From Caballeronia sp. dw_19 (GTDB lineage Bacteria > Pseudomonadota > Gammaproteobacteria > Burkholderiales > Burkholderiaceae), in contig NZ_JAAVUQ010000001.1 of assembly GCF_018449515.1 (NCBI RefSeq), positions 434,001 through 498,000 of the forward strand: 64,000 nt of DNA. Reading direction: 5' to 3'. The notes beneath the pieces were generated by a model. The model saw nothing but the letters and a program-made list of their open reading frames with translations, was not told where the DNA came from and did not search any database. The first letter of the stretch is position 1, and each line of letters begins with the position of its first letter. Of this stretch, positions 1 to 64,000 are shown piece by piece. The position numbers and the translations under genes are program-made.

Positions 1-218
1 GTTTGTTTGCCGGCGTTGATCAGGTCAGCATCGACTTCTTCTTCCGTCGGCGAGGGCCCGATGCCAAGCAAGCCATTCTCCGATTGCAGCCACACCTCCA
101 TGCCCTCCGGCACGAAGTTCGCGACCAGCGTGGGCAAGCCAATGCCCAGATTCACGTAAAAGCCGTCCTGCAATTCCTTGCCCGCCCGCGCGGCCATCTG
201 GTTCCGGTCCCATGCCAT
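1..218 (-). CDS. scoB: 3-oxoacid CoA-transferase subunit B, 3' part cut by window edge
   Basis: Beta subunit of succinyl-CoA:3-ketoacid CoA-transferase, which moves CoA between succinyl-CoA and acetoacetate in ketone-body and acyl-CoA metabolism. About 72 N-terminal residues are visible, including [12 protein letters not shown] and the [10 protein letters not shown] segment whose Glu (residue 47) is the position of the catalytic glutamate in this family. The ATG at 218 is preceded by AAGGAGA and starts 2 nt after the scoA stop, so the two subunits are co-translated. The rest of the protein lies outside the window. Confidence 0.93.
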
Positions 219-220
219 GA

Positions 221-925
221 TCAGTCTCCTTTTGCGCGCACGACGCGTTGTTCAATGCGTTTTTCCGGATGTGCGTTCAGCACGATGCGCTGCACGAAGA
301 TGCCCGGCGTGTGAATGGCGTCGGGATCGAGTGCGCCCGTTTCCACGATTTCCTCCACTTCGACCACCGTGATCTTGCCGGCCATGGCGCACATCGGGTT
401 GAAGTTACGGGCCGTGCGGCGATAAATCAAATTGCCTGATTTGTCGGCTTTCCACGCCTTCACGAGCGCCACGTCAGCGGTGAGCGAATGTTCGAGCACG
501 TAGTGGTCGTCGCCGAATTGACGCGTTTCCTTGCCGTCCGCGATCACCGTGCCGTAACCCGTGTTGGTGAAGAACGCCGGAATGCCCGCGCCGCCCGCGC
601 GCAGCTTTTCGGCCAGCGTGCCTTGCGGCGTGAATTCAAGCTCGAGTTCGCCGGCCAGATACTGGCGTTCGAATTCCTTGTTTTCGCCGACATACGACGA
701 GATCATCTTCTTGACCTGACGGGTTTCGAGCAGCAGGCCAAGCCCGAAGCCGTCGACGCCCGCGTTGTTGCTGATGCACGTGATGCCCTGGACGCCCGTG
801 TCGCGCAATGCCGCGATCAGCGCCTCGGGAATGCCACACAGGCCGAAACCGCCGACGGCAAACGTCTGCCCGTCCTTCACGATGCCATCGAGCGCCTCTT
901 TCGCGCTGGGATAGACCTTGTTCAT
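221..925 (-). CDS. scoA: 3-oxoacid CoA-transferase subunit A
   Basis: Alpha subunit of the same CoA-transferase, 234 residues, the normal length for ScoA/AtoD-type subunits. The N-terminus carries the glycine-rich CoA-binding segment [11 protein letters not shown], and the C-terminal half has the [18 protein letters not shown] and [10 protein letters not shown] blocks typical of the family. I chose the ATG at 925 because GGAAGGGA lies just upstream; the frame is open 43 codons further but that part does not look like the family. It is first in a scoA-scoB pair and diverges from a PAS-LuxR regulator that may control it. Confidence 0.94.
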
Positions 926-1130
926 CTGTTTGTCCCTTCCTGATCTGGATGAAATCCGTTTATTTGAGTCGTCTCGCGCGCGAAACGACTGCGCTAGACA
1001 ATTTCTGACGTGGCAAAAGAGTACGACGCCGGATCGATCCGGCACAATACGCAAAAATACATAAGTAATTGCCGTAGTGCACGGCGATGAAATAGTTAAA
1101 CGCGGGTTAAACCCGACACGTGCGAGCCAA

Positions 1131-1676
1131 ATGCGTCAACTGGATTACCAAACAGCGTTTCATCTTGCGCCAGTCGGACTGGTGTTGTCACGGGAACGGA
1201 TCATCGAAGACTGCAATGCGCAGCTCTGCGCGATTTTCGGCGTCGCGCCGGAGGCCTTGCTGGGCCAGTCGTTTCAAGTGCTGTATCCCTCGCCGGTGGA
1301 GTTCGAGCGGATCGGCCAGCGCATCGCCGCGTTGATGCAGCGCCAGGGCAGTTACGCCGACGACCGCATCATGAAACGCGCAAATGGGGAATTGTTCTGG
1401 TGCCACGTGACCGGGCGCTCGCTCGATCTGAGCGCGCCGCACGCCGCCGGTGTCTGGACTTTCGAGGATCTGAGCGCGACGCGGCGGGTTGCCATCGAAT
1501 TGACGCCGCGTGAACGTGAAATCGCGGCGCAGCTCGTCACCGGCAAGACCAGCAAGCAGATCGGCCGCGCGCTGGATATCAGCTCGCGGACCGTGGATAT
1601 CTACCGTTCAAAACTCATGCGCAAATACGACACGGGCAACGCGACCGAGCTGCTGCAACGGCTGCTGGGAGATTAG
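1131..1676 (+). CDS. PAS domain - LuxR-type HTH transcriptional regulator
   Basis: A 181-residue regulator. A single PAS domain (about residues 8-115, with [19 protein letters not shown] and [13 protein letters not shown]) is followed by a LuxR/FixJ-type DNA-binding domain (about 122-181, [12 protein letters not shown] and [12 protein letters not shown]). There is no phosphoreceiver domain, so the PAS domain is the likely sensor; its ligand cannot be told from sequence. It is transcribed away from scoAB and is a good candidate to regulate it (inference from position). The start is uncertain: the frame is open from a GTG at 1077, and neither start has a strong ribosome binding site. The stop overlaps the stop of the convergent thioesterase by 4 nt. 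Confidence 0.85.
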
Positions 1677-2152
1677 GCGCCTATTTTGATACCCACTGCA
1701 GCCGTTTCAATGGCATGGCGCAGCAGGTCAGGAATCTGCACCGATTTCGCCGCCGCGTAGTCGATCCACACGCATTTCGCCGTGCCGCGGGCGTAGAGCG
1801 TGGTCGGATCGTCGGCGCGAAACAGCTCGAAGCGCGTGTCGAAACTGCTGCGGCCCGGCGGCCCCACGAACATGCTGCCGATGACATCGCCGGGATAGTG
1901 GAGCTGCCTCAGGAATTCCATCGATGCATTCACGATCACCGGCCCCTGCCCTTCAACGTTGGCGCCGGCCAAGGCCAATTGCCGGAACCACGAGATCCGC
2001 GTTTCCTCCATGAACCGGAAATACACCGTGTTGTTCACGTGGCCGAATGCGTCCATGTCGCCCCATCGCAGCGGCATGGACAGATCGATTACACGATGAA
2101 AACCGTTCGGCGCCGGCGTTGTTACGCTCGCTTGGTCGAGAACCTGGCTCAT
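1673..2152 (-). CDS. Hotdog-fold acyl-CoA thioesterase
   Basis: A 159-residue protein of the 4-hydroxybenzoyl-CoA thioesterase/YbgC-like hotdog family, which hydrolyses acyl-CoA thioesters. The helix-capping motif MRWGDMDAFGHVNNTVYFRF type is seen near residues 28-47 (WGDMDAFGHVNN), with the family's conserved Asp. The start at 2152 overlaps the stop of the upstream SDR in ATGA, so the two are translationally coupled and probably act on the same class of acyl-CoA substrate. The physiological substrate is unknown. Confidence 0.85.
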   Translation of the reverse strand: MSQVLDQASVTTPAPNGFHRVIDLSMPLRWGDMDAFGHVNNTVYFRFMEETRISWFRQLALAGANVEGQGPVIVNASMEFLRQLHYPGDVIGSMFVGPPGRSSFDTRFELFRADDPTTLYARGTAKCVWIDYAAAKSVQIPDLLRHAIETAAVGIKIGA

Positions 2153-2922
2153 AGGCCAAACCCGTCATCGGCAGCGATCACCGAGCCGTTGATGAACTGC
2201 GATTCGTCGGCAGCAAGCAGCAACAGCAAGCCATCCAGGTCTTCAGGCGTACCCACCCGGCGACGCGGCAGCATGGCCAGCAGTTTTTGGCCTGCCTCGC
2301 TTTTCCAGTGATGGTGATTGAGTTCGGTATCGATATAACCTGGGCAGATCGCGTTCACATTGATGCCGTGACGGCCCCATTCCTGCGCCATCGCCTTCGT
2401 CATATGAATGACAGCGGCCTTGCTCATGGAGTAAATGCCGATCTGCGGCAAGGTCTTGAGCCCCGCCATGGACGCGATGTTGATGATCCGGTAACCCGGC
2501 TTGACCGTGCCGTTGCCGCGCATGATCATCCGTTTCGCCACTTCCTGCGCGACAAAAAACGCGCCGCGCGTGTTGGTATCGAACACGAAATCGAAGTCCG
2601 ACGGCGTCACGTCCGTCAGCTTTTGCTGGGTGGACACACCCGAATTGTTCACGAGGATATCGATCGTGCCGGCCTCCGTCTCCGCGTGTGCGACGGCCGC
2701 CTTGATGCTTTGATAATCAGTGACGTCGAGCGACACAACGTGCGCCGCGCCGCCGGATGCCTCGATCTCGGCGCGCAGTTCCTTCAGGCGCTCGGTGCGC
2801 CGGCTCGCCAGCACGACCCGCGCGCCCGCCTGCGACAACACTTGCGCAAAACGCTTGCCAAGTCCGCTGGAGGCGCCAGTGATCAGCGCGCATTTGCCTT
2901 CCAGGTTGATCGAACGGCCCAT
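2149..2922 (-). CDS. SDR family NAD(P)-dependent oxidoreductase
   Basis: A 257-residue classical short-chain dehydrogenase. TGASSGLG near residue 15 is the cofactor-binding Gly motif, NNSG is the structural Asn motif, and YSMSK (YxxxK) with an upstream INIAS Ser completes the catalytic set. The basic residue pair after the second strand (ASRRTERL) favours NADP(H). It is coupled by a 4-nt overlap to the thioesterase, suggesting a shared role in 3-hydroxyacyl or 3-oxoacyl metabolism (inference). It diverges from the ETF-ubiquinone oxidoreductase gene. Confidence 0.88.
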   Translation of the reverse strand: MGRSINLEGKCALITGASSGLGKRFAQVLSQAGARVVLASRRTERLKELRAEIEASGGAAHVVSLDVTDYQSIKAAVAHAETEAGTIDILVNNSGVSTQQKLTDVTPSDFDFVFDTNTRGAFFVAQEVAKRMIMRGNGTVKPGYRIINIASMAGLKTLPQIGIYSMSKAAVIHMTKAMAQEWGRHGINVNAICPGYIDTELNHHHWKSEAGQKLLAMLPRRRVGTPEDLDGLLLLLAADESQFINGSVIAADDGFGL

Positions 2923-3140
2923 TGTTTTTCCTTGGTTGAAAGCGATTGAGATGCCCGGGATCGAACCGAGTTGATGCCGTTCGCTCCGAATCAGCGTCGA
3001 ATCCGGACAGCCGATATGCTATCGTTAAATAATACGGTCGTGCTAATTACAGGAACGAACGTCGGTTGCACCCTGCGAAGGGTTCCCTGACAATACGCGA
3101 TCCCCAAAAAAAGCATTCTAACGTTAGACAGGAGCATTGG

Positions 3141-4814
3141 ATGACCCCGGCGAGTCTCATCGAGCAGTACGGTCCCCGTGAATCCATGGAGTACGACGTC
3201 GTGATCGTGGGCGGCGGTCCTGCGGGGCTATCGGCGGCTATCCGGCTGAAGCAGCTTGCGCAGGAAAAAGACGTGGAACTGGGCGTCTGCGTGCTGGAGA
3301 AAGGCTCCGAGATCGGTGCGCACATCCTCTCGGGCGCCGTGATGGACCCACGCGGGTTGAGCGAATTGCTCCCCGACTGGAAGACCCAGGGCGCGCCGCT
3401 CGATGTGGAAGTCACCGAGGACCGGTTCCTGTTTTTGTCGAAGGACGGTGCAAAGCAAGTGCCCAACTGGCTGCTTCCCGACAACTTCAAGAACCACGGC
3501 AACTATGTCGTGAGTCTCGCGAACGTCACGCGCTGGCTGGGGCAACAGGCCGAAGCGCTGGGCGTTGAAATATTCCCGGGCTTTCCTGCGGCCGAAGTGC
3601 TCTACACCGAAGACGGCGCCGTGCGCGGCGTGGCAACGGGCAACATGGGCGTGGGCAAGGACGGCGAGCCGACCGGCAACTTCCAGCTCGGCATGGAATT
3701 GCACGCGAAATACACGCTGTTCTGCGAAGGCGCACGCGGCAATCTGGGCCGTCAGCTCACCGATAAATTCAAGCTCGGGCGCGACGCCGATCCGCAAGTC
3801 TATGGCCTCGGCATCAAGGAACTGTGGCAGATCGATCCCGCGAAACACAAACCGGGCTTGGTGATTCACACGGCTGGCTGGCCGCTGGAAAACGATACCT
3901 ACGGCGGCTCGTTCCTCTATCACATGGACGATAACCAGGTGATGGTCGGCTTTGTCGTCGGGCTGGGGTATTCGAATCCGTATCTATCGCCGTTTGAGGA
4001 ATTCCAGCGCTACAAGACGCATCCGGCTATCCGCACGTTCCTCGACGGCGGCAAGCGGGTGTCGTACGGCGCGCGGGCGATCACGGCCGGTGGTTTGATG
4101 TCCTTGCCGAAGCTGGTGTTCCCGGGCGGAGCGCTGGCGGGCGATGATGCCGGGTTCCTGAATGCATCGCGGATCAAGGGCAGTCACGCCGCGATCAAGT
4201 CCGGCAAAATGGCCGCCGAAGCCGCGTTCGACGCCGTGCAAGCCGGTCGTCAAGCCGACGAACTGAGCGCCTACCCCGAAGCGTTCGATCGCTCATGGCT
4301 CAAGACCGAGCTATACCGAGCGCGCAATTTCAAGCAGTGGATGAGCAAGGGTTTGTATCTCGGCACATTGATGGTCGGGTTTGAGCAGAAGGTGTTAGGC
4401 GGCAATGTGCCCTGGACGCTGCATCATCAGCACGCGGATAACGAAACGCTTAAACCCGCGTCGCAATGCAAGCCGATCGTGTATCCGAAGCCGGATGGGA
4501 AGCTGACGTTCGACCGCTTGGCGTCGGTGTTTATATCGAATACGAATCACGAGGAAAACCAGCCGCCGCATTTGACGCTGAAGGACGCATCGGTGCCGGT
4601 GGATGTGAATTTAAGGACCTATGCGGGACCGGAAGGACGGTATTGCCCGGCACAAGTTTACGAGTTTGTGAAGAACGATGACGGCAGCGAGCGCTTGCAG
4701 ATCAACGCGCAGAACTGCGTGCACTGCAAGACGTGCGATATCAAAGACCCGACTCAGAATATTGTGTGGGTCCCGCCAGAAGGTGGCGGTGGGCCGAATT
4801 ATCCGAATATGTGA
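3141..4814 (+). CDS. Electron transfer flavoprotein-ubiquinone oxidoreductase
   Basis: Membrane-associated flavoprotein that passes electrons from ETF, reduced by acyl-CoA dehydrogenases, to ubiquinone. It has 557 residues, normal for bacterial ETF-QO. VIVGGGPAGLSAA (about 17-29) is the FAD dinucleotide-binding motif. The C-terminal ferredoxin-like domain holds four cysteines at about 502, 526, 529 and 532 (CPAQ and CVHCKTC), the single [4Fe-4S] cluster ligands. The ATG at 3141 has GGAG upstream; the frame extends to a TTG at 3066, but that part is not family-like. It ends in a strong bidirectional terminator shared with aroC. Confidence 0.96.
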   Translation: MTPASLIEQYGPRESMEYDVVIVGGGPAGLSAAIRLKQLAQEKDVELGVCVLEKGSEIGAHILSGAVMDPRGLSELLPDWKTQGAPLDVEVTEDRFLFLSKDGAKQVPNWLLPDNFKNHGNYVVSLANVTRWLGQQAEALGVEIFPGFPAAEVLYTEDGAVRGVATGNMGVGKDGEPTGNFQLGMELHAKYTLFCEGARGNLGRQLTDKFKLGRDADPQVYGLGIKELWQIDPAKHKPGLVIHTAGWPLENDTYGGSFLYHMDDNQVMVGFVVGLGYSNPYLSPFEEFQRYKTHPAIRTFLDGGKRVSYGARAITAGGLMSLPKLVFPGGALAGDDAGFLNASRIKGSHAAIKSGKMAAEAAFDAVQAGRQADELSAYPEAFDRSWLKTELYRARNFKQWMSKGLYLGTLMVGFEQKVLGGNVPWTLHHQHADNETLKPASQCKPIVYPKPDGKLTFDRLASVFISNTNHEENQPPHLTLKDASVPVDVNLRTYAGPEGRYCPAQVYEFVKNDDGSERLQINAQNCVHCKTCDIKDPTQNIVWVPPEGGGGPNYPNM

Positions 4815-4836
4815 GCGTTCGGATTTGAGGCTTTAA

Positions 4837-4878
4837 AAAATAACGCCGGTTCTTTAAGTTCAGAACCGGCGTTATTTT
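4837..4878. terminator. Bidirectional intrinsic terminator between ETF-QO and aroC
   Basis: A perfect 17-bp inverted repeat (4837-4853 and 4862-4878) around the 8-nt loop TTAAGTTC. The stem starts with AAAA and ends in TTTT, giving a U-tract in both directions. The two genes converge here and the aroC stop codon overlaps the end of the right arm. Confidence 0.93.
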
Positions 4879-5980
4879 ATTTGGCGATATGCGCGGCGAT
4901 ATGAGGTGTTGTCGTCACCACGTCGCCGTTCTGCGCACGATGCCGCAACGCATGATCGATCAGCACGAGCGCGAGCAGCGCTTCGGCGATCGGCGTCGCG
5001 CGGATGCCAACGCACGGATCGTGGCGCCCGAAGGTTTCCACCGTCGCGGAATGACCGGTTTTATCGATGGACTCGCGCGGCGTGCGAATGCTCGACGTCG
5101 GTTTGATCGCGATCGATACCGTGATGTCCTGGCCGCTCGAAATGCCGCCCAACACGCCACCGGCATTGTTCGCCGCAAACCCCTCCGGTGTCATTTCGTC
5201 GCCATGAACCGAGCCGCGTTGCGCGACGCTCGCGAAACCCGCGCCAATTTCAACGCCTTTCACCGCATTGATGCCCATCATCGCTTTCGCGATATCGGCA
5301 TCCAGACGGTCATAAAGCGGCTCGCCCAGCCCGGCCGGCACGCCCGTCGCCATCACGCCGATACGCGCGCCGATCGAATCACCCTCCTTGCGAAGCGCGT
5401 CCATGTACTCCTCGAGGCGCGGCACGATGTCCGCATTCGGCGCAAAAAACGGGTTTTCGCGCACGTGTTCCCACGCAACGAACGGAATCGGAATCTCGCC
5501 GAGCGCGCTCATGAACCCGCGTGTTTCGATACCCATGCGCTCGCGCAGCCATTTCTTCGCTACAGCGCCGGCCGCGACGGTCGGCGCCGTCAGCCGTGCC
5601 GATGACCGTCCGCCCCCGCGATAATCGCGGATGCCGTACTTCTGCCAATAGGTGTAATCGGCGTGCCCGGGACGAAACGTCTCGACAATATTGCCGTAAT
5701 CCTTGCTACGTTGATCTGTATTCCGGATCAACAACGCGATGGGCGTGCCGGTCGTTTTACCTTCGAACACGCCCGACAGAATCTCGACCTGATCGGCTTC
5801 CTGACGCTGCGTCACATGCCGCGACGTACCCGGTTTGCGCCGATCCAGTTCGATCTGGATATCCGCCTCGGAGAGTTCCATGCCCGGCGGGCAGCCGTCG
5901 ATCACGCAGCCGATCGCGGGACCGTGCGACTCGCCAAAGTTCGTGACGGTGAAAAGCGTGCCGAGTGTGTTGCCGGACAT
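4877..5980 (-). CDS. aroC: Chorismate synthase
   Basis: Last enzyme of the shikimate pathway: converts 5-enolpyruvylshikimate 3-phosphate to chorismate using reduced FMN. It has 367 residues, the usual length. [15 protein letters not shown] (about 10-24) is the first family signature and [15 protein letters not shown] the second. I set the start at the ATG at 5980 ([10 protein letters not shown]), the family's normal N-terminus; the frame is open 21 codons further but those residues are not family-like. It stands alone, ending at the shared terminator. Confidence 0.97.
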
Positions 5981-6128
5981 GAGCGTCGTCCTGAAAAAAG
6001 CGAAAGAGCCAATATTATGCCAGCCGACAGATGATGCGCCCACGCTCGAAACCGGTTGTGCGAAGGCCTTTCGTTAGTTTCCGTTAGTGTGAGGATGGCT
6101 CTTCGCTGCGTGGGTCCCTTCTCGCGCC

Positions 6129-8063
6129 TTATTTGCGCGCGCCTCGCAACGTCGCGACTACCTCTTGCAAGTGTTCCGGCGTGGCATCGGCGGGATCGAT
6201 CGGCTCACCGACCGCCAGCGTCAGGCGGCTCATCACCCCGCGTTGAACCGGACGTGGCCAGCGGTTGTCGTCGTGGCGCGAAAAAACGCTGCCCCACAAG
6301 CCGCGTAAAGCGATGGGCACAACAGGGGCGGAATGGCGCTTGAGAATTTCGCTGATGCCGTGGCGGAACGGGTTGATATCGCCGGTTCGGGTGAGCTTGC
6401 CTTCCGGGAAGATGCACACCAGATCGCCGTCCGCGAGCGCGCGGCCGCAGGCGTCGTAGGCTTTTTCCAGCAGTTTTGCGTCCTCGTGAGCGGGCGCGAT
6501 CGGAATGGCCTTGACATGACGGAACAGCCAGCCGACCAGCGGCGAGCGGAAAATCCGGTGATCCATCACGAAGCGGATCGGCCGCGGACTTTCCGACATG
6601 ATCACGATGGCATCGACGAAACTCACGTGATTGCACACCAGCACGGCGGCCCCGTGCTCGGGAATGCGCTCGGCGTTCACGAGTCTGATCCGGTAGAACG
6701 TATGCACGAGAACCCAGGCGAGAAAGCGCAACAGAAACTCGGGTACGAGCGAATAGATATAAGCAGCCACCACGATATTCAGCAACGCCGTGGTGAGAAA
6801 CAGCCCGGGAATGCCGACGCCCGCCGACGTCAGGCCGACCGCCATCAACGCCGACACGATCATGAAAAACGAGTTGAGGATATTGTTCGCAGCGATGATG
6901 CGCGCGCGATGCGTGGGTTGGCTGCGCGACTGGATCAGCGCGTAAAGCGGCACGCTGTAGAAACCGCCGAACATCGCGAGCAGGAACAGGTCGGCCAGGA
7001 TGCGCCAGTGCACGCCCATCTGAAGAAATTCGCTGACGCCCATCAGATGCCCGGCGGGCGCGATGCCGTGGCTGGCAAAAAACAGATCGATGGCGAAAAC
7101 GCTGATGCCGATCGATCCGAGCGGAACCAGTCCGATCTCGACACGGCGTTTTGAAAGCTTTTCACACATCAGCGAACCGATGCCGATACCGATCGAAAAT
7201 GTGCCGAGCAGCACGGTCACGACGTCGGGGTTAGCCGACAGGACGTCCTTCCCGAAGTTAAAAAACGACGTGAGAAACGTCGCGCCGACGAACCAAAGCC
7301 ACGAGATCCCGAGCAGACTCAGGAACACAGTGCGGTCCCGGCGCGCGAGCGCGAGATTGCGCCACGTCTCGCTGAACGGATTCCAGTTGATCTTCAGATC
7401 GGGCTGCAGAGCCGCTGTTTTCGGTACGAAACCCGACGCCACGCGCCCGATCAACGCAACCGTCACGCAACACGCGGCAAGCAACATGGCGCCGTGCTCG
7501 GTCAGCCCGGCCGTCGTCCCGCCGATGATTGTCCCGATCAAAATGGCCACGAACGTCCCCATTTCAACGAGCCCGTTGCCGCCAACCAGTTCCGATGGCT
7601 GGAGATGCTGTGGCAGATAGGCATATTTCACCGGTCCGAACACGGTCGAATGCACACCCATGAGGAAAGTGCAGACGTAAAGCAGCGGTGCGCTGTGCAA
7701 CATGAAACCCGCGCCGCCGATCAGCATCACCACGATTTCGAACGTCTTCACGAAGCGTGTAAGCGTGGCCTTGTCGTATTTATCGGCGACCTGGCCTGAT
7801 GTCGCGGAAAAAAGCACGAAAGGGATGATGAAGACGGCAGAGATCAGGAAAGCGGCGGTTTTTGGATCGACACCTGAAAAACGAGCAGCCTGGAACGTGA
7901 CCAGCGACGTAAAGCCGACCTTGAAGACGTTGTCGTTGAGTGCGCCGAGGAACTGCGTCCAGAAGAACGGCGCGAAACGACGTTCACGCAACAGGCGGAA
8001 CTGACCGTCGCCATGTTGGGCGCCGGCCTTTTTCTCGCGGGGCGATGCGGATGTTTCGCTCAT
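6129..8063 (-). CDS. Fused MFS lysophospholipid transporter (LplT-like) and 1-acylglycerol-phosphate acyltransferase
   Basis: A 644-residue fusion. The first ~420 residues are a multi-helix major-facilitator domain like LplT, which flips lysophospholipids across the inner membrane (FWTQFLGALNDNVFK near residue 34 is typical). From about residue 450 there is a PlsC-type acyltransferase domain with the catalytic NHxxxxD motif (NHVSFVDA, His about 479) and the FPEG substrate-binding block (FPEGKLTR). E. coli splits this job between lplT and the bifunctional aas; the AMP-binding acyl-ACP ligase half of Aas is missing here. The likely role is import and re-acylation of lysophospholipids. Confidence 0.88.
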   Translation of the reverse strand: MSETSASPREKKAGAQHGDGQFRLLRERRFAPFFWTQFLGALNDNVFKVGFTSLVTFQAARFSGVDPKTAAFLISAVFIIPFVLFSATSGQVADKYDKATLTRFVKTFEIVVMLIGGAGFMLHSAPLLYVCTFLMGVHSTVFGPVKYAYLPQHLQPSELVGGNGLVEMGTFVAILIGTIIGGTTAGLTEHGAMLLAACCVTVALIGRVASGFVPKTAALQPDLKINWNPFSETWRNLALARRDRTVFLSLLGISWLWFVGATFLTSFFNFGKDVLSANPDVVTVLLGTFSIGIGIGSLMCEKLSKRRVEIGLVPLGSIGISVFAIDLFFASHGIAPAGHLMGVSEFLQMGVHWRILADLFLLAMFGGFYSVPLYALIQSRSQPTHRARIIAANNILNSFFMIVSALMAVGLTSAGVGIPGLFLTTALLNIVVAAYIYSLVPEFLLRFLAWVLVHTFYRIRLVNAERIPEHGAAVLVCNHVSFVDAIVIMSESPRPIRFVMDHRIFRSPLVGWLFRHVKAIPIAPAHEDAKLLEKAYDACGRALADGDLVCIFPEGKLTRTGDINPFRHGISEILKRHSAPVVPIALRGLWGSVFSRHDDNRWPRPVQRGVMSRLTLAVGEPIDPADATPEHLQEVVATLRGARK

Positions 8064-8175
8064 GGATTATTGGAGTTGGTAGCTGAGAGAGTGTTGATCC
8101 GTTGATCCTGGCGGTTACAGGCGAAACCGTGATGACCGGACCTTGACGGAGCGGAAAGGTCCCGAAGGGGCGAAA

Positions 8176-8204
8176 AAAATGCGCGCCGCTCGGGCGCGCA
8201 TTTT
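8176..8204 (-). terminator. Intrinsic terminator downstream of the CBS gene
   Basis: A 12-bp perfect stem (8176-8187 with 8193-8204) around a 5-nt loop. Read on the minus strand it is followed by a run of T (seven in all with the stem end). It lies between the CBS gene end and the start of the MFS-PlsC gene. Confidence 0.85.
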
Positions 8205-8270
8205 GTGCGTGACGTGGTGATGCGCTTCGGCCGGGTTTGTGCGAATCGCGCTACTTGCGCGACGCCCCGA

Positions 8271-8723
8271 TCAACGCGCTTCTTCTTGCTGCTCCGGCCA
8301 GTCGCGGATATAGGCCTTGAGCATCTTGTTCTCAAAACCCTGCTCTTCCACCACGGCCTTGGCCACGTCGTAAAAAGAAATCACGCCCATCAGCACGTTC
8401 TTTTCCATGACCGGCAGGTAACGAACGTGATGCTCGAGCATCATCCGGCGCACCTCGTTCACGTCCGTTTCCGGCGTACACGTGATGGGATGGTCGTCCA
8501 TGACCTTACGGATAGTGGAGGTTCCCACGCTGCCGCCGTTTTCGCTCAGCGTGAGAATGATCTCGCGGAACGTCAGCATGCCGGCGAGATCGCCGTATTC
8601 GATCACCACGAGTGAACCAATGTCGTGTGAAGCCATGGTGTTGATCGCTTCGTGCAGCGGCGTGTCCGGTGTTACCGTGAAGAGCGCGTTGCCCTTGACG
8701 TTCAAAATGTCGCTGACTCGCAT
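8271..8723 (-). CDS. Tandem CBS-domain protein
   Basis: A 150-residue protein made of two CBS motifs (about residues 7-62 and 72-130; ending blocks are LAGMLTFREII and LMGVISFYDVAKAV). CBS pairs bind adenosyl ligands such as AMP, ATP or NAD and usually regulate a partner; here no catalytic domain is attached. The ATG at 8723 has GAGGAG upstream; the frame is open further but that part is not CBS-like. It stands alone with its own terminator. The target is unknown. Confidence 0.9.
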   Translation of the reverse strand: MRVSDILNVKGNALFTVTPDTPLHEAINTMASHDIGSLVVIEYGDLAGMLTFREIILTLSENGGSVGTSTIRKVMDDHPITCTPETDVNEVRRMMLEHHVRYLPVMEKNVLMGVISFYDVAKAVVEEQGFENKMLKAYIRDWPEQQEEAR

Positions 8724-8989
8724 GATTGTCTCCTCGCGAAAAGCCTGAATATCTATCGATCCTAGCGGAAAGACAGTTAAAAAGAAAGCGCGCAAGAACC
8801 CCGTGTTTTGTCTGCAAAAGCCAAGCGGGGCGGGCTTTTGCACCGGGTCGGCGCACGCCGGGCCAAGGCTGCCCTTGCGTGGCATGGCGCCACATGGTGC
8901 AAACGCCAACGCTGGCGTCTACCCCAAGTTTATCGGGCCACACCCGATGTTACGATAAATGACTCTTTTCCTCTGGTAGCCCGCCCACG

Positions 8990-10315
8990 ATGCCCGCCAA
9001 CCGCTTCGACACGCTCGTGCTGCACGCCGGCGCAGCGCCCGACCCTACCACCGGCGCTCGCGCCACGCCGATCTACCAGACTACATCGTTCTCGTTTCGA
9101 GACACCGACCACGCTGCTTCGCTCTTCAATATGGAGCGCTCAGGACACGTCTATTCGCGCATTTCGAACCCGACCGTCGCCGTATTCGAGGAGCGCGTAG
9201 CCGCGCTGGAGGGCGGCGTGGGCGCGATCGGCACCGCCAGCGGACAGGCCGCGCTGCATCTTGCGATCGCTACGCTGATGGGCGCAGGCTCGCACGTGGT
9301 TGCGTCGAGCGCGCTGTACGGCGGTTCGCACAACCTCCTGCATTACACGATGCGGCGCTTCGGCATAGACACCACTTTCGTCCCGCCGCACGATGCCCAC
9401 GCCTGGCGCGCAGCCATCCGGCCCAACACGCGTCTGCTGTTCGGCGAAACGCTGGGGAACCCGGGTCTCGATGTGCTCGACATCGAGACAATCGCGGACA
9501 TCGCACATTCGAACCACGTACCGCTACTGGTGGATTCGACCTTCACCACCCCCTATTTGCTGCGTCCCTTTGATCATGGCGCCGACTTCGTCTACCACTC
9601 GGCGACCAAATTCCTGGGCGGCCACGGCACGACGATTGGCGGCGTGCTGGTGGACGGCGGCACGTTCGACTTCACAGCTACCGATCTCTTCCCCGAATTC
9701 ACCGAACCCTACGACGGTTTTCACGGCATGGTCTTCGCCGAAGAAAGCACCGTTGCACCGTTCCTGCTGCGCGCTCGTCGCGAGGGCTTGCGCGACTTCG
9801 GAGCGTGCCTGCATCCGCAAGCTGCGTGGCAACTCTTGCAGGGCATCGAAACCTTGCCGTTGCGGATGGACCGGCACGTCGCCAACACCCGCAAGGTCGT
9901 CGAATTCCTGCTCGCTCATCCCGCGGTGGAAGGCGTGGCCTATCCCGAGCTCGACACTCACCGCGACTACGCGCTCGCCAAACGCCTGCTGCCGCGCGGC
10001 GCGGGCGCCGTGTTCAGCTTCGACCTGCGTGGCGACGTAGCGGCAGCGCGGCGCTTCATTGAAGCGTTGACGCTGTTCTCGCATCTTGCGAACGTTGGCG
10101 ATGCGCGCTCGCTCGTCATCCACCCCGCTTCGACCACGCATTTCCGCATGGACGCCGCCGCCCTCGCCGCAGCGGGCATTGCACCGGGACGTATCCGGCT
10201 GTCGATTGGGCTGGAAGACCCCGACGATCTCATCGATGATCTCAAACGCGGCCTCAAGGCATCGCAGAAGGCTTCGTCCAGCGCCGCTCCGAGCAGCGAC
10301 GGGAGCCGCACATGA
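8990..10315 (+). CDS. metY: O-acetylhomoserine sulfhydrylase-type PLP enzyme
   Basis: Cys/Met-metabolism PLP enzyme of 441 residues, close to MetY, which makes homocysteine from O-acetylhomoserine and sulfide. The PLP lysine is in HSATKFLGGHG (Lys about 207), and the substrate and phosphate-binding blocks YSRISNPT and ASGQAALHLA are intact. Cystathionine gamma-synthase or gamma-lyase activity is a less likely alternative, given the MetY-like N-terminus and length. It overlaps the alpha/beta hydrolase gene by 4 nt (ATGA), so the two are co-expressed. Confidence 0.85.
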   Translation: MPANRFDTLVLHAGAAPDPTTGARATPIYQTTSFSFRDTDHAASLFNMERSGHVYSRISNPTVAVFEERVAALEGGVGAIGTASGQAALHLAIATLMGAGSHVVASSALYGGSHNLLHYTMRRFGIDTTFVPPHDAHAWRAAIRPNTRLLFGETLGNPGLDVLDIETIADIAHSNHVPLLVDSTFTTPYLLRPFDHGADFVYHSATKFLGGHGTTIGGVLVDGGTFDFTATDLFPEFTEPYDGFHGMVFAEESTVAPFLLRARREGLRDFGACLHPQAAWQLLQGIETLPLRMDRHVANTRKVVEFLLAHPAVEGVAYPELDTHRDYALAKRLLPRGAGAVFSFDLRGDVAAARRFIEALTLFSHLANVGDARSLVIHPASTTHFRMDAAALAAAGIAPGRIRLSIGLEDPDDLIDDLKRGLKASQKASSSAAPSSDGSRT

Positions 10316-11133
10316 TGCTCGAAGTCGACGGCGCTTCGGCCTACGCCTACACCGGCGGCCACGCGTTCGAGCAGGATCGCCCCGTGGCCGTGTTCGTGCA
10401 CGGCGCACAGCACGATCACAGCGTCTGGGCACTGCAGACACGCTACTTCGCCCATCACGGCCTGAACGTGCTCGCCGTCGATCTTCCCGGTCACGGCCGC
10501 AGCGCGGGCCCGGCACGGCGAAGCATCGCAGCGCTCGCGGACTGGCTTGTCGCAGTAGTAGACGCGGCCAAGGTCAAAGAGGCAATGCTGATTGGCCACA
10601 GCATGGGCTCGCTGATTGCGCTCGATTGCGCAGCGCGCTATCCGTCGCGCGTCACCCGCCTTGCCCTGCTCGCCACCGCGTATCCGATGACCGTGTCCGA
10701 CTCGCTTCTCGATGCCGCACGCGATCGCGAACCGGACGCCATCGACATGGTCAACCAGTGGTCGCACTCGTCGATCGCCGCAAAACCGTCGTGCCCCGCG
10801 CCGGGCTTCTGGCTGCATGGCGCCAACCAGCGTCTGATGGAACGAGTGGCCGCACTGGGTGAGCCCCATCTCTTCCATACCGATTTCAACGCCTGCAACG
10901 CCTATGCGGACGGACTTGAACGAGCAACGGCGCTACGTTGCCCGGTACAGATCATTGCCGGCCGTCTCGATGCCATGACGCCACCCCGCGCCAGCCGGGC
11001 GCTGACGGACGCGATGAAACAAGCGGATGTCGCTGTCGAAACTGTCATGCTGGACGCCGGACACGCACTGATGAGCGAACAACCCGATGCGACCCTCGCC
11101 GCATTGTTCAGGTTTGCGACGCGACCGGTTTAG
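10312..11133 (+). CDS. Alpha/beta hydrolase
   Basis: A 273-residue alpha/beta-fold hydrolase. The nucleophile elbow GHSMGS has Ser about 97; the oxyanion region is FVHGAQHDHSVW near residue 25; the acid is probably in GRLDAMTPP and the base in DAGHALMSEQ near the C-terminus, so the triad is complete. It is translationally coupled to the sulfhydrylase gene. The partner gene hints at an ester or thioester substrate in sulfur amino-acid metabolism, but MetX-like function is not supported since the length and N-terminus differ. Confidence 0.85.
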   Translation: MMLEVDGASAYAYTGGHAFEQDRPVAVFVHGAQHDHSVWALQTRYFAHHGLNVLAVDLPGHGRSAGPARRSIAALADWLVAVVDAAKVKEAMLIGHSMGSLIALDCAARYPSRVTRLALLATAYPMTVSDSLLDAARDREPDAIDMVNQWSHSSIAAKPSCPAPGFWLHGANQRLMERVAALGEPHLFHTDFNACNAYADGLERATALRCPVQIIAGRLDAMTPPRASRALTDAMKQADVAVETVMLDAGHALMSEQPDATLAALFRFATRPV

Positions 11134-11319
11134 GTGACGGATCATTCCACGGCTCATGAACCCAGCTTAACTGCGCGCGCTCCACTGCGCCATCAGCCGA
11201 ATGGGAGGGGGTCTCCAACTGTTTGCAGATTGCTACGAATCGCAGTTGCACAGTGGGCTTAATCGCTGGAGAATGAATCTTGCTGAGCCAATGCTGCAAC
11301 CTGCTCGAAGGAGACTGTC

Positions 11320-11640
11320 ATGGCCCAAACCGCGCATTCCGATCACTTCGCGAGCTTCGCCGAGTTCTATCCGTACTATCTCGAAGAGCACCGTAACGTG
11401 GTGTCGCGCCGGCTGCACTTCATCGGTTCACTGGGCGTGATTGGCTGCCTTGCAATGGCTATTGCCACCGGCGACTGGCTCTGGCTCCCCGCTGCCGTGA
11501 TTTGCGGCTACGGCTTTGCCTGGGTCGGCCATTTCTTCTTTGAGAAAAACCGTCCGGCCACGTTTCGCCATCCGCTCTACAGCCTGATGGGCGACTGGGT
11601 TATGTTCAAGGACATCTGCATCGGCAGGATTTCGCTTTAG
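11320..11640 (+). CDS. Mpo1-like (DUF962) small membrane protein
   Basis: A 106-residue protein of the DUF962/Mpo1-like family. HRNVVSRRLHFIG (about 27-39) and the later GHFFFEKNRPATF and HPLYSLMGDW blocks hold the conserved His residues. Yeast Mpo1 is an Fe(II)-dependent dioxygenase that removes one carbon from 2-hydroxy fatty acids; the same chemistry here is inferred only. Two hydrophobic segments lie between the His motifs (about 39-52 and 55-68). The start at 11320 is preceded by GAAGGAGA. No operon partner. Confidence 0.85.
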   Translation: MAQTAHSDHFASFAEFYPYYLEEHRNVVSRRLHFIGSLGVIGCLAMAIATGDWLWLPAAVICGYGFAWVGHFFFEKNRPATFRHPLYSLMGDWVMFKDICIGRISL

Positions 11641-11657
11641 CGCACTTCGGAAGTGCG
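11641..11657. terminator. Possible hairpin between convergent genes
   Basis: CGCACTT at 11641-11647 pairs with AAGTGCG at 11651-11657 right after the Mpo1-like stop and just before the end of the convergent yihY gene. The loop is only 3 nt and no U-tract follows, so termination is only a possibility. Confidence 0.35.
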
Positions 11658-11664
11658 AGGCGCT

Positions 11665-12972
11665 TTAGGCCGTTTGATGCGGCATGGACGTTACCCCCTG
11701 TGCCTCGCGATCGCCTTCTTGACGAGACGCGGCGCGCGCCGCCAGCAGCGTGGCCAATGTAACCTCAAGTTTCTCGTTGCTGAGCGCGTTCATCAATGCG
11801 GCACGGTCAATGTGCGAGGAATCGAGGCGCAACTGATAGTCCAGTTCTTCGCGCTCGATCACGAACAAATCGAACAAGCTCGCCACCGTGATCTGCTGCG
11901 GATTGGCGATCAGCACATAGCGCGGCACTCGAAGGTTCTCCAGCCTCGCAATCCATTCCAGAGAGTCAAGCTTGCGAACCAGGCGCATGGAGGTATCCAT
12001 GTCACAGCGAAGCATTCGTGCAAGCTCGAGGCCGGTGTAACCCGGCAGGCCGGCTTCCCGTGCCTCCGCCAGGCGAGCGAGCAATTCGAGGGCATCGAGC
12101 AGGTCGCTCCCGGGAAAATCATTTCGATGAAACTGGCCGATCCGGATTGCCGGCAACGCGGACGTAAGCATCGCGCCGATCAGCGTGATCATCCAGCACA
12201 AATAGACCCATAACAGGAATACAGGCAACGCCGCGAACGCGCCATACACGGCGGTATAAGTTGGAATGCGGCGCACGTAATAGCCGAAACCGCGCTTCGC
12301 CAATTCAAACGCGATAGCCGCGACAAGCCCGCCAACCAGCGCGTCGCGCCACTCCACTTTGCAATTCGGCAGGAACACGTAGAGCATGGAAAACGCCAGC
12401 ATCGTGAACGGCAGCGTCGCGCTGGCCAGCGCCCACTCGACCACCGGTGGCAGGAGGTTATGCGAGCCGGCAAATGCGATGGATTGCGCGAACAGGTAGG
12501 ACGACATGGACAGACTCACGCCGAACAGGATGGGACCGAGCGTGATGATGGCCCAGTACACCAGGACGCGTTGAGCGAACGGCCGAGATTTGCGCACGCG
12601 CCAGATCACGTTGAACGCAGACTCGACGGTCATCATGGTCATCACCGAGGTGACGAACAAGATGATCATGCCGACCGTGGTAAGCCCCTTGGCCTTCGAT
12701 GCAAACTGGTTCAGGTACTTGAAGATCTGACTGTTAATTTGCGACGGCATCAGGTGCACCGCCAGAAAATCCTGCAGCGACATCTGAAACGAAGCAAAGA
12801 TGGGAAACGCGGTGAATAACGCGAACGCGACCGTCGCAAGCGGCACGAGCGACAACACGGTGGTAAATGTCAGGCTACCGGCCACCTGCGGCACGCGATC
12901 CTCACCCGTACGACGGGCAACGAATGCGGCAAGCCGCTTCGTTGTATCGAGATCGATGGGAAACTTCAGCAA
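11665..12972 (-). CDS. YihY family inner-membrane protein
   Basis: Integral membrane protein of the YihY/virulence-factor BrkB family (formerly misnamed RNase BN), 435 residues. About six hydrophobic segments lie between residues 30 and 290, with the family block VPQVAGSLTFTTVLSLVPL at the N-terminus, followed by a soluble winged-helix-like C-terminal region of about 130 residues. I place the start at the TTG at 12972 (MLKFPIDLD) because CTCCTT on the plus strand (AAGGAG on the coding strand) lies 8 nt away; the frame is open to 13095 but that part is not family-like. Function is unknown. Confidence 0.87.
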   Translation of the reverse strand: MLKFPIDLDTTKRLAAFVARRTGEDRVPQVAGSLTFTTVLSLVPLATVAFALFTAFPIFASFQMSLQDFLAVHLMPSQINSQIFKYLNQFASKAKGLTTVGMIILFVTSVMTMMTVESAFNVIWRVRKSRPFAQRVLVYWAIITLGPILFGVSLSMSSYLFAQSIAFAGSHNLLPPVVEWALASATLPFTMLAFSMLYVFLPNCKVEWRDALVGGLVAAIAFELAKRGFGYYVRRIPTYTAVYGAFAALPVFLLWVYLCWMITLIGAMLTSALPAIRIGQFHRNDFPGSDLLDALELLARLAEAREAGLPGYTGLELARMLRCDMDTSMRLVRKLDSLEWIARLENLRVPRYVLIANPQQITVASLFDLFVIEREELDYQLRLDSSHIDRAALMNALSNEKLEVTLATLLAARAASRQEGDREAQGVTSMPHQTA

Positions 12973-13019
12973 GAATCTCTCTCCTTGAAACACTACAACA
13001 GATCCGCGACGCGGCTTGA

Positions 13020-13723
<704 letters not shown>

Positions 13724-13724
<1 letters not shown>

Positions 13725-14176
13725 TGACCACTACGCCCGTCATGGACGCTGCCAGCACCCGACCCGGCTTTGCACGCGGCGCGCTGTACAGCCTGATTGC
13801 GCTGATTGCGTTGTCGATCGCGTGGGAGCTTTGGCTCGCACCGCTGCGCCCGGGCGGCTCCGCTCTGGCGCTCAAGGCAATCCCGCTGCTGTTCGCGCTG
13901 CGCGGCACGTTCCGGCGCAACGTGTACACGCTGCAATGGGCGTCGATGCTCGTTCTGCTCTACTTCGCTGAAGGCATTGTGCGCGGCATGACCGACGGCG
14001 GATTATCAGCGCGCCTTGGCTGGTTCGAAGCGCTTCTTGCTCTTGCGTTCTTCGTCTGCGCGCTTGGCTTTGTCGCGCCGTTCAAACGCGCTGCACGCGC
14101 CGCGAAGCGAGCAAAGGCCGCCACAGCCGTAACAACCTCAACATCAGATTCAACGCCCGACGGCAATCATTTGTAG
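13724..14176 (+). CDS. DUF2069 membrane protein
   Basis: A 150-residue inner-membrane protein with about four hydrophobic segments (residues ~18-35, 44-56, 66-82 and 100-118) and a charged Lys/Arg/Ala-rich C-terminal tail. It matches the DUF2069 family, of unknown function, commonly found directly behind wrbA-like genes in betaproteobacteria. I set the ATG at 13724 rather than the TTG one codon earlier; it overlaps the wrbA stop by 1 nt. Confidence 0.82.
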
Positions 14177-14287
14177 CACGGAATAGTTTGCGTAGACGAG
14201 ACCTATGCCATCAGGCCAGGGTTCGCCCGGCCCGACGTTACGCGATACTGTGTCACCCGTCGTCCACGCCACCGCTTTTCGAAACTC

Positions 14288-15751
14288 ATGACCGCATCCG
14301 ACCGTTCACGTTACTTTGTTGAAGCCTGCATCGAAGCGATTGGCGCAGCCCATGTGCTGACCGGCACACACGATACCGCGCCGTTTCTCACTGACTGGCG
14401 CAAGCGTTATCACGGTCAGACGTGCGCCGTGGTGCTTCCCGGCACCACCGAACAGGTCGCTAAAGTTGTACAGCTCGCGCGGGAATACCGTGTCCCTATC
14501 GTGCCGCAAGGCGGCAACACCGGACACTCCGGCGGGGCAACGCCAGACGCCAGCGGCAAACAGGTGGTTATCAGCTTGCGCAGGTTGAACCGGATTCGCG
14601 ACGTCGATCCTCTCAACAACACCGTCACGGTGGAAGCCGGCGTGATCCTTGCCGATATCCAGGCGCGCGCCGGGCAGGAACAGCGACTCTTTGCCCTGAG
14701 CCTCGCCGCCGAAGGCAGTTGCACGATCGGTGGCAATCTTTCAACGAATGCCGGGGGCACCGCCGTTCTGCGCTATGGCAACACCCGCGAGTTGTGTCTC
14801 GGGTTGGAAGTGGTGACGCCGCAGGGTGAAATTTGGGACGGTTTGCGCGGGCTACGCAAGGACAACACCGGCTACGATCTGCGCGACCTGTACATTGGTG
14901 CGGAAGGGACACTCGGCATCATTACTGCCGCCGTCATGAAACTGCATCCGGCACCTGTCGCTCGCGTAACCGCGCTCGCGGCGCTCGCCTCGCCACAGGC
15001 CGCGCTCAATTTCCTCGCTACCGCACAGCGTTATGCTGGGCCATTGCTGACCGGCTTCGAACTGATGTCGGATTTTTCGCTTCATCTCGTAACCACGCAC
15101 TTCCCGCAGATGCGTTATCCGTTCAGCCAGAAACACGGCCAGACCGTGTTACTCGAATTGTCCGATAGCGAGAGCGAGCAGCACGGCCGCGCGCTGTTCG
15201 AACGGCTGATGGAACATGCGATGGAGCAAGGCCTGGTCGAGGACGCAGTCGTTGCGGAGAATTTGTCGCAGTCGCGGGCGTTCTGGAACTTGCGCGAACA
15301 TATCCCGCTCGCGCAGGCGGCGGAAGGACTCAACATCAAGCACGATATCGCGGTGCCCATTTCCCGCATCGGGCATTTCATCGAGGCAACCGACGCGCTC
15401 ATCGCCCAGGCCATTCCGGGCGTGCGTATGGTGACGTTCGGCCATCTTGGTGACGGTAATCTGCACTACAACGTACAGGCGCCGGAAGGGGGCGATCCCG
15501 AGAGCTTTCTCGCCGAATTCCAGGCACCGGTCAATGCGCTCGTGTATGAAAGCGTGCACGCGCATCGCGGCAGCATCAGCGCAGAGCACGGATTGGGACA
15601 ATTGAAGGTAGCCGAAGCAATGCACTACAAATCCCCGGTGGAAGTGCGGCTCATGCGCGCGCTCAAGACAGCGCTCGACCCCGAGAACCTGATGAATCCG
15701 GCCAAGGTGTTGCCGGACGTGCGGGCGCCGGGTGCCGCGGGCTCGGCATAA
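14288..15751 (+). CDS. FAD-binding oxidase (GlcD / D-2-hydroxyacid dehydrogenase type)
   Basis: A 487-residue flavoprotein. The N-terminal PCMH-type FAD-binding domain has IVPQGGNTGHSGGATP near residue 77 and the CTIGGNLSTNAGG block near 147. The C-terminal FAD-oxidase domain carries the metal and substrate motif HLGDGNLHYN and the closing SAEHGLGQLK. Such enzymes oxidise D-2-hydroxy acids (D-lactate, D-2-hydroxyglutarate, glycolate); which one cannot be told. The glcE and glcF partners of a glycolate oxidase are absent nearby, favouring a single-subunit dehydrogenase. A metallophosphoesterase follows 23 nt downstream. Confidence 0.88.
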   Translation: MTASDRSRYFVEACIEAIGAAHVLTGTHDTAPFLTDWRKRYHGQTCAVVLPGTTEQVAKVVQLAREYRVPIVPQGGNTGHSGGATPDASGKQVVISLRRLNRIRDVDPLNNTVTVEAGVILADIQARAGQEQRLFALSLAAEGSCTIGGNLSTNAGGTAVLRYGNTRELCLGLEVVTPQGEIWDGLRGLRKDNTGYDLRDLYIGAEGTLGIITAAVMKLHPAPVARVTALAALASPQAALNFLATAQRYAGPLLTGFELMSDFSLHLVTTHFPQMRYPFSQKHGQTVLLELSDSESEQHGRALFERLMEHAMEQGLVEDAVVAENLSQSRAFWNLREHIPLAQAAEGLNIKHDIAVPISRIGHFIEATDALIAQAIPGVRMVTFGHLGDGNLHYNVQAPEGGDPESFLAEFQAPVNALVYESVHAHRGSISAEHGLGQLKVAEAMHYKSPVEVRLMRALKTALDPENLMNPAKVLPDVRAPGAAGSA

Positions 15752-15774
15752 CAAGTATTGAGGAGATAAGCGCC

Positions 15775-16578
15775 GTGAAGATTCGCGTTCTGTCCGACCT
15801 GCATCTCGAGCACGATGAACCGCTCGCCATCCCGTACGCCGAGGCCGATCTCGTCGTACTGGCCGGTGACATCCACAATCACGCGGAAGGTCTGCGCTGG
15901 GCGGCGGAAAATTTCGGTTCGGACGTACCGGTTGTTTATGTGCCGGGCAACCATGAGTATTACGACGGTGAGTTTGGTGCACTTGAAACCGCGATGCAGG
16001 ACGCCGCGCGCAGCTTGCCCAACGTCCATTTCCTGAATAACACCGCCCTCACCGACCGATACGGCAAATGGCGCGTGCTCGGCACCACGTTGTGGACTGA
16101 TTTCGCGTTGTTCGGCGCGAGCGACGAGGCGTTGCGCGAGTCCATCGCAGCGGCCGAGCGGGTGATGGTCGACTTCCGGGGCGTGATCCAGGTCGCGTGG
16201 CCCGAGCCCGAAGATGAGCCACGCTCGTTTAGTCCCGGCGACTCGCTGGCACTCCACGGGCAAGCGCGGGCATGGCTGGAAGATGAGCTGGCAAAGCCTT
16301 TCGATGGCAAGACGATTGTCGTCACGCATCACGCGCCGCTGAAACAAAGCCTGGCCGAAAAGTTCGCGACGGACCGGGCATCGGCGGGTTTTGTGAGCGA
16401 TCTACCCTTGCTCGTGCGCGCGCCGGTTGCGCTGTGGATTCACGGGCACACGCATACCGCGTTCGATTATTTCGCAGAAGGAACGCGCGTGATCTGTAAT
16501 CCGCGCGGCTATCGCGACCGGCGCACGGGTGCGCCTGAAAATCCGTTGTTCAAATGGGACAGGGTGGTCGAGATCTGA
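15775..16578 (+). CDS. Metallophosphoesterase
   Basis: A 267-residue calcineurin-like phosphoesterase. All five metal-binding blocks are present: DLHLEH (about 8-13), AGDIHNH, GNHEYY, THHAP and HGHTHT, which together bind a dinuclear metal centre. The substrate is unknown. The start is a GTG at 15775 with GAGGAGA upstream. It is 23 nt behind the FAD oxidase and probably in the same transcript, ending at the terminator near 16791. Confidence 0.88.
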   Translation: MKIRVLSDLHLEHDEPLAIPYAEADLVVLAGDIHNHAEGLRWAAENFGSDVPVVYVPGNHEYYDGEFGALETAMQDAARSLPNVHFLNNTALTDRYGKWRVLGTTLWTDFALFGASDEALRESIAAAERVMVDFRGVIQVAWPEPEDEPRSFSPGDSLALHGQARAWLEDELAKPFDGKTIVVTHHAPLKQSLAEKFATDRASAGFVSDLPLLVRAPVALWIHGHTHTAFDYFAEGTRVICNPRGYRDRRTGAPENPLFKWDRVVEI

Positions 16579-16790
16579 GCGACCAGTGGCAATGAATTGC
16601 CAAGAATCGCGTTTTCGGTGCAGATACGCTGCAGGTGCGTGGGGCCGGTAAAAACCTAACCGATCATGACGCGGACGCCTAACCCTTCAGCGTTATAGGT
16701 AAAAACACCCGTTCCAGGGCTAGAGCTCTCTGGCACCAGATACGGTTTATCCGGCGCAGGCTGAAAAGTCACTGCACCGGCTGCAAAAAC

Positions 16791-16818
16791 AAAAAGACCG
16801 ATAGATCGGTCTTTTTTT
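16791..16818. terminator. Bidirectional intrinsic terminator
   Basis: AAAAAGACCG (16791-16800) and CGGTCTTTTT (16807-16816) pair around the loop ATAGAT, with Ts continuing to 16818. It serves the phosphoesterase transcript on the plus strand and the convergent small membrane gene on the minus strand. Confidence 0.9.
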
Positions 16819-16819
16819 C

Positions 16820-16990
16820 TCAACGATCCGACGAATCGCGCGATTGACGGTTCTTACGTTCGTCGATACGGATCGGGATCAGGCGCGCGCGTTTCGCATT
16901 TTCGCGAGCCGTACGCAGCAATTCGCGGGTAGCGGGCACGGCGATCAGAGCCAGCAGTGCGTAGATGGCGATCATCAGCGGCGTATTCAT
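16820..16990 (-). CDS. Small single-pass membrane protein
   Basis: A 56-residue protein. It has one hydrophobic helix at about residues 3-20 (LMIAIYALLALIAVPA) followed by a basic cytoplasmic tail rich in Arg and Lys (RTARENAKRARL, RIDERKNRQSR), suggesting an N-out anchor with a nucleic-acid- or lipid-facing tail. The ATG at 16990 has GAGGAAG upstream. I do not recognise the family. It is alone and ends next to a terminator. Confidence 0.65.
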   Translation of the reverse strand: MNTPLMIAIYALLALIAVPATRELLRTARENAKRARLIPIRIDERKNRQSRDSSDR

Positions 16991-17171
16991 AACTTCCTCG
17001 GATGTTGTCGAATCGATAAATCGGTAAAAGTGAATCGGTGAAGCTAAAACACAAACCACAAGCTATCAACATGCGGCCGAAATAGACGTAAGCAAGTGTT
17101 GCGGCGCGGCAAATGAAAAACACTGATGAAAGCATGTCGGCCAGCTTACCCCCATTCTCCTGCTCATAAGC

Positions 17172-18110
17172 TTACGACGCCACAAATTCCTGCAGCGATT
17201 TTTCATCGATGGCGAGTGCGGCAGGCAACTCAGCGCGCAAATACTCCACCCAGGTCCGGATTTTCGCATCCAGGTACTGACGCGACGGATACAGCGCAAA
17301 CAGGTTGAGCATCTGCATGGTGTATTGCGGTAAAACACGCACCAAGGTCCCTGCACGCAATGCAGGCAACGCTGACGACGTCGGCAATATCCCCACGCCC
17401 ATGCCCTCGCTGATTGCCACGGCCATGGCTTCAGCCACGTTGACCGTGAAGGTCGCGGGTCCGAGCGTGATGGTTTCCTGCCCGTTCGGGCCGTCAAAAG
17501 TCCATTTGTTCGGCGGGAACGCGGGCGTAATGAGTTGCAAGCACGTATGCCGCACCAGATCAGACAAAACGTGGGGCACGCCGTGTTCCTGAATATAGCC
17601 CGGCGACGCGCAGGCAATGCTGAACGCACTTCCCAGTCGTTGGGAAACCAGTCCTGAATCAGGCAGTTCAGTGCCGAGGACGATCGACACGTCAAAGCCC
17701 TCGTCCAGCAGGTCCGGCACGCGCTGCGCGAGCGTCAGGTCGATCTGCACCGATGGATGCAACTTCTGGTAGCGCGAAATCATTGGCACGATGTAATGCT
17801 GGCCGATCCCAGCCATGGTGTGCATCTTGAGCTTGCCGGCCGGGCGCGCGTGCGCGTCGCCGGCTTCAGCTTCGGCCTGATCGACATAAGCCAGGATTTG
17901 CTCGCACCGCTGCAAATAACGCTCGCCTGCTTCGGTCAGCGCGATCCGGCGCGTGGTCCGGTTGAGCAAGCGCGTGCGCAAATGCGCTTCGAGATCGGAG
18001 ACAGCGCGCGATGCATAGGCCGTCGTCGTGTTCAGCTGATGAGCCGCGGCGGTAAAGCTGCCGGCTTCAACAACCCGCGAAAACACGCGCATGTTTTGAA
18101 GCGTATCCAT
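17172..18110 (-). CDS. LysR family transcriptional regulator
   Basis: A 312-residue LysR-type regulator. The winged HTH is at residues 1-60 (VFSRVVEAGSFTAAAHQL, then SRAVSDLEAHL and LLNRTTRRIALTEAG), followed by a two-lobed effector-binding domain. It diverges from the four-gene efflux operon across a 171-nt gap, the same layout as aaeR next to aaeXAB, so an aromatic carboxylic acid is the probable inducer and the efflux operon the probable target (inference). Confidence 0.92.
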   Translation of the reverse strand: MDTLQNMRVFSRVVEAGSFTAAAHQLNTTTAYASRAVSDLEAHLRTRLLNRTTRRIALTEAGERYLQRCEQILAYVDQAEAEAGDAHARPAGKLKMHTMAGIGQHYIVPMISRYQKLHPSVQIDLTLAQRVPDLLDEGFDVSIVLGTELPDSGLVSQRLGSAFSIACASPGYIQEHGVPHVLSDLVRHTCLQLITPAFPPNKWTFDGPNGQETITLGPATFTVNVAEAMAVAISEGMGVGILPTSSALPALRAGTLVRVLPQYTMQMLNLFALYPSRQYLDAKIRTWVEYLRAELPAALAIDEKSLQEFVAS

Positions 18111-18281
18111 GAGCCTTGAGTCTCGTCCAAGTGGTGCCGCATTGTTACCGCATTGTTACGTTATGGGCAACGGCGATTACCTCATAACCCGTAACAATGC
18201 TTTGCATTTTTACCAGTTACTCGCCAATCGGGGCAAAAATATAATTCTGGCCTGTGTCTCAATCCGTTTTGAGAAATAATT

Positions 18282-19817
18282 TTGCTAGTCAGCACGATCA
18301 GAAAGACCATCGTTCCGATGGTTCTTACATTTATTTTAACAATAGCAGGCTGCGCGAGCACTAAAAACGTCGGTCCCGAAGACACGCTCAAGGACACGTC
18401 TACGCTCGATGCCGGCGCGACGCTGCGCGCGGCTAACGCCGACGCGGCGTGGCCCGCGTCGACATGGTGGCGCGCTTATAACGACCCGCAGCTCGATGCG
18501 TGGATTGCGCGTGCGCAGGCTGGAAATCCGACTCTGGCGCTGGCTGCCGCGCGCGTACGCGAAGCCCGTTCGATGGCGGGCGTGGCGCAAGCCGCCCTCG
18601 CGCCTCAAGTCGATGGATCCCTGGCGATCAATCGCCAGCAGTGGCCGGAAAACGGCTATTACGGCCCCGGCACTTACAACAACGTCAACACGTGGGACAA
18701 CACGGCGGCGCTGCAACTCTCGTACAACCTCGATCTCTGGGGTCGCGACGGTAACGCAGCGGAACGCGCGCTGGACGCCACCCACGCTCGCGCCGCCGAC
18801 GCACGCGCCGCGCAACTCGAACTCGAAGCGAACGTGGTACGCGCATACATTGGCTTATCGCAGGGATTTGCGTTGCGCGACATCGCTCAGTCCACGCTCG
18901 ACCAGCAGCAGAAAATCGCGGCGCGTGCGCGTCGGCGGCTGCAGGGCGGGATTGGCACGCAGCTTGAAGTCGCGCAGGCGGAAGCGTCGTTGCCGGACTA
19001 CGAGCGTCAGGTAGAGACCTACGACGAAGCCATCGCGCTCGCCCGTAACCAGCTTGCGGCGCTCGCCGGCGCGGGACCGGGTGCCGGCGATTCGATCACG
19101 CGTCCCGTGCTGTCGCTGGCAACGCCGCTCGGCTTGCCGTCGGCTTTGCCCGCCGAGCTGATCGGACGTCGTCCGGATGTGGTGGCGGCGCGCTGGACGG
19201 TTGCCGCTCAGGCGCGCGGTATCGATGTCGCGAAGGCGCAGTTCTATCCGAACATCAACCTGATGGCGTCGCTGACGCAAATGTCCGCAGGCGGTGCGCT
19301 GCTGACGTTCCTCACCGGCAACGGCGGCGGCTGGACCGCGGGACCTGCAGTGACGCTGCCTATTTTCGAGGGTGGCCGGCTGCGCTCGCAACTTGGGGCG
19401 GCATCGGCGCAATACGACCAGGCCGTCGATCACTACAACACCACGCTGGTTGCGGCGTTGCGCGATGTCGCCGATCAGGTCGTGCGGATCAAGTCGCTCG
19501 ATCGCCAGCTCGACGCGTCAGGCCGCTCGGTTGCGGCTGCGCAGAAGAGTTATCGGCTGGCTGACGAGGGGTATAGGCGCGGCTTGACCGATTACCTGAA
19601 TGTGCTCGTCGCACAGACGCAATTGCTGCGCGCACAGGACGGCGAGGCGCGAGTGCGCGCTGAACGGCTCGCGGTGTATGCGACGTTCTCGGCGGCGCTG
19701 GGTGGCGGCATCGATAGTTCCGCCGACAGCCCCGCCGACACGCAGATGAAACCCGCGAAACATATCGGGCCGTTCGCCGAGCACAAGGACGCGTCGGCCG
19801 GCGAGCGGAGTGAATGA
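18282..19817 (+). CDS. Outer-membrane efflux lipoprotein, NodT/OprM type
   Basis: TolC-like outer-membrane channel, 511 residues, with two OEP repeats (about residues 60-260 and 280-470) that form the barrel and periplasmic tunnel. The lipobox LTIAGC places the lipidated Cys at residue 24. I chose the TTG at 18282 because it supplies the positively charged n-region (TIRK) a lipoprotein signal needs; the in-frame ATG at 18318 would leave only 11 hydrophobic residues before the Cys. The gene opens a four-gene efflux operon and overlaps the FUSC gene by 4 nt. Confidence 0.9.
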   Translation: MLVSTIRKTIVPMVLTFILTIAGCASTKNVGPEDTLKDTSTLDAGATLRAANADAAWPASTWWRAYNDPQLDAWIARAQAGNPTLALAAARVREARSMAGVAQAALAPQVDGSLAINRQQWPENGYYGPGTYNNVNTWDNTAALQLSYNLDLWGRDGNAAERALDATHARAADARAAQLELEANVVRAYIGLSQGFALRDIAQSTLDQQQKIAARARRRLQGGIGTQLEVAQAEASLPDYERQVETYDEAIALARNQLAALAGAGPGAGDSITRPVLSLATPLGLPSALPAELIGRRPDVVAARWTVAAQARGIDVAKAQFYPNINLMASLTQMSAGGALLTFLTGNGGGWTAGPAVTLPIFEGGRLRSQLGAASAQYDQAVDHYNTTLVAALRDVADQVVRIKSLDRQLDASGRSVAAAQKSYRLADEGYRRGLTDYLNVLVAQTQLLRAQDGEARVRAERLAVYATFSAALGGGIDSSADSPADTQMKPAKHIGPFAEHKDASAGERSE

Positions 19818-21991
19818 GCATGTCGACTCCCTTCTCCACGCCGAACCGTCCCCATCCGCTGCTCGTGGACTGGGCGCTCACCGACGGCCTCGCGTGGATT
19901 CACATCTTCAAGGCGGCGCTGGCGGCGTTCCTGGCGCTGTGGATCGCCATGCGTCTCGACCTGCCGCAACCTCGTACCGCGATGACGACTGTATTTGTCG
20001 TGATGCAGCCGCAAAGCGGCATGGTGCTGGCGAAGAGCTTTTACCGTTTCTGCGGAACGCTCGTCGGCCTCGTGGTGATGCTCGCGCTGATCAGCCTGTT
20101 CTCGCAGCAACCGGTTTTGTTTCTGTCAGCGACGGCGCTCTGGGTCGGCATCTGCACAGCGGGCGCAGCGCGTAACCGCAACTTCCGTTCGTACGGGTTT
20201 GTGTTATCGGGCTATACGGCCGCGCTCATTGGCATACCGGCCGCGCAACATGCTGATGCCGCCTTCCTGACAGCAATGACGCGTGTAGCCGAGGTATCGT
20301 TAGGTATCCTGTGTTCGGGTGCAGTCAGCGCGCTCGTCTTTCCGCGGCATGCAGGCGAGCAAGTCCGGGCGACCGTTCGGCGGCGTTTCACCGCGTTCGT
20401 GGATTACGTGTCGAAGGCGTTGGGCGGGGGTATCGAACGCTCGCAGATCGAGCGCATCAACGCGGCGTTCGTCGCAGATATAGTCGGGCTCGAGGCTGCG
20501 CGCAGCGTGGCCGTGTTCGAAGATCCCGACACCCGCATGCGCAGCGGCCGGGTCGCCCGGCTGAACGGCGAATTCATGAGCGTATCCACACGCTTTCACG
20601 CACTGCATCAGTTGATGAACCGGCTGCGGGTCAACGGCGCAGCGGCGACGGTCGACGCTTTGGAACCCTATTTCCGCGAAGTCGCGCCCTTGCTGAGCGC
20701 GGCGGGCGCGCCGGTGGAGAAAGCCGCCGATGCGGCCCACGCAGCCGCGCAACTCGACACGTTCAAAGCCGCGCTGCCCAGGCGCATCCGGGCGACGCGG
20801 CGCTCGCTCGATCCGGCAACCGACCTGCTCGAATTCGATACCGCCGCCGAGCTGCTGTATCGGTTCGTCGATGATCTGCATGCCTACACGCTGACCTACG
20901 CGTCGCTCGCGGTGCCCACGCACGAACGCGAGCACCGGATCACGCGTTATGTGCCGAAGACCAGCCTGCTCGCGGCGGGCGTTTCCGGGCTGCGCGCGTT
21001 CATCGTGGTCCTGGTCCTGAGCGGCTTCTGGATCATGTCGGCGTGGCCGAGCGGCGGCACGGCCGTGCTCGACGCGGCAGCGGTGATCGCACTCGCCTCG
21101 TCGTCACCGCGGCCCACGCAAATGGCCTTCCAGATGGCAGGCGGCACCGCACTTGCGGCCGTGGCAGGAATGATCGTGGTGTTTGCGCTGTATCCGCGAG
21201 CCGACGGCTTTCTGCTGCTGTCGGCCGTGCTCCTGCCGTTCCTGATGCTCGGCGCTTTCATCAGCACGCGGCCCGGCATGATGGGCGTTGGCGTTGGTTA
21301 TTGCATCTTCTTCTGCTTTCTCGCCGGTCCCGACAACGTCATTCAGTACGATCCGTCAGGCTTTATCAACGACGCCATCGCGCTGGTCGCTTCCATGCTC
21401 GTTTGCTCAATGGCCTTTGCCGTGCTGCTGCCCACCGACGCGCCGTGGCTGCGCCGACTGCTGATGCGTGAACTGCGGCGGCAAGTGGTGACGGCGAGCA
21501 AGGGCGGCCTGATCCGGCTCGCGATGCGTTTTGAGAGCGGCGCGCGCGATCTGCTTTCGCAGATCGATGCGCTCGCGGCAGGTCGTGAGGATCTGCAGCG
21601 CGAGGCATTGCGCTGGCTGTTCGCGGTGCTTGAAGTGGGGCATGCGGTGATTGATCTGCGTACCGAGCTGAGCCGCTCGGATACTGGCACAGGTACGCCG
21701 GCGCGCGCCGCCAGGGCGTCGATCGCGCAGGCGCTACACCGGGTGGCGCATCTCTTCGATCATCCTACCCCTCGACGTTTCGATGCCGCGTTGTCAGCGA
21801 CCACGCTGGCCATCGACGATCTGCGCGCGTTGCTCGACACCGTGCACGAGCCTCGGGAGGAGCGCCATCGGCTGCAACGGATGTCGAGTCATCTGCATTT
21901 CATTCGTACGGCCCTGCTGGATCGGCAATCGCCGTTAGGCCATCTCAGCCAGCGCGAACTCCCGCACGAAGGAGCGTCACATGCCGCGTGA
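19814..21991 (+). CDS. FUSC family inner-membrane efflux protein (AaeB / fusaric acid resistance type)
   Basis: A 725-residue inner-membrane protein with two hydrophobic halves: about residues 30-180 and 395-540, each with several membrane segments, separated by a soluble alpha-helical region and followed by a cytoplasmic helical tail. The block PRTAMTTVFVVMQPQSGMV is typical of the fusaric-acid-resistance/AaeB family, which exports aromatic carboxylic acids by proton-motive force. It overlaps its upstream neighbour by 4 nt and the DUF1656 gene by 11 nt, so all are co-translated. Confidence 0.9.
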   Translation: MSMSTPFSTPNRPHPLLVDWALTDGLAWIHIFKAALAAFLALWIAMRLDLPQPRTAMTTVFVVMQPQSGMVLAKSFYRFCGTLVGLVVMLALISLFSQQPVLFLSATALWVGICTAGAARNRNFRSYGFVLSGYTAALIGIPAAQHADAAFLTAMTRVAEVSLGILCSGAVSALVFPRHAGEQVRATVRRRFTAFVDYVSKALGGGIERSQIERINAAFVADIVGLEAARSVAVFEDPDTRMRSGRVARLNGEFMSVSTRFHALHQLMNRLRVNGAAATVDALEPYFREVAPLLSAAGAPVEKAADAAHAAAQLDTFKAALPRRIRATRRSLDPATDLLEFDTAAELLYRFVDDLHAYTLTYASLAVPTHEREHRITRYVPKTSLLAAGVSGLRAFIVVLVLSGFWIMSAWPSGGTAVLDAAAVIALASSSPRPTQMAFQMAGGTALAAVAGMIVVFALYPRADGFLLLSAVLLPFLMLGAFISTRPGMMGVGVGYCIFFCFLAGPDNVIQYDPSGFINDAIALVASMLVCSMAFAVLLPTDAPWLRRLLMRELRRQVVTASKGGLIRLAMRFESGARDLLSQIDALAAGREDLQREALRWLFAVLEVGHAVIDLRTELSRSDTGTGTPARAARASIAQALHRVAHLFDHPTPRRFDAALSATTLAIDDLRALLDTVHEPREERHRLQRMSSHLHFIRTALLDRQSPLGHLSQRELPHEGASHAA

Positions 21992-22181
21992 TATCGCCAT
22001 TCTCGATGCCTACGTACCGACAATCCTGCTGCTGTTTATCGCGGGCGGCTTGCTGACCTGGTTCATCGACCGGCTGCTCGCGCTCACCGGCTTGTATCGC
22101 ATGGTGTGGCATCCGTCGCTCTTTCGCGCGTGTCTGCTCGTATGTACATGCGGCCTGCTTGGACTCGCGGTTTATCGCTGA
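21981..22181 (+). CDS. DUF1656 small membrane protein (AaeX-like)
   Basis: A 66-residue protein with two hydrophobic helices (about 12-30 and 45-62). It corresponds in size and position to AaeX, the small DUF1656 partner found between or next to the pump and adaptor of AaeAB-type exporters. Its start lies 11 nt inside the FUSC gene, so expression is tied to the pump. The role is unknown. Confidence 0.85.
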   Translation: MPRDIAILDAYVPTILLLFIAGGLLTWFIDRLLALTGLYRMVWHPSLFRACLLVCTCGLLGLAVYR

Positions 22182-22209
22182 ATTATTGTTGAAGGACTAA
22201 AACCGCATC

Positions 22210-23088
22210 ATGATCATCAGGAAAATTTTCGGCATCTTCATGACCGCGCTCATTTTCTGCGCAGCCATCTTGATCGGGCGCGTGCTGTGGGTGCATTACA
22301 TGGACGAGCCGTGGACCCGCGACGGCCGCGTGCGCGCCGACGTCATCAACGTCGCGCCCGACGTCTCCGGCGCGGTCGTGACCATGCCGGTCGCCGATAA
22401 CCAGTTCGTGCACAAGGGCGATCTGCTGATGGAGATCGACCCGTCGCATTACAAGATCGCGGTAGAGCAGGCGCAGGCTACCGTTGCCGCCCGTCAGGCG
22501 GATTTACGCATGCGTCGCGACGACGCCGCGCGGCGGGCGGATCTGGACAACGAAGTGGTGTCGAAGGAATCGCGCGATAACGCAAGCCAGGCCGCCTCCG
22601 GCGCCGCGGCGAACTTGCAGCAGGCGCAGGCAGCGCTCGACGCCGCCGAACTCAATCTCGCGCGAACCAAGGTGTTTGCGCCGGTGGACGGCTACGTGAC
22701 GAACCTGAACGTGCATCGCGGTGACTACGCGACGACGGGCGCAGCCAAGCTCGCTATCGTCGATAGCCATTCGTTCTGGGTCTATGGGTATTTCGAGGAA
22801 ACGAAGCTGCCGCGTGTGCGGATAGGCGATAAAGCCGAGATGCGGTTGATGAGCGGCGGCGTGTTGAAGGGCCACGTGCAGAGCATTTCACGCGGCATCT
22901 ATGACCGCGATAACCCGCAAAGCCGCGAACTGCTCGCCGATGTGAACCCCACGTTCAACTGGGTGCGGCTCGCGCAGCGCGTGCCGGTGCGGATTCATAT
23001 CGACGAGGTTCCAGAAGATGTCGTGCTGGCTGCGGGGACGACATGTACCGTGGTGGTCGATCCTACCGGCAAGCCGGGAAAATCATAG
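22210..23088 (+). CDS. HlyD-type periplasmic adaptor (AaeA-like)
   Basis: A 292-residue membrane-fusion protein that links the FUSC pump to the outer-membrane channel. One N-terminal anchor helix (about 5-26) is followed by a lipoyl-like half, a coiled-coil hairpin rich in Ala, Gln and Glu (about 80-150) and the second lipoyl half with [13 protein letters not shown]. Its length and the single-anchor layout match AaeA/EmrA-like adaptors. It is the last gene of the operon and its stop overlaps the end of convergent astE by 6 nt. Confidence 0.9.
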
Positions 23089-24132
23089 CGAGTCGAACGT
23101 TTCCTCAGTCGTATCGATGACCATGAGCCCCGCTCTCAATCCCGGCTTCACCGTCGGATTCGGAAACACGATGCGCTCCTCGTCGCGCAGCACTTCATAC
23201 GTGTAATCGCCATCCTCGGCCAGCACCGTGCCGCGCGCGAACGGCGTGAAGTTCGCGACATCGCCGGCTACATGGAGCTTGAACGCCTCGCTCTGTTTAT
23301 CGATTTGTCCGACGACGGTGAATACCTTCAACGTTGGGTTGGATCGCGCTATTGGCGCAAGTCCCGCGATCAGCCGCCGCAATGAGGCGTCCGATGCCGC
23401 GAAGCGCGACAGATCGTTATGCCCGAATGCCCGCACCTTGCCAAGCTCAAGCGTGCACGCGAGCGCGCCCGCTTGCTCCGCCGTGAAATGCGTGAACGTG
23501 TTCGACTTCTCCTTGTGCAGCAATACGGCCGACAACCCCGCGTCCTGCAACCAGTCGAACATCACACGCGACAGCGGCTCGCCCGTGTATGGCAGCAACG
23601 CAAACTGCTCGAACACCGAGGGGCGGATCGCCGTGTGCATGTCAATGTGCCACTTAGCGTGCGTTGAAGCGGCATCGGCATCGGTATCGACTTCGACTTC
23701 GGCAAAAAATGCGCGCGTCACGTTCTCAAGTTCCGCTGCACGCGGCGCTTCATGACTTGCTGCAAGCTCAAGATAGCGGCCGTTGAACAGCCGGTTAAGG
23801 TCGTCGTCGCGATAACGGCAGGACGCACGCATCGCGTCGATGTTGCCGAAGATGACCAGCACGCGGCTCTTCAACGCCGCCTTGCCGCTTGCAATATCCG
23901 CAACAAGCATCGACAGGATTTCGATTGGTGCGGTTTCATCGCCATGAATCCCCGCCGATGCCACCACGCTTTGCAGCACCGCGGCCTCGGGTTCAAAGCG
24001 AACGATGCCATCGCCGAGCCACGTCCACTTCACGCCACTCGGCAACCGGCCTTCCGTCAGCGCGGGCTTTTTTCCATCGAGCACAAAGTCGAGAAAGTTC
24101 GCGAACATGGCCGGCTCAACGCTGGAAGTCAT
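23083..24132 (-). CDS. astE: Succinylglutamate desuccinylase
   Basis: Final AST-pathway step: hydrolyses N-succinylglutamate to glutamate and succinate. Zinc metallohydrolase related to carboxypeptidases, 349 residues. The zinc ligands are in [13 protein letters not shown] (HxxE, about residues 57-60 region) and a later His in [12 protein letters not shown]. Start choice: ATG at 24132 overlaps astB by 17 nt; an ATG at 24108 and a GTG at 24141 are also in frame and none has a strong ribosome binding site. Last gene of the ast operon. Confidence 0.93.
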
Positions 24133-25459
24133 AGATAGCACCCAGCTTGAGAATCCCGGTCAGCGCATCAAGCGCCGCGCGCGATTCATCGAGGAGTTTC
24201 AGATCGGCGAGATCGGCGGGCGCAATGCGGTCGCGATAATGCGTGTCGATCCAGGCATCGAGTTGCGCGAACAACGTGTCATTCATCCAAACGCCTGGAT
24301 TCACGGCGACACGCTCTGCATCGTTGAGCACCACGCGCAGCCGCAGGCAAGCAGGACCACCGCCGTTCTTCATGCTTTCACGAAGATCGAAGACGAGGAC
24401 ATCGTCGATGGACGTTGACCGCGCGGGCAACGAATCGAGGTACTTGGCAACCCGCGCGTTTTCCCGGCACTCCTGCGGCACGACCAGCACCTGCCGGCCA
24501 TCCGGCCGTGTCAGCAACTGGCTGTTGAACAGATACGACGAGACGGCATCGGCCACGCTGACTTCGTCTTCCGGCACTTCGATAGCGGTAAACGCGCCGC
24601 CATGTGTTTCAAGTTTCGCGCGAAGCTGGTCGTACACGCTGCCCTGATCCAGGAACGCACGTTGATGGCAAAACAGCGTGTTGCGATTGCCCACGGCGAT
24701 CACGTCGTTATGAAACACGCCCGCATCGATCACGTCAGGAAGCTGTTGCGCGAACACGGTAGCGTCGTCCGACAGTCCGTGAAGGCGCGCGACCGCGCGG
24801 CTTGCCTCAAGCGTTTGGCGCGCGGGAAAACGCTTCGGTTCTGCCGAACCTTGAGCATATTCGCTGCGTCCGTACACGAAAAACTCCACGCCCTTCTCGC
24901 CGTACTCGTTGCAAAAACGCGTGTGGTTGGCCGCGCCTTCATCGCCTAAAGCGGGCGTGCCGGGCAACGCGTGATGAATCCTGAAATGCTTTTCATCGGA
25001 GAAAATGGCCGAGAGCGAACGGCGTGTTTCTTCATGCTCGATCGCACGATGCAACTTCGTGCTCAGGTTAGCCGGCGTGAAATGCACACGGCCATCGTTC
25101 GTATCCGCCGATGGGCTAACCGTCGCCGCGTTCGCGGTCCACATCGCAGAAGCGGAACTCGCAGCGGCGAGCAATTCCGGCGCTTCTCGCGCAGCACGTT
25201 CGACTACCGTAGCGTCGTCGCCGGTGAAACCAAGGCTACGCAACAGCTTGAGCGACGGCCGTTCAAGCGGCGGCAGCACACCCTGGTGAAATCCAAGGTC
25301 GGCCAGCTGCTTCATCTTGCGCAGACCCTGCTTCGCCGCGGCCTTCGGATTGGCGGCCGATTTTTCGTTGTTGCGCGACGCGACATTGCCGAACGACAGC
25401 CCCGCGTAGTTGTGCGTCGGGCCGACCAGCCCGTCGAAGTTCGCTTCGAATGCTTGCAT
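24116..25459 (-). CDS. astB: N-succinylarginine dihydrolase
   Basis: Second AST-pathway enzyme: converts N2-succinylarginine to N2-succinylornithine, CO2 and two NH3. It has 447 residues, the normal length, and the N-terminal signature [18 protein letters not shown]. It belongs to the amidinotransferase-fold family with a Cys nucleophile; the C-terminal block [14 protein letters not shown] contains the expected catalytic Cys. It starts 9 nt after astD and overlaps astE. Confidence 0.96.
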
Positions 25460-25468
25460 CGTGGTTCC

Positions 25469-26944
25469 TCAGAACTGAAGGCCGGGCGAGACGCTCGCGG
25501 GCATTTGCAACTGCGTGCTTTCGACGGACGCCATAGGGTACGAGCAGTAGTCCGCTGCGTAAAATGCGCTCGGGCGCTGGTTGCCGGAGCGCCCGATACC
25601 GCCGAACGGCGCCGCTGATGACGCGCCGTTCGTCGGCCGGTTCCAGTTCACAATCCCAGCGCGAATGGTGCGCTGAAAGTGTGTCCACACGGTTTCATCG
25701 TCGGCTAACAGGCCCGCGGATAAACCGAACGCGGTGTCGTTGGCGCGCTCTATTGCCTGATCGAAGCTGCTGTAGCGCGTCAGTTGCAGCATCGGTCCAA
25801 AGTGTTCTTCGTCGGGGACGTTACGCGCATTCGTCACGTCGATGATGGCAGGCGTGACAAAACCGAGCTGCACAGACCGTTGCGTCATTTCGAGCAAGGG
25901 CTTGCCGCCCGCTTCGATCAATTGCGTCTGCGCCTGCACGAGCTTCGCGGCTGCGCGCGCCGAGATCACCGCGCCCATGAACGGTTGCGGGTCGGCATCG
26001 AAGGCGCCTGTTTTGATCTTCGATGTCACGTCGATCAGGCGCTCGGTGAACCGCTCGCCGAATGCGTTATCCGGAACGAACAACCGGCGCGCGCACGTGC
26101 AGCGCTGCCCTGCCGATAAATAGGCTGACTGGATCGTGTGATGCACGGCAGCATCAATGTCTTCGACCTCCGCCACGACGAGCGGATTGTTGCCGCCCAT
26201 TTCCAGCGCGAGCACGATCTCCGGACGGCCACCGAATTGCCGATGCAATAATGTTCCGGTATCCGAACTACCTGTAAAGAACAAGCCGTCGATCTGCCGA
26301 TGATTCGCCAGCGCGATGCCGGTGTCCTTCTCGCCTTGCACAAGATTCAGCACGCCGGCAGGCAAGCCGGCTTGCGCCCACAAATCCACCGTCAGCGCAG
26401 CCACTCCGGGCGCGAATTCCGATGGTTTGAACACAACCGTATTCCCCGCAATCAGCGCCGGGACAATATGCCCGTTCGGCAAATGCCCGGGGAAGTTGTA
26501 AGGCCCAAACACGGCCACGACGCCATGCGGACGATGCCGCAAAACCGCGATGCCATCGGCCATTTCCTGGCGCTTTTCGCCGGTACGCTCGTGGTATGAC
26601 TTAACGGAGATATCGACTTTAGCCACCATTGTCGCGACTTCGGTCCGCGCTTCCCACAAGGGCTTGCCAGTTTCGCGGCCGATGGTGTGAGCCAGCGCTT
26701 CCTTGTGCTCGGTCAAGAGCGCCGCGAACCGCCGCGTGACTGCAATGCGTTCATCCAGCGTCAACGCGGACCACGAAGCGAACGCGCGCCGTGCTGAAAG
26801 CACGGCGCGTTCAACGTCCTGAGCCGCTGCGCTCGCGCCTTCCCAAACCACGTCGCCATTGCCCGGATTACGCGATGAAAACGGTGCGCCCGTGCCCTCG
26901 CTCCACGTACCGTCGATAAACAATTGAGTCGAAATCTTCGTCAT
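25469..26944 (-). CDS. astD: Succinylglutamate-semialdehyde dehydrogenase
   Basis: Fourth AST-pathway enzyme: NAD-dependent oxidation of N-succinylglutamate 5-semialdehyde. It has 491 residues and the aldehyde-dehydrogenase fold. The general base is in LALEMGGNNPLVV and the catalytic Cys in SAGQRCTCARR. The start at 26944 (MTKISTQLFIDG) gives the family's normal N-terminus; the frame is open upstream because of high GC. It begins 11 nt after aruG. Confidence 0.95.
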   Translation of the reverse strand: MTKISTQLFIDGTWSEGTGAPFSSRNPGNGDVVWEGASAAAQDVERAVLSARRAFASWSALTLDERIAVTRRFAALLTEHKEALAHTIGRETGKPLWEARTEVATMVAKVDISVKSYHERTGEKRQEMADGIAVLRHRPHGVVAVFGPYNFPGHLPNGHIVPALIAGNTVVFKPSEFAPGVAALTVDLWAQAGLPAGVLNLVQGEKDTGIALANHRQIDGLFFTGSSDTGTLLHRQFGGRPEIVLALEMGGNNPLVVAEVEDIDAAVHHTIQSAYLSAGQRCTCARRLFVPDNAFGERFTERLIDVTSKIKTGAFDADPQPFMGAVISARAAAKLVQAQTQLIEAGGKPLLEMTQRSVQLGFVTPAIIDVTNARNVPDEEHFGPMLQLTRYSSFDQAIERANDTAFGLSAGLLADDETVWTHFQRTIRAGIVNWNRPTNGASSAAPFGGIGRSGNQRPSAFYAADYCSYPMASVESTQLQMPASVSPGLQF

Positions 26945-26955
26945 GATCCTTGTCC

Positions 26956-27993
26956 TTAACCTACGTTCTTTGCGCGTGGTTGCGATGCCAGTACACGCAC
27001 CGTATCGCCGGCTTGCACGCGCAGCGCGGCGGCTTCTTCCGGCGTCAGCAAAAAGGTGCCGTCTTCTGGCACACCGAACGTCGCGCCGCATCGGAAGTCG
27101 TCGAGCGACGTATTCGATACCAGGCTGCGGGCCTCGCCGTTCTCTGCACGCTCACCCATGCGCACCGTCACCAGCACGCTCTCGCGCACCGTGCGCAAAT
27201 CGGCTACGTGGCATTCGAGGACCGGGCCGGCATCGAAGATATCGACGTGATTTTCATAGCGCAGCCCTTCCGTTTCGAGCATCTTGCGCGCTGGCATGGT
27301 GTCGCGGTGCGTCAATCCGACCGCCGCTTGCGCGTCTTCCGGCAGCATCGCGAGATAGACCGGATACCGGGGCATCAACTCGGCGAGGAACGACTTCTTG
27401 CCGTGCGAGCTGAGATAGTCGGCGGCGTTGAAATCGATCTGGTAGAAATGCGATCCAACCGCCTGCCAGAACGGCGACGCGCCGCTTTCATCGAAGTGGC
27501 CGCGCAGTTCAGCGCACAGACGCTCCGGGAAGCGCTCGCGAAATTGCGCAATAAACATGAAACGCGAACGCGATAGCAAACCACCCACGCCTGCCGTGCG
27601 ATATCGCGGACTCAGGAATAGCGAGCAGACTTCCGCGTAACCGGTGAGATCGTGCGAGATGTTGAGCAGCGACATCTTGGTCCACACACCCAGATCGCGG
27701 CTGGCATGCACGACCGTCGACACACGATAGTTATAAAACGGCTGCTCCAGCCCGACTTCCGTTTCAATACCGCAGACGCCGGCAATATCGCCGGTAGCCG
27801 TGTCTTCCATCGCGAACAGGTAACCTGCTTCGAAGGCTTCAGCTTCATCGGCGAGCGTACGTCGTGCACGTTCAACGCGCGCGGTCAGCGCGTCGCGATC
27901 CGGCTTGAACGTGGTGAGTCCCGGTCCGGTCTCGTGCGCGAGCGCGACGAGCGCGTCGACATCTCCAGGCTGCACGCAGCGGACAACGATCAT
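26956..27993 (-). CDS. aruG: Arginine N-succinyltransferase, beta subunit
   Basis: First AST-pathway step: succinyl-CoA plus arginine to N2-succinylarginine. It has 345 residues, GNAT-related AstA family, and is the second of two tandem paralogues as in Pseudomonas aruF-aruG. Shared blocks such as YRTAGVGGLLSRSRFMFIAQF and GPVLECHV are clear. The ATG at 27993 overlaps the aruF stop in ATGA. E. coli uses one astA gene; two subunits point to the heteromeric form. Confidence 0.93.
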   Translation of the reverse strand: MIVVRCVQPGDVDALVALAHETGPGLTTFKPDRDALTARVERARRTLADEAEAFEAGYLFAMEDTATGDIAGVCGIETEVGLEQPFYNYRVSTVVHASRDLGVWTKMSLLNISHDLTGYAEVCSLFLSPRYRTAGVGGLLSRSRFMFIAQFRERFPERLCAELRGHFDESGASPFWQAVGSHFYQIDFNAADYLSSHGKKSFLAELMPRYPVYLAMLPEDAQAAVGLTHRDTMPARKMLETEGLRYENHVDIFDAGPVLECHVADLRTVRESVLVTVRMGERAENGEARSLVSNTSLDDFRCGATFGVPEDGTFLLTPEEAAALRVQAGDTVRVLASQPRAKNVG

Positions 27994-29045
27994 TGCAATT
28001 CTCCCGAAGCCTGATGAAGCGGCACACAGCGCACCGTATCGGAATCTTTCACGCTTAAAACCTTGCACAGTTCCGCAGACAGCGGCGCACCGGTCGCGCG
28101 CGAGGACGGCAGATTGACTAAAGCGCAACGAAACGCGTGCGCGCCGCCGGCTGCAATCAGGTACGGCGTGCCCGACGTGCCCGCATCATCTTGTGCGGTC
28201 CGCACGGCGCGAACTTCGTTCGCCAGCACGGACGCGCTGCGTTCCACCGCGACGGTCAGAACCGGGCCGGCATCGAAGATATCGACGAAACGGTCCGGCT
28301 CGAATCCTTCTTCAAGGTGGATGTCATACGCGAGCAATGCGCCGTCGTCCGGCTCCCCCAACACTCTTTGCGCTTCGGGCGGCAACAGCGGCACGTAGAG
28401 TGGATAACTCGGCATCACTTCCGCGATAAACGTACGGCTGCGGCCGCCCGACTCCAGTTCGACCTGCTCAAAATCGCGGCCAAAGAACTTGCGCCCGACC
28501 GCCTCCCAGAACGGCGATACACCGGCTTCATCTGTCACGCCGAGCATCAGCGAGAATACGTCGTCGGAGAAACGCTTGCGGTTCGCGGCCACGTACATCA
28601 TGCGAGCGCGAGAGAGCAGATGCGCGGCGGCATCGTGCGTGGCTTCGCGCACCGATGGGTCAACATAGAAACCCGTCAGACGGCTCTTGCCCGTGAGTTC
28701 ATGCGACATGGTGAGCGCGTGGATCTTGCGGTTCACCTTGAGTTCGCGCGAAGCGTGGATCAACGCGTCATTGCGGAACGCATAGAACGGTTCCGAATAG
28801 CCCGCCGATGCCACGATGCTCGACGTACCGAGCAACGCGCCGGTCGTGGTCTCTTCGAGCACGAACAGATAAAACTCCTCGCCCGGAAACTCGACTTCCG
28901 CGCGAAACGAATCTTCAGAAAGCGCAACGCGCGTTTCCAGAACGCGGCGGTCGCGCGGCAACGAATGCAGCACCGGATGCGCGGCATTCGCCATCCGTTC
29001 GAGCGCGTCGAGATCGGCGAGTCTTGCGGGGCGGACGATTAACAT
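27990..29045 (-). CDS. aruF: Arginine N-succinyltransferase, alpha subunit
   Basis: Alpha subunit of the same enzyme, 351 residues. It is clearly homologous to aruG just downstream (both start with M-[IL]-[IV]-V-R and share SRARMMYVAANRKRF-like and FDAGPVLTVAVE-like blocks), so the pair arose by tandem duplication. In Pseudomonas AruF may also accept ornithine. It starts 55 nt after astC and overlaps aruG by 4 nt. Confidence 0.92.
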   Translation of the reverse strand: MLIVRPARLADLDALERMANAAHPVLHSLPRDRRVLETRVALSEDSFRAEVEFPGEEFYLFVLEETTTGALLGTSSIVASAGYSEPFYAFRNDALIHASRELKVNRKIHALTMSHELTGKSRLTGFYVDPSVREATHDAAAHLLSRARMMYVAANRKRFSDDVFSLMLGVTDEAGVSPFWEAVGRKFFGRDFEQVELESGGRSRTFIAEVMPSYPLYVPLLPPEAQRVLGEPDDGALLAYDIHLEEGFEPDRFVDIFDAGPVLTVAVERSASVLANEVRAVRTAQDDAGTSGTPYLIAAGGAHAFRCALVNLPSSRATGAPLSAELCKVLSVKDSDTVRCVPLHQASGELQ

Positions 29046-29100
29046 CGGCGGTTCCGTTGTTTGAGAGAATAGGCTGAAGCCCGGACCGAAGTCCGCACGT

Positions 29101-30312
29101 TCAATGCGCCACGTCGGCGATAGCCTTTTCGATGCGCGCGAAGCCCTCGTCGAGATCGGCTATGGGCATGATCAGCGACGGCGCGAAACGCAGCACGTTC
29201 GGCCCGGCGATCAGCATGATCACGCCGTGTTTCGCAGCAGCGTTGAGCACGTCCTTCGCGCGGTCCTTGTAGGCATCGGCGAGTTCGGCGCCGATCAAGA
29301 GACCCTTGCCACGAATCTCTTTGAACACGGAGAAACACTCATCGATGCGCTTCAGATGCGCCTTGATCGCAGCGCTGCGTTGCTGCACGCCTTCGAGCAC
29401 GGCAGGGTCGCTGATCAATTCGACCACCTTGTCCGCGATAGCCGCGCCGAGCGGATTGCCGCCGTACGTCGTACCGTGCACGCCGACCTTGAAATGCGCG
29501 GCGATCTTGTCCGTGGTCAGCATTGCGCCGATCGGGAAACCGTTGCCGAGCGCCTTCGCGGTCGTCAGGATGTCCGGCGTCACGCCATAGCCCATGTACG
29601 CGTAGAACGAGCCGGTACGGCCCACGCCCGTTTGTACCTCATCAAAAATCAGCAGTGCGCCGTGCTGGTCGCAGGCTTCGCGAAGACCCTGGAGGAACGC
29701 GGGATCGGCGGGCAGCACGCCGCCTTCGCCCTGCACCGGCTCGACGATCACCGCGCAGGTTTGCGGACCAATCGCGGCGCGGGCGGCAGCCAGGTCGTTA
29801 TAGGGAAGATGCGTGATGCCTTGCGGCGTCGGGCCGAAGCCCTCGGCGTATTTCGGCTGGCCGCCCACGCTGACGGTGAACAGCGTCCGGCCGTGGAACG
29901 ACTGCGTGAACGAGATGATTTCAACTTTCTGCGGACCGGTGTTGTCGATAGCGTAACGGCGCGCGAGTTTCAGCGCGGCTTCGTTCGCTTCGGCGCCGGA
30001 GTTGGCGAAAAACGCACGGTCGGCGAAGGTGAGATTGGTCAGGCGAGTGGCAAGACGCAGCACCGGTTCATTGGTGTAGCCATTACCGATGTGCCAGAGC
30101 TTCTGGCCTTGATCGTGGAGCACTTTCAGCAGTTCGGGATGCGCGTGACCCAGCGCCGTCACCGCAATACCGCCAGCGAAATCGATATAGTCACGGCCTT
30201 CCGTGTCCCATATACGCGAACCAAGTCCGCGATCCGGCACGAAATTCGCCGGAGAGAAAAGAGGCACCATCACTTCGTCGAACGTACCGCGCGTTACATT
30301 GAGATCCGTCAT
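29101..30312 (-). CDS. astC: Succinylornithine / acetylornithine transaminase
   Basis: Third AST-pathway enzyme: transfers the delta-amino group of N-succinylornithine to 2-oxoglutarate. PLP-dependent class III aminotransferase, 403 residues. The PLP lysine is in TTAKALGNG and the ring-stacking Asp in [26 protein letters not shown] is the cofactor-phosphate region. It may also serve arginine biosynthesis as an ArgD. The ATG at 30312 has AAGGAG upstream. It heads the ast operon; a 232-nt gap without a gene separates it from the ABC ATPase. Confidence 0.93.
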
Positions 30313-30544
30313 GAACCGCTCCTTTGCTTGTTCGGTATTCAGCTTACACATCGTTTCCAGATGGTAGGCGCGCGCGGGCGTCGCGTCTTGCGGGAACGCG
30401 ACAAGGTTTCATGGTATTCGAGGGGATTGACGCTTGTAAGTCAGCCGAAAGACATAGGTGTGCGGCCGGCCGCGCCACATTGAACGCGGAGCGATCGCAC
30501 CGATCGCCCCACCAAATCCCGCCGCCGCGCCAACGCGTTCAGCG

Positions 30545-31360
30545 CTACTTGAGACTGCCCGACAGGAATTGCTTCAGCCGTTCGCTCCTCGGCGTGCTCA
30601 GCACTTCAGCCGGCGCACCCTCTTCTTCCGTGCGGCCCTGATGCAGAAACATCACATGATTCGATACATTGCGCGCAAAGCCCATCTCATGCGTCACGAC
30701 GATCATCGTACGGCCTTCTTCAGCCAGTTTCTGCATCACTTTCAGCACTTCGCCCACCAGCTCGGGATCGAGCGCCGATGTGGGTTCATCGAAGAGCATC
30801 ACGTCGGGATGCATGGCAAGCGCCCGGGCAATAGCCACCCGCTGCTGCTGCCCGCCCGACAAATGCGACGGATATTGCTTCTCCACCTTGGGCGCCAGCC
30901 CGACCTTCTCCAGGCATTCGCGCGCCCGTTCGCTCGCTTCCTTCTTCGATAACCCCAGCACGTGCATGGGCGCTTCCATGACGTTTTCAATCGACGTCAT
31001 ATGCGCCCACAAGTTGAAATGCTGGAACACCATCGCGAGCTTCGTGCGCACGCGCTGCAACTGCTTGTGGTCCGCGACTTCGAGATTGCCCATGCGGTCG
31101 GGTTTCGTGCGCACCGGTTCGCCGTCGACGATGATCTCGCCCGCGTTCGGCCGTTCGAGGAAGTTGATGCAGCGCAGAAAAGTACTTTTGCCCGAGCCGC
31201 TCGAACCGATGATGCTGATCACATCGCCGGCGTTGGCTGCGAGCGACACGCCCTTGAGCACCTCGTTTTCGCCGAAACGTTTGTGGATATCGCGGGCGAC
31301 GAGTTTGACCGCGGTGTTTTGCGCGACGGCCGATGCAGCATTTTGTGCGAATGAGTCCAA
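30545..31360 (-). CDS. Amino-acid ABC transporter ATP-binding protein (HisP/ArtP type)
   Basis: A 271-residue ATPase of the polar amino-acid uptake family. Walker A is GSSGSGKST, the signature LSGGQQQR, Walker [15 protein letters not shown], and the switch His is in VVTHEMG. I place the start at the TTG at 31360 because GGGGAG lies 6 nt upstream and the protein then begins like HisP (MDSFAQNAA); the frame is open to 31501 and an ATG at 31426 is an alternative. Its position ahead of the ast operon suggests arginine or histidine uptake, but no permease or binding-protein gene is next to it. Confidence 0.88.
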
Positions 31361-31504
31361 CGCATTCTCCCCGGAAGATGGGTCTGACGGGTCTCGTGGT
31401 CTGATACCCCGCCCTATGTCGATCATGGCTGCGGATTCTACCGAAAGCCGCCGGCGGACAGGCATAGGGACAAACGCCCTCGCCTGACGGCCGGTGGTCA
31501 TGGG

Positions 31505-31939
31505 TCAGTCCTTCGCGGCAGGCGCTGGCGTCACGGCGCGTACTTGCTGCGCCACGCGGCCATTGGCCATCGCGATCTCGGGGCTGGTTTGCAGCATCGG
31601 CAGATATTGGGCGTCGAAAGCGGCGTTGCGGTCCTTCGCGCCGAACATGGCCGTGACCGCGTGCGCCATGTCGATACGGCCATCGGGCGTGGCGTCTGTG
31701 TCGTCCAGTACGTCGTCAAGCGCAGCAATCAGCGTGGACAACGGGCCAAGCCATTTGTAAGCGCTGCCGTTGATCACGATCTGCAGGAATTCACCGGGCG
31801 ACACCGCGCCGAATTCGGCTTCGTGGCGGGTGCGCAATTCGTCGAGGATGCTACGGTGCAGCGCCAGCAGCGGATGGCGCACGTCCTTGAGAAACGTGGT
31901 CGCGGCCGGGTCGGTCATCCTGATGATGGTCATGGTCAT
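31505..31939 (-). CDS. Hypothetical protein
   Basis: A 144-residue soluble protein that I do not recognise. It is largely alpha-helical by composition, with FLKDVRHPLLALHRSILDEL near the N-terminus, an AYKWLGPLSTLIAALDDVLDD block in the middle, and an Ala/Pro-rich end. No signal peptide or membrane segment. Several in-frame ATGs (31939, 31933, 31918) compete and none has a strong ribosome binding site. It lies between the ABC ATPase and the EAL protein, all on the minus strand. Confidence 0.6.
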   Translation of the reverse strand: MTMTIIRMTDPAATTFLKDVRHPLLALHRSILDELRTRHEAEFGAVSPGEFLQIVINGSAYKWLGPLSTLIAALDDVLDDTDATPDGRIDMAHAVTAMFGAKDRNAAFDAQYLPMLQTSPEIAMANGRVAQQVRAVTPAPAAKD

Positions 31940-31965
31940 TGCCCGAAGTGGAAAATGAGGCAAGC

Positions 31966-33177
31966 CTACACCGTCGCCAGACCACGCCCTACATAGCGAA
32001 TAAAATCCGGCGCGGTCAGCGGCGCGGAAAAAAGCCAGCCTTGGCCAAATTGGGCGCCGCGCGTACGCAGATAAGACGCCTGCTCCTCGCGCTCGATCCC
32101 CTCGGCGACCACCTGGACATGCAGCGTCAGCGCCATGTCGATAATGTGCGACGCCACGCTGCTGGACGCCGCGTCCTGACCGACGGTATCGACGAAAGAC
32201 TTGTCGATCTTCAGCGCGTCCACCTGAAAATTCTGCAGATGCGAGAGGCTGGAATAACCCGTCCCGAAGTCGTCGATATACACCGGATGCCCGGCGTCGC
32301 GGAACGCCTGAATCACTTCCTTGGCGGCTTCGGCGTCGAGAAAACAGCGCTCGGTCGCCTCGATCCTGATCTGCCGCGGCGCGATGTTCGCGGCCGCAAG
32401 CGCGGGCGTCAGGCGCTCCAGGAACCGCCGCGAAGTCAGGTCCGGCGCGCTCAGGTTGATCGACACGTAGAGCTCTTTGTAGCGCTGCAGGAACTCGCCG
32501 AGTTCGAGCAGGACCGTATCGAATACCTGGTCCGTGATGGCCTGGATCAGGCCGCGATGTTCCGCGAGCGGAATGAAGTGATCGGGGCGCACGATGCGAT
32601 TCTGGTGCTTCCAGCGCACCAGCGCTTCAGCGCCAATACACCGCCGCGTCGCGAGATCGACGATCGGCTGGTACGCCACGATGAACTGATGCCGGCGCAC
32701 GGCGTCACTAAGCTGGCCGAGCGGCGAGAGACGGCGCACCATGAAGAGGCCGAGCCACGCGGAGAGCGTCAGGCCGCCCGCGACGCCTGCGAGCAGCCAG
32801 GTCCAGGGCAGCGCGCGCAGGCGTTCAGTGAAAGTCGCGTCCGATGTGTTCGCCGCGTTTGCGGGGCTTGCTACCTCGTAACCGCGGCGGAACGCATTGG
32901 GATTCGGCGGCATCGCCGTTGCAGCGAATACGGGCACCGGGAACGGGGCAAACACCCGCGAAGATGTCACCACCGACGGCTTGGCGATCAGGCGGATCGC
33001 GCCAGTGTCGACCAGGCGCACAACGTAATTCTCGAGCGCAGCGGCTTCCCGGGCTGCAGCGACGCGTTCATCCACGCCGGGCGCAAACAGGACGCACAAC
33101 ACCCCCGGCAGCAACGCCGCTATCAGCACGATGCCAGCCAGGAACGCTACGCGCCCGCTGTGTTTGAACGTGTTCAT
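31966..33177 (-). CDS. Membrane-anchored EAL-domain cyclic-di-GMP phosphodiesterase
   Basis: A 403-residue c-di-GMP phosphodiesterase. Two membrane helices (about 11-32 and 125-147) enclose a ~90-residue periplasmic sensor, followed by an EAL domain. The catalytic set looks complete: EALVRW (Glu 184), SINLSA, IEATE, DDFGTGYSSL, KIDKSF and EGIE. No GGDEF domain is fused, so it should only degrade c-di-GMP. The start at 33177 is favoured by the N-terminal helix; ATGs at 33225 and 33264 are also open. Confidence 0.85.
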   Translation of the reverse strand: MNTFKHSGRVAFLAGIVLIAALLPGVLCVLFAPGVDERVAAAREAAALENYVVRLVDTGAIRLIAKPSVVTSSRVFAPFPVPVFAATAMPPNPNAFRRGYEVASPANAANTSDATFTERLRALPWTWLLAGVAGGLTLSAWLGLFMVRRLSPLGQLSDAVRRHQFIVAYQPIVDLATRRCIGAEALVRWKHQNRIVRPDHFIPLAEHRGLIQAITDQVFDTVLLELGEFLQRYKELYVSINLSAPDLTSRRFLERLTPALAAANIAPRQIRIEATERCFLDAEAAKEVIQAFRDAGHPVYIDDFGTGYSSLSHLQNFQVDALKIDKSFVDTVGQDAASSSVASHIIDMALTLHVQVVAEGIEREEQASYLRTRGAQFGQGWLFSAPLTAPDFIRYVGRGLATV

Positions 33178-33632
33178 CGTGCGCTTTTCATGTAGCGACG
33201 CCTTTGCGCTGAATACGCGCTGCATAATTGTTTCTAATGGGGCACCTGATGACATGTGTGTCATGCGCGTTTTTCGTCAAGGCTGGGTGGCTCGCGCCGT
33301 TATCACCGTGAGTCATGGTCCGGGGTGTTCATGCCGCAAGTCGTGTCCGCTTGGCTTGCGGCCGTATTCCTGTTTCCTTGCATCGTCCCGGCAAACGGCC
33401 CAGTTTAGCGGCGTGGTACACCGGGCTTCAATGCTTCGCGGCCCACGAAATGCCTGCTTTGGTGGGCTGGCGCACGCCGGCTCGATGCTTTTGCGGCACG
33501 AGTGCGCAGACGTCTGGCAGTTGGCGGATAAGTCCTATAGTCGTGAGAAAATAGGATCTCCGGATGATGACCTCGCTCACCGGCCGATTACCACGATCAA
33601 CACAATCAACACCCAGACCACGGAGGCACTCG
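33178..33632. other. Intergenic region without a gene
   Basis: Divergent control region between the EAL gene and the acetyltransferase gene. I see no supported coding sequence. One weak inverted repeat, TCCTAT (33533-33538) and ATAGGA (33551-33556) with a 12-nt spacer, lies about 80 nt before the acetyltransferase start and could be an operator. Confidence 0.4.
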
Positions 33633-34178
33633 ATGGCATTGCACGAAGCCAGCGCTCTCACGATCCGCGACGCGAACGCCGCCGATTTCGACACAATCGC
33701 CCGCATTTACGCCCACTACGTGCTGCATGCCCTGGCGACCTTCGAGGAAACGCCACCGGCTGCCGATGAAATGCGCGCCCGGCACGCATCAATCATTGGT
33801 GCGGGCCTGCCTTATCTCGTGGCTGAAATGGACGGCGCGGTGGTGGGTTACACGTATGCGACGGCGTATCGGCCCAGATCGGCATATAGGCACACGATTG
33901 AGGATTCGGTTTATATCGCCGATGGCTTCGGTGGGCGTGGCCTCGGTCTCGCCCTGCTGACGGCGCTGATCGAACGTTGCGACGCGGGGCCGTGGCGCCA
34001 ACTCATCGCGGTGATCGGCAACAGCGGCAACGCCGGGTCGATCGCGTTGCATGCGCGCCTTGGATTCGAGCACGTCGGCGTGTTGCGCAAGGTGGGCTAC
34101 AAACACGGCCAATGGGTCGATACGGTGCTTATGCAGCGGCCCCTCGGCGAAGACAAGGCTTTGATTCCGCAGACATAA
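33633..34178 (+). CDS. GNAT N-acetyltransferase (phosphinothricin acetyltransferase-like)
   Basis: A 181-residue GNAT enzyme of the PAT/bar-like family. The N-terminal block TIRDANAADFDTIARIY and the acetyl-CoA loop GGRGLGLALL are typical, and GVLRKVGYKHGQWVDTVLM is the C-terminal family signature. These enzymes acetylate the amino group of phosphinothricin, methionine sulfoximine or related amino acids; the natural substrate is uncertain. The ATG at 33633 has GGAGG 6 nt upstream. Confidence 0.87.
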   Translation: MALHEASALTIRDANAADFDTIARIYAHYVLHALATFEETPPAADEMRARHASIIGAGLPYLVAEMDGAVVGYTYATAYRPRSAYRHTIEDSVYIADGFGGRGLGLALLTALIERCDAGPWRQLIAVIGNSGNAGSIALHARLGFEHVGVLRKVGYKHGQWVDTVLMQRPLGEDKALIPQT

Positions 34179-34295
34179 ATAAGCCACGCCGGTCGGTGCA
34201 CCCGGTTCATCGCCGGATAGTTCGCCGCGGTGCCGCTTTCACCCTACCATTGCATTGCGACCTTCCGGTCGCCTCTCTTACACCCTGAGCTTTAG

Positions 34296-34898
34296 TTGCC
34301 CACTTACACTCTCGCCGCCGCTGTCAGTGCCGAAATCGACATTCGCAAAAGCCGCTTTATCGCGCTGGCGATTCCTGTCGCCGATCGCGCCGCCGCGATG
34401 CTCGAACTCGATGCGCTGCGCGTCCAGCATCCCGGCGCCACGCATGTCTGCTGGGCGCTGCTGGCGGGTGGTGAATCCGGCATGTCGGACGATGGCGAGC
34501 CTTCCGGCACAGCCGGCCGGCCAATACTCGAAGTGCTGCGCCACCATGAAGTGGATGGCGTGCTGGCCGCCGTCGTGCGCTACTACGGCGGTATCAAGCT
34601 CGGCGCGGGCGGCCTGGTCCGCGCGTACACGGACGCAATTGCAACCGCGATGCAACTGGCCGAACGCATAGAACGCGTGGCGCTCGGCCTGCTGCAAGTG
34701 GAGGTGGATTACGCCGATGAAGCGCGCGTGCGGCGCTGGGTCGAACAGGAGGGCCATGCGCTCGATGAACCCGGCTACGGCATGACCGTATGCCTGTCGA
34801 TCCAGATGCCGCTCGCCGTGCGCGACCAGGCCGCCGATGTTATCCGCGACCTGACCCACGGTCGCGCGGTCATTACCAAAGTGCCATCAGCATCATGA
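34296..34898 (+). CDS. YigZ / IMPACT family protein
   Basis: A 200-residue member of the UPF0029 (YigZ/IMPACT) family, related to a regulator of translation in eukaryotes but of unknown bacterial role. The N-terminal domain signature GEPSGTAGRPILEVL and the RYYGGIKLGAGGLVRAY block are intact, followed by the alpha/beta C-terminal domain (DUF1949-like). The start is a TTG at 34296, which gives the normal family N-terminus; only a GAG precedes it. It overlaps the ferredoxin gene by 4 nt. Confidence 0.9.
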   Translation: MPTYTLAAAVSAEIDIRKSRFIALAIPVADRAAAMLELDALRVQHPGATHVCWALLAGGESGMSDDGEPSGTAGRPILEVLRHHEVDGVLAAVVRYYGGIKLGAGGLVRAYTDAIATAMQLAERIERVALGLLQVEVDYADEARVRRWVEQEGHALDEPGYGMTVCLSIQMPLAVRDQAADVIRDLTHGRAVITKVPSAS

Positions 34899-35242
34899 GC
34901 ACCGCCGGCCACCCAGGCTCTTTCACGATTACGCTGCGGCCGTCGGGTCGAAGCTTTGCGTCGACCGGGGAGACCACGATCCTGGAGGCCGCCGAGCTCG
35001 CCGGGCTACGCCTGTCGAGTTCGTGCCGCAACGGCACGTGCCGCGCGTGCCTGTGCCATGTGGTCAATGGCAGTGTGCGTTATCGGATCGACTGGCCGGG
35101 TCTGAGTGCGGACGAAAAAGCCAGTGGCTGGATTCTGCCGTGCGTGGCGCTGCCCACGTCCGATCTGATTATCGATCAAGTGGATTTTCTGGACATTCCA
35201 AATCTCGCCGATACAAAACCACGTCGCGGCCGGGGCTTCTGA
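34895..35242 (+). CDS. 2Fe-2S ferredoxin-like protein
   Basis: A 115-residue plant-type [2Fe-2S] ferredoxin. Cysteines at about 44, 49, 52 and 83 (SCRNGTCRAC and LPC) form the usual C-x4-C-x2-C...C cluster site. A DIPN and Arg-rich C-terminal tail (PRRGRGF) extends past the fold. It is coupled to yigZ by an ATGA overlap. The redox partner is unknown. Confidence 0.9.
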   Translation: MSTAGHPGSFTITLRPSGRSFASTGETTILEAAELAGLRLSSSCRNGTCRACLCHVVNGSVRYRIDWPGLSADEKASGWILPCVALPTSDLIIDQVDFLDIPNLADTKPRRGRGF

Positions 35243-35462
35243 GCGCTTGAATCGGGCTCGGCGCGTGTGTGCGCAAACCGCCGACGGCCCAAAGCTTGAA
35301 CCCGGGTAATCCGGGATTGTTGTCTTTTATCAAAGACATACGATGACATTCCCGAGCGGCGAAGCGCGTCCCATTGTTCAGCCGCCCGTAATCGATGCGC
35401 CGAAAAGTGTACAATTGCGTTTCGCCCGATTTTCTGGCAGGGCCAGACCAACTGAGATATCA

Positions 35463-35675
35463 ATGACTAAAGTATTGTTGAAAGAGAACGAGCCTTTCGA
35501 CGTCGCCATGCGCCGCTTCCGCCGCACCGTCGAACGTACCGGCCTGATTCAGGAACTGAAGTCGCGTATGGCTTATGAAAAGCCGACCACCGAGCGCAAG
35601 CGCAAGAAAGCTGCTGCTGTTGCTCGCCTGCGCAAGCAGATCCGTCGCGCACAGCTGCCCAAGAAATTCTATTGA
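35463..35675 (+). CDS. rpsU: 30S ribosomal protein S21
   Basis: Small-subunit protein needed for translation initiation, 70 residues, the normal length, very basic at the C-terminus ([19 protein letters not shown]). The start at 35463 ([12 protein letters not shown]) is standard; the frame is open 40 codons upstream. A TACAAT box at 35410-35415 could be its -10 element, but no clear -35 was found. It is not followed by dnaG or rpoD here, unlike the classic macromolecular-synthesis operon. Confidence 0.97.
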
Positions 35676-36088
35676 TGTTGTTGCACGTCTGAACGGCGGC
35701 TTGCAGGTCGATCAAATTCGATCGAAGCGCCGAGTAACCGGGGACTTGTTCGATAGGTCCCGGGGTATATGCCGGATCAATGCCGGACTTCGACACGGCC
35801 CAAGCGCCCAGGCCCGGCGGCCAATGTGTGGCTCGATCCGCGCGAATCAACCTCGTGAAGCACTTCGCCCATAGAGGTGAACCCGGGCGAGGCTAAGGCT
35901 GCAGCCGCATCAAGCACCGTTCGTTGAAAGCGCACTCGCTGAATCGATCATGACGGCTTGCCCGCATGAATAGATCGCGTGGAAATATAAAACGCGCTCC
36001 GTGCTTCGCTGCGCTACTTCCGTTGAACGGTGAATCAGTCTCAAGGCGTCGAGCACTGCGTCGACCTTGCCCACGCATCCAGAATTCA

Positions 36089-36123
36089 AAAGCCTGCACA
36101 ATTCCTATTGTGTGGGCTTTTTG
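36089..36123 (+). terminator. Likely intrinsic terminator (plus strand)
   Basis: AAGCCTGCACAAT (36090-36102 region) pairs with ATTGTGTGGGCTT around a TCCT-type loop, with two mismatches in 13, followed by a T run (GGGCTTTTTG). It ends whatever is transcribed rightward from the rpsU region. Confidence 0.6.
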
Positions 36124-36184
36124 CGCTTGACGATCACTTTACCACTCGTCATCGAAGCGCTTTCCAACCATGCAGCAAGCCGTA

Positions 36185-36221
36185 AACGCATAAAGCCCGG
36201 ATAGACCGGGCTTTATGCGTT
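36185..36221 (-). terminator. Terminator of the initiator tRNA transcript
   Basis: A perfect 16-bp inverted repeat (36185-36200 and 36206-36221) with the 5-nt loop ATAGA, 8 nt past the tRNA 3' end on the minus strand. The U-rich end is imperfect (CTTTATGCGTTT). Confidence 0.8.
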
Positions 36222-36228
36222 GAATCTC

Positions 36229-36305
<77 letters not shown>

Positions 36306-36311
36306 AAAAAG

Positions 36312-36340
36312 ATTATAGCGCCAAGGGTATGTCAGGTCAA
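36312..36340 (-). promoter_or_regulatory. Near-consensus sigma-70 promoter of tRNA-fMet
   Basis: On the minus strand TTGACC (36340-36335) and TATAAT (36317-36312) are separated by exactly 17 nt, and the tRNA starts 7 nt past the -10 box. Confidence 0.9.
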
Positions 36341-36383
36341 ACCGAATCGAAGAATATTGCTATCGAATACCAATGCGTTGAAG

Positions 36384-37916
36384 TTACTGCAGCGATGCCG
36401 GCTTCGGCCGAGGGTACGGATCAGTTCCACGGCGTACCGCTTCCACACAACGCCGATGTTCTCGCGACAAGCGATTCAACAGTGGCAGCAGAATGATTGC
36501 CACCGCCGCCCCACCCGCCGCGAGCCAGCCGAGTCCGAAAAAGAGCTTCGTATAAAGCGGCAGCGATTGCAGCGAACTCAGGTCATTGGAAGGCATGCGC
36601 GCGAAGTTGGCGACCACGCTGCCCAAATACTGCGACACCCCCGTTGCGACGTAATAGGCTCCCATCATGAAGCCGCTCATGCGTGCGGGTACATAGTGGG
36701 CGATCATCGCGAGGCCCAGCCCGGACACCAGCAGTTCGCCAAGCGAATAGAGCCCGTAGCCGCCAACCATGAACCACGACGACACACGGCCATCGACGGC
36801 ATAACGGCCGCTGAACGCGAACACGAAAAAGCCCAGCGCGACCACCATGAAACCGACCGCGTACTTTGCGGCGATGGGGATATCGTGACCGCTATTCGCG
36901 AGCCGCGTATAGGCGATCGCGAGGAACGGACTTAGCAGCATGATCCAGAGCGGATTCAACGCCTGGAATTGCGCCGCGCTCCATGAGAACAAGGTCACGT
37001 TGAAGAGCGTGAACGACGCGTCCACGTTGCGCAGCGCGAACAAGGTCAGCGAGGTGGACATCTGCTGATAAAAAATAAAGAACAGGATGACCTGCAGCGT
37101 GAGGATCAACGCAGCGAGCAGACCGGCGCGTTCGCTTCGATCGCATTTCAAAAGCATCCAGCCGAAGATCACGAGCACGGCAACGCCTGCTGCGTATACG
37201 CAGATCGCCGCCACGTGTTCGTTCTGCAGCACGAATACCGTCGCGAGGCCCAAGGCCACGCTACCCACCGCGACCGCTGCAAAGCGGCCCCACATCATGG
37301 GTTCATCGTCAGGAGCAGAACCGATGTGCCCAACCGTACGCCGCATCAGCATGAAGTTGATCAAGCCGAGCACCATGCCCGCGAAACACACGGCGAAGGC
37401 GGTGTGCCAACCCCAGTGATCCTTGATCCACGGCGTTGCGAGCATCGAAATGGTCGAGCCGATATTGACGGCCATGTAGTAGATGGTGAACGCGCTGTCG
37501 AGGCGCGCGTCATCGCCTTCGTAAATGCGCCGCACGAGATTCGCCGCGTTCGCCTTGAAGAGGCCGTTGCCGACCACGATCACACCCAGCGCCGCGTACA
37601 GGTACCCCAATGACTCGACCGGAATGGAAAGCATCAGATAACCCGATGCCAAAACGCACGCGCCGAAGATCATCGTGCGCCGCGCACCCAGCACCTTGTC
37701 GCCAATCCAGCCGCCAATTGCCGGCGCCGAGAACACGAGCGCGGTGAACGCGCCCCATGTGAGGTTCGCGTGGGAATCGGCGAAACCGAGCTTGTCGATC
37801 ATGAACAGCACGAGTAACGCAGCCATGCCGTAATAACCGAAACGTTCCCACATCTCGATGAGGAAAACAGTCGTGAACGAGCGCGTCTGAGACGCGCCGG
37901 ACGGATGTGGAGTCAT
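36384..37916 (-). CDS. POT family proton-coupled di/tripeptide transporter
   Basis: A 510-residue inner-membrane proton:peptide symporter with about 14 hydrophobic segments. The POT signature ExxERFxYYG is at residues 21-30 (EMWERFGYYG), and GNGLFKANAANLV is the second family block. It imports di- and tripeptides. It faces left, with its start near 37916 and a long upstream region shared with a divergent SDR gene. Confidence 0.92.
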   Translation of the reverse strand: MTPHPSGASQTRSFTTVFLIEMWERFGYYGMAALLVLFMIDKLGFADSHANLTWGAFTALVFSAPAIGGWIGDKVLGARRTMIFGACVLASGYLMLSIPVESLGYLYAALGVIVVGNGLFKANAANLVRRIYEGDDARLDSAFTIYYMAVNIGSTISMLATPWIKDHWGWHTAFAVCFAGMVLGLINFMLMRRTVGHIGSAPDDEPMMWGRFAAVAVGSVALGLATVFVLQNEHVAAICVYAAGVAVLVIFGWMLLKCDRSERAGLLAALILTLQVILFFIFYQQMSTSLTLFALRNVDASFTLFNVTLFSWSAAQFQALNPLWIMLLSPFLAIAYTRLANSGHDIPIAAKYAVGFMVVALGFFVFAFSGRYAVDGRVSSWFMVGGYGLYSLGELLVSGLGLAMIAHYVPARMSGFMMGAYYVATGVSQYLGSVVANFARMPSNDLSSLQSLPLYTKLFFGLGWLAAGGAAVAIILLPLLNRLSREHRRCVEAVRRGTDPYPRPKPASLQ

Positions 37917-38322
37917 GGGTAAATCTCAATAGGGTTGGACGGCGCCCCCTGCCCCTGAACCGTTCGCGACACACACGCCTGACAGGCGATATGAAAAAAC
38001 GCGGTTGATTCATTAATACAGGAGTCCGATACATGGGAAGTCGCGATTATCCCAACACTTTATAGAAATGTGTGGCAAAGGCTTGCATATACAGCGTTCA
38101 GTTTTTTGAGACTGACGCAGCGGTTGAAAATCGGATGACACGATGGAGGTGTTTTCGATGTTACTGGTTGATTAGCGTCAATTGTTCTTCGAATTGAACA
38201 AGTTTCTTGTATCTTCAATTATTTCGTATAACGATCTATTTGGTCGGTAAATTGCTGGTTCGCGGCCTTTTGTAAACTCGTGGTAACTTTGCGTCTTCAA
38301 TCCACTATCAGGTTGCGTCGAC
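37917..38322. other. Intergenic control region, no gene
   Basis: AT-richer than its surroundings. TTGTTC (38182-38187) and GAACAA (38196-38201) form an inverted repeat around TTCGAATT, itself nearly symmetric, about 120 nt before the SDR start; a dimeric repressor or activator site is possible. No open frame longer than a few codons with a ribosome binding site stands out. Confidence 0.4.
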
Positions 38323-39054
38323 ATGAACACTATCAAGGCGATTCTCACCGGTCACACACGCGGTCTCGGTGCGGCGCTGGCCGGCCTCATGCTGTCACGC
38401 GGCATCGCGGTACTCGGGGTATCGCGCACGCGCAGCAACACGTCCGCTTCACCCCTCTTGCAGGAGGTCGAACTCGATCTCGCGAATCCCGCCGCGCTCG
38501 GCGAATGGCTTGGGACTGAAACGCTCGCCCGGTTTGTCGATGGCGCGCATACCGTCCTGCTGATCAACAATGCCGGCATGTTGCAGCCGGTGGGGGCAAT
38601 TGAGGCGCAAGACGTGAGCGCGATCGGGCGATCGGTGAGCCTGAATGTTGCCGCGCCATTGATGTTGTCGGCGGCAGTGGCAGCAGCAAGCCCGGCGGCT
38701 TTTGATCGACGTATCGTGCATATATCGAGCGGCGCGGCCCGCAATGCGTATCCCGGCTGGAGCATCTATTGCGCGACGAAGGCAGCGCTCGATCATCACG
38801 CGCGCGCCGTCGCGCTGGATAACAACCGGGCGTTGAGAATGTGCAGCGTGGCACCGGGTGTGGTCGATACCGACATGCAAGCCGAGATCCGCGGCACCGG
38901 TCTGGAGCACTTTCCGCTGCGAGAAAAATTCGAGGAACTCAAACGCAGCGGCCAGCTTTCGACCCCGGCCGACGCTGCGCGAAAAGTCCTCGACTACGCG
39001 TTGAGCGATACGTTCGGCGACACGCCTGTGGTGGACGTACGCGATCTGTCGTGA
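38323..39054 (+). CDS. SDR family oxidoreductase
   Basis: A 243-residue short-chain dehydrogenase. The cofactor motif is TGHTRGLG (about 9-16), INNAG is the structural motif, and the catalytic Ser and YxxxK are in HISSGAA and YCATK. It resembles sepiapterin-reductase-like or carbonyl-reductase SDRs; the substrate is unknown. Its last 61 nt overlap the end of the convergent RNase HI gene. Confidence 0.88.
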   Translation: MNTIKAILTGHTRGLGAALAGLMLSRGIAVLGVSRTRSNTSASPLLQEVELDLANPAALGEWLGTETLARFVDGAHTVLLINNAGMLQPVGAIEAQDVSAIGRSVSLNVAAPLMLSAAVAAASPAAFDRRIVHISSGAARNAYPGWSIYCATKAALDHHARAVALDNNRALRMCSVAPGVVDTDMQAEIRGTGLEHFPLREKFEELKRSGQLSTPADAARKVLDYALSDTFGDTPVVDVRDLS

Positions 39055-39752
39055 GTATCTGCACGGGTGTACGCATGAGTATCGCTGCGAACTGCGTGCT
39101 GCGAGAGCGCGTCGGCGGCGGCGTTGCGGGCGCGGGGAATCCACTGAAGGCGGACATCGGCGAGTTGCGCGATCAGACCGCGCGCCTGCACCGCGTAGGT
39201 GCTTAGCGCGGGCGCACTGCTGGCTTCGTCGCGAAGCACGTCTTCAATGACGACCTGACTGTCGCCATGAATCACAAGCCTGGCCGGCGCCGGCTTTCGT
39301 GATACCGCGGCTTCGAGCACCGCGATCAGTGCAAGATATTCTGCCTCGCAACTGTCGCCGTGACCGGCCCGCGCGCTGATTTTCACGACGTCGCCGTCCG
39401 GGCCCTCCAGCACACCGCCAATGCCGATCTTGCCAGGATTCGGATGCGCCGAACCGTCGAACCACGCGTGCCAGGCGAGGGCATCACGGACAGCGGGTCG
39501 CACTTTTTTGGCCGCGCGCGCGGCTGCACGTTCTTGCTCACGATCGTGTCGCGCCTGTTCTGTCGCGGCCTTTTCCCGACGGCGTGCGCTCACGAGCTCC
39601 GCAAGTGTCTGCGTGCCGGCAGATTTTTCCAGCGTCTGCGCCAAGGCGGCGTGAGCGGAGAGCGAAGTGAGCTTCGACAAGCGCACGCTCGTCGCGCGCT
39701 CCTTCTTGTAGGCAATTAGCAATAGCTCTTCGAACTCGAACATGCCCGGCAT
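38994..39752 (-). CDS. Ribonuclease HI family protein with N-terminal extension
   Basis: A 252-residue protein. Residues ~90-220 form an RNase HI domain with the catalytic acids in WFDGSAHPNPG, CEAEYLALI, HGDSQ and ADALS. Ahead of it is a ~90-residue charged helical region (SARRREKAATEQARHDREQ), and behind it a ~25-residue Thr/Ser/Arg tail that overlaps the SDR gene. Smaller than bifunctional RNase HI-CobC proteins and longer than rnhA. An ATG at 39743 is also possible. Confidence 0.87.
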   Translation of the reverse strand: MPGMFEFEELLLIAYKKERATSVRLSKLTSLSAHAALAQTLEKSAGTQTLAELVSARRREKAATEQARHDREQERAAARAAKKVRPAVRDALAWHAWFDGSAHPNPGKIGIGGVLEGPDGDVVKISARAGHGDSCEAEYLALIAVLEAAVSRKPAPARLVIHGDSQVVIEDVLRDEASSAPALSTYAVQARGLIAQLADVRLQWIPRARNAAADALSQHAVRSDTHAYTRADTHDRSRTSTTGVSPNVSLNA

Positions 39753-39851
39753 TAAGGTAATCGAATGAGGTGACCAAATGCCGAGCTTAACAAGTTTTTG
39801 CAGCGGGTCGAAAATCGGAGCGCTGGCAAAGTGGCGGTTGATATGAAGCGC

Positions 39852-41078
39852 CTATGGCGATGGCGCCGCGATCACCACGCTGGCGTGTCGATTCTCCAAT
39901 CCCTTGGCGTCGCCTCGTCCGGTCAAGTAGTTCTCTCCCGATGCAGAAACAATCCGCGCTTCCACCACAACCTGCGGGTGCGCCGACAATGTGTCGGTTG
40001 CGTTGATGGCAAGCGAGTCATCGAGAACGATCGTGATGGGAAGTTCACCCGCAGCCAGCCGACGCTCGCCGAGCAATATGTTCGTCGGCACCACCGCGCT
40101 CGCCGTGTTCGTCGGCGCCGAAGCCGGTGCGTCGCTCGAGCGAGCCGTCACGATGACCGCTGCATCGGGCGCGACGTGCGCGCCATCGGCCAGTCGAATA
40201 TCCACGGTAACCGCGCTCAAGCCCACCGCCTCATCAACATTCTTACGCACCCGGACGGCCTCGGGCGAATCCGGCTTTAACGTCGCGATCAGCCTTCGCC
40301 AATACACGATCGCGCTGGCATAACTCCGCGCGTCGAACGCCGCCGATGCCGCCAACGCAAGCGCTTTCGGATCGGCGGAATCGATGGCGAGCGCCGCCGC
40401 GATCTCCTCCGATGCTCGCCCGGCGAGCCGGCCATCGTCCGCGCTGGCGATGGCATCGGCGAAATCGGCCCGCAGCGGTGCGTCGCCCGGTTCGAGCGCC
40501 ACCGCCTTCGCATAGGCCGCGACCGCGTCCGTCGGCCGCTCAAGCACGGTGTACGAGCGCGCGAGCGTGGCCCAGGCGGCGGCATCGCGAGGATCTGGCG
40601 CATGATCGCGCAGACGAAACGCGAGCCGCGAAACCATCATCTCCACCGACATCGACGACATGTCGTGCGAGAGGCCCAGCGAGTCGTCCAGCGACGTGTC
40701 CAGCTTGAGCGCGGCCGGTTCACCGAGCTTCAGATACAGCAGGCACGCGGCGCTCGGGAACAGCGCAATCAGCACGGCACAGGTTGCGGCGCGTGTAGCC
40801 GTACCCGACGTGGAACTGCGTGCGAGCGAAGGCGAACCAGCGGTATCGGCGAGTACGCGCTGTTCTATATCGTTGCGCACGCTTGCATGCTGGTCTGGCG
40901 ATAACGCGCCCGAGCGCAGATCCGCGTCGGCATCGGCCAATTCCAGCCGATACAGCGACACGCTCAGCTCGCGAGCCCTCGGTGCATTGGTTGCATTTTC
41001 CCGCTGCATCAACGGCACGACCGCGCACAGGATAGCCGCTATCAACATCACGGCGGCGATGATCCAGAAGGTAATCAT
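39852..41078 (-). CDS. ccmI: Cytochrome c-type biogenesis protein CcmI
   Basis: Apocytochrome c chaperone, 408 residues. Two N-terminal membrane helices (about 3-22 and 96-114) flank a cytoplasmic loop, followed by a periplasmic TPR-type domain (WATLARSYTVLERPTDAVAAY) that holds the C-terminus of apocytochrome c for haem attachment by CcmF/H. It overlaps ccmH by 4 nt and is the last gene of the nap-ccm run. Confidence 0.9.
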   Translation of the reverse strand: MITFWIIAAVMLIAAILCAVVPLMQRENATNAPRARELSVSLYRLELADADADLRSGALSPDQHASVRNDIEQRVLADTAGSPSLARSSTSGTATRAATCAVLIALFPSAACLLYLKLGEPAALKLDTSLDDSLGLSHDMSSMSVEMMVSRLAFRLRDHAPDPRDAAAWATLARSYTVLERPTDAVAAYAKAVALEPGDAPLRADFADAIASADDGRLAGRASEEIAAALAIDSADPKALALAASAAFDARSYASAIVYWRRLIATLKPDSPEAVRVRKNVDEAVGLSAVTVDIRLADGAHVAPDAAVIVTARSSDAPASAPTNTASAVVPTNILLGERRLAAGELPITIVLDDSLAINATDTLSAHPQVVVEARIVSASGENYLTGRGDAKGLENRHASVVIAAPSP

Positions 41079-41668
41079 AGCCGGTCACCCAGCAGATGTC
41101 TGGCGCGTTGCTGCTGCAGGTCAGTGAGCGGCGGCGGGGTCATCTTCCGGCGTTGCAAAACGATGCCTGCGAACACTCCGAGACCAAGCGTAAGGAGGAC
41201 GAACGGGCCGATCCAGAGAACCCACGTCAGCGTTTTGAACGGCGGATCGTAGAGAACAAAATCTCCGTAACGCGTCACCATGTAGTCGCGAATCTGCGCA
41301 TCGGTTGCGCCCTGCTGGACTTGCTCGTGAATGATCATGCGCAGGTCGGCGGCGAGATCGGCGGTGGAATCCGCGATGGTTTCGTTCTGGCATACGAGAC
41401 AGCGAAAGCTCGATTCAAGGTCGCGGACGCGGGCGGCAAGTTCCGGGGCGGCGCTCGCAGTCAAGGTGATTCCTGCGCTCGTCCCGGCATCGGCTTGCGT
41501 TCGAACGTTACTGTTGCTTTGAACCTGTGCGTCAACGTCAGCGGGGAAGTGGGCGGCTCCCTGAGTGCTGACATCGGCGTCGGCGATCATCACGACGCCG
41601 GAGTTGGCGGCTGCGCTTGCCACGCCAATCACCAACACGCAGCACAACCCGACCACGATGCTATTCAT
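41075..41668 (-). CDS. ccmH: Cytochrome c-type biogenesis protein CcmH
   Basis: Thioredoxin-like thioreductant of apocytochrome c, 197 residues. A signal peptide is followed by an unusually long Ser/Ala/Gln-rich spacer, then the family motif FRCLVCQNETIADS and one C-terminal membrane helix (WVLWIGPFVLLTLGLG). The active-site Cys pair keeps the CXXCH cysteines reduced. The ATG at 41668 overlaps the ccmG stop by 8 nt. Confidence 0.92.
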   Translation of the reverse strand: MNSIVVGLCCVLVIGVASAAANSGVVMIADADVSTQGAAHFPADVDAQVQSNSNVRTQADAGTSAGITLTASAAPELAARVRDLESSFRCLVCQNETIADSTADLAADLRMIIHEQVQQGATDAQIRDYMVTRYGDFVLYDPPFKTLTWVLWIGPFVLLTLGLGVFAGIVLQRRKMTPPPLTDLQQQRARHLLGDRL

Positions 41669-42200
41669 CGCTGCCCTCGCCTTGAAGGCTTCGCACAAGC
41701 GGCAGGATTTGCGTGTCGAGTGCGGCTTGCGTCAGTGGTCCCGAGCGTTTGAAGCGGATCACACCATGCCGGTCGACCACAAACGTTTCAGGCACGCCAT
41801 ACACGCCATAGTCAATTCCTGTCTGTCCCGAGCGGTCCATCATCGATGCTATATACGGGTTGCCCGCCTGCCTGAGCCACTGTCGCGCGGCGTCCGGATC
41901 ATCCTTGTAATCGAGCCCATAGATCGGCACGATATTCTTGCCGGCGAGCGCGACGAGTGCCGCATGTTCATCGCGGCACGACTCGCACCATGAGGCCCAC
42001 ACGTTCATCACCCATACCTGCCCGCGCAACGCTTCGGGAGACAGTTGCCGGTCGGCGGCATCGAGACGCGGCAGGTCGAACGTGGGCGCTTCCTTGCCGA
42101 TGAATGTTGACGGCAAGCGTCTCGGATCGTTCGATAGCGACGCCGCCAACACCGCGCTCAGGCACGCGAAGAGAATCAGCGGGAGCAGGAAGCGTTTCAC
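41661..42200 (-). CDS. ccmG: Thiol:disulfide interchange protein CcmG/DsbE
   Basis: Membrane-anchored periplasmic thioredoxin, 179 residues, that passes reductant to CcmH and apocytochromes. One N-terminal anchor (about 5-20) precedes a thioredoxin fold with active site WCESC in NVWASWCESCRDEH and the cis-Pro block YGVYGVPETF. The Cys-Glu-Ser-Cys pair differs from the Pro-containing sites of many CcmG proteins. Overlaps ccmF by 4 nt. Confidence 0.92.
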   Translation of the reverse strand: MKRFLLPLILFACLSAVLAASLSNDPRRLPSTFIGKEAPTFDLPRLDAADRQLSPEALRGQVWVMNVWASWCESCRDEHAALVALAGKNIVPIYGLDYKDDPDAARQWLRQAGNPYIASMMDRSGQTGIDYGVYGVPETFVVDRHGVIRFKRSGPLTQAALDTQILPLVRSLQGEGSDE

Positions 42201-44254
42201 GATTTCGTCTCCTTTACGTTCGCGATGTTCGCTACATTCGTTACTTTAGCCGCCGCGATAGCCGCCTGAGTTCGAATCCGCACATGCGGCGCACCCGCCA
42301 CAGCCTGCCGCCGCTCACGCACGGCCAGCCGATACCGCCGATCGCTTGCCGCCAGCACACCGCCGAACGCCATCAACAAACACCCCGCCCAGATCCAGTC
42401 GACGAAGGGTTTGATCTGCACGCGCACGGTCCACGCGGTGTCGCTGTTATCGGCTGCATCGCCGAGTGCGACGTAGAGATCGCGGAACACGCCGCGGTCG
42501 ACGGCGGCTTCGGTCATCGTCGTTTTCTGCACGACGAAGAAGCGTTTCTCCGGATGCATCACCGCGATCACGCGGCCTTCGCGGCTCGCCACTATGTTCG
42601 CCCGCAGTGCGCGATAGTTCGGGCCGTCGACCGGTTTCGTGCCATCGAAGCGAAAGGTGTAGCCGCCGGCCTCGATCGATTGCCCGATATCGAGCCGTGC
42701 ATCGCCGGCTGTTTCATAGCCTTTGACCAGTGTCACCCCAGCGATAAAAACGCCGATGCCGAAGTGCGCAATCAGCATGCCGTAGAACCCGCGCGGCACA
42801 TGAAAGAATCGCAGGATCCAGAATCCTCGTTGTTCCGCGATACGTCCGGCCAGCGCAGTGAGCACGGACGTTGCGCACCACACGGCCAGCAGCATGCCCA
42901 GCGCAACCATCGGTTTCCATCCGCCTGCGAGCCATGGCAACGCAATCGCCGACGCCACGCTGACCAACGCCGCCCAGCACAAACGCACGAGAATATCGGG
43001 CAGGCGCGCGGACTTCCACCTCGCAATTGGTCCGATGCCCATGAGGAATATGGCGGGTGTCATCAACGGCACGAATACCGCGTCGAAATACGGCGCACCG
43101 ACGGAAATCTTTCCGAGCCCGAGCACATCGAGCACGAGCGGATACAACGTGCCGAGGAACACTGAAGCGGCCGCGACCATCAGCAAGACGTTGTTCGACA
43201 ACAGCAACGATTCACGCGATATCGCGGCAAATCCTGGGCCCAGTCCGATCTTTGGCGCTCGCCATGCGAACAATATCAACGCGCCGCCGGTCACTATCGA
43301 CAGGAACATGAGGATGAAAATGCCGCGCGTGGGATCGGAGGCGAATGCGTGCACCGACGTAATGACGCCCGAACGCACAAGGAACGTGCCGAGCAAGCTC
43401 AGCGAAAACGCGCAGATGGCGAGCAACACGGTCCACGCGCGAAAACTGCCGCGTTTGTCAGTGACGGCAAGCGAGTGCATCAGCGCCGTACCGACGAGCC
43501 ACGGCATGAACGACGCGTTCTCCACGGGGTCCCAGAACCACCATCCGCCCCATCCGAGTTCGTAGTACGCCCAGCCGCTGCCGAGCATGATGCCCAGCGT
43601 GAGGAAGGTCCACGCGGCCGTGGTCCACGGTCGCGACCAGCGCGCCCAGGCGGCATCGAGTTCGCCCGACAACAGCGCCGAGACGGCAAACGAGAACGCT
43701 ACCGCGAAGCCGACATACCCCATGTAAAGAATGGGTGGATGCGAGACCATGCCCGGGTCTTGCAGCAACGGGTTGAGATCGCGGCCATCCATTGCTGGTG
43801 GCAAAAGACGCGTGAACGGATTCGAAGTCCACAGCATGAACAGCAGGAAACCCACGTTGATCCAGCTCATCACGCCGAGCACACGCGCGACCATGGGTAG
43901 GGGAAGCTGCTTGCTGAATACGGATACCGCCGCCATCCACCACGTGAGCAGCAAGGTCCAGAGCAACAGCGAACCTTCATGGCCGCCCCAGACCGCCGCG
44001 AAGCGGTAGATGACCGGCAGCATCGAATTGGAATTCGACGCGACATACGCCACCGAGAAATCATTGCCTATAAATGAAACCGCCAGGCAACCGAACGCCA
44101 TCGTGACAAATCCGCATTGGCCACGTGCAAGCGTCCACGCGCTTCGCGTCCAGCCGGGGACCCCACGGGCCGCGCCGACAAGCGGCAACACGCCGGCTGT
44201 GATCGCGAGCACCAACGCGACGATCAGTGCGAACTGGCCAAGTTCCGGGATCAT
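42197..44254 (-). CDS. ccmF: Haem lyase CcmF
   Basis: Large polytopic inner-membrane haem lyase subunit, 685 residues, about 14 hydrophobic segments. The tryptophan-rich haem-handling motif WGGWWFWDPVENASFMPW is intact, and conserved His residues lie nearby (YMGYVGFAVAFSF and VTSVHAFASDP regions). With CcmH and CcmI it attaches haem to the CXXCH motifs. Coupled to both neighbours by 4-nt overlaps. Confidence 0.95.
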   Translation of the reverse strand: MIPELGQFALIVALVLAITAGVLPLVGAARGVPGWTRSAWTLARGQCGFVTMAFGCLAVSFIGNDFSVAYVASNSNSMLPVIYRFAAVWGGHEGSLLLWTLLLTWWMAAVSVFSKQLPLPMVARVLGVMSWINVGFLLFMLWTSNPFTRLLPPAMDGRDLNPLLQDPGMVSHPPILYMGYVGFAVAFSFAVSALLSGELDAAWARWSRPWTTAAWTFLTLGIMLGSGWAYYELGWGGWWFWDPVENASFMPWLVGTALMHSLAVTDKRGSFRAWTVLLAICAFSLSLLGTFLVRSGVITSVHAFASDPTRGIFILMFLSIVTGGALILFAWRAPKIGLGPGFAAISRESLLLSNNVLLMVAAASVFLGTLYPLVLDVLGLGKISVGAPYFDAVFVPLMTPAIFLMGIGPIARWKSARLPDILVRLCWAALVSVASAIALPWLAGGWKPMVALGMLLAVWCATSVLTALAGRIAEQRGFWILRFFHVPRGFYGMLIAHFGIGVFIAGVTLVKGYETAGDARLDIGQSIEAGGYTFRFDGTKPVDGPNYRALRANIVASREGRVIAVMHPEKRFFVVQKTTMTEAAVDRGVFRDLYVALGDAADNSDTAWTVRVQIKPFVDWIWAGCLLMAFGGVLAASDRRYRLAVRERRQAVAGAPHVRIRTQAAIAAAKVTNVANIANVKETKS

Positions 44255-44721
44255 TGTGGTGCCCCAGCGGGAACAAGCGCCGTGTCCGATACCCGCATGG
44301 AACGCGCGCGCTTGATGGCTTCAGCGGCGTCCGGCGGCATGTATTTCTCGTCGTGTTTGGCCAGCACCTGATCCGCCAGGAACACACCGTCCGGCAACAA
44401 TCTGCCCTGCGCCACCACGCCCTTGCCTTCGCGAAACAGGTCGGGCAGCGGCCCGCTGTAAACCACTGGAATGTCCCGGGCCGTATCGGTGATCATGAAA
44501 CGCACGGTTAGCCCGCTGGCATCACGTTCGACCGATCCACGCTCCACGAGGCCACCCACTCGCAGTCGTGCTGCGTGTTTCACGCTGCCCGAGACGAGTT
44601 GCGAGGGCGTAACGAAGAACATCACGTTGGCGTTGAACGCATTCAACACAAGCGCCGCAGCGCCGCCGAGCGCCACAAGCCCGGCGGCGACACCGCACGC
44701 GCGCCGCGTGCGCCCTTTCAC
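44251..44721 (-). CDS. ccmE: Haem chaperone CcmE
   Basis: Periplasmic haem chaperone, 156 residues. A single N-terminal anchor (about 10-28) precedes an OB-fold. The covalent haem-binding His is at about 123 in LAKHDEKYMPP. The start is a GTG at 44721 with GGAGAAA upstream, giving the usual KGRTRR N-terminus; the long open frame upstream is shadow. It overlaps ccmD and ccmF by 4 nt each. Confidence 0.94.
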   Translation of the reverse strand: MKGRTRRACGVAAGLVALGGAAALVLNAFNANVMFFVTPSQLVSGSVKHAARLRVGGLVERGSVERDASGLTVRFMITDTARDIPVVYSGPLPDLFREGKGVVAQGRLLPDGVFLADQVLAKHDEKYMPPDAAEAIKRARSMRVSDTALVPAGAPQ

Positions 44722-44909
44722 GGTTTCTCCGTCAACGTGTTGCCGCGTGTGTGCGGATGGGCAACATGTCCACGCCTGCGCTGCCGCCTGTTCGAACCGA
44801 CCGTTATCGCGATCTCGATGGCGAGCACGAGGAAGGTGATGTCGAACGCGACCCACAGGTACCAGAGATCGCCATCGCCACCGGTCAAGCTGTTCACGAT
44901 GTTCATCAT
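44718..44909 (-). CDS. ccmD: Haem exporter protein CcmD
   Basis: A 63-residue single-helix protein (about 16-38, WYLWVAFDITFLVLAIEI) that helps release holo-CcmE from CcmABC. The basic segment right after the helix (NRRQRRRG) fits a cytoplasmic tail. Its start overlaps ccmC in ATGA and its stop overlaps the ccmE GTG. Confidence 0.88.
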   Translation of the reverse strand: MMNIVNSLTGGDGDLWYLWVAFDITFLVLAIEIAITVGSNRRQRRRGHVAHPHTRGNTLTEKP

Positions 44910-45625
44910 GCTGCCTCTCGTTCATCGATAATCCGCCGCACCCGCACGAGCACCATGGCAATCGCGTAACACCAGAACGCCAGCGTCATTACAACGAGGC
45001 CGGCGAGCATTGAGCTGTCCATCGATACCCCGCTGCCGAATGAAAGCGATGCCCCCTGATGCAGCGTGTACCACCACTGCACCGAAAAATAGATGACGGG
45101 CACATTGACCACGCCGGCGAGCGCGAGCACGGCGCAGGCACGATCGGCGCGACGGGTGTCGTCGATGGCGCCATGCAGCGACATGAAGCCCAGGTACAAG
45201 AACAGCAGAATCAGTTCGGACGTAAGCCGGGCGTCCCAGACCCACCACGCCCCCCACGTCGGACGGCCCCACAGTGCGCCGGTCACCAGCGCGAGGGCGG
45301 TGAAAATCGCGCCGGACGGGGCGATTGCGCGGGCCATCATCGCGGAAAGGCGTGCGTTGAGTATCAGGCCGAGCGCCGCGTAAGCGGCCATCACGACATA
45401 GAGCAGCATGGACATCCACGCCGCCGGCACATGCACGAACATGATGCGATAAACGTCGCCCTGCACGGCATCCGTGGGCGCGATGAACAACGCGATCTGG
45501 ATGCCCGGCATCGCGAGTAATAGCCCGGCAATAGCGAAGCCGGGAATCATCTTCCCCGCCAGCCGGTGAAACGGTCTCGGCGATGCGTAACGCAACCAGC
45601 CAGTCAGCGCGATAGATGAGTTCAT
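44906..45625 (-). CDS. ccmC: Haem exporter membrane protein CcmC
   Basis: Six-helix inner-membrane protein, 239 residues, that loads haem onto CcmE. The WWD motif WGAWWVWDARLTSE and the flanking haem-ligand His residues (FVHVPAAW and SLHGAID) are present. It lies 13 nt downstream of ccmB. Confidence 0.95.
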   Translation of the reverse strand: MNSSIALTGWLRYASPRPFHRLAGKMIPGFAIAGLLLAMPGIQIALFIAPTDAVQGDVYRIMFVHVPAAWMSMLLYVVMAAYAALGLILNARLSAMMARAIAPSGAIFTALALVTGALWGRPTWGAWWVWDARLTSELILLFLYLGFMSLHGAIDDTRRADRACAVLALAGVVNVPVIYFSVQWWYTLHQGASLSFGSGVSMDSSMLAGLVVMTLAFWCYAIAMVLVRVRRIIDEREAA

Positions 45626-45638
45626 GGTCGATACGCCC

Positions 45639-46307
45639 TCATTCCGCCGAGATTCTCAGCGCCGCGACGGTTGCGACCGGGCACAGCGCGAGTGCCGCCA
45701 GCAGGCTCGCGCCGAGCAGCGAAAAATTGGCCGTCGACCATGCGCCGGCGCGTGATGGATCGGCCGCGTTGGCACCGAAGATCAGCACCGGCGTTTCGAG
45801 TGGAAGCACCAATACCGCGAGCAGCATGCCGCCGCCCCGCACGCCGAGCGTCAACGCTGCGCCCATCGAACCGATGAGGCTCAGAACAGGCGTTCCGAGC
45901 AACAACGCTGCCGTGAGGCGGCAGACGCTATCGAAGGACAAACCGTATTGAAGCGCCAGAACGGGCGCAAGCAACACGAGCGCGAAGCCGCTCGTGAGCC
46001 AGTGCGCGCCGATCTTCGCCACGACAATCGTCATTAGCGAACGCGGCGAAAGCAGCATCTGGTCGAGCGCGCCATCGGCGAAATCAGGGCCGAATAGACG
46101 CCCTAGCGAAAGCATTGCGGCGAACAGCGCGGTCACCCACAACACGCCAGGCGCGATAGCTTGCAATAGCGCTGGATCAGCTCCGACCGCGAGCGGAAAC
46201 AGGCTCGCCGCGATGACGAAAAACAGCAGGCAGCCGAGCGCGGCGGTGCGTCGCCGCCACGTCAGGGCCAGTTCGCGCTGCACGATGCGCGCCGTCAGTC
46301 GGAACAT
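45639..46307 (-). CDS. ccmB: Haem exporter membrane protein CcmB
   Basis: Six-helix membrane partner of the CcmA ATPase, 222 residues, close to the usual ~220. The N-terminal block RELALTWRRR and the FGPDFADGALDQMLLSP loop are typical. I chose the ATG at 46307, which overlaps ccmA by 13 nt, over an in-frame GTG at 46316. It forms the CcmAB ABC complex. Confidence 0.93.
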   Translation of the reverse strand: MFRLTARIVQRELALTWRRRTAALGCLLFFVIAASLFPLAVGADPALLQAIAPGVLWVTALFAAMLSLGRLFGPDFADGALDQMLLSPRSLMTIVVAKIGAHWLTSGFALVLLAPVLALQYGLSFDSVCRLTAALLLGTPVLSLIGSMGAALTLGVRGGGMLLAVLVLPLETPVLIFGANAADPSRAGAWSTANFSLLGASLLAALALCPVATVAALRISAE

Positions 46308-46990
46308 CGGCCGCACGGTTCGAAATAGAGATTGCGGGTGGCCGAAGGCGCGGTGGTGATGAGCTTATGCGTGGTCATCAATACGATGCCGCCTCGCTCC
46401 AGATGTCCCGCGATGCAGCGTTCGAGCACACCGGACGATTCTTCGTCCAGCGCTGCCGCCGGTTCGTCGAGCAACCACAGCGGCTTGTGTTCCAGCAACA
46501 GCCGCGAGATAGCGAGCCGGCGCTTTTGTCCCGCAGACAAGCCGCGCACAATCGCGTGCCGGTAGCGGTCGAGCCCCACGCTCTCGAGCGCTTTCTCCTG
46601 GACCTCTACCCGCTCTTCGGCCACTTCGCCCAGCACCGAGCTGAAGGTCAGGTTCTCGGCAGCAGTCAGATCGTCGCTGATGCCGTTCAGATGCCCGAGA
46701 TACGCAAGCGACTGACGCCACACTTCCGGACGCGCCTGCGCATCCTTGCCGCGCCATCGCACCGTGCCCTCGCTCGGTTGCAACAGACCCGCGAGCACGC
46801 GCAGCAGCGTGGTCTTGCCGCTGCCATTCGGGCCGTGGATCTGCAGCACCTGGCCGGCGTCAACGTCGAATCCGACGTCGCTAAAGAGCCTTTGCCCACC
46901 GCGGTCGAAGGCCAGTTTGTCGACAGACAAAAGTGCATCGCCCGATCTTGCCGAAGAGAATTCCGACGGGATAAACGTGTTCTGCTTCAT
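46295..46990 (-). CDS. ccmA: Haem exporter ATP-binding protein CcmA
   Basis: ABC ATPase, 231 residues, that powers release of haem-loaded CcmE. Walker A is GPNGSGKTT (about 53-61), the signature LSAGQKRR, Walker B WLLDEPAAALDE, and the switch His is in MTTHK. It starts 10 nt after napC, so the ccm genes appear to be read from the nap promoter. Confidence 0.94.
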   Translation of the reverse strand: MKQNTFIPSEFSSARSGDALLSVDKLAFDRGGQRLFSDVGFDVDAGQVLQIHGPNGSGKTTLLRVLAGLLQPSEGTVRWRGKDAQARPEVWRQSLAYLGHLNGISDDLTAAENLTFSSVLGEVAEERVEVQEKALESVGLDRYRHAIVRGLSAGQKRRLAISRLLLEHKPLWLLDEPAAALDEESSGVLERCIAGHLERGGIVLMTTHKLITTAPSATRNLYFEPCGRCSD

Positions 46991-47000
46991 CGTAGACCTC

Positions 47001-47615
47001 TCAATGTGAACGCGCTTCGCGCAGCTGTTGATCTCGCATTGCCTGAGTCATGTCCGGCAATTCGTGTGCAATACCCTTGTGACAATCGATACACGTCTTC
47101 TCGCCCGTGCCGAGAAAGCGCTGATGCGCGCTCTGTGCCCGCGGGCTCTGGCGCGTGAAATCCATCGACTCGAACGAGTGGCAATTGCGGCACTCCAGCG
47201 AGTCGTTCGCTTTCATGCGGCGCCACTCGTGTTCAGCGAGTTCGAGCCGCCTCTCCTGGAACTTCTCGCGCGTGTTGACCGTGCCAAATACCTTCGCCCA
47301 CACTTCCTTCGATGCCTGCATCTTTCTCGCGATCTTGTCCGTCCAGTTGTGCGGCACATGGCAGTTGGAACAGATCGCCCGCACGCCGCTACGGTTGCTG
47401 TAATGAATCGTGCTCTTCAGTTCAGCGAAGGTGTTGTCGTGCATCTCATGGCAACTGGTGCAGAACGCTTCAGTGCTCGTCACTTCCAGCGCCGTGTTGA
47501 ACGCACCCCAGAACACCACGCCCGCGATAAACCCGCCCAGCGTCAGGAAGCCGAGGCTGTAGTAGGTGCTCGGGCGGTTGATCGTCTGCCAGTAGCGCTT
47601 TATCAGGCCGAACAT
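47001..47615 (-). CDS. napC: Membrane-anchored tetrahaem cytochrome c NapC
   Basis: NapC/NirT-type quinol dehydrogenase, 204 residues, passing electrons from quinol to NapAB. One N-terminal anchor helix (about 18-40) is followed by four CxxCH haem sites: CTSCH, CSNCH, CRNCH and CIDCH. Length and spacing match NapC. Ten nt separate it from ccmA. Confidence 0.96.
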
Positions 47616-47624
47616 CGCACGCTC

Positions 47625-48122
47625 CTACTTCTTCCCGGCCGCGTTCGGCCCAGCAGGCCCGGGCGCGACGCGCACATCTTCCGCATCCGTGAACGTGTTG
47701 CCGACAAGCGGCTTCGTATCGGCTTGCGGGACATGACACTGCGTGCAGAAATAGCGCCGCGGCGAGAGGCTTCCGAGCGTGACGTTGTCTCGGGTGAGGT
47801 AATGCGATACGCCGATAGGCACGGCTCCACTCTCGGCCGCGCGGCTCCTCGCATGGCACGCGAGGCAACGGTTGGCGTTCTTGTCGAGTTGATAACCGTC
47901 GATCTTGTGCGGGATCGTCGGCGGCTGCTGTGCATAGGCGCGGCCACGGATGACATCCTTATTTTCGATAGGTGCAATCAACGGCGGTTTCGCCTCTTCA
48001 TCGATCGGCGTCGTACCGCGCATGGCGTCGTGAAACGGTTCGGCAGGAATCACCGGCTGGGTCGACGCCGCCTGGGAAAAAACACAAAGACTTGCTGCAA
48101 CCACCACGGTCCACGCTCGCAT
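47625..48122 (-). CDS. napB: Dihaem cytochrome c subunit NapB of periplasmic nitrate reductase
   Basis: Electron-transfer subunit, 165 residues, with a signal peptide ending near residue 20 and two CxxCH sites, CLACH and CTQCH. It takes electrons from NapC and gives them to NapA. The ATG at 48122 has GAGGAGA upstream. Ten nt separate it from napA. Confidence 0.95.
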   Translation of the reverse strand: MRAWTVVVAASLCVFSQAASTQPVIPAEPFHDAMRGTTPIDEEAKPPLIAPIENKDVIRGRAYAQQPPTIPHKIDGYQLDKNANRCLACHARSRAAESGAVPIGVSHYLTRDNVTLGSLSPRRYFCTQCHVPQADTKPLVGNTFTDAEDVRVAPGPAGPNAAGKK

Positions 48123-48132
48123 GGCAGTCTCC

Positions 48133-50637
48133 TCAGACTCGAACAATCTTGACCGCGCACTTCTTGTAGTCGGTCTGCAGCGAGATCGGGTCGGTGGCGT
48201 CGAGCGTCACTTTGTTGATCAACTGGCTCGCGTCGAACCACGGTACGAACACCAGACCGCGCGGCGGTTTGTCACGACCGCGCGTCTCGATCCGCGTACG
48301 GATAAAACCGCGTCGCGACATCACCTTGACTTCATCTCCGCGTCGAAAGCCGAGCGCTTTTGCATCGTCGGGATGCATGAAACATACGGCGTTGGGGAAT
48401 GCCCGATACAACTCCGGCACGCGGCGCGTCATTGATCCGGAATGCCAGTGTTCGAGCACGCGTCCCGTTGCGAGCCAAAACGGAAAATCCTTGTCCGGCG
48501 CTTCGGCCGGCGGTTCGTACGGCAGCGCATAGATCACTGCCCGGCCGTCCTTGTTGCCGTAGAACTGATACCCCGTGCCGGCTTTCACGTAAGGGTCCGA
48601 TCCCTCCCTGTAACGCCAGCGCGTCTCCTTGCCATCGACTACCGGCCAACGCAAACCGCGCGCTTCGTGATAAGCATCGAAGGGGGCGAGATCGTGACCA
48701 TGCCCACGACCGAAGGTCGCGTATTCTTCGAAGAGCCCCTTCTGCACATAAAAACCAAAGGCCTTCGCTTCATCGTTCTTATAGTTCGGATTGCTATCTT
48801 TACTCGAAAATTTATCGACCTGGCCGTTGCGGTAGAGCACGTCGTAGAGCGTCTTGCCCTTGAGTTCCGGCTTCTTTGCGATCAACTCCGGCGGCCAGAC
48901 CTCCTCGACCTTGAAGTGCTTCGAGAACTCCATCAACTGCCATAAATCGGAGCGGGCGCCATCAGGTGCTTCCACCAGTTGATGCCAGAATTGCGTCCGG
49001 CGTTCGGCATTGCCATACGCGCCTTCTTTCTCCACCCACATTGCCGCGGGCAGGATCAGGTCGGCGGACACGGCCGTCGCGGTCGGGTATACGTCCGACA
49101 CCACAATAAAATTCTCAGGGTTCCTATATCCGGGCAACGTCTCTTCGTTCAGGTTCGCGCCTGCCTGGACGTTGTTATTGCACATGACCCAATACGCGTT
49201 CAGCTTGCCGTCCTTCAGCATGCGGTTTTGCAGCACCGCGTGATAGCCGGGCTTTTCTGGAATTGTGCCTGCGGGCAACCGCCAGATCTGCTCCGCGTGC
49301 GCCCTGTGTTCCGGGTTCGTCACCACCATGTCCGCCGGCAGCCGATGTGAGAACGTCCCCACTTCCCGTGCCGTGCCGCATGCCGACGGTTGCCCGGTCA
49401 GCGAGAACGGGCTATTGCCCGGCGTTGCGATCTTGCCCGTCAGCAAGTGAAGGTTGTAGATCATGTTGTTCGCCCACGTGCCGCGCGTGTGCTGGTTGAA
49501 ACCCATGGTCCAGAACGACACCACCTTGATATTCGGATTGGCGTAAAGCTCGGCGAGCTGATCGAGCTTGGCCTTGGGCACGCCCGACAACTTCGTCACG
49601 TAATCCGCGTCGTACTTCGAGACGAAGCGCGCGAATGCGTCGAAGTCCATGGGCTTCGAACCATTCGGATCGCCCGCGTTTTTAGCGGCTTTCTGCAATG
49701 GATGATCGGGACGCAGGCCATAGCCAATATCCGTATTGCCTTCCTTGAACGTCACGTGCTTCGAGACAAAGTCCTTGTTCACGCGATTCGTCTTGATGAT
49801 CACGTTCGCGATGTAATTCATGATCGCGAGGTCGGACTGGGGCGTAAAAATCACCCTATAGTCCGCGAGATCAAAGCTGCGATGCTCGAACGTCGACAGC
49901 ACAGCGACCGTTGTCTTCGGGACGCTCAGCTTGCGGTCCGTCACACGGGTCCAGAGGATCGGATGCATCTCCGACATGTTCGATCCCCAGAGCACGAACG
50001 CGTCGGCTTGCTCGATGTCGTCATAGCAGCCCATAGGCTCGTCCATGCCGAAGGTGCGCATGAAACCAGTCACCGCCGACGCCATGCAATGCCGCGCGTT
50101 CGGATCGAGATTGTTGCTGCGAAACCCCGCCTTCATGAGTTTCACCGCGGCATAGCCTTCGAACACCGTCCACTGGCCCGACCCGAACATGCCGACTGCT
50201 GTCGGCCCCTTCGCTTTCAGCACGCGCTTGAATTGCTCGGCCATCGTGCTGAATGCCTGGTCCCACGAGACCGGCGTGAACTCACCGTCCTTCGCATACT
50301 TGCCGTCCTTCATGCGCAGCAGCGGCGTGGTCAGGCGGTCCTCGCCGTACATGATCTTCGAGAGGAAATAACCTTTTACGCAGTTCAGGCCGCGATTCAC
50401 TTCGGCCAGCGGATCGCCCTGGGTCGCGACTACCCTGCCGGCTTTTACGCCTACGCTCACACCGCAGCCTGTCCCGCAAAAGCGGCATGGCGCCTTCGAC
50501 CAGGTCACGTCGGCATCGGCGACAGCAGCGAGGCTCTTGTTCACGCCAGCGGAAAGCGCTGGCAGCGCGACGCCGGCCGCCGATGCAGCGGTCGCCGCCG
50601 CCGTCTGCTTAATAAAGCTTCGACGCGTCAGGCTCAT
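48133..50637 (-). CDS. napA: Periplasmic nitrate reductase catalytic subunit NapA
   Basis: Molybdoenzyme that reduces nitrate to nitrite in the periplasm, 834 residues. A twin-arginine signal (TRRSFIKQ) is at the start. The [4Fe-4S] Cys are at about 51, 54, 58 and 86 (CRFCGTGC and CVKG). The Mo ligand is the Cys in NARHCMASA, about 184. The end of napD overlaps its start by 29 nt, which fits NapD acting on its signal peptide. Confidence 0.97.
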
Positions 50638-50944
50638 CGCGAATCTCCTGGTCGAGCGCTTCAATATCCTCGTGATGTTGATAAACAAGCGACGCCGAAT
50701 AAACACCCGGAAGCGCATGGATGGCATTCAGTTGATCGACGATGTCAACAGAGCGGCGCGCCTCCAGCGTCACGATTATTTTTCCCTCTGGACTGGTTAC
50801 GTGAATCTCGGACCCGGGGATAAGTGAAATAGCCTGCTTGATCTTTTCAAGATTCGATTGACTTGCATGCACGACAATTCCCGCAATATGCGCCTCGGGA
50901 ATTGAAACGAGTTCAGCGAATGCATTTTTCAGGCGTGCAGACAT
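50609..50944 (-). CDS. napD: NapA signal-peptide chaperone NapD
   Basis: Cytoplasmic chaperone that binds the NapA twin-arginine signal, 111 residues. The N-terminal block [19 protein letters not shown] and the later [12 protein letters not shown] are typical of the ferredoxin-like NapD fold. The ATG at 50944 gives the family N-terminus. About 25 C-terminal residues extend into the napA frame. Confidence 0.93.
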
Positions 50945-50997
50945 GAATCGACTCCTGTCGCTTTCAATTACATGAAACGAATTAATCCGCGCTTTAG

Positions 50998-51156
50998 TCA
51001 GTGAGGCGGACCGCCGATCAGCATTTGATAGAACCACACGCTGAAGCCATAAATGGCAACAAACATGATGGTCAATACAGGAACCATGATAATGGTCAGA
51101 AAGAGGAAGCTACGGAGCTCTTCCGTCTTTCGAAGGCGAGTTTCGGTTTCCGTCAT
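50998..51156 (-). CDS. napE: Periplasmic nitrate reductase small membrane protein NapE
   Basis: A 52-residue protein found by reading the minus strand. A charged cytoplasmic start (TETETRLRKTEELRS) is followed by one membrane helix (about 17-44) ending IGGPPH. Size, ELRSFLF motif and position ahead of napD match NapE, whose role is unknown. It is the first gene of the nap-ccm run. Confidence 0.9.
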   Translation of the reverse strand: MTETETRLRKTEELRSFLFLTIIMVPVLTIMFVAIYGFSVWFYQMLIGGPPH

Positions 51157-51565
51157 GATTATGAAATACGAGAGGCCGTGCGATTAAAATCCGGTTTTTC
51201 GAGATGCTGTGGAGATGATTGTTGGCGTACGCGGGGAAAGCGTCAAGGGATTTATTGTTTTACGGACATACGAGAAACGATCGATTGTTTCATTTAAAAA
51301 TAATTATTAAAAACGGACAGCTTTATATCGCTGATTACTAAACCAACTTAAACTCTATTTAGTTAAAACCCGGATTTTGGAAATTTGAATAAAATCTATT
51401 ATTTTTTTGATAACTTGATTAAAGATCGACGCTCGCGACGGGTGAACAAACATTCGGCCGGAAGAGAAACGTGGCCCGATATGGCGTTGGTCAATGTCCA
51501 GATAAACGAAGCCGGCGCGTGGCCGCCTTCGTCGAGAATACACTTCAGCCGGCTCGCAAGCCTCT
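51157..51565. other. AT-rich region carrying the probable nap promoter
   Basis: No gene seen. The stretch from about 51270 to 51420 is clearly AT-richer than the rest of the chromosome. TTGAATAAAATCTA at 51385-51398 matches 12 of 14 positions of an FNR/Anr-type box (TTGAT-N4-ATCAA, one symmetric change in each half), which would suit an oxygen-controlled nap operon, although it lies about 230 nt before napE. Confidence 0.4.
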
Positions 51566-52270
51566 TCACCCCCGCTTCGGAATATTCAGCCCTCTTGCCA
51601 CCGCCGGCCTGGCGACGAACGCATCGAGGGCGCGCCTGACATTCGGGAAGTTTTCGATACCGACCAGCTCGCCTGCCTCGTAAAAGCCGATCAGGTTTCG
51701 TATCCACGGAAAGCTTGCCATATCGGCGATCGTGTACGTGTGGCCCATGATCCATTCACGCCCGCCCAGGCGTTGCTCAAGTACCCCAAGCAGGCGCTTC
51801 GACTCGGCCACGTAGCGCTCACGCGGGCGCTTGTCTTCGTAGTCCTTGCCGGCGAATTTGTTGAAGAAACCGAGCTGGCCGAACATCGGGCCAATGCCGC
51901 CCATCTGGAACATGACCCATTGGATCGTCTCATAGCGGCCGGCCGCGTCCTGCGGGATGAACTGGCCGGTCTTGTCGGCGAGATAGATCAGGATCGCGCC
52001 CGACTCGAACAACGGCAGCGGCTTGCCATCCGGGCCATTGGGATCAAGGATTGCGGGGATCTTGTTGTTCGGATTCAGCGATAAAAACGCGGGCGACATC
52101 TGGTCGTTGGTCTCGAAGCTCACCAGATGCGGCTCGTACGGCAGCCCGGTCTCCTCCAGCATGATCGAGACCTTGACGCCATTCGGTGTCGGCAGCGAAT
52201 AAAGCTGAATCCGGTCGGGATGCTGCGCAGGCCATTTTGCCGTGATGGGGAAAGCGGACAAATCGGTCAT
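51566..52270 (-). CDS. Glutathione S-transferase family protein (YghU/Ure2-like)
   Basis: A 234-residue GST. The N-terminal thioredoxin-like domain has the glutathione-binding LFESGAILIYLAD block, and NPNNKIPAILDPNGPDGKPL is the Nu-class/YghU-type insert. The C-terminal helical domain ends near PAVARGLN. These enzymes act as disulfide-bond reductases or peroxidases. It diverges from malate synthase G. Confidence 0.9.
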   Translation of the reverse strand: MTDLSAFPITAKWPAQHPDRIQLYSLPTPNGVKVSIMLEETGLPYEPHLVSFETNDQMSPAFLSLNPNNKIPAILDPNGPDGKPLPLFESGAILIYLADKTGQFIPQDAAGRYETIQWVMFQMGGIGPMFGQLGFFNKFAGKDYEDKRPRERYVAESKRLLGVLEQRLGGREWIMGHTYTIADMASFPWIRNLIGFYEAGELVGIENFPNVRRALDAFVARPAVARGLNIPKRG

Positions 52271-52520
52271 GGATATCCTTTAGACAAAAGCGTGGAAGGT
52301 GCGGCATAACGCCTGGCCGGAGCGGTTTATTGGTCTGTTTCGGCGCACAGGACGACAAATATAGTCACTCCCGCGGATCTTGTCTTTACGCGCTGCGGCT
52401 GTGTGTCGAGGTGATCGCCTACGCCGGAACCGATCGAAACAATCAAGAAGCGTTAACATGGCAATACATTGCTGCAAAGCGGCGAACGCGGACAGAATAC
52501 AAACCGAGCTGGAGTTACCC

Positions 52521-54695
52521 ATGAGTCAAATGATCAAGCGAAACGGATTGCAGGTTGCAGCCGAGCTTAGCCAGTATGTCGATGACGAAGCGCTGTCGGG
52601 AATCGGTATAGAGAGCGAAGCGTTCTGGAAAGGACTCGATGCCCTCGTTCACGACCTCGCCCCGAAGAACCGTGCGCTGCTCGCCGAGCGTGACCGGTTG
52701 CAGACGGAACTGGATCAGTGGCACAAGGCGAATCCGGGACCGGTGCGCGATTTGAAAGCGTATCGTGCATTTCTGGAAGGCATCGGCTACATCGTGCCGG
52801 CGAGCGCTGCTGTGCAGGCCACGACCGAAAACGTCGATACGGAAATCGCCGAACAAGCCGGGCCGCAACTCGTCGTGCCGCTGTCGAACCAGCGTTACGC
52901 ACTCAACGCCGCAAATGCGCGCTGGGGCAGCCTGTACGACGCGCTCTACGGCACCGACGCAATCCCCGACACCGACGGCGCCGAACGCACAGCGCAATTC
53001 AACCCGGCTCGCGGTGCAGCGGTAATTGCCCGCGCTCGCGCGTTCCTCGATGAAGCCGCGCCGCTCGCAAACGGTTCTCACGTCGATGCCACCTCGTATC
53101 GCGTAGAGGGCGGCAAGCTTGTCATCGCGCTGAAAAGCGGTTCATCGGCGTTGAAATCACCCGATCAGTTCATCGGTTTCCAGGGCGACGCGGGCTCGCC
53201 GTCCGCCGTGCTGCTCAAGCATCACGGCCTGCACTTCGAGATCCAGATCGACGCGACCGACTCTATCGGCAAGACCGATGCCGCGCATGTGAAGGACGTG
53301 CTGATGGAGGCCGCGGTCTCGACGATTATCGATTGCGAGGATTCGGTGGCCGCCGTCGATGCCGCCGATAAAGTCCAGCTCTACCGCAACTGGACCGGCC
53401 TGATGAAAGGCGATCTGGCGGAGGAAGTCACCAAGAACGGCAAGACCTTCACGCGCCGTCTGAACGCCGATCGCGAATACACCGCACCCGATGGCTCGAC
53501 GGTGAAGCTGCATGGCCGCTCGCTGCTGTTCATCCGTAACGTCGGGCATCTGATGACGAATCCGGCTATTGTCGATCGCGACGGGCACGAGATTCCCGAG
53601 GGCATTCTCGACGCCGTGATGACGTCGCTCGGTGCAATGCACGACCTGCAAAACAAGCTCAATTCGCGCACGGGATCGATTTATATCGTCAAGCCGAAGA
53701 TGCACGGCCCGGCGGAAGTCGCTTTCTCCGATGAGCTGTTCGGCCGCGTGGAGGACCTGCTCGGCCTGCCGCGCTACACGGTCAAGATGGGCATCATGGA
53801 CGAGGAACGGCGTACGAGCGTCAACCTGCAGGCGTGCATTGCGGTGGCTTCGGCGCGGGTGGCGTTCATCAACACGGGCTTCCTCGACCGCACCGGCGAC
53901 GAGATGCACAGCGCGATGGAAGCCGGTCCGATGATGCGCAAGGGCGACATGAAATCGTCGGCGTGGATCACGGCTTATGAGCGCAATAACGTGCTCGCGG
54001 GACTGAGCTCGGGGTTACGTGGGCGCGCGCAAATCGGTAAAGGCATGTGGGCCATGCCCGACCTGATGCACGCGATGCTCGAGCAGAAGATCGCTCATCC
54101 GAAAGCGGGCGCGAACACGGCATGGGTGCCCTCGCCGACCGCCGCGACGCTGCATGCGCTGCATTACCATCAGGTCGATGTGCAAGCCGTGCAGAAGGAG
54201 CTGGAGAAGACCCGTTACAGCGGCGCCCGCGATGAATTGCTCGATGGGCTGCTGACGATTCCCGTCGTCGAAAAGGCGCAATGGTCGGATGAGGAAATTC
54301 GGCAGGAGATCGAGAACAACGCGCAGGGGATTCTGGGTTACGTGGTGCGGTGGATCGACCAGGGCGTGGGATGTTCGAAGGTGCCGGATATCCACGATAT
54401 CGGGCTGATGGAAGACCGCGCAACGCTACGGATTTCGAGCCAGCATATTGCCAACTGGCTGCATCACGGCGTGGTGTCGGAGGCGCTGGTCAGCGAGACG
54501 TTCGAGCGCATGGCGAAGGTGGTTGATCAGCAGAATGCCGGCGACCCGCATTATCAGCCGATGGCCGGTCACTTTGATACGTCACTGGCTTTCAAGGCGG
54601 CCAAGGCGCTGGTTTTTGAGGGGCGTGCGCAACCTAGCGGGTATACGGAGCCTTTGCTGCATAAGTTCCGGCTGGAGGTTAAGCAGCGGGGGTGA
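52521..54695 (+). CDS. glcB: Malate synthase G
   Basis: Glyoxylate-cycle enzyme condensing glyoxylate and acetyl-CoA to malate, 724 residues, the monomeric G isoform. The TIM-barrel active-site regions are present: [27 protein letters not shown] and [14 protein letters not shown], with the catalytic Arg and Asp/Glu residues. The start at 52521 has GGAG upstream. It stands alone just ahead of the tRNA-Ser gene. Confidence 0.96.
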
Positions 54696-54760
54696 GTGAC
54701 CGGTGGCGAGTCGCGTCGCCGCCGGATTTCAACCTCGATAACCTCTTCTCCACAAGGGGG

Positions 54761-54789
54761 CTGGCACAGACGCGCGAGTTTGCTATAAT
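54761..54789 (+). promoter_or_regulatory. Promoter of tRNA-Ser
   Basis: CTGGCA (54761-54766, four of six to consensus) and TATAAT (54784-54789) are spaced by 17 nt, and the tRNA starts 12 nt past the -10 box. Confidence 0.8.
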
Positions 54790-54801
54790 CCGCGACTTGC
54801 T

Positions 54802-54891
54802 GGAGAGATGGATGAGCGGTTTAAGTCGCACGCCTGGAAAGCGTGTTTAGGGTCAAACCTAACCGGGGTTCGAATCCCCGTCTCTCCGCCA
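54802..54891 (+). tRNA. tRNA-Ser (GGA)
   Basis: A 90-nt type II tRNA with a long variable arm and encoded CCA. The anticodon GGA lies in CCTGGAAAGC, and the T arm GGGGTTCGAATCCCC is intact. Its 3' part is the apparent integration target of the prophage that starts right behind it. Confidence 0.97.
54867..54891 (+). other. Probable attL core in the tRNA-Ser 3' end
   Basis: The integrase gene ends 69 nt downstream, the standard layout of a tRNA-integrating prophage. The phage-side duplicate (attR) should repeat part of this 3' segment outside the window, so the exact core cannot be set. Confidence 0.5.
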
Positions 54892-54959
54892 GAATACGCA
54901 ATGAAATCAAGTGGTTAGGTTTTGTGGTTGGCTAAAAATTGTCCTGCATTCACCCATGT

Positions 54960-56135
54960 TTACCCAGCTTTGGGCAGCTTTTCGACAGCATGGTTTGTAG
55001 AGAACTTCTCCACCGCCTTATCCCCCGCTTCGACATCAGCACTGGGCATCCAACGCGCGTAGATCTTCGCCGTAACGACCCAAGAGCTGTGACCCATCTG
55101 CTTCGCTACCCACATCGGCGGTTCACCGGCTGAGAGCATCATCGACGCGTATGTATGGCGCGTCTGATAGGGTTTTCGGTAAGCCACCTTCGCTTTCGTG
55201 ATTGCTCGGATCCATGCTGTGCGCACCGGGTTTTTCCCGCTCCAGGGAAGCTTGGTACGGGGATTCAGGAAGATGTATTCATTCGCGAGCAACGTCAACG
55301 GCTTCTGAGCCTCAAGTGCCTCGAGCGCCGGCGCCAGCAGCTTCACTATGCGGCGCCCTGCCTTGGTCTTCGTGTCCTCTGGCTCCTTCGCAGTCGTGGT
55401 CCAGGATCTTGAAATCCGGATTTCACTTCGATGCCAATCGATATCAGTCCAGCGCACCGCAGTAAATTCCGACGTGCGCAGTCCAGTCCAAAACGCGAAC
55501 TTAAACATATTGCGCTCCGCGAGCTCACCGCAGTTGGCGAGCAGCAGCTCGCGCTCTTCCGCAGAGAACGGATCTACGTCGTCATCTTCCTTCGGGGCTT
55601 GTGGAATCGTGTAGGTCCAACCGAACAGCGGATTAATGGCAATCAGCTCATCATTGACCGCGTCGTCCAGTGCAGCTCTTAAAACGCTCTGCCGATTTGA
55701 GAGCGTTTTATTCACGCATGTCATTTTGTCGAGCTCGTCGCGTATTAACTTTCGCTTGAGGTCAGACAGGGTTCCTTTCCCGAGTGCTTTAACCCACATG
55801 TTAATCGTCATCCGATAACCGTCGTACGTGCTGGCCTTTACGTGTTTCCGTTTCCGATCAAGCCAGTCTTCCAAATACGTGCCGACGGTTTCGACGTCAC
55901 CGGGTTGCTTCGCAAACTTGGCGGCGCGGGTCGAATTCGGGAAAGTCTCGTGATACACGAAACTGCCGTCATAAATCGCCTGCAATACCGCCTCGCGAAA
56001 GCGCGTGGCTTTCTTTATGTTGGCAGGCGTGGGCTCCCACCGGATCCGTTCGCGGCATCGTTCCTTCTGGTAATAGAAGGAGATCTCGATCGTTGTCGCG
56101 CTGGCGGCTTTGACACCGGATCCGTCTCGACCCAT
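54960..56135 (-). CDS. int: Tyrosine recombinase, DUF3596-type phage integrase
   Basis: Site-specific recombinase, 391 residues. The N-terminal arm-binding segment (DUF3596-like, about 1-60) and SAM-like core-binding domain (about 85-170) precede the catalytic domain: TGLRTSE (Arg), TKTKAGRR (beta-strand Lys), YQTRHTYAS (Arg-His, with Tyr replacing the usual first His, as in this subfamily) and the nucleophile in KIYARWM. GAGGAG precedes the ATG at 56135. It sits 69 nt from tRNA-Ser, its probable target. Confidence 0.94.
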   Translation of the reverse strand: MGRDGSGVKAASATTIEISFYYQKERCRERIRWEPTPANIKKATRFREAVLQAIYDGSFVYHETFPNSTRAAKFAKQPGDVETVGTYLEDWLDRKRKHVKASTYDGYRMTINMWVKALGKGTLSDLKRKLIRDELDKMTCVNKTLSNRQSVLRAALDDAVNDELIAINPLFGWTYTIPQAPKEDDDVDPFSAEERELLLANCGELAERNMFKFAFWTGLRTSEFTAVRWTDIDWHRSEIRISRSWTTTAKEPEDTKTKAGRRIVKLLAPALEALEAQKPLTLLANEYIFLNPRTKLPWSGKNPVRTAWIRAITKAKVAYRKPYQTRHTYASMMLSAGEPPMWVAKQMGHSSWVVTAKIYARWMPSADVEAGDKAVEKFSTNHAVEKLPKAG

Positions 56136-56290
56136 TTTTCATACTCCTCGATATTGATTAGGATGTGACGATCCGGAGCCTTTCTCCATATGGATGCGGG
56201 CCATTTTTCGTCCTGTATTTTTCTTCGCACCGCTGCTTCCGTATAACCTGATTCAGAAGCGAACTTGCCTATGGTTACCCACCGGATCAT
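56015..56290 (-). CDS. Probable excisionase / AlpA-like DNA-binding protein
   Basis: A 91-residue protein. Residues 1-57 look like a winged-helix excisionase (WVTIGKFASESGYTEAAVRRKI then ILINIEEYEKW). The remaining 34 residues are Arg/Ser/Pro-rich and are read from the other frame of the integrase start, with which the gene overlaps by 121 nt. Its place just ahead of int is where recombination directionality factors sit. Family assignment is by motif only. Confidence 0.7.
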   Translation of the reverse strand: MIRWVTIGKFASESGYTEAAVRRKIQDEKWPASIWRKAPDRHILINIEEYEKWVETDPVSKPPARQRSRSPSITRRNDAANGSGGSPRLPT

Positions 56291-56354
56291 TTGACCCCCA
56301 GATAGTGTCTAGACACTCGAAGGAAGGCGTCTATGTGCTGCGCCACGTTGTCAG

Positions 56355-56669
56355 TCACCATGCACTCCCAAGTCCATCCAATTTGAAAAGCGTTTCGCGA
56401 GCCATGCCGGTGAAAAAATCACCGCACGCCGGCGCGCGAACGAGCGCCCCAACGACATAGACCAGACTCACGCGCTGAGTCTTGATAGTCCAAGCCGCGA
56501 GCGCGACCGGTGTCTCCGGACGCGGCTCATACGGTTCGACGGCCGCGTATTCAACTTTCTCCATCACCGGCTCTGCCGGCGCCGGCGGCGCGTGCGCGGG
56601 GTCCACGGATATTGCGGCCGCCTCGGCGTGGCTCAGTTCGTCGGCAAACATGTCAAATTGGCTCACCAC
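56355..56669 (-). CDS. Phage hypothetical with N-terminal QFDMF motif (copy A)
   Basis: A 104-residue protein. QFDMF at residues 4-8 fits the beta-clamp-binding pattern QL(S/D)LF; a Pro/Ala/Glu-rich linker follows and a C-terminal domain starts near AWTIKTQRVSL and ends LFKLDGLGSAW. It is a paralogue of the next gene (copy B), with matching motif, AWT..TQR block and ending. Overlaps copy B by 7 nt. Function unknown; clamp binding is an inference. Confidence 0.7.
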   Translation of the reverse strand: MVSQFDMFADELSHAEAAAISVDPAHAPPAPAEPVMEKVEYAAVEPYEPRPETPVALAAWTIKTQRVSLVYVVGALVRAPACGDFFTGMARETLFKLDGLGSAW

Positions 56670-56956
56670 TGACCTCCTAGCCCGTTTAGCTTCAGCAGCA
56701 CATACGGAGCGTTCTGGAGGATGCAGTGAACCCGGTGGGTATCACCCGCAGCTCGCAGGCGCGTCAGATCCCGTGCGTGAGCAATGATGTGGATCCGTTG
56801 CGTTTCGCGGGTCCACGCATCCAACTCTGGTTTGACGCGGAGCTCGAGTGGCACCGGTTCGAGGTCGACCGCCGGTGGATAGGTGGGCTCGGGAGGAAGC
56901 GGCAAACTGACCGCAACAGTCGGCAGATCCTCCCCGAACATATCGAATTGCGTCAT
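56663..56956 (-). CDS. Phage hypothetical with N-terminal QFDMF motif (copy B)
   Basis: A 97-residue protein with the same layout as copy A: QFDMF at residues 3-7, a Pro-rich linker (PLPPEPTYPP), then AWTRETQRIHIIAHA and the ending LLKLNGLGGQW. The linker differs freely while the two ends are kept, which suggests the ends carry the function. Coupled by ATGA to the J-domain gene. Confidence 0.7.
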   Translation of the reverse strand: MTQFDMFGEDLPTVAVSLPLPPEPTYPPAVDLEPVPLELRVKPELDAWTRETQRIHIIAHARDLTRLRAAGDTHRVHCILQNAPYVLLKLNGLGGQW

Positions 56957-57579
56957 CCCAGTTCCTTCTCAGCCGCGACCATCGCGGCATTCAGATCTGC
57001 CATCGCCTGGTGCGTGCCACCTTTGTCCGGATGGGCGGTGCTGGCGCCGCGCTTGTAGGCCAACCTGATTACTTCGAGATCGAGCTCGAGCGGCCCGACG
57101 CCTAGCACCTCTCGCCAATGCCGCTGACTGCCAGGCGCAGGCAACGCAGTGAATCCCGTGAAGGCGCGATCAAGGATCTGCGCCCCGCCATGCCGTTCGA
57201 TAGCGCGCATGGCGTCGAGCGTCGCTGCGATCGCGGCCAGGTTGTCGGCGACCTTCAAGTATTGATCGACAGCCATCACCTTTCGTTGACCCTTCCGCGT
57301 TTCCCAGTACACAGCCGCGCCCGGGTCGTCAGGCGCTTTCTGGTCGGAGCGTGGGAGCCCGTCGAGCCGGGTTTTCAGGTTCGTCGAAATCACGATGTCC
57401 TCGCGGCCGATGCCGAATCGGCCGAGTTCATCCAGCACGCGTTCGACGCCGTCGGCTACAGTCAGATCCTGGGCCATCGTCCGAGAATTGCGGCGCGTGC
57501 TGAAGCGGCCAGGGATTCGCGAGTAGTAGGACGTGCGCGGCCATCCTTCTGGCCACTGAAGCGGGTAGGCGGCGATCAT
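56953..57579 (-). CDS. Phage J-domain protein
   Basis: A 208-residue protein with a C-terminal DnaJ-like domain (about 150-208) holding the essential HPD triad at about 183-185 (STAHPDKGG), so it may recruit host DnaK. The N-terminal block AYPLQWPEGWPRT is typical of phage J-proteins of this type, and the middle (VERVLDELGRFGI) is helical. ATGA overlaps join it to both neighbours. The client is unknown. Confidence 0.85.
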   Translation of the reverse strand: MIAAYPLQWPEGWPRTSYYSRIPGRFSTRRNSRTMAQDLTVADGVERVLDELGRFGIGREDIVISTNLKTRLDGLPRSDQKAPDDPGAAVYWETRKGQRKVMAVDQYLKVADNLAAIAATLDAMRAIERHGGAQILDRAFTGFTALPAPGSQRHWREVLGVGPLELDLEVIRLAYKRGASTAHPDKGGTHQAMADLNAAMVAAEKELG

Positions 57580-57785
57580 TCGCTGTATTCCTTCAAATCA
57601 TTGAGACACACGAGCATCAGGCCAATATCGCCACTGGCCAGCGCACGAGTGGAGCGGTCGAGCGAGGCCTTGATCATCATTGCGCCGAACGCGCCGGCGG
57701 GACCGATCTGCTGGTAATGCCCGAGAATTTCCGTCACCCGTGCAATCTCGTCCGGCAACGCGTCGCCAAGAGTTTTCGTCGTCAT
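57576..57785 (-). CDS. Small phage hypothetical protein
   Basis: A 69-residue helical protein (DEIARVTEILGHYQQIGPAGAFGAMMIKASLD). It resembles a conserved small protein of Burkholderia phages, but I know no function. Overlaps the J-domain gene by 4 nt and the Cys-rich gene by 4 nt. Confidence 0.7.
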   Translation of the reverse strand: MTTKTLGDALPDEIARVTEILGHYQQIGPAGAFGAMMIKASLDRSTRALASGDIGLMLVCLNDLKEYSE

Positions 57786-58141
57786 TTACTGAATTCCCAG
57801 TTCGCAGTAAGCGGGGATAGCTGCTTCCCCGCTGCTTCGTCGATGGACGTGACTGCTATCGCCCATCCGGCGCAAAGTGCAGTCGGCGAGCCATCCTCCG
57901 CGCAATCGTGGTGACAATAGAACGGCGTTCCCTCGACGGTCGCCTTCAGCGCATCCATAGTGGTGATGACGCATCCGTTCGGGAACGAGCCGGCACGAAA
58001 CGCGCAACTGGCGCAACGCTCGGCGTGATCCGGGAACTCGGCGAGGACGGCCGGCGCCGCTGCATCGTGCAGTCGAGCCAGCACAGTTCCGAGCAGACGA
58101 CCTTCGGGTGATGGCGTGTTCCTAATTAGATCGTCGCTCAC
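57782..58141 (-). CDS. Cys-rich phage protein, probable metal or Fe-S site
   Basis: A 119-residue protein. Six Cys (about 43, 46, 57, 76, 80, 90) and His 77-78 sit in the C-terminal half: ERCASCAFR, NGCV, YCHHDCAED and LCAGW. The C-x2-C-x10-C-x18-C spacing could hold zinc or an iron-sulfur cluster. I place the start at the GTG at 58141, with GGAGAGG upstream and a GTGA overlap with the ASCH gene; the open frame continues upstream but is shadow. Confidence 0.72.
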   Translation of the reverse strand: MSDDLIRNTPSPEGRLLGTVLARLHDAAAPAVLAEFPDHAERCASCAFRAGSFPNGCVITTMDALKATVEGTPFYCHHDCAEDGSPTALCAGWAIAVTSIDEAAGKQLSPLTANWEFSK

Positions 58142-58545
58142 TTGACCTCTCCTGCGGTATGCAACTGGCGCAACTGCTCCGCGACGTCCGCGTCCACGTT
58201 GAAGAATCCGAGCTTGCCCTTGCATGGCACAAACGGGAGAGGCTTGGCGTCGATCAACGTGAAGCCGTATGGGCCGAAGAACCATTCGGAGTCACTGGCG
58301 GTGACGCAGCCAGTGATGGTGGCCACGCCCACGATGCCGCCGAGCATCGTCTCGCGCTCCGGATAGTTGCCGAAGCGCGCGTCGTAGATCTCCGCGTCGG
58401 CGCGATGGTCCCGTTTCGGATAGGTGAGACCCGCGTGGATCAGCACGCGCCCGCGGAAGTTCGTGGCCCAGTCGCGGTTTTCGATGTCCTTATGACCGTT
58501 CACGATCAACCAAGCGTAGGGTTGGCGGACAGAAAGTGCCTTCAT
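58138..58545 (-). CDS. ASCH-domain protein
   Basis: A 135-residue protein with an ASCH (PUA-like) fold. SVRQPYAWLIVNGHKDIENR near residue 4 is the family signature, including the GxKxxExR core. ASCH proteins bind or act on RNA or modified nucleosides. AAGGATC precedes the ATG at 58545. Only 31 nt separate it from the divergent HEPN-like gene. Confidence 0.85.
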   Translation of the reverse strand: MKALSVRQPYAWLIVNGHKDIENRDWATNFRGRVLIHAGLTYPKRDHRADAEIYDARFGNYPERETMLGGIVGVATITGCVTASDSEWFFGPYGFTLIDAKPLPFVPCKGKLGFFNVDADVAEQLRQLHTAGEVK

Positions 58546-58576
58546 GCTACGATCCTTCGAAAATGGGGAGATCATC

Positions 58577-59092
58577 ATGAACGTCACCAATGAAGACGAG
58601 TTGGAAAGAAAGAGAGCAGAGCATCGGGAGATGTCCGAGGTCGGCTATTTGCTCCAGAAGTGTTTCGATCTCTTCAAATGCGGGATATTCGAAAATGTTA
58701 AGCAGTCGCCGCTTCTTGAACCAGCTGTCACTCAGTTGTTGATCTGGATGAACGATCTGCTGCAACGCGCTGACGACAGGGGCAGCAGGATCACGTTCGC
58801 TGACGAGATGGTTCCTGACACAGGGGACATCACCGATTTGATCAGCAAGATGCGAAATGCGGCTTGCCACATGAAGAGCAAGAACACTGTGTTGGATTTT
58901 GGTTCGATTCGTTTTGGCGTACTGTTTGGACGAGTGCCGAATGCCATTCAATACAACAATGAAATCGCCTTGAGCAGCGATTACGAAGACGACGTCGCTG
59001 TGTATTTCGGCAAATATAGGGTCTACCTGAGACGTCAGGCTTATCGAGCACTTAACGAGCTCGTAGGCATTTACGGAATTAAAATTCGATAA
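58577..59092 (+). CDS. HEPN-like protein with RNxxxH motif, opposite strand island
   Basis: A 171-residue helical protein. RNAACH at residues 93-98 fits the R-x4-H active motif of HEPN ribonucleases, and the SSDYEDDVAVYFGKYRVYLRR block near the C-terminus is shared with a family of HEPN-like hypotheticals I recall but cannot name. The gene has its own ribosome binding site (GGGGAG, 6 nt) and is visibly AT-richer than its neighbours. It faces away from the operon, as a moron-type insert would. A role in abortive infection or phage exclusion is inference. Confidence 0.7.
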   Translation: MNVTNEDELERKRAEHREMSEVGYLLQKCFDLFKCGIFENVKQSPLLEPAVTQLLIWMNDLLQRADDRGSRITFADEMVPDTGDITDLISKMRNAACHMKSKNTVLDFGSIRFGVLFGRVPNAIQYNNEIALSSDYEDDVAVYFGKYRVYLRRQAYRALNELVGIYGIKIR

Positions 59093-59100
59093 TTGGCGCA

Positions 59101-60105
59101 TCATAATTCCTCCGGAAAGCCGTCATGCGTCGCGCCGTCGAGCTCGCGGCCGGCGGCGCGCTTACCGACGCGGACCATGAGCGTCCTTCCATCGAGACGC
59201 ACGTTGCCAGCCGCCGCCAGCCGCTCGCCGTCGTCGAATGGCGGCAAATAGCCCTGGGACATCAGCGCGAACTCTCCGGACGGCAATACGCCTGCCGTGT
59301 CGCGCAGGCCGGCGCGTTCGCCCCAGTCTTCGTCAGTCCACTCGCCCCATTGCTTAAACAGGAACGGCACGCCTGCGTCCGCGCACTGGTCGCGCAGCGA
59401 TCGCACCCAACTCGGATGCATCGGCCGAGCGTCGGTGCCGGATTCGCCGCCGACGATCACCCAGTCGATCGCGGGTAAATCTGGCATGGAATTGCCGTCG
59501 TCGTCCTCGCATTCCTGGGTTCCGCTCAGCGGGTATATCTCGCCGTGTCCACCAATGTCGATCACATTCAGGTCGACCGGCCCGAGCAACGGTTCCATCG
59601 ATAGGAAGCGGACGGCTGCCGGCGTGTCGAGCAGCTTGGGGATATCGCGGTCCGCTTCTTCCTGATTGATGATCGTCGCGCCGAGCCAGACATTCGGCAT
59701 CGGCTCGGCCGGCCACATGGCACTCGCGTTACCGATGCGCTTGGTCAGGATCAGCCAATCGAGATTCGGCGTCTCGGCGATCAGTTCGACCAGGTCGACG
59801 CGCCATGCCGGATCCACTGCGTTATCGAACACGTCGGCGATGCTCGCGCAAAAGACGCGCTGGCGGCGACCGTGCGTGCCGAAGAACTCGGTGTGCGCGG
59901 TGTTCCATGCGATCGGCTTGCGCCAGTTCGCTGGCGACGTGCGGCGGCGCGGCGCGCCTGGTCCCCAGTTCGGCGCCGTGCCACCGCCAAAGCGCGAGTT
60001 CCGTGCCTCTGCATAGCAGTGGTCGCAACCAGGCCCGACCCTCTGGCAGCCTTCCCACGGGTTGAAGGTGTGGTCGGTCCACTCGATTTTGCTGTTTTCG
60101 CTCAT
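59101..60105 (-). CDS. Phage Gp37/Gp68 family protein (DUF5131)
   Basis: A 334-residue member of the Gp37/Gp68 (DUF5131) family. Cys at about 20, 27 and 30 (EGCQRVGPGCDHCYAEA) form a triad reminiscent of radical-SAM sites; the fold has TIM-barrel-like repeats (WLILTKRI, VWLGATI, FLSMEPLLGPV, WVIVGGESG). Activity is not established. Its first codons are duplicated 230 nt upstream (60297-60335). It ends 8 nt from the HEPN-like stop, so the two converge. Confidence 0.85.
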   Translation of the reverse strand: MSENSKIEWTDHTFNPWEGCQRVGPGCDHCYAEARNSRFGGGTAPNWGPGAPRRRTSPANWRKPIAWNTAHTEFFGTHGRRQRVFCASIADVFDNAVDPAWRVDLVELIAETPNLDWLILTKRIGNASAMWPAEPMPNVWLGATIINQEEADRDIPKLLDTPAAVRFLSMEPLLGPVDLNVIDIGGHGEIYPLSGTQECEDDDGNSMPDLPAIDWVIVGGESGTDARPMHPSWVRSLRDQCADAGVPFLFKQWGEWTDEDWGERAGLRDTAGVLPSGEFALMSQGYLPPFDDGERLAAAGNVRLDGRTLMVRVGKRAAGRELDGATHDGFPEEL

Positions 60106-60144
60106 GCTAAGATTCCTACAGACGTAATCTTCGGGAGGTCAAAA

Positions 60145-60288
60145 ATGGGCAAGCCGGACGTGGATACTCCAGATGCAGAGGTCACGGCGCGCTGTAGAAG
60201 GCAGATCGTTTGGGCCACGATCGCGGCGGTCGTTTTGGTCGCTGTTTTATGGCGAACCGCTGTGTCCCGCGGCTGGGCACCATTTTGA
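60145..60288 (+). CDS. 47-residue membrane protein, opposite strand
   Basis: A 47-residue protein with an acidic start (DVDTPDAEV), one helix (about 21-37, IVWATIAAVVLVAVLW) and a short C-terminal tail. GGGAGG lies 6 nt before the ATG, which makes it the best-supported small gene here. It sits between the DUF5131 gene and a remnant of its start, pointing away from both. The family is not recognised; size and shape fit superinfection-exclusion or toxin peptides. Confidence 0.6.
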   Translation: MGKPDVDTPDAEVTARCRRQIVWATIAAVVLVAVLWRTAVSRGWAPF

Positions 60289-60296
60289 ATTCCTGA

Positions 60297-60335
60297 TGAT
60301 CGGTCGACCACCGTGATCTTGCTGTTCTCGCTCAC
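60297..60335 (-). pseudogene. Remnant copy of the DUF5131 gene start
   Basis: A GTG at 60335 begins MSENSKI and continues 13 codons like the intact DUF5131 gene (MSENSKIEWTDHT against MSENSKITVVDRS). After that the frame runs on without homology, antisense to the 47-residue gene. It overlaps the upstream nuclease stop in GTGA, so this may be the original operon junction before the cassette entered. Confidence 0.6.
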
Positions 60336-61105
60336 TGGATGACCTCATCGATCGGGGCAGCATCTTTGGCGGGGAAAAGTGCGATCGCCTCATCACACTG
60401 CTTAACGATCCGATCGGCATGCTCGCGCAAAGCCTGTACGCCGCCGTAGGTCTTGAGGACGCCAGAGGTCATTACTGCTTTCACGGCTTTCCCGATTTCC
60501 TCGCTATTGCACCAACTTGTGATCTGAATCCCGCTCACGCGCTCGACCTCGTCAATCCGTGCCTTCAGTTCAGTGGTGTGTGATGTGCGTGATTCGATCT
60601 CACGCGCAATACGCTTTTCGTCACCATCCCGGATTCGTTTGATCTCGACGTCGACGGCCGCGCCGACGAGCCCCGCGTCGACCTCACTCGCGCGTCGCAG
60701 CATCGCCGCGACGAAATCGCGTGTGACAGGCTGGGACGTCAGCTTCGGCGCAGCGATAACCTGGCGGATCTTTCCACCAGGCTGGATCTCATAGTGTCCC
60801 CACGTGGGAGGGAGTTCGCCGGGAGCGATGACTGCCGGCGGGCAGACTATCCACCAGCGATCGCAGTAACGCTGAACGGGTGCTGATTTTTCTGGGTTCT
60901 TCAGCTCGCGCAGCCAGTCGCCGCGTGAGACCTTGATTTCAAAGCCGTTAATCTCCAGGCCGCGTGACGGATAGAGATTGATGGCGACGGCGTCGGCCCA
61001 GCGGTTGTGCCGTCCACCGGTCGCGTCGCCGACTTCGAAAAAGAGTGCCCATTCGGGCCCGGAAAACCGGGCGCGCAAAGCAGCACTGACGTCGTGGGTC
61101 TTCAT
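60332..61105 (-). CDS. MmcB-like PD-(D/E)XK nuclease
   Basis: A 257-residue protein. The N-terminal ~120 residues look like MmcB-type PD-(D/E)XK nucleases: RWADAVAI (Asp 38) and GFEIKVSRGDWLREL (Glu 56, Lys 58), then YCDRWWIVCPPAVI. A helical C-terminal part (about 150-257) is unassigned. It could act in phage DNA repair or recombination. Coupled by ATGA to DUF4031. Confidence 0.75.
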   Translation of the reverse strand: MKTHDVSAALRARFSGPEWALFFEVGDATGGRHNRWADAVAINLYPSRGLEINGFEIKVSRGDWLRELKNPEKSAPVQRYCDRWWIVCPPAVIAPGELPPTWGHYEIQPGGKIRQVIAAPKLTSQPVTRDFVAAMLRRASEVDAGLVGAAVDVEIKRIRDGDEKRIAREIESRTSHTTELKARIDEVERVSGIQITSWCNSEEIGKAVKAVMTSGVLKTYGGVQALREHADRIVKQCDEAIALFPAKDAAPIDEVIQ

Positions 61106-61443
61106 CCAAGCTCCTTCGGCGCGCGTCGCGCAGCCATGAATTCCTTCATCCAGTCTTCGGCTTCGGCAGGCGCACCCAGCTCGCCAGTGATCCGCCGGCG
61201 CATGTTCATGGCTCCAGCTTGGCGCCATGTGATTTCGATGGCGCCGGCCGCGACTGCGAGCGCGCGCTTACTCAGCGCGATGTCGTAATGGCTGCCGCTG
61301 GTCTTCTCCGGGCTTTGCCACCACTTCATTGCCACGCCGATTCGCCAGGCCATCGCATGCAGTTCGTCGTCCGTGTCGGCCAGCATGTGGCACATCACCA
61401 TTCGGCCGTAGGTGGCGCGCATATCGTCCACGTAGACGGTCAT
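61102..61443 (-). CDS. DUF4031 protein
   Basis: A 113-residue protein of the DUF4031 family: MTVYVDDMRA at the start, the CHMLADTDDELHAMA block and SHYDIALSKRALAVAAGA. Common in actinophages and other phages; the function is unknown. Overlaps of 4 nt join it to both neighbours. Confidence 0.85.
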   Translation of the reverse strand: MTVYVDDMRATYGRMVMCHMLADTDDELHAMAWRIGVAMKWWQSPEKTSGSHYDIALSKRALAVAAGAIEITWRQAGAMNMRRRITGELGAPAEAEDWMKEFMAARRAPKELG

Positions 61444-61676
61444 GAAGGCTTCCGGATCTCGACGACTGCCGGTTTACACAGATCGCCTGACGCACCCGCC
61501 AACCAGCCACGCAGGTATTCGTCACCCGCCACCGTGCGCAGCAGCATGAACGCTGTTGTCATGACGCCTGTCAGGAAGGCGCTCGCTTCCTCGCGAGCCA
61601 TCGTCGGGACACCTGCCGCCTCCAGCAGATCTACGGCCTTGTCCATCAGTTCGTTCTCTCTGGCTTCGGTCACCAT
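61440..61676 (-). CDS. Small phage hypothetical protein
   Basis: A 78-residue helical protein (ENELMDKAVDLLEAAGVPTM, then a hydrophobic FLTGVMTTAFMLLRTVAG segment that could be a buried helix). The ATG at 61676 was chosen for its ATGA overlap with the upstream gene. Family not recognised. Confidence 0.65.
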   Translation of the reverse strand: MVTEARENELMDKAVDLLEAAGVPTMAREEASAFLTGVMTTAFMLLRTVAGDEYLRGWLAGASGDLCKPAVVEIRKPS

Positions 61677-62107
61677 CACACACCACCCTTTGGACCGAGC
61701 GCTGCCGCGATCGCCAGCATGTCCGGCCAAACGACGCTTTGAGTCGGGCGGAAGTCTGGCGCAGCCATGATCATTTGCGCCAATAGCAGATCGATCGCGC
61801 CGCGCGCTCGCTCGAGCAGCCGAAACAGATCGGCATGCGCAGCGCGTGCGGCCGCGAGCTCGTCGAGCAGCTCGAGCGCGACCTCAGCGGGGAACGACTC
61901 CAGGTAGGTCGCCACGCCGGCACCGAACAACAGATCTGCGTGGCCATCCCGCTGAGTCGTAGGTTCGATGACGGAGACATGCTTGCCGCGCTGATCGGAG
62001 AACACGCGACGCCAGCTGTTGGACGTCCATACCGACCAGCGGCCGCGCGGCGCCGCACTGGCGACCGCGCGCAACGCATCGATATCGAGCTTGGCCTTCT
62101 CGCTCAT
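61676..62107 (-). CDS. Phage hypothetical protein (SNWRR-type)
   Basis: A 143-residue protein. MSEKAKLDIDALRAVA starts it; WSVWTSNSWRRVFSD and HADLLFGAGVATYLESFPAEV resemble a conserved phage early protein family of unknown function. The C-terminal half is helical (LELLDELAAARAAHADL). Its first 14 bases closely match those of the DUF5131 gene, although the proteins are unrelated. Confidence 0.65.
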   Translation of the reverse strand: MSEKAKLDIDALRAVASAAPRGRWSVWTSNSWRRVFSDQRGKHVSVIEPTTQRDGHADLLFGAGVATYLESFPAEVALELLDELAAARAAHADLFRLLERARGAIDLLLAQMIMAAPDFRPTQSVVWPDMLAIAAALGPKGGV

Positions 62108-62343
62108 GCTGGGCTCCCAGCGCGTACCGGCGCGCAATGGGAAACGCATACGCAGCCGCTTTTTCCTTCGAGCCAAACAACCGCAGTGTGGCCACTGAGG
62201 ATCGACGCCTCGGTGCGGGTGCGATATACGACGGGCGTGCTGAGCCCGATCACCTCGGAATACTCAACGGTTTCGCCTACCTGCACGCGCGCGTTGAACT
62301 CGTAGACCTCTTTGTACGGATCGGGACGTTTCGGGCGTTTCAT
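62104..62343 (-). CDS. Small phage hypothetical protein
   Basis: A 79-residue basic protein, beta-rich by composition (EVYEFNARVQVGETVEYSEV), ending in a Cys pair (CVCVSHC). The ATG at 62343 fits the 4-nt overlap with the upstream gene. Function unknown. Confidence 0.6.
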   Translation of the reverse strand: MKRPKRPDPYKEVYEFNARVQVGETVEYSEVIGLSTPVVYRTRTEASILSGHTAVVWLEGKSGCVCVSHCAPVRAGSPA

Positions 62344-62558
62344 GCTGAATGCACCTCGCAATAGTCGGGACCGCCCAGCGACGTGCAGCTGCAGGCCGGC
62401 GAGCCTGCGGGCTTCCACGTGGTTTCCAGGCCAATCCCATTCATGTCAATCACGCCGTTCGTGCCGATGGCGTGGTCATAGCCGGCGGCGCGCAGCTTCG
62501 CCGAGATCTCTTGATATGCGGGCGCCGACACCTCGAGCGTGGCGATGGTTCGCGTCAT
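62340..62558 (-). CDS. Small phage hypothetical protein
   Basis: A 72-residue protein (TIATLEVSAPAYQEISAKLRAAGYDHA, then CSCTSLGGPDYCEVHS). A recurring small protein in Burkholderia phages as far as I recall; function unknown. Three Cys near the C-terminus. Overlaps both neighbours by 4 nt. Confidence 0.65.
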   Translation of the reverse strand: MTRTIATLEVSAPAYQEISAKLRAAGYDHAIGTNGVIDMNGIGLETTWKPAGSPACSCTSLGGPDYCEVHSA

Positions 62559-63316
62559 GGCCTCTCCCGCGATGCGTGTCGGATCAGGGTCATGAACATG
62601 TTGTATTGAGCGGTGACCATACAGCCGCCAGCGATATCGGCAATTTGATCTACGGACAGCCCGCTCGCGGCTTGCGCATTGGCTGGCGGTGTAGCGAAGA
62701 AAGTCTTTGCCTCGGCTTCCGTAACCAGGTGACGTTCCATGTACATCTGGACCGCAATGTCGCTTACCGGCGCGCTAGCAGCTCGGTCGAGCCGTTCTAT
62801 TTCTGCAAGGATCAGTGCGCCGGCCTTGACGAGATTTCGACGCGAGTCTGTGGGTTTGCGCCAAGTTACGGCCCACGGCCACACCGCATCTGCATGCTGG
62901 AACATGTTGTAACGCTTCGACGGTGCATTCCCGGACGGCTCTGGGAGCACTGCGGCCGCGGTGTGGATTGCGTAATACGATGCCGCGAGCGCCATCTCGA
63001 AATTGGAATGCTCGTCGTCGTGATCCGGCGTCAAGCCTTCAACGGTCGTTTGCCGAACTCGTTCCGCTAGCACATCACGCGCTGCATCCGTCGTCGCGGC
63101 TTGCGATGCGCCGAGCAACATGCGCCCGGCCTTGATGAACGATTCACTAATACGATCGTCGCTAGGCAAGCACGCGTTTTTCCTGAACTCTTTAAAAACC
63201 CGCGCGATGAGGTCTATATTGGTCGCAGTGGTGGATGCCATTCTGAGTTCGGACACGCCCGCGCCCGCGCTGTTGCTGCCACCACCGGCAGGCGCATCGC
63301 GTTTAGATATGTGCAT
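62555..63316 (-). CDS. Phage hypothetical protein coupled to the reverse transcriptase
   Basis: A 253-residue protein. The middle block LAERVRQTTVEGLTPDHDDE and WPWAVTWRKPTDSRRNLVKA with AGALILAEIERLDRAA define a widespread phage family of unknown function. GGGAG precedes the ATG at 63316, which shares one base with the reverse-transcriptase stop (TAATG), so its translation should depend on it. Confidence 0.75.
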   Translation of the reverse strand: MHISKRDAPAGGGSNSAGAGVSELRMASTTATNIDLIARVFKEFRKNACLPSDDRISESFIKAGRMLLGASQAATTDAARDVLAERVRQTTVEGLTPDHDDEHSNFEMALAASYYAIHTAAAVLPEPSGNAPSKRYNMFQHADAVWPWAVTWRKPTDSRRNLVKAGALILAEIERLDRAASAPVSDIAVQMYMERHLVTEAEAKTFFATPPANAQAASGLSVDQIADIAGGCMVTAQYNMFMTLIRHASRERP

Positions 63317-64000
63317 TACTTACTCCCACGATAGGTTTTGGTGAGGTCAAAATTGACGGCATGGTTGCGGCGACGCACAGCGTTCGCAACATGCGCTCGA
63401 TCGTGATGGCCGCTCGGTGCCTGACCGAGCAGTCCGAAGTAACTATTCGAAACTGAAATGAAGTCAGCCTCACAAGTCGTTGTCACCCGACGAATGGCCT
63501 CCTTTACCGTTCGGCGGCGCGTGGAGCGGCTCCACGGCCTGATCACCTGGCCGACAAAATCAACACCGCGATCGATTGGCTGCAGGATCGTTTTCTTTGG
63601 ATTCAGCCGGACGCCGAGGCGCGCAGGAAGAAAGGCGTCGATGTCAGATAGGACTGTGTTCAGCCAGTCCGGCGATTCGTGGAGAAACAGAAAATCATCG
63701 ACGTAGCGAATGTAATGACGCGCGCGGAGCTGATGCTTAACGTGCTGATCGAACACATCGAGCAGAACGTTCGCCCCGAACTGGCTCGGCAGATTGCCGA
63801 TCGGCAGACCGAAATCCGAAGGCTGTTCCATCAGTCGCTTATGCAGCGGCACGCGCGCCATCAACCGGCGGTCGCCGCGGAACTCGAAGTCGGTGCGCGG
63901 GTCGTGCATCAGCACGAGCTCCGTCAGCGCACGCCAGAATGGCTCGCGGATTCGTGATAGCAGCAGCTCGAGCACAATCTTCTTGTCGATGCTGACGAAA
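63316..64000 (-). CDS. Reverse transcriptase, DGR-like, 5' end outside window
   Basis: About 228 C-terminal residues of an RNA-directed DNA polymerase. Visible motifs: the end of motif A (FVSID at the window edge), LPIGNLPSQ (the [ILV]GxxxSQ form that marks diversity-generating-retroelement enzymes, rather than QGxxxSP), the catalytic RYVDDFLFLH, LNPKKT and VDFVGQVI. The C-terminal ~60 residues are basic (RSTRRRT, SGHHDRAH). The GTG at 63975 is internal, not the start. No template or variable repeat is seen. Confidence 0.85.
   Translation of the reverse strand, partial: FVSIDKKIVLELLLSRIREPFWRALTELVLMHDPRTDFEFRGDRRLMARVPLHKRLMEQPSDFGLPIGNLPSQFGANVLLDVFDQHVKHQLRARHYIRYVDDFLFLHESPDWLNTVLSDIDAFLPARLGVRLNPKKTILQPIDRGVDFVGQVIRPWSRSTRRRTVKEAIRRVTTTCEADFISVSNSYFGLLGQAPSGHHDRAHVANAVRRRNHAVNFDLTKTYRGSK

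Follow-up and report, generated by a model that had tools for sequence, protein, structure and literature searches.

The reverse transcriptase (RT) at the right-hand edge of the analysed DNA is very probably the polymerase of an intact-looking diversity-generating retroelement (DGR) that operates by the mechanism proposed below. The cassette is part of an early operon that runs leftward, on the strand of the integrase, in a 65.8-kb prophage of Caballeronia sp. dw_19. A template repeat (TR), variable repeats (VRs) diversified at adenines, an avd-like gene, and lectin-like target genes are present beside the RT and, therefore, the enzyme is assigned to a DGR and not to a defence system. The DNA analysed, hereafter the window, is a stretch of 64,000 nucleotides (C1:434001-498000) in a genome of 9.06 Mb. 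On the minus strand, the order is target 1, target 2, target 3, avd, RT-15, TR, RT, early genes, and integrase (Table 1).

Table 1. Features of the DGR cassette and its prophage; positions past 64000 are window-equivalent, that is, contig C1 position minus 434000.
Feature	Position	Strand	Remarks
attL, 35-bp repeat	54864-54898		3' end of tRNA-Ser(GGA) 54802-54891
Tyrosine integrase	54960-56135	minus	phrog_1 1.2e-63
Next operon gene	62555-63316	minus	phage protein, function unassigned
DGR RT, C-terminal part	63316-64000	minus	open frame leaves window at its edge
RT motif RYVDD	63694-63708	minus	translation of RT frame
RT motif LPIGNLPSQ	63781-63807	minus	translation of RT frame
TR	64440-64545 (window-equivalent)	minus	106 nt, 30 A
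RT-15 RNA (Rfam RF03018)	64544-64730 (window-equivalent)	minus	160.4 bits, gathering 82
avd-like gene	64696-65076 (window-equivalent)	minus	126 aa; phrog_3206 1.1e-19
8-bp repeat array after VR3	65080-65103	minus	ends set by eye
Target 3	65091-65597 (window-equivalent)	minus	168 aa; Lcl_C 0.0068, under cut-off
VR3	65110-65215 (window-equivalent)	minus	in target 3
8-bp repeat array after VR2	about 65624-65647	minus	ends set by eye
Target 2	65651-66235 (window-equivalent)	minus	194 aa; Lcl_C 0.022, under cut-off
VR2	65661-65765 (window-equivalent)	minus	in target 2
Target 1	66235-66903 (window-equivalent)	minus	222 aa; Lcl_C 1.9e-7, under cut-off
8-bp repeat array after VR1	about 66259-66282	minus	ends set by eye
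VR1	66290-66395 (window-equivalent)	minus	in target 1
Candidate repressor	75706-76266 (window-equivalent)	minus	phrog_4 3.3e-10

Identification of the RT as a DGR enzyme

The RT had been called truncated in a preliminary description of the window, but the truncation is that of the window edge only; the gene is intact on contig C1, where its 370-aa core reaches position 64428 (C1:497316-498428) and the open frame continues beyond the core, across the TR, up to a GTG at 64677. Pfam RVT_1 matched the 227-aa window fragment at 1.2e-8 and the core at 9.3e-15, and the profile match to phrog_1423 was at 3.2e-100. The best match among solved structures was 8ub7 'Reverse transcriptase' (328 aa, 1.5e-30), which equals BPP-1 brt in length and which we take to be the BPP-1 bRT. 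The DGR-type motifs LPIGNLPSQ and RYVDD, recognized in that description, were confirmed, with the TR, VRs, Avd, and targets adjoining. An [IL]GxxxSQ-type motif is a mark of DGR RTs. Its form [IL]GxLxSQ was present in 23 of the 23 aligned DGR RTs and QGGxxSP in both group II RTs, and the window RT, which reads IGNLPSQ and has YxDD as well, was closest to DGR RTs. The chain of overlapping genes noted earlier was also borne out, as the ATG of the next operon gene overlaps the RT stop by one base.

It is highly improbable that the enzyme is a defence RT (retron, Abi, DRT/UG), a role in defence or exclusion having been offered in the preliminary description, or a group II intron RT. The matches to PADLOC models (fragment) and to TIGR04416 were generic to the RT domain, and the scores were far under the NCBIfam cut-offs (group II 69.5 of 300 bits, retron St85 44 of 235, Drt3a 37.2 of 200), whereas the DGR parts are all at hand. 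Retron, Abi, and DRT RTs were compared with the window RT by model scores alone, the tree being composed of DGR and group II RTs in 25 rows (12 of the 152 relatives described below, four named phages, the window RT, six other DGR RTs, and two group II RTs). In this tree, the two group II RTs of the host genome were separated from the 23 DGR RTs at 100/100, so that the clustering with group II maturases envisaged earlier as a contrary outcome was not seen. The lineage of the window RT did not form one clade because the long-branched RT of Bacteroides phage Bacuni_F1 falls inside it. The two group II intron RT/maturases lie elsewhere in the host genome (L002:820-2520 and L003:1105-2409; TIGR04416, 374 and 381 bits).

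Template repeat, variable repeats, and targets

That neither a target nor a template repeat had been seen nearby was a consequence of the window edge, the TR being located 440 nt past position 64000 and the three VRs beyond it. Reading to the right of 64000, as had been advised, revealed the Avd-like gene, A-biased TR/VR repeats, and lectin-like targets. The TR lies beside the RT, and the VRs differ from it mainly at its adenines, as expected of a DGR: 41 of the 43 mismatches between the TR and the three VRs were at TR adenines (15/15, 13/14, and 13/14 for the individual VRs, with P of 2e-10, 9e-8, and 9e-8), and 22 of the 30 TR adenines varied in at least one VR. VR2 and VR3 had one non-adenine difference each, that of VR2 at the repeat edge. 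A search of the 9.06-Mb genome at E 0.001 gave four matches in total, with none beyond the TR and three VRs. The replacement base was biased per VR, being mostly A to G in VR1 and VR2 and mostly A to T in VR3; across 323 VRs of relatives, the variance of the G share was 0.031 compared with 0.020 upon shuffling within position (0/300).

The avd-like product was identified as an Avd-type accessory protein by its phrog_3206 match, and its Pfam/NCBIfam matches, to bAvd (4.9e-4) and NF033474 (3.8e-6), were both under the curated cut-off. In target 3, VR3 corresponds to residues 129-162 of 168. A structure model of target 3, computed from the sequences of target 3 itself and of 34 relatives out of 40 listed (35 in total), had a pLDDT of 94.6, and a Foldseek search of a viral library with the model found matches to phage DUF1566 proteins. 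By the model and these fold matches, with Lcl_C under cut-off, the VR is placed at the C-terminus of a target predicted to have the C-type-lectin fold. Phage D3 Q9MBK5 was among the neighbours of the model, and a target family profile had its best match among solved structures in HbP1 (PDB 8q4e, 4.6e-8), mainly over the C-terminal 70 residues. A hydropathy scan found the targets to be without a membrane-type hydrophobic stretch, and 9 of 331 target C-terminal 170-aa stretches were above 1.6. As modelled, the targets look like single lectin domains that lack such a stretch. They vary, only 85 of 331 VR-bearing frames matching target 3 at 1e-5.

Distribution and activity of the lineage

Relatives were taken as the best 80 of 190 from a genome scan and the best 80 of 490 from a viral scan. 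Phage records and the locus of the window itself were added, which brought the number of loci to 169; of these, 167 had an RT and the other two were the RT-less phages Aurca01 and U9. They included 152 loci distinct in RT DNA (70 genome, 76 viral, and 6 other). The loci from the scans span at most 10 kb on each side of the RT, so that a VR in distant late genes would be missed; the TR search was extended to whole genomes for this host, Magia, and LPPA56. The A-bias filter was passed by 336 of 341 repeat matches. These 336 VRs in the 152 loci were all on the RT strand (the range covered being, for most loci, within 10 kb of the RT), and 4167 of their 4321 mismatches were at A (4223 of 4425 for the 341 unfiltered matches). 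There were two VRs in 89 loci, three in 45, four in 4, one in 7, and none in 7; five of the seven VR-less loci extend less than 720 nt upstream of the RT, and L077 and L150 extend more than 7 kb upstream, yet no VR was detected there. Targets occur in sets, with two or more in 136 of the 141 loci having 3 kb upstream, and a target was more than 1.8 kb from the RT in 42 loci, target 1 of the window prophage included.

Clusters of neighbouring open reading frames were identified by Pfam on one representative each. An S24-repressor cluster was found in 82 loci, in 80 of them upstream on the same strand, and two integrase clusters were found in 95 loci, downstream on the same strand in 83 and on the other strand in 12. 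The cassette was between repressor and integrase in 50 of the 55 loci with both. ERF, YqaJ, AAA, and ParB clusters also recurred, mostly upstream (12-16 loci each). Such a setting corresponds to that of the leftward operon of phage lambda.

A cassette from a genome of the host's genus was 100% identical over 2583 nt to one from Caballeronia calidae. Among 46 pairs of similar cassettes, 14 were 100% identical (mostly one genome in two collections) and five had no VR positions that could be counted. Across the remaining 27 pairs, the share of differing VR positions was 37-60% where the TR has A and 0-6% elsewhere in the VRs. The closest pair, L162/L164 (98.1% identical), differed at 24/52 such adenine-templated positions, 0/132 other VR positions, 0/92 TR positions, and 30/3021 positions in the rest; the corresponding values for L128/L130 were 43/84, 1/190, 0/94, and 112/2911. 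Such differences are the sequence signature of mutagenic retrohoming in nature, and the lineage therefore appears to be active in nature. For the window prophage itself, it is unlikely that the cassette is a fossil with VRs written long ago and a now inactive RT. The single non-adenine differences in VR2 and VR3 would fit such a history, and loss of a DGR does occur, as in Aurca01, but the RT, Avd, and RT-15 look intact, the VRs are nearly free of non-A changes, and the relatives are active.

Aurca01 (L014) has three VRs (1824-1929, 10361-10464, and 11049-11146) diversified at adenines of the TR of Cruim01 (L012). The two phages are near-syntenic, and Aurca01 is without the avd-TR-RT stretch at the matching place, representing a DGR fossil with its targets kept. 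Because diversified VRs are retained there without avd, TR, and RT, the targets may be useful alone.

An RT-15 RNA on the 5' side of the TR

The sequence preceding the TR matched the Rfam RT-15 covariance model over its full length and above the gathering score. Its 3' end overlaps the first 2 nt of the TR and its 5' end the last 35 nt of avd; the Rfam entry line says only 'RT-15 RNA', and here the RNA is exactly 5' of a DGR TR. In 398 host-family genomes, RT-15 was matched 29 times, in 28 of the genomes, and 28 of the matches were above cut-off; 14 control genomes gave 0 matches. Of the 28 above cut-off, 27 adjoin a TR followed by an RT, and in all of these 27, in which the RT is intact, the end of the RNA lay 0-5 nt beyond the TR start; the remaining one has an RT remnant only, and the below-cut-off match is without an RT. 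RT-15 was also 5' of the TR in all six lineage members scanned. The structure was tested on 56 diverse loci, which had been chosen by farthest-first selection among 104 of the 145; paired cells amounted to 92.5% compared with 81.6% in shuffled alignments. The covariation was 0.324 compared with 0.134 upon shuffling (0/500) and at most 0.071 in slid versions, the structure having been derived from the same sequences, which favours it over the slid versions. Pairing of RT-15 with the TR (RNAalifold) is not claimed, both sides being nearly invariant and the deviants uncompensated.

BPP-1 is the best-studied DGR. There, the TR directly adjoins avd (gap of 0 nt), and the 144-nt spacer between the TR and brt matches Rfam Phage_DGR, whereas the structured RNA of the window lineage is 5' of the TR; in BalMu-1, RT-14 is directly 3' of the TR. 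Therefore, the scaffold would be on opposite TR sides in the two types. The distance from the TR to the RT core was 5-40 nt (n=145), compared with 138-323 nt in five comparison DGRs and 39 nt in Bacuni_F1, and that from avd to the TR was 57-180 nt (n=86), compared with 0-31 nt in comparison DGRs and 128 nt in Bacuni_F1. Thus, a BPP-1-type structured spacer 3' of the TR was absent from the 145 loci, with RT-15 on the 5' side instead. A scaffold hidden in the start of the RT coding sequence was also considered and rejected, as there was no excess synonymous constraint there. RT-14 directly 3' of the TR was above cut-off in BalMu-1 and below the gathering score in VP585 and ACA1, and, therefore, RT-14 looks like a 3' DGR spacer RNA. 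Lagaffe and Bacuni_F1 had no Rfam match in a search of six comparison DGRs with E up to 0.1.

In 132 of 145 loci, the stretch from the end of the TR to the conserved core of the RT was free of ATG, GTG, and TTG, and 43 loci were without one inside the TR as well, which suggests that the RT starts within the TR or RT-15 or at an unusual codon. RT translation probably begins in the TR or RT-15, and the TR appears to overlap the RT reading frame, judging from these sequences. A TR/RT overlap is not unique to the window lineage: in VP585 and ACA1, too, the TR falls within the RT gene as annotated. The RT frame was open over -270..0 in 101 loci, and the other two frames in 2 and 1. This open frame across RT-15 is not read as coding because mismatches in the 120 nt before the TR were without codon periodicity (0.142/0.142/0.142; further upstream, 0.107-0.164), and the translation of RT-15 as an RT N-terminus was rejected on this pattern. 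Mismatches in the TR follow the codon periodicity of the target frame.

As RT translation probably begins in one of these two elements, it could be regulated by a structured leader, and RT-15 might accordingly govern RT translation from outside the template RNA complex. We regard this as rather unlikely. The close apposition of the RT-15 3' end to the TR start in all 27 loci with an intact RT argues against it, as do the Rfam RNAs of BPP-1 and BalMu-1, which adjoin the opposite end of the TR, the recruitment of bRT-Avd by the BPP-1 spacer according to a figure legend (PMC12875486, Fig. 1), and the lack of any sign of a hidden replacement scaffold in the 5' coding sequence of the RT.

Repeat array after the VRs and proposed mechanism

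BPP-1 has a stem-loop sequence after its VR, whereas the window lineage has an 8-bp array. An array of three or more TT-phased 8-bp units, with a consensus of about ATTYANYC, was present in 313 of 336 VR tails, from about 3 nt after the VR, compared with 8.1 in shuffles, the count being one of related loci and not of independent events. The array was found in 9 of 145 TR tails and was lacking in the other 136, and unit lengths of 6, 7, 9, and 10 bp in the VR tails gave counts of 0, 37, 14, and 6. No BPP-1-type stem-loop beyond chance was found 3' of the VR: ungapped stems (loops 3-8) in the 336 tails were no longer than in shuffles, by which a stem-loop was ruled out as the mark after the VR. 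Probably, it is by this array, and not by a stem-loop as in BPP-1, that the recipient site is marked. An 8-nt repeat of other letters follows the VR of Lagaffe (L216, a Faecalibacterium phage), with a lag-8 self-match of 13/16 (0/1000 shuffles), and arrays after the VR may therefore be a wider DGR trait; ACA1 and Bacuni_F1 had repeat signals at lag 7 after the VR.

By analogy with known DGRs, the RT and Avd would bind a transcript carrying RT-15 RNA and the TR, copying would introduce errors opposite adenines into the cDNA, and the VRs would then be replaced by this cDNA, resulting in the diversification of three binding proteins from one template. RT-15, with its consistent position 5' of the TR, would serve as a structured part of the scaffold, the corresponding part of BPP-1 being between the TR and RT. 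These findings link the RT-15 Rfam family with the TR in a single DGR lineage, and the two swaps relative to BPP-1 (a scaffold 5' instead of 3' of the TR and an array instead of a stem-loop) bear on cDNA priming and on how recipient and donor are distinguished. Both RT-15 5' of the TR and the 8-bp array after the VRs look new. RT-15 presumably stems from the source paper of the RT-n RNAs (which we take to be Weinberg 2017); in a literature search that had this paper outside its range, no publication linking RT-15 to DGRs was found for RF03018 or for 'RT-15 RNA' and its sisters.

Early-operon setting and possible role of the targets

A second att copy at 120633-120667 delimits the 65.8-kb prophage. 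The cassette is at C1:497.3-500.9 kb, and the terminase, portal, sheath, tape measure, and baseplate genes are on the opposite strand (C1:524.8-544.1 kb), 24-47 kb from the cassette, with the tail genes at 34-47 kb. The integrase, placed about 8.5 kb away in the preliminary description, is indeed 8.4 kb from the far end of the RT, but 7.2 kb from the RT gene. The suggestion of an unusual DGR made there holds, as lectin-type targets are in an early operon and the terminase-to-baseplate genes are distant on the other strand; a TR/VR pair beside a tail gene had been named as the mark of an ordinary DGR, and the TR/VR set exists, but away from any tail gene. The arrangement of BPP-1, with one annotated target that is a tail protein among tail genes, was thus not found; here, there are three targets distant from the tail genes. 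The cassette was scanned for promoters and terminators, with results no better than chance.

One plausible, though less likely, reading is an ordinary tropism-switching DGR, with targets that are virion adhesins encoded in the early operon and packed into the tail. Consistent with this, viral DGR targets of clades 1, 4, and 6 are mostly annotated as tail proteins, the others having unknown functions, according to a part of the survey by Roux (Roux 2021, PMC8144416), and the structural neighbours of target 3 include tail-fibre-like protein domains (ranks 1, 3, and 14). However, the targets are opposite in strand to the distant late genes, the whole Magia and LPPA56 genomes had no TR match below E 0.02 outside their early cassettes, and the VRs of relatives are all on the RT strand (the range covered being, for most loci, within 10 kb of it). 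Furthermore, in 5 of 6 comparison DGR phages, unlike in the window prophage, the cassette is next to tail or lysis genes (in BPP-1, mtd alone is annotated as tail).

The targets, with no membrane-type stretch and in an early/lysogeny operon away from the tail genes, would most likely work within the cell. It is quite possible that they do so soon after infection or in the lysogen and that they bind partners that vary, such as host defence proteins or competing phages. Cytosolic VR proteins that bind viral proteins in defence were suggested earlier for prokaryotic DGRs, in a passage of PMC10053308. More tentatively, the cassette may represent a widespread DGR lineage of temperate phages that combines a permuted template RNA (RT-15 5' of the TR, a TR overlapping the RT frame, and 8-bp arrays) with sets of small, self-mutating, soluble lectin-fold binders, which would work within the cell in early infection or lysogeny and counter host defences or rival phages. 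As several targets in an early operon are found time and again, phage DGRs would seem to do more than switch tail fibres.

Comparison with known systems

DGRs, multi-target DGRs, and DUF1566 targets are already known, with two-target and many-target DGRs and DUF1566 targets described in parts of PMC10743442 and PMC6642488. The window cassette resembles BPP-1 in its parts and their order (target, avd, TR, and RT), with an RT 29% identical, and the TR/VR differences of BPP-1 are likewise A-biased (18/22). Burkholderia phage Magia has an RT 68% identical, the same gene order, RT-15, and the same early-operon position; it differs in having two tandem targets and a distal one about 0.8 kb from the repressor, none of them matched by target 3 at 1e-5. 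A short passage of the Magia paper mentions a potential DGR and lists an RT, Avd, and target/IMH sequences for it, with no discussion there of location or RNA structure (PMC7883833). Pseudomonas phages Cruim01, Haboob, and LPPA56 and Shewanella phage QDWS have RTs 58-68% identical and two or three targets in an integrase-strand early operon, the third target of Cruim01 being distal. The targets of the Pseudomonas phages were 32-36% identical to target 3, and those of QDWS were unmatched at 1e-5. Bacuni_F1 is similar in having a DUF1566-annotated target, an avd-TR gap of 128 nt, a TR-core gap of 39 nt, and a position near a recombinase, but its RT is 32% identical and on a long branch, and it has no RT-15 match at E 0.1.

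A DUF5131 gene (59101-60105, 4.1e-92) is located on the RT strand between the RT and integrase of the window prophage, and a cluster with DUF5131-like N-terminal letters was found downstream of the RT in 12 relatives.
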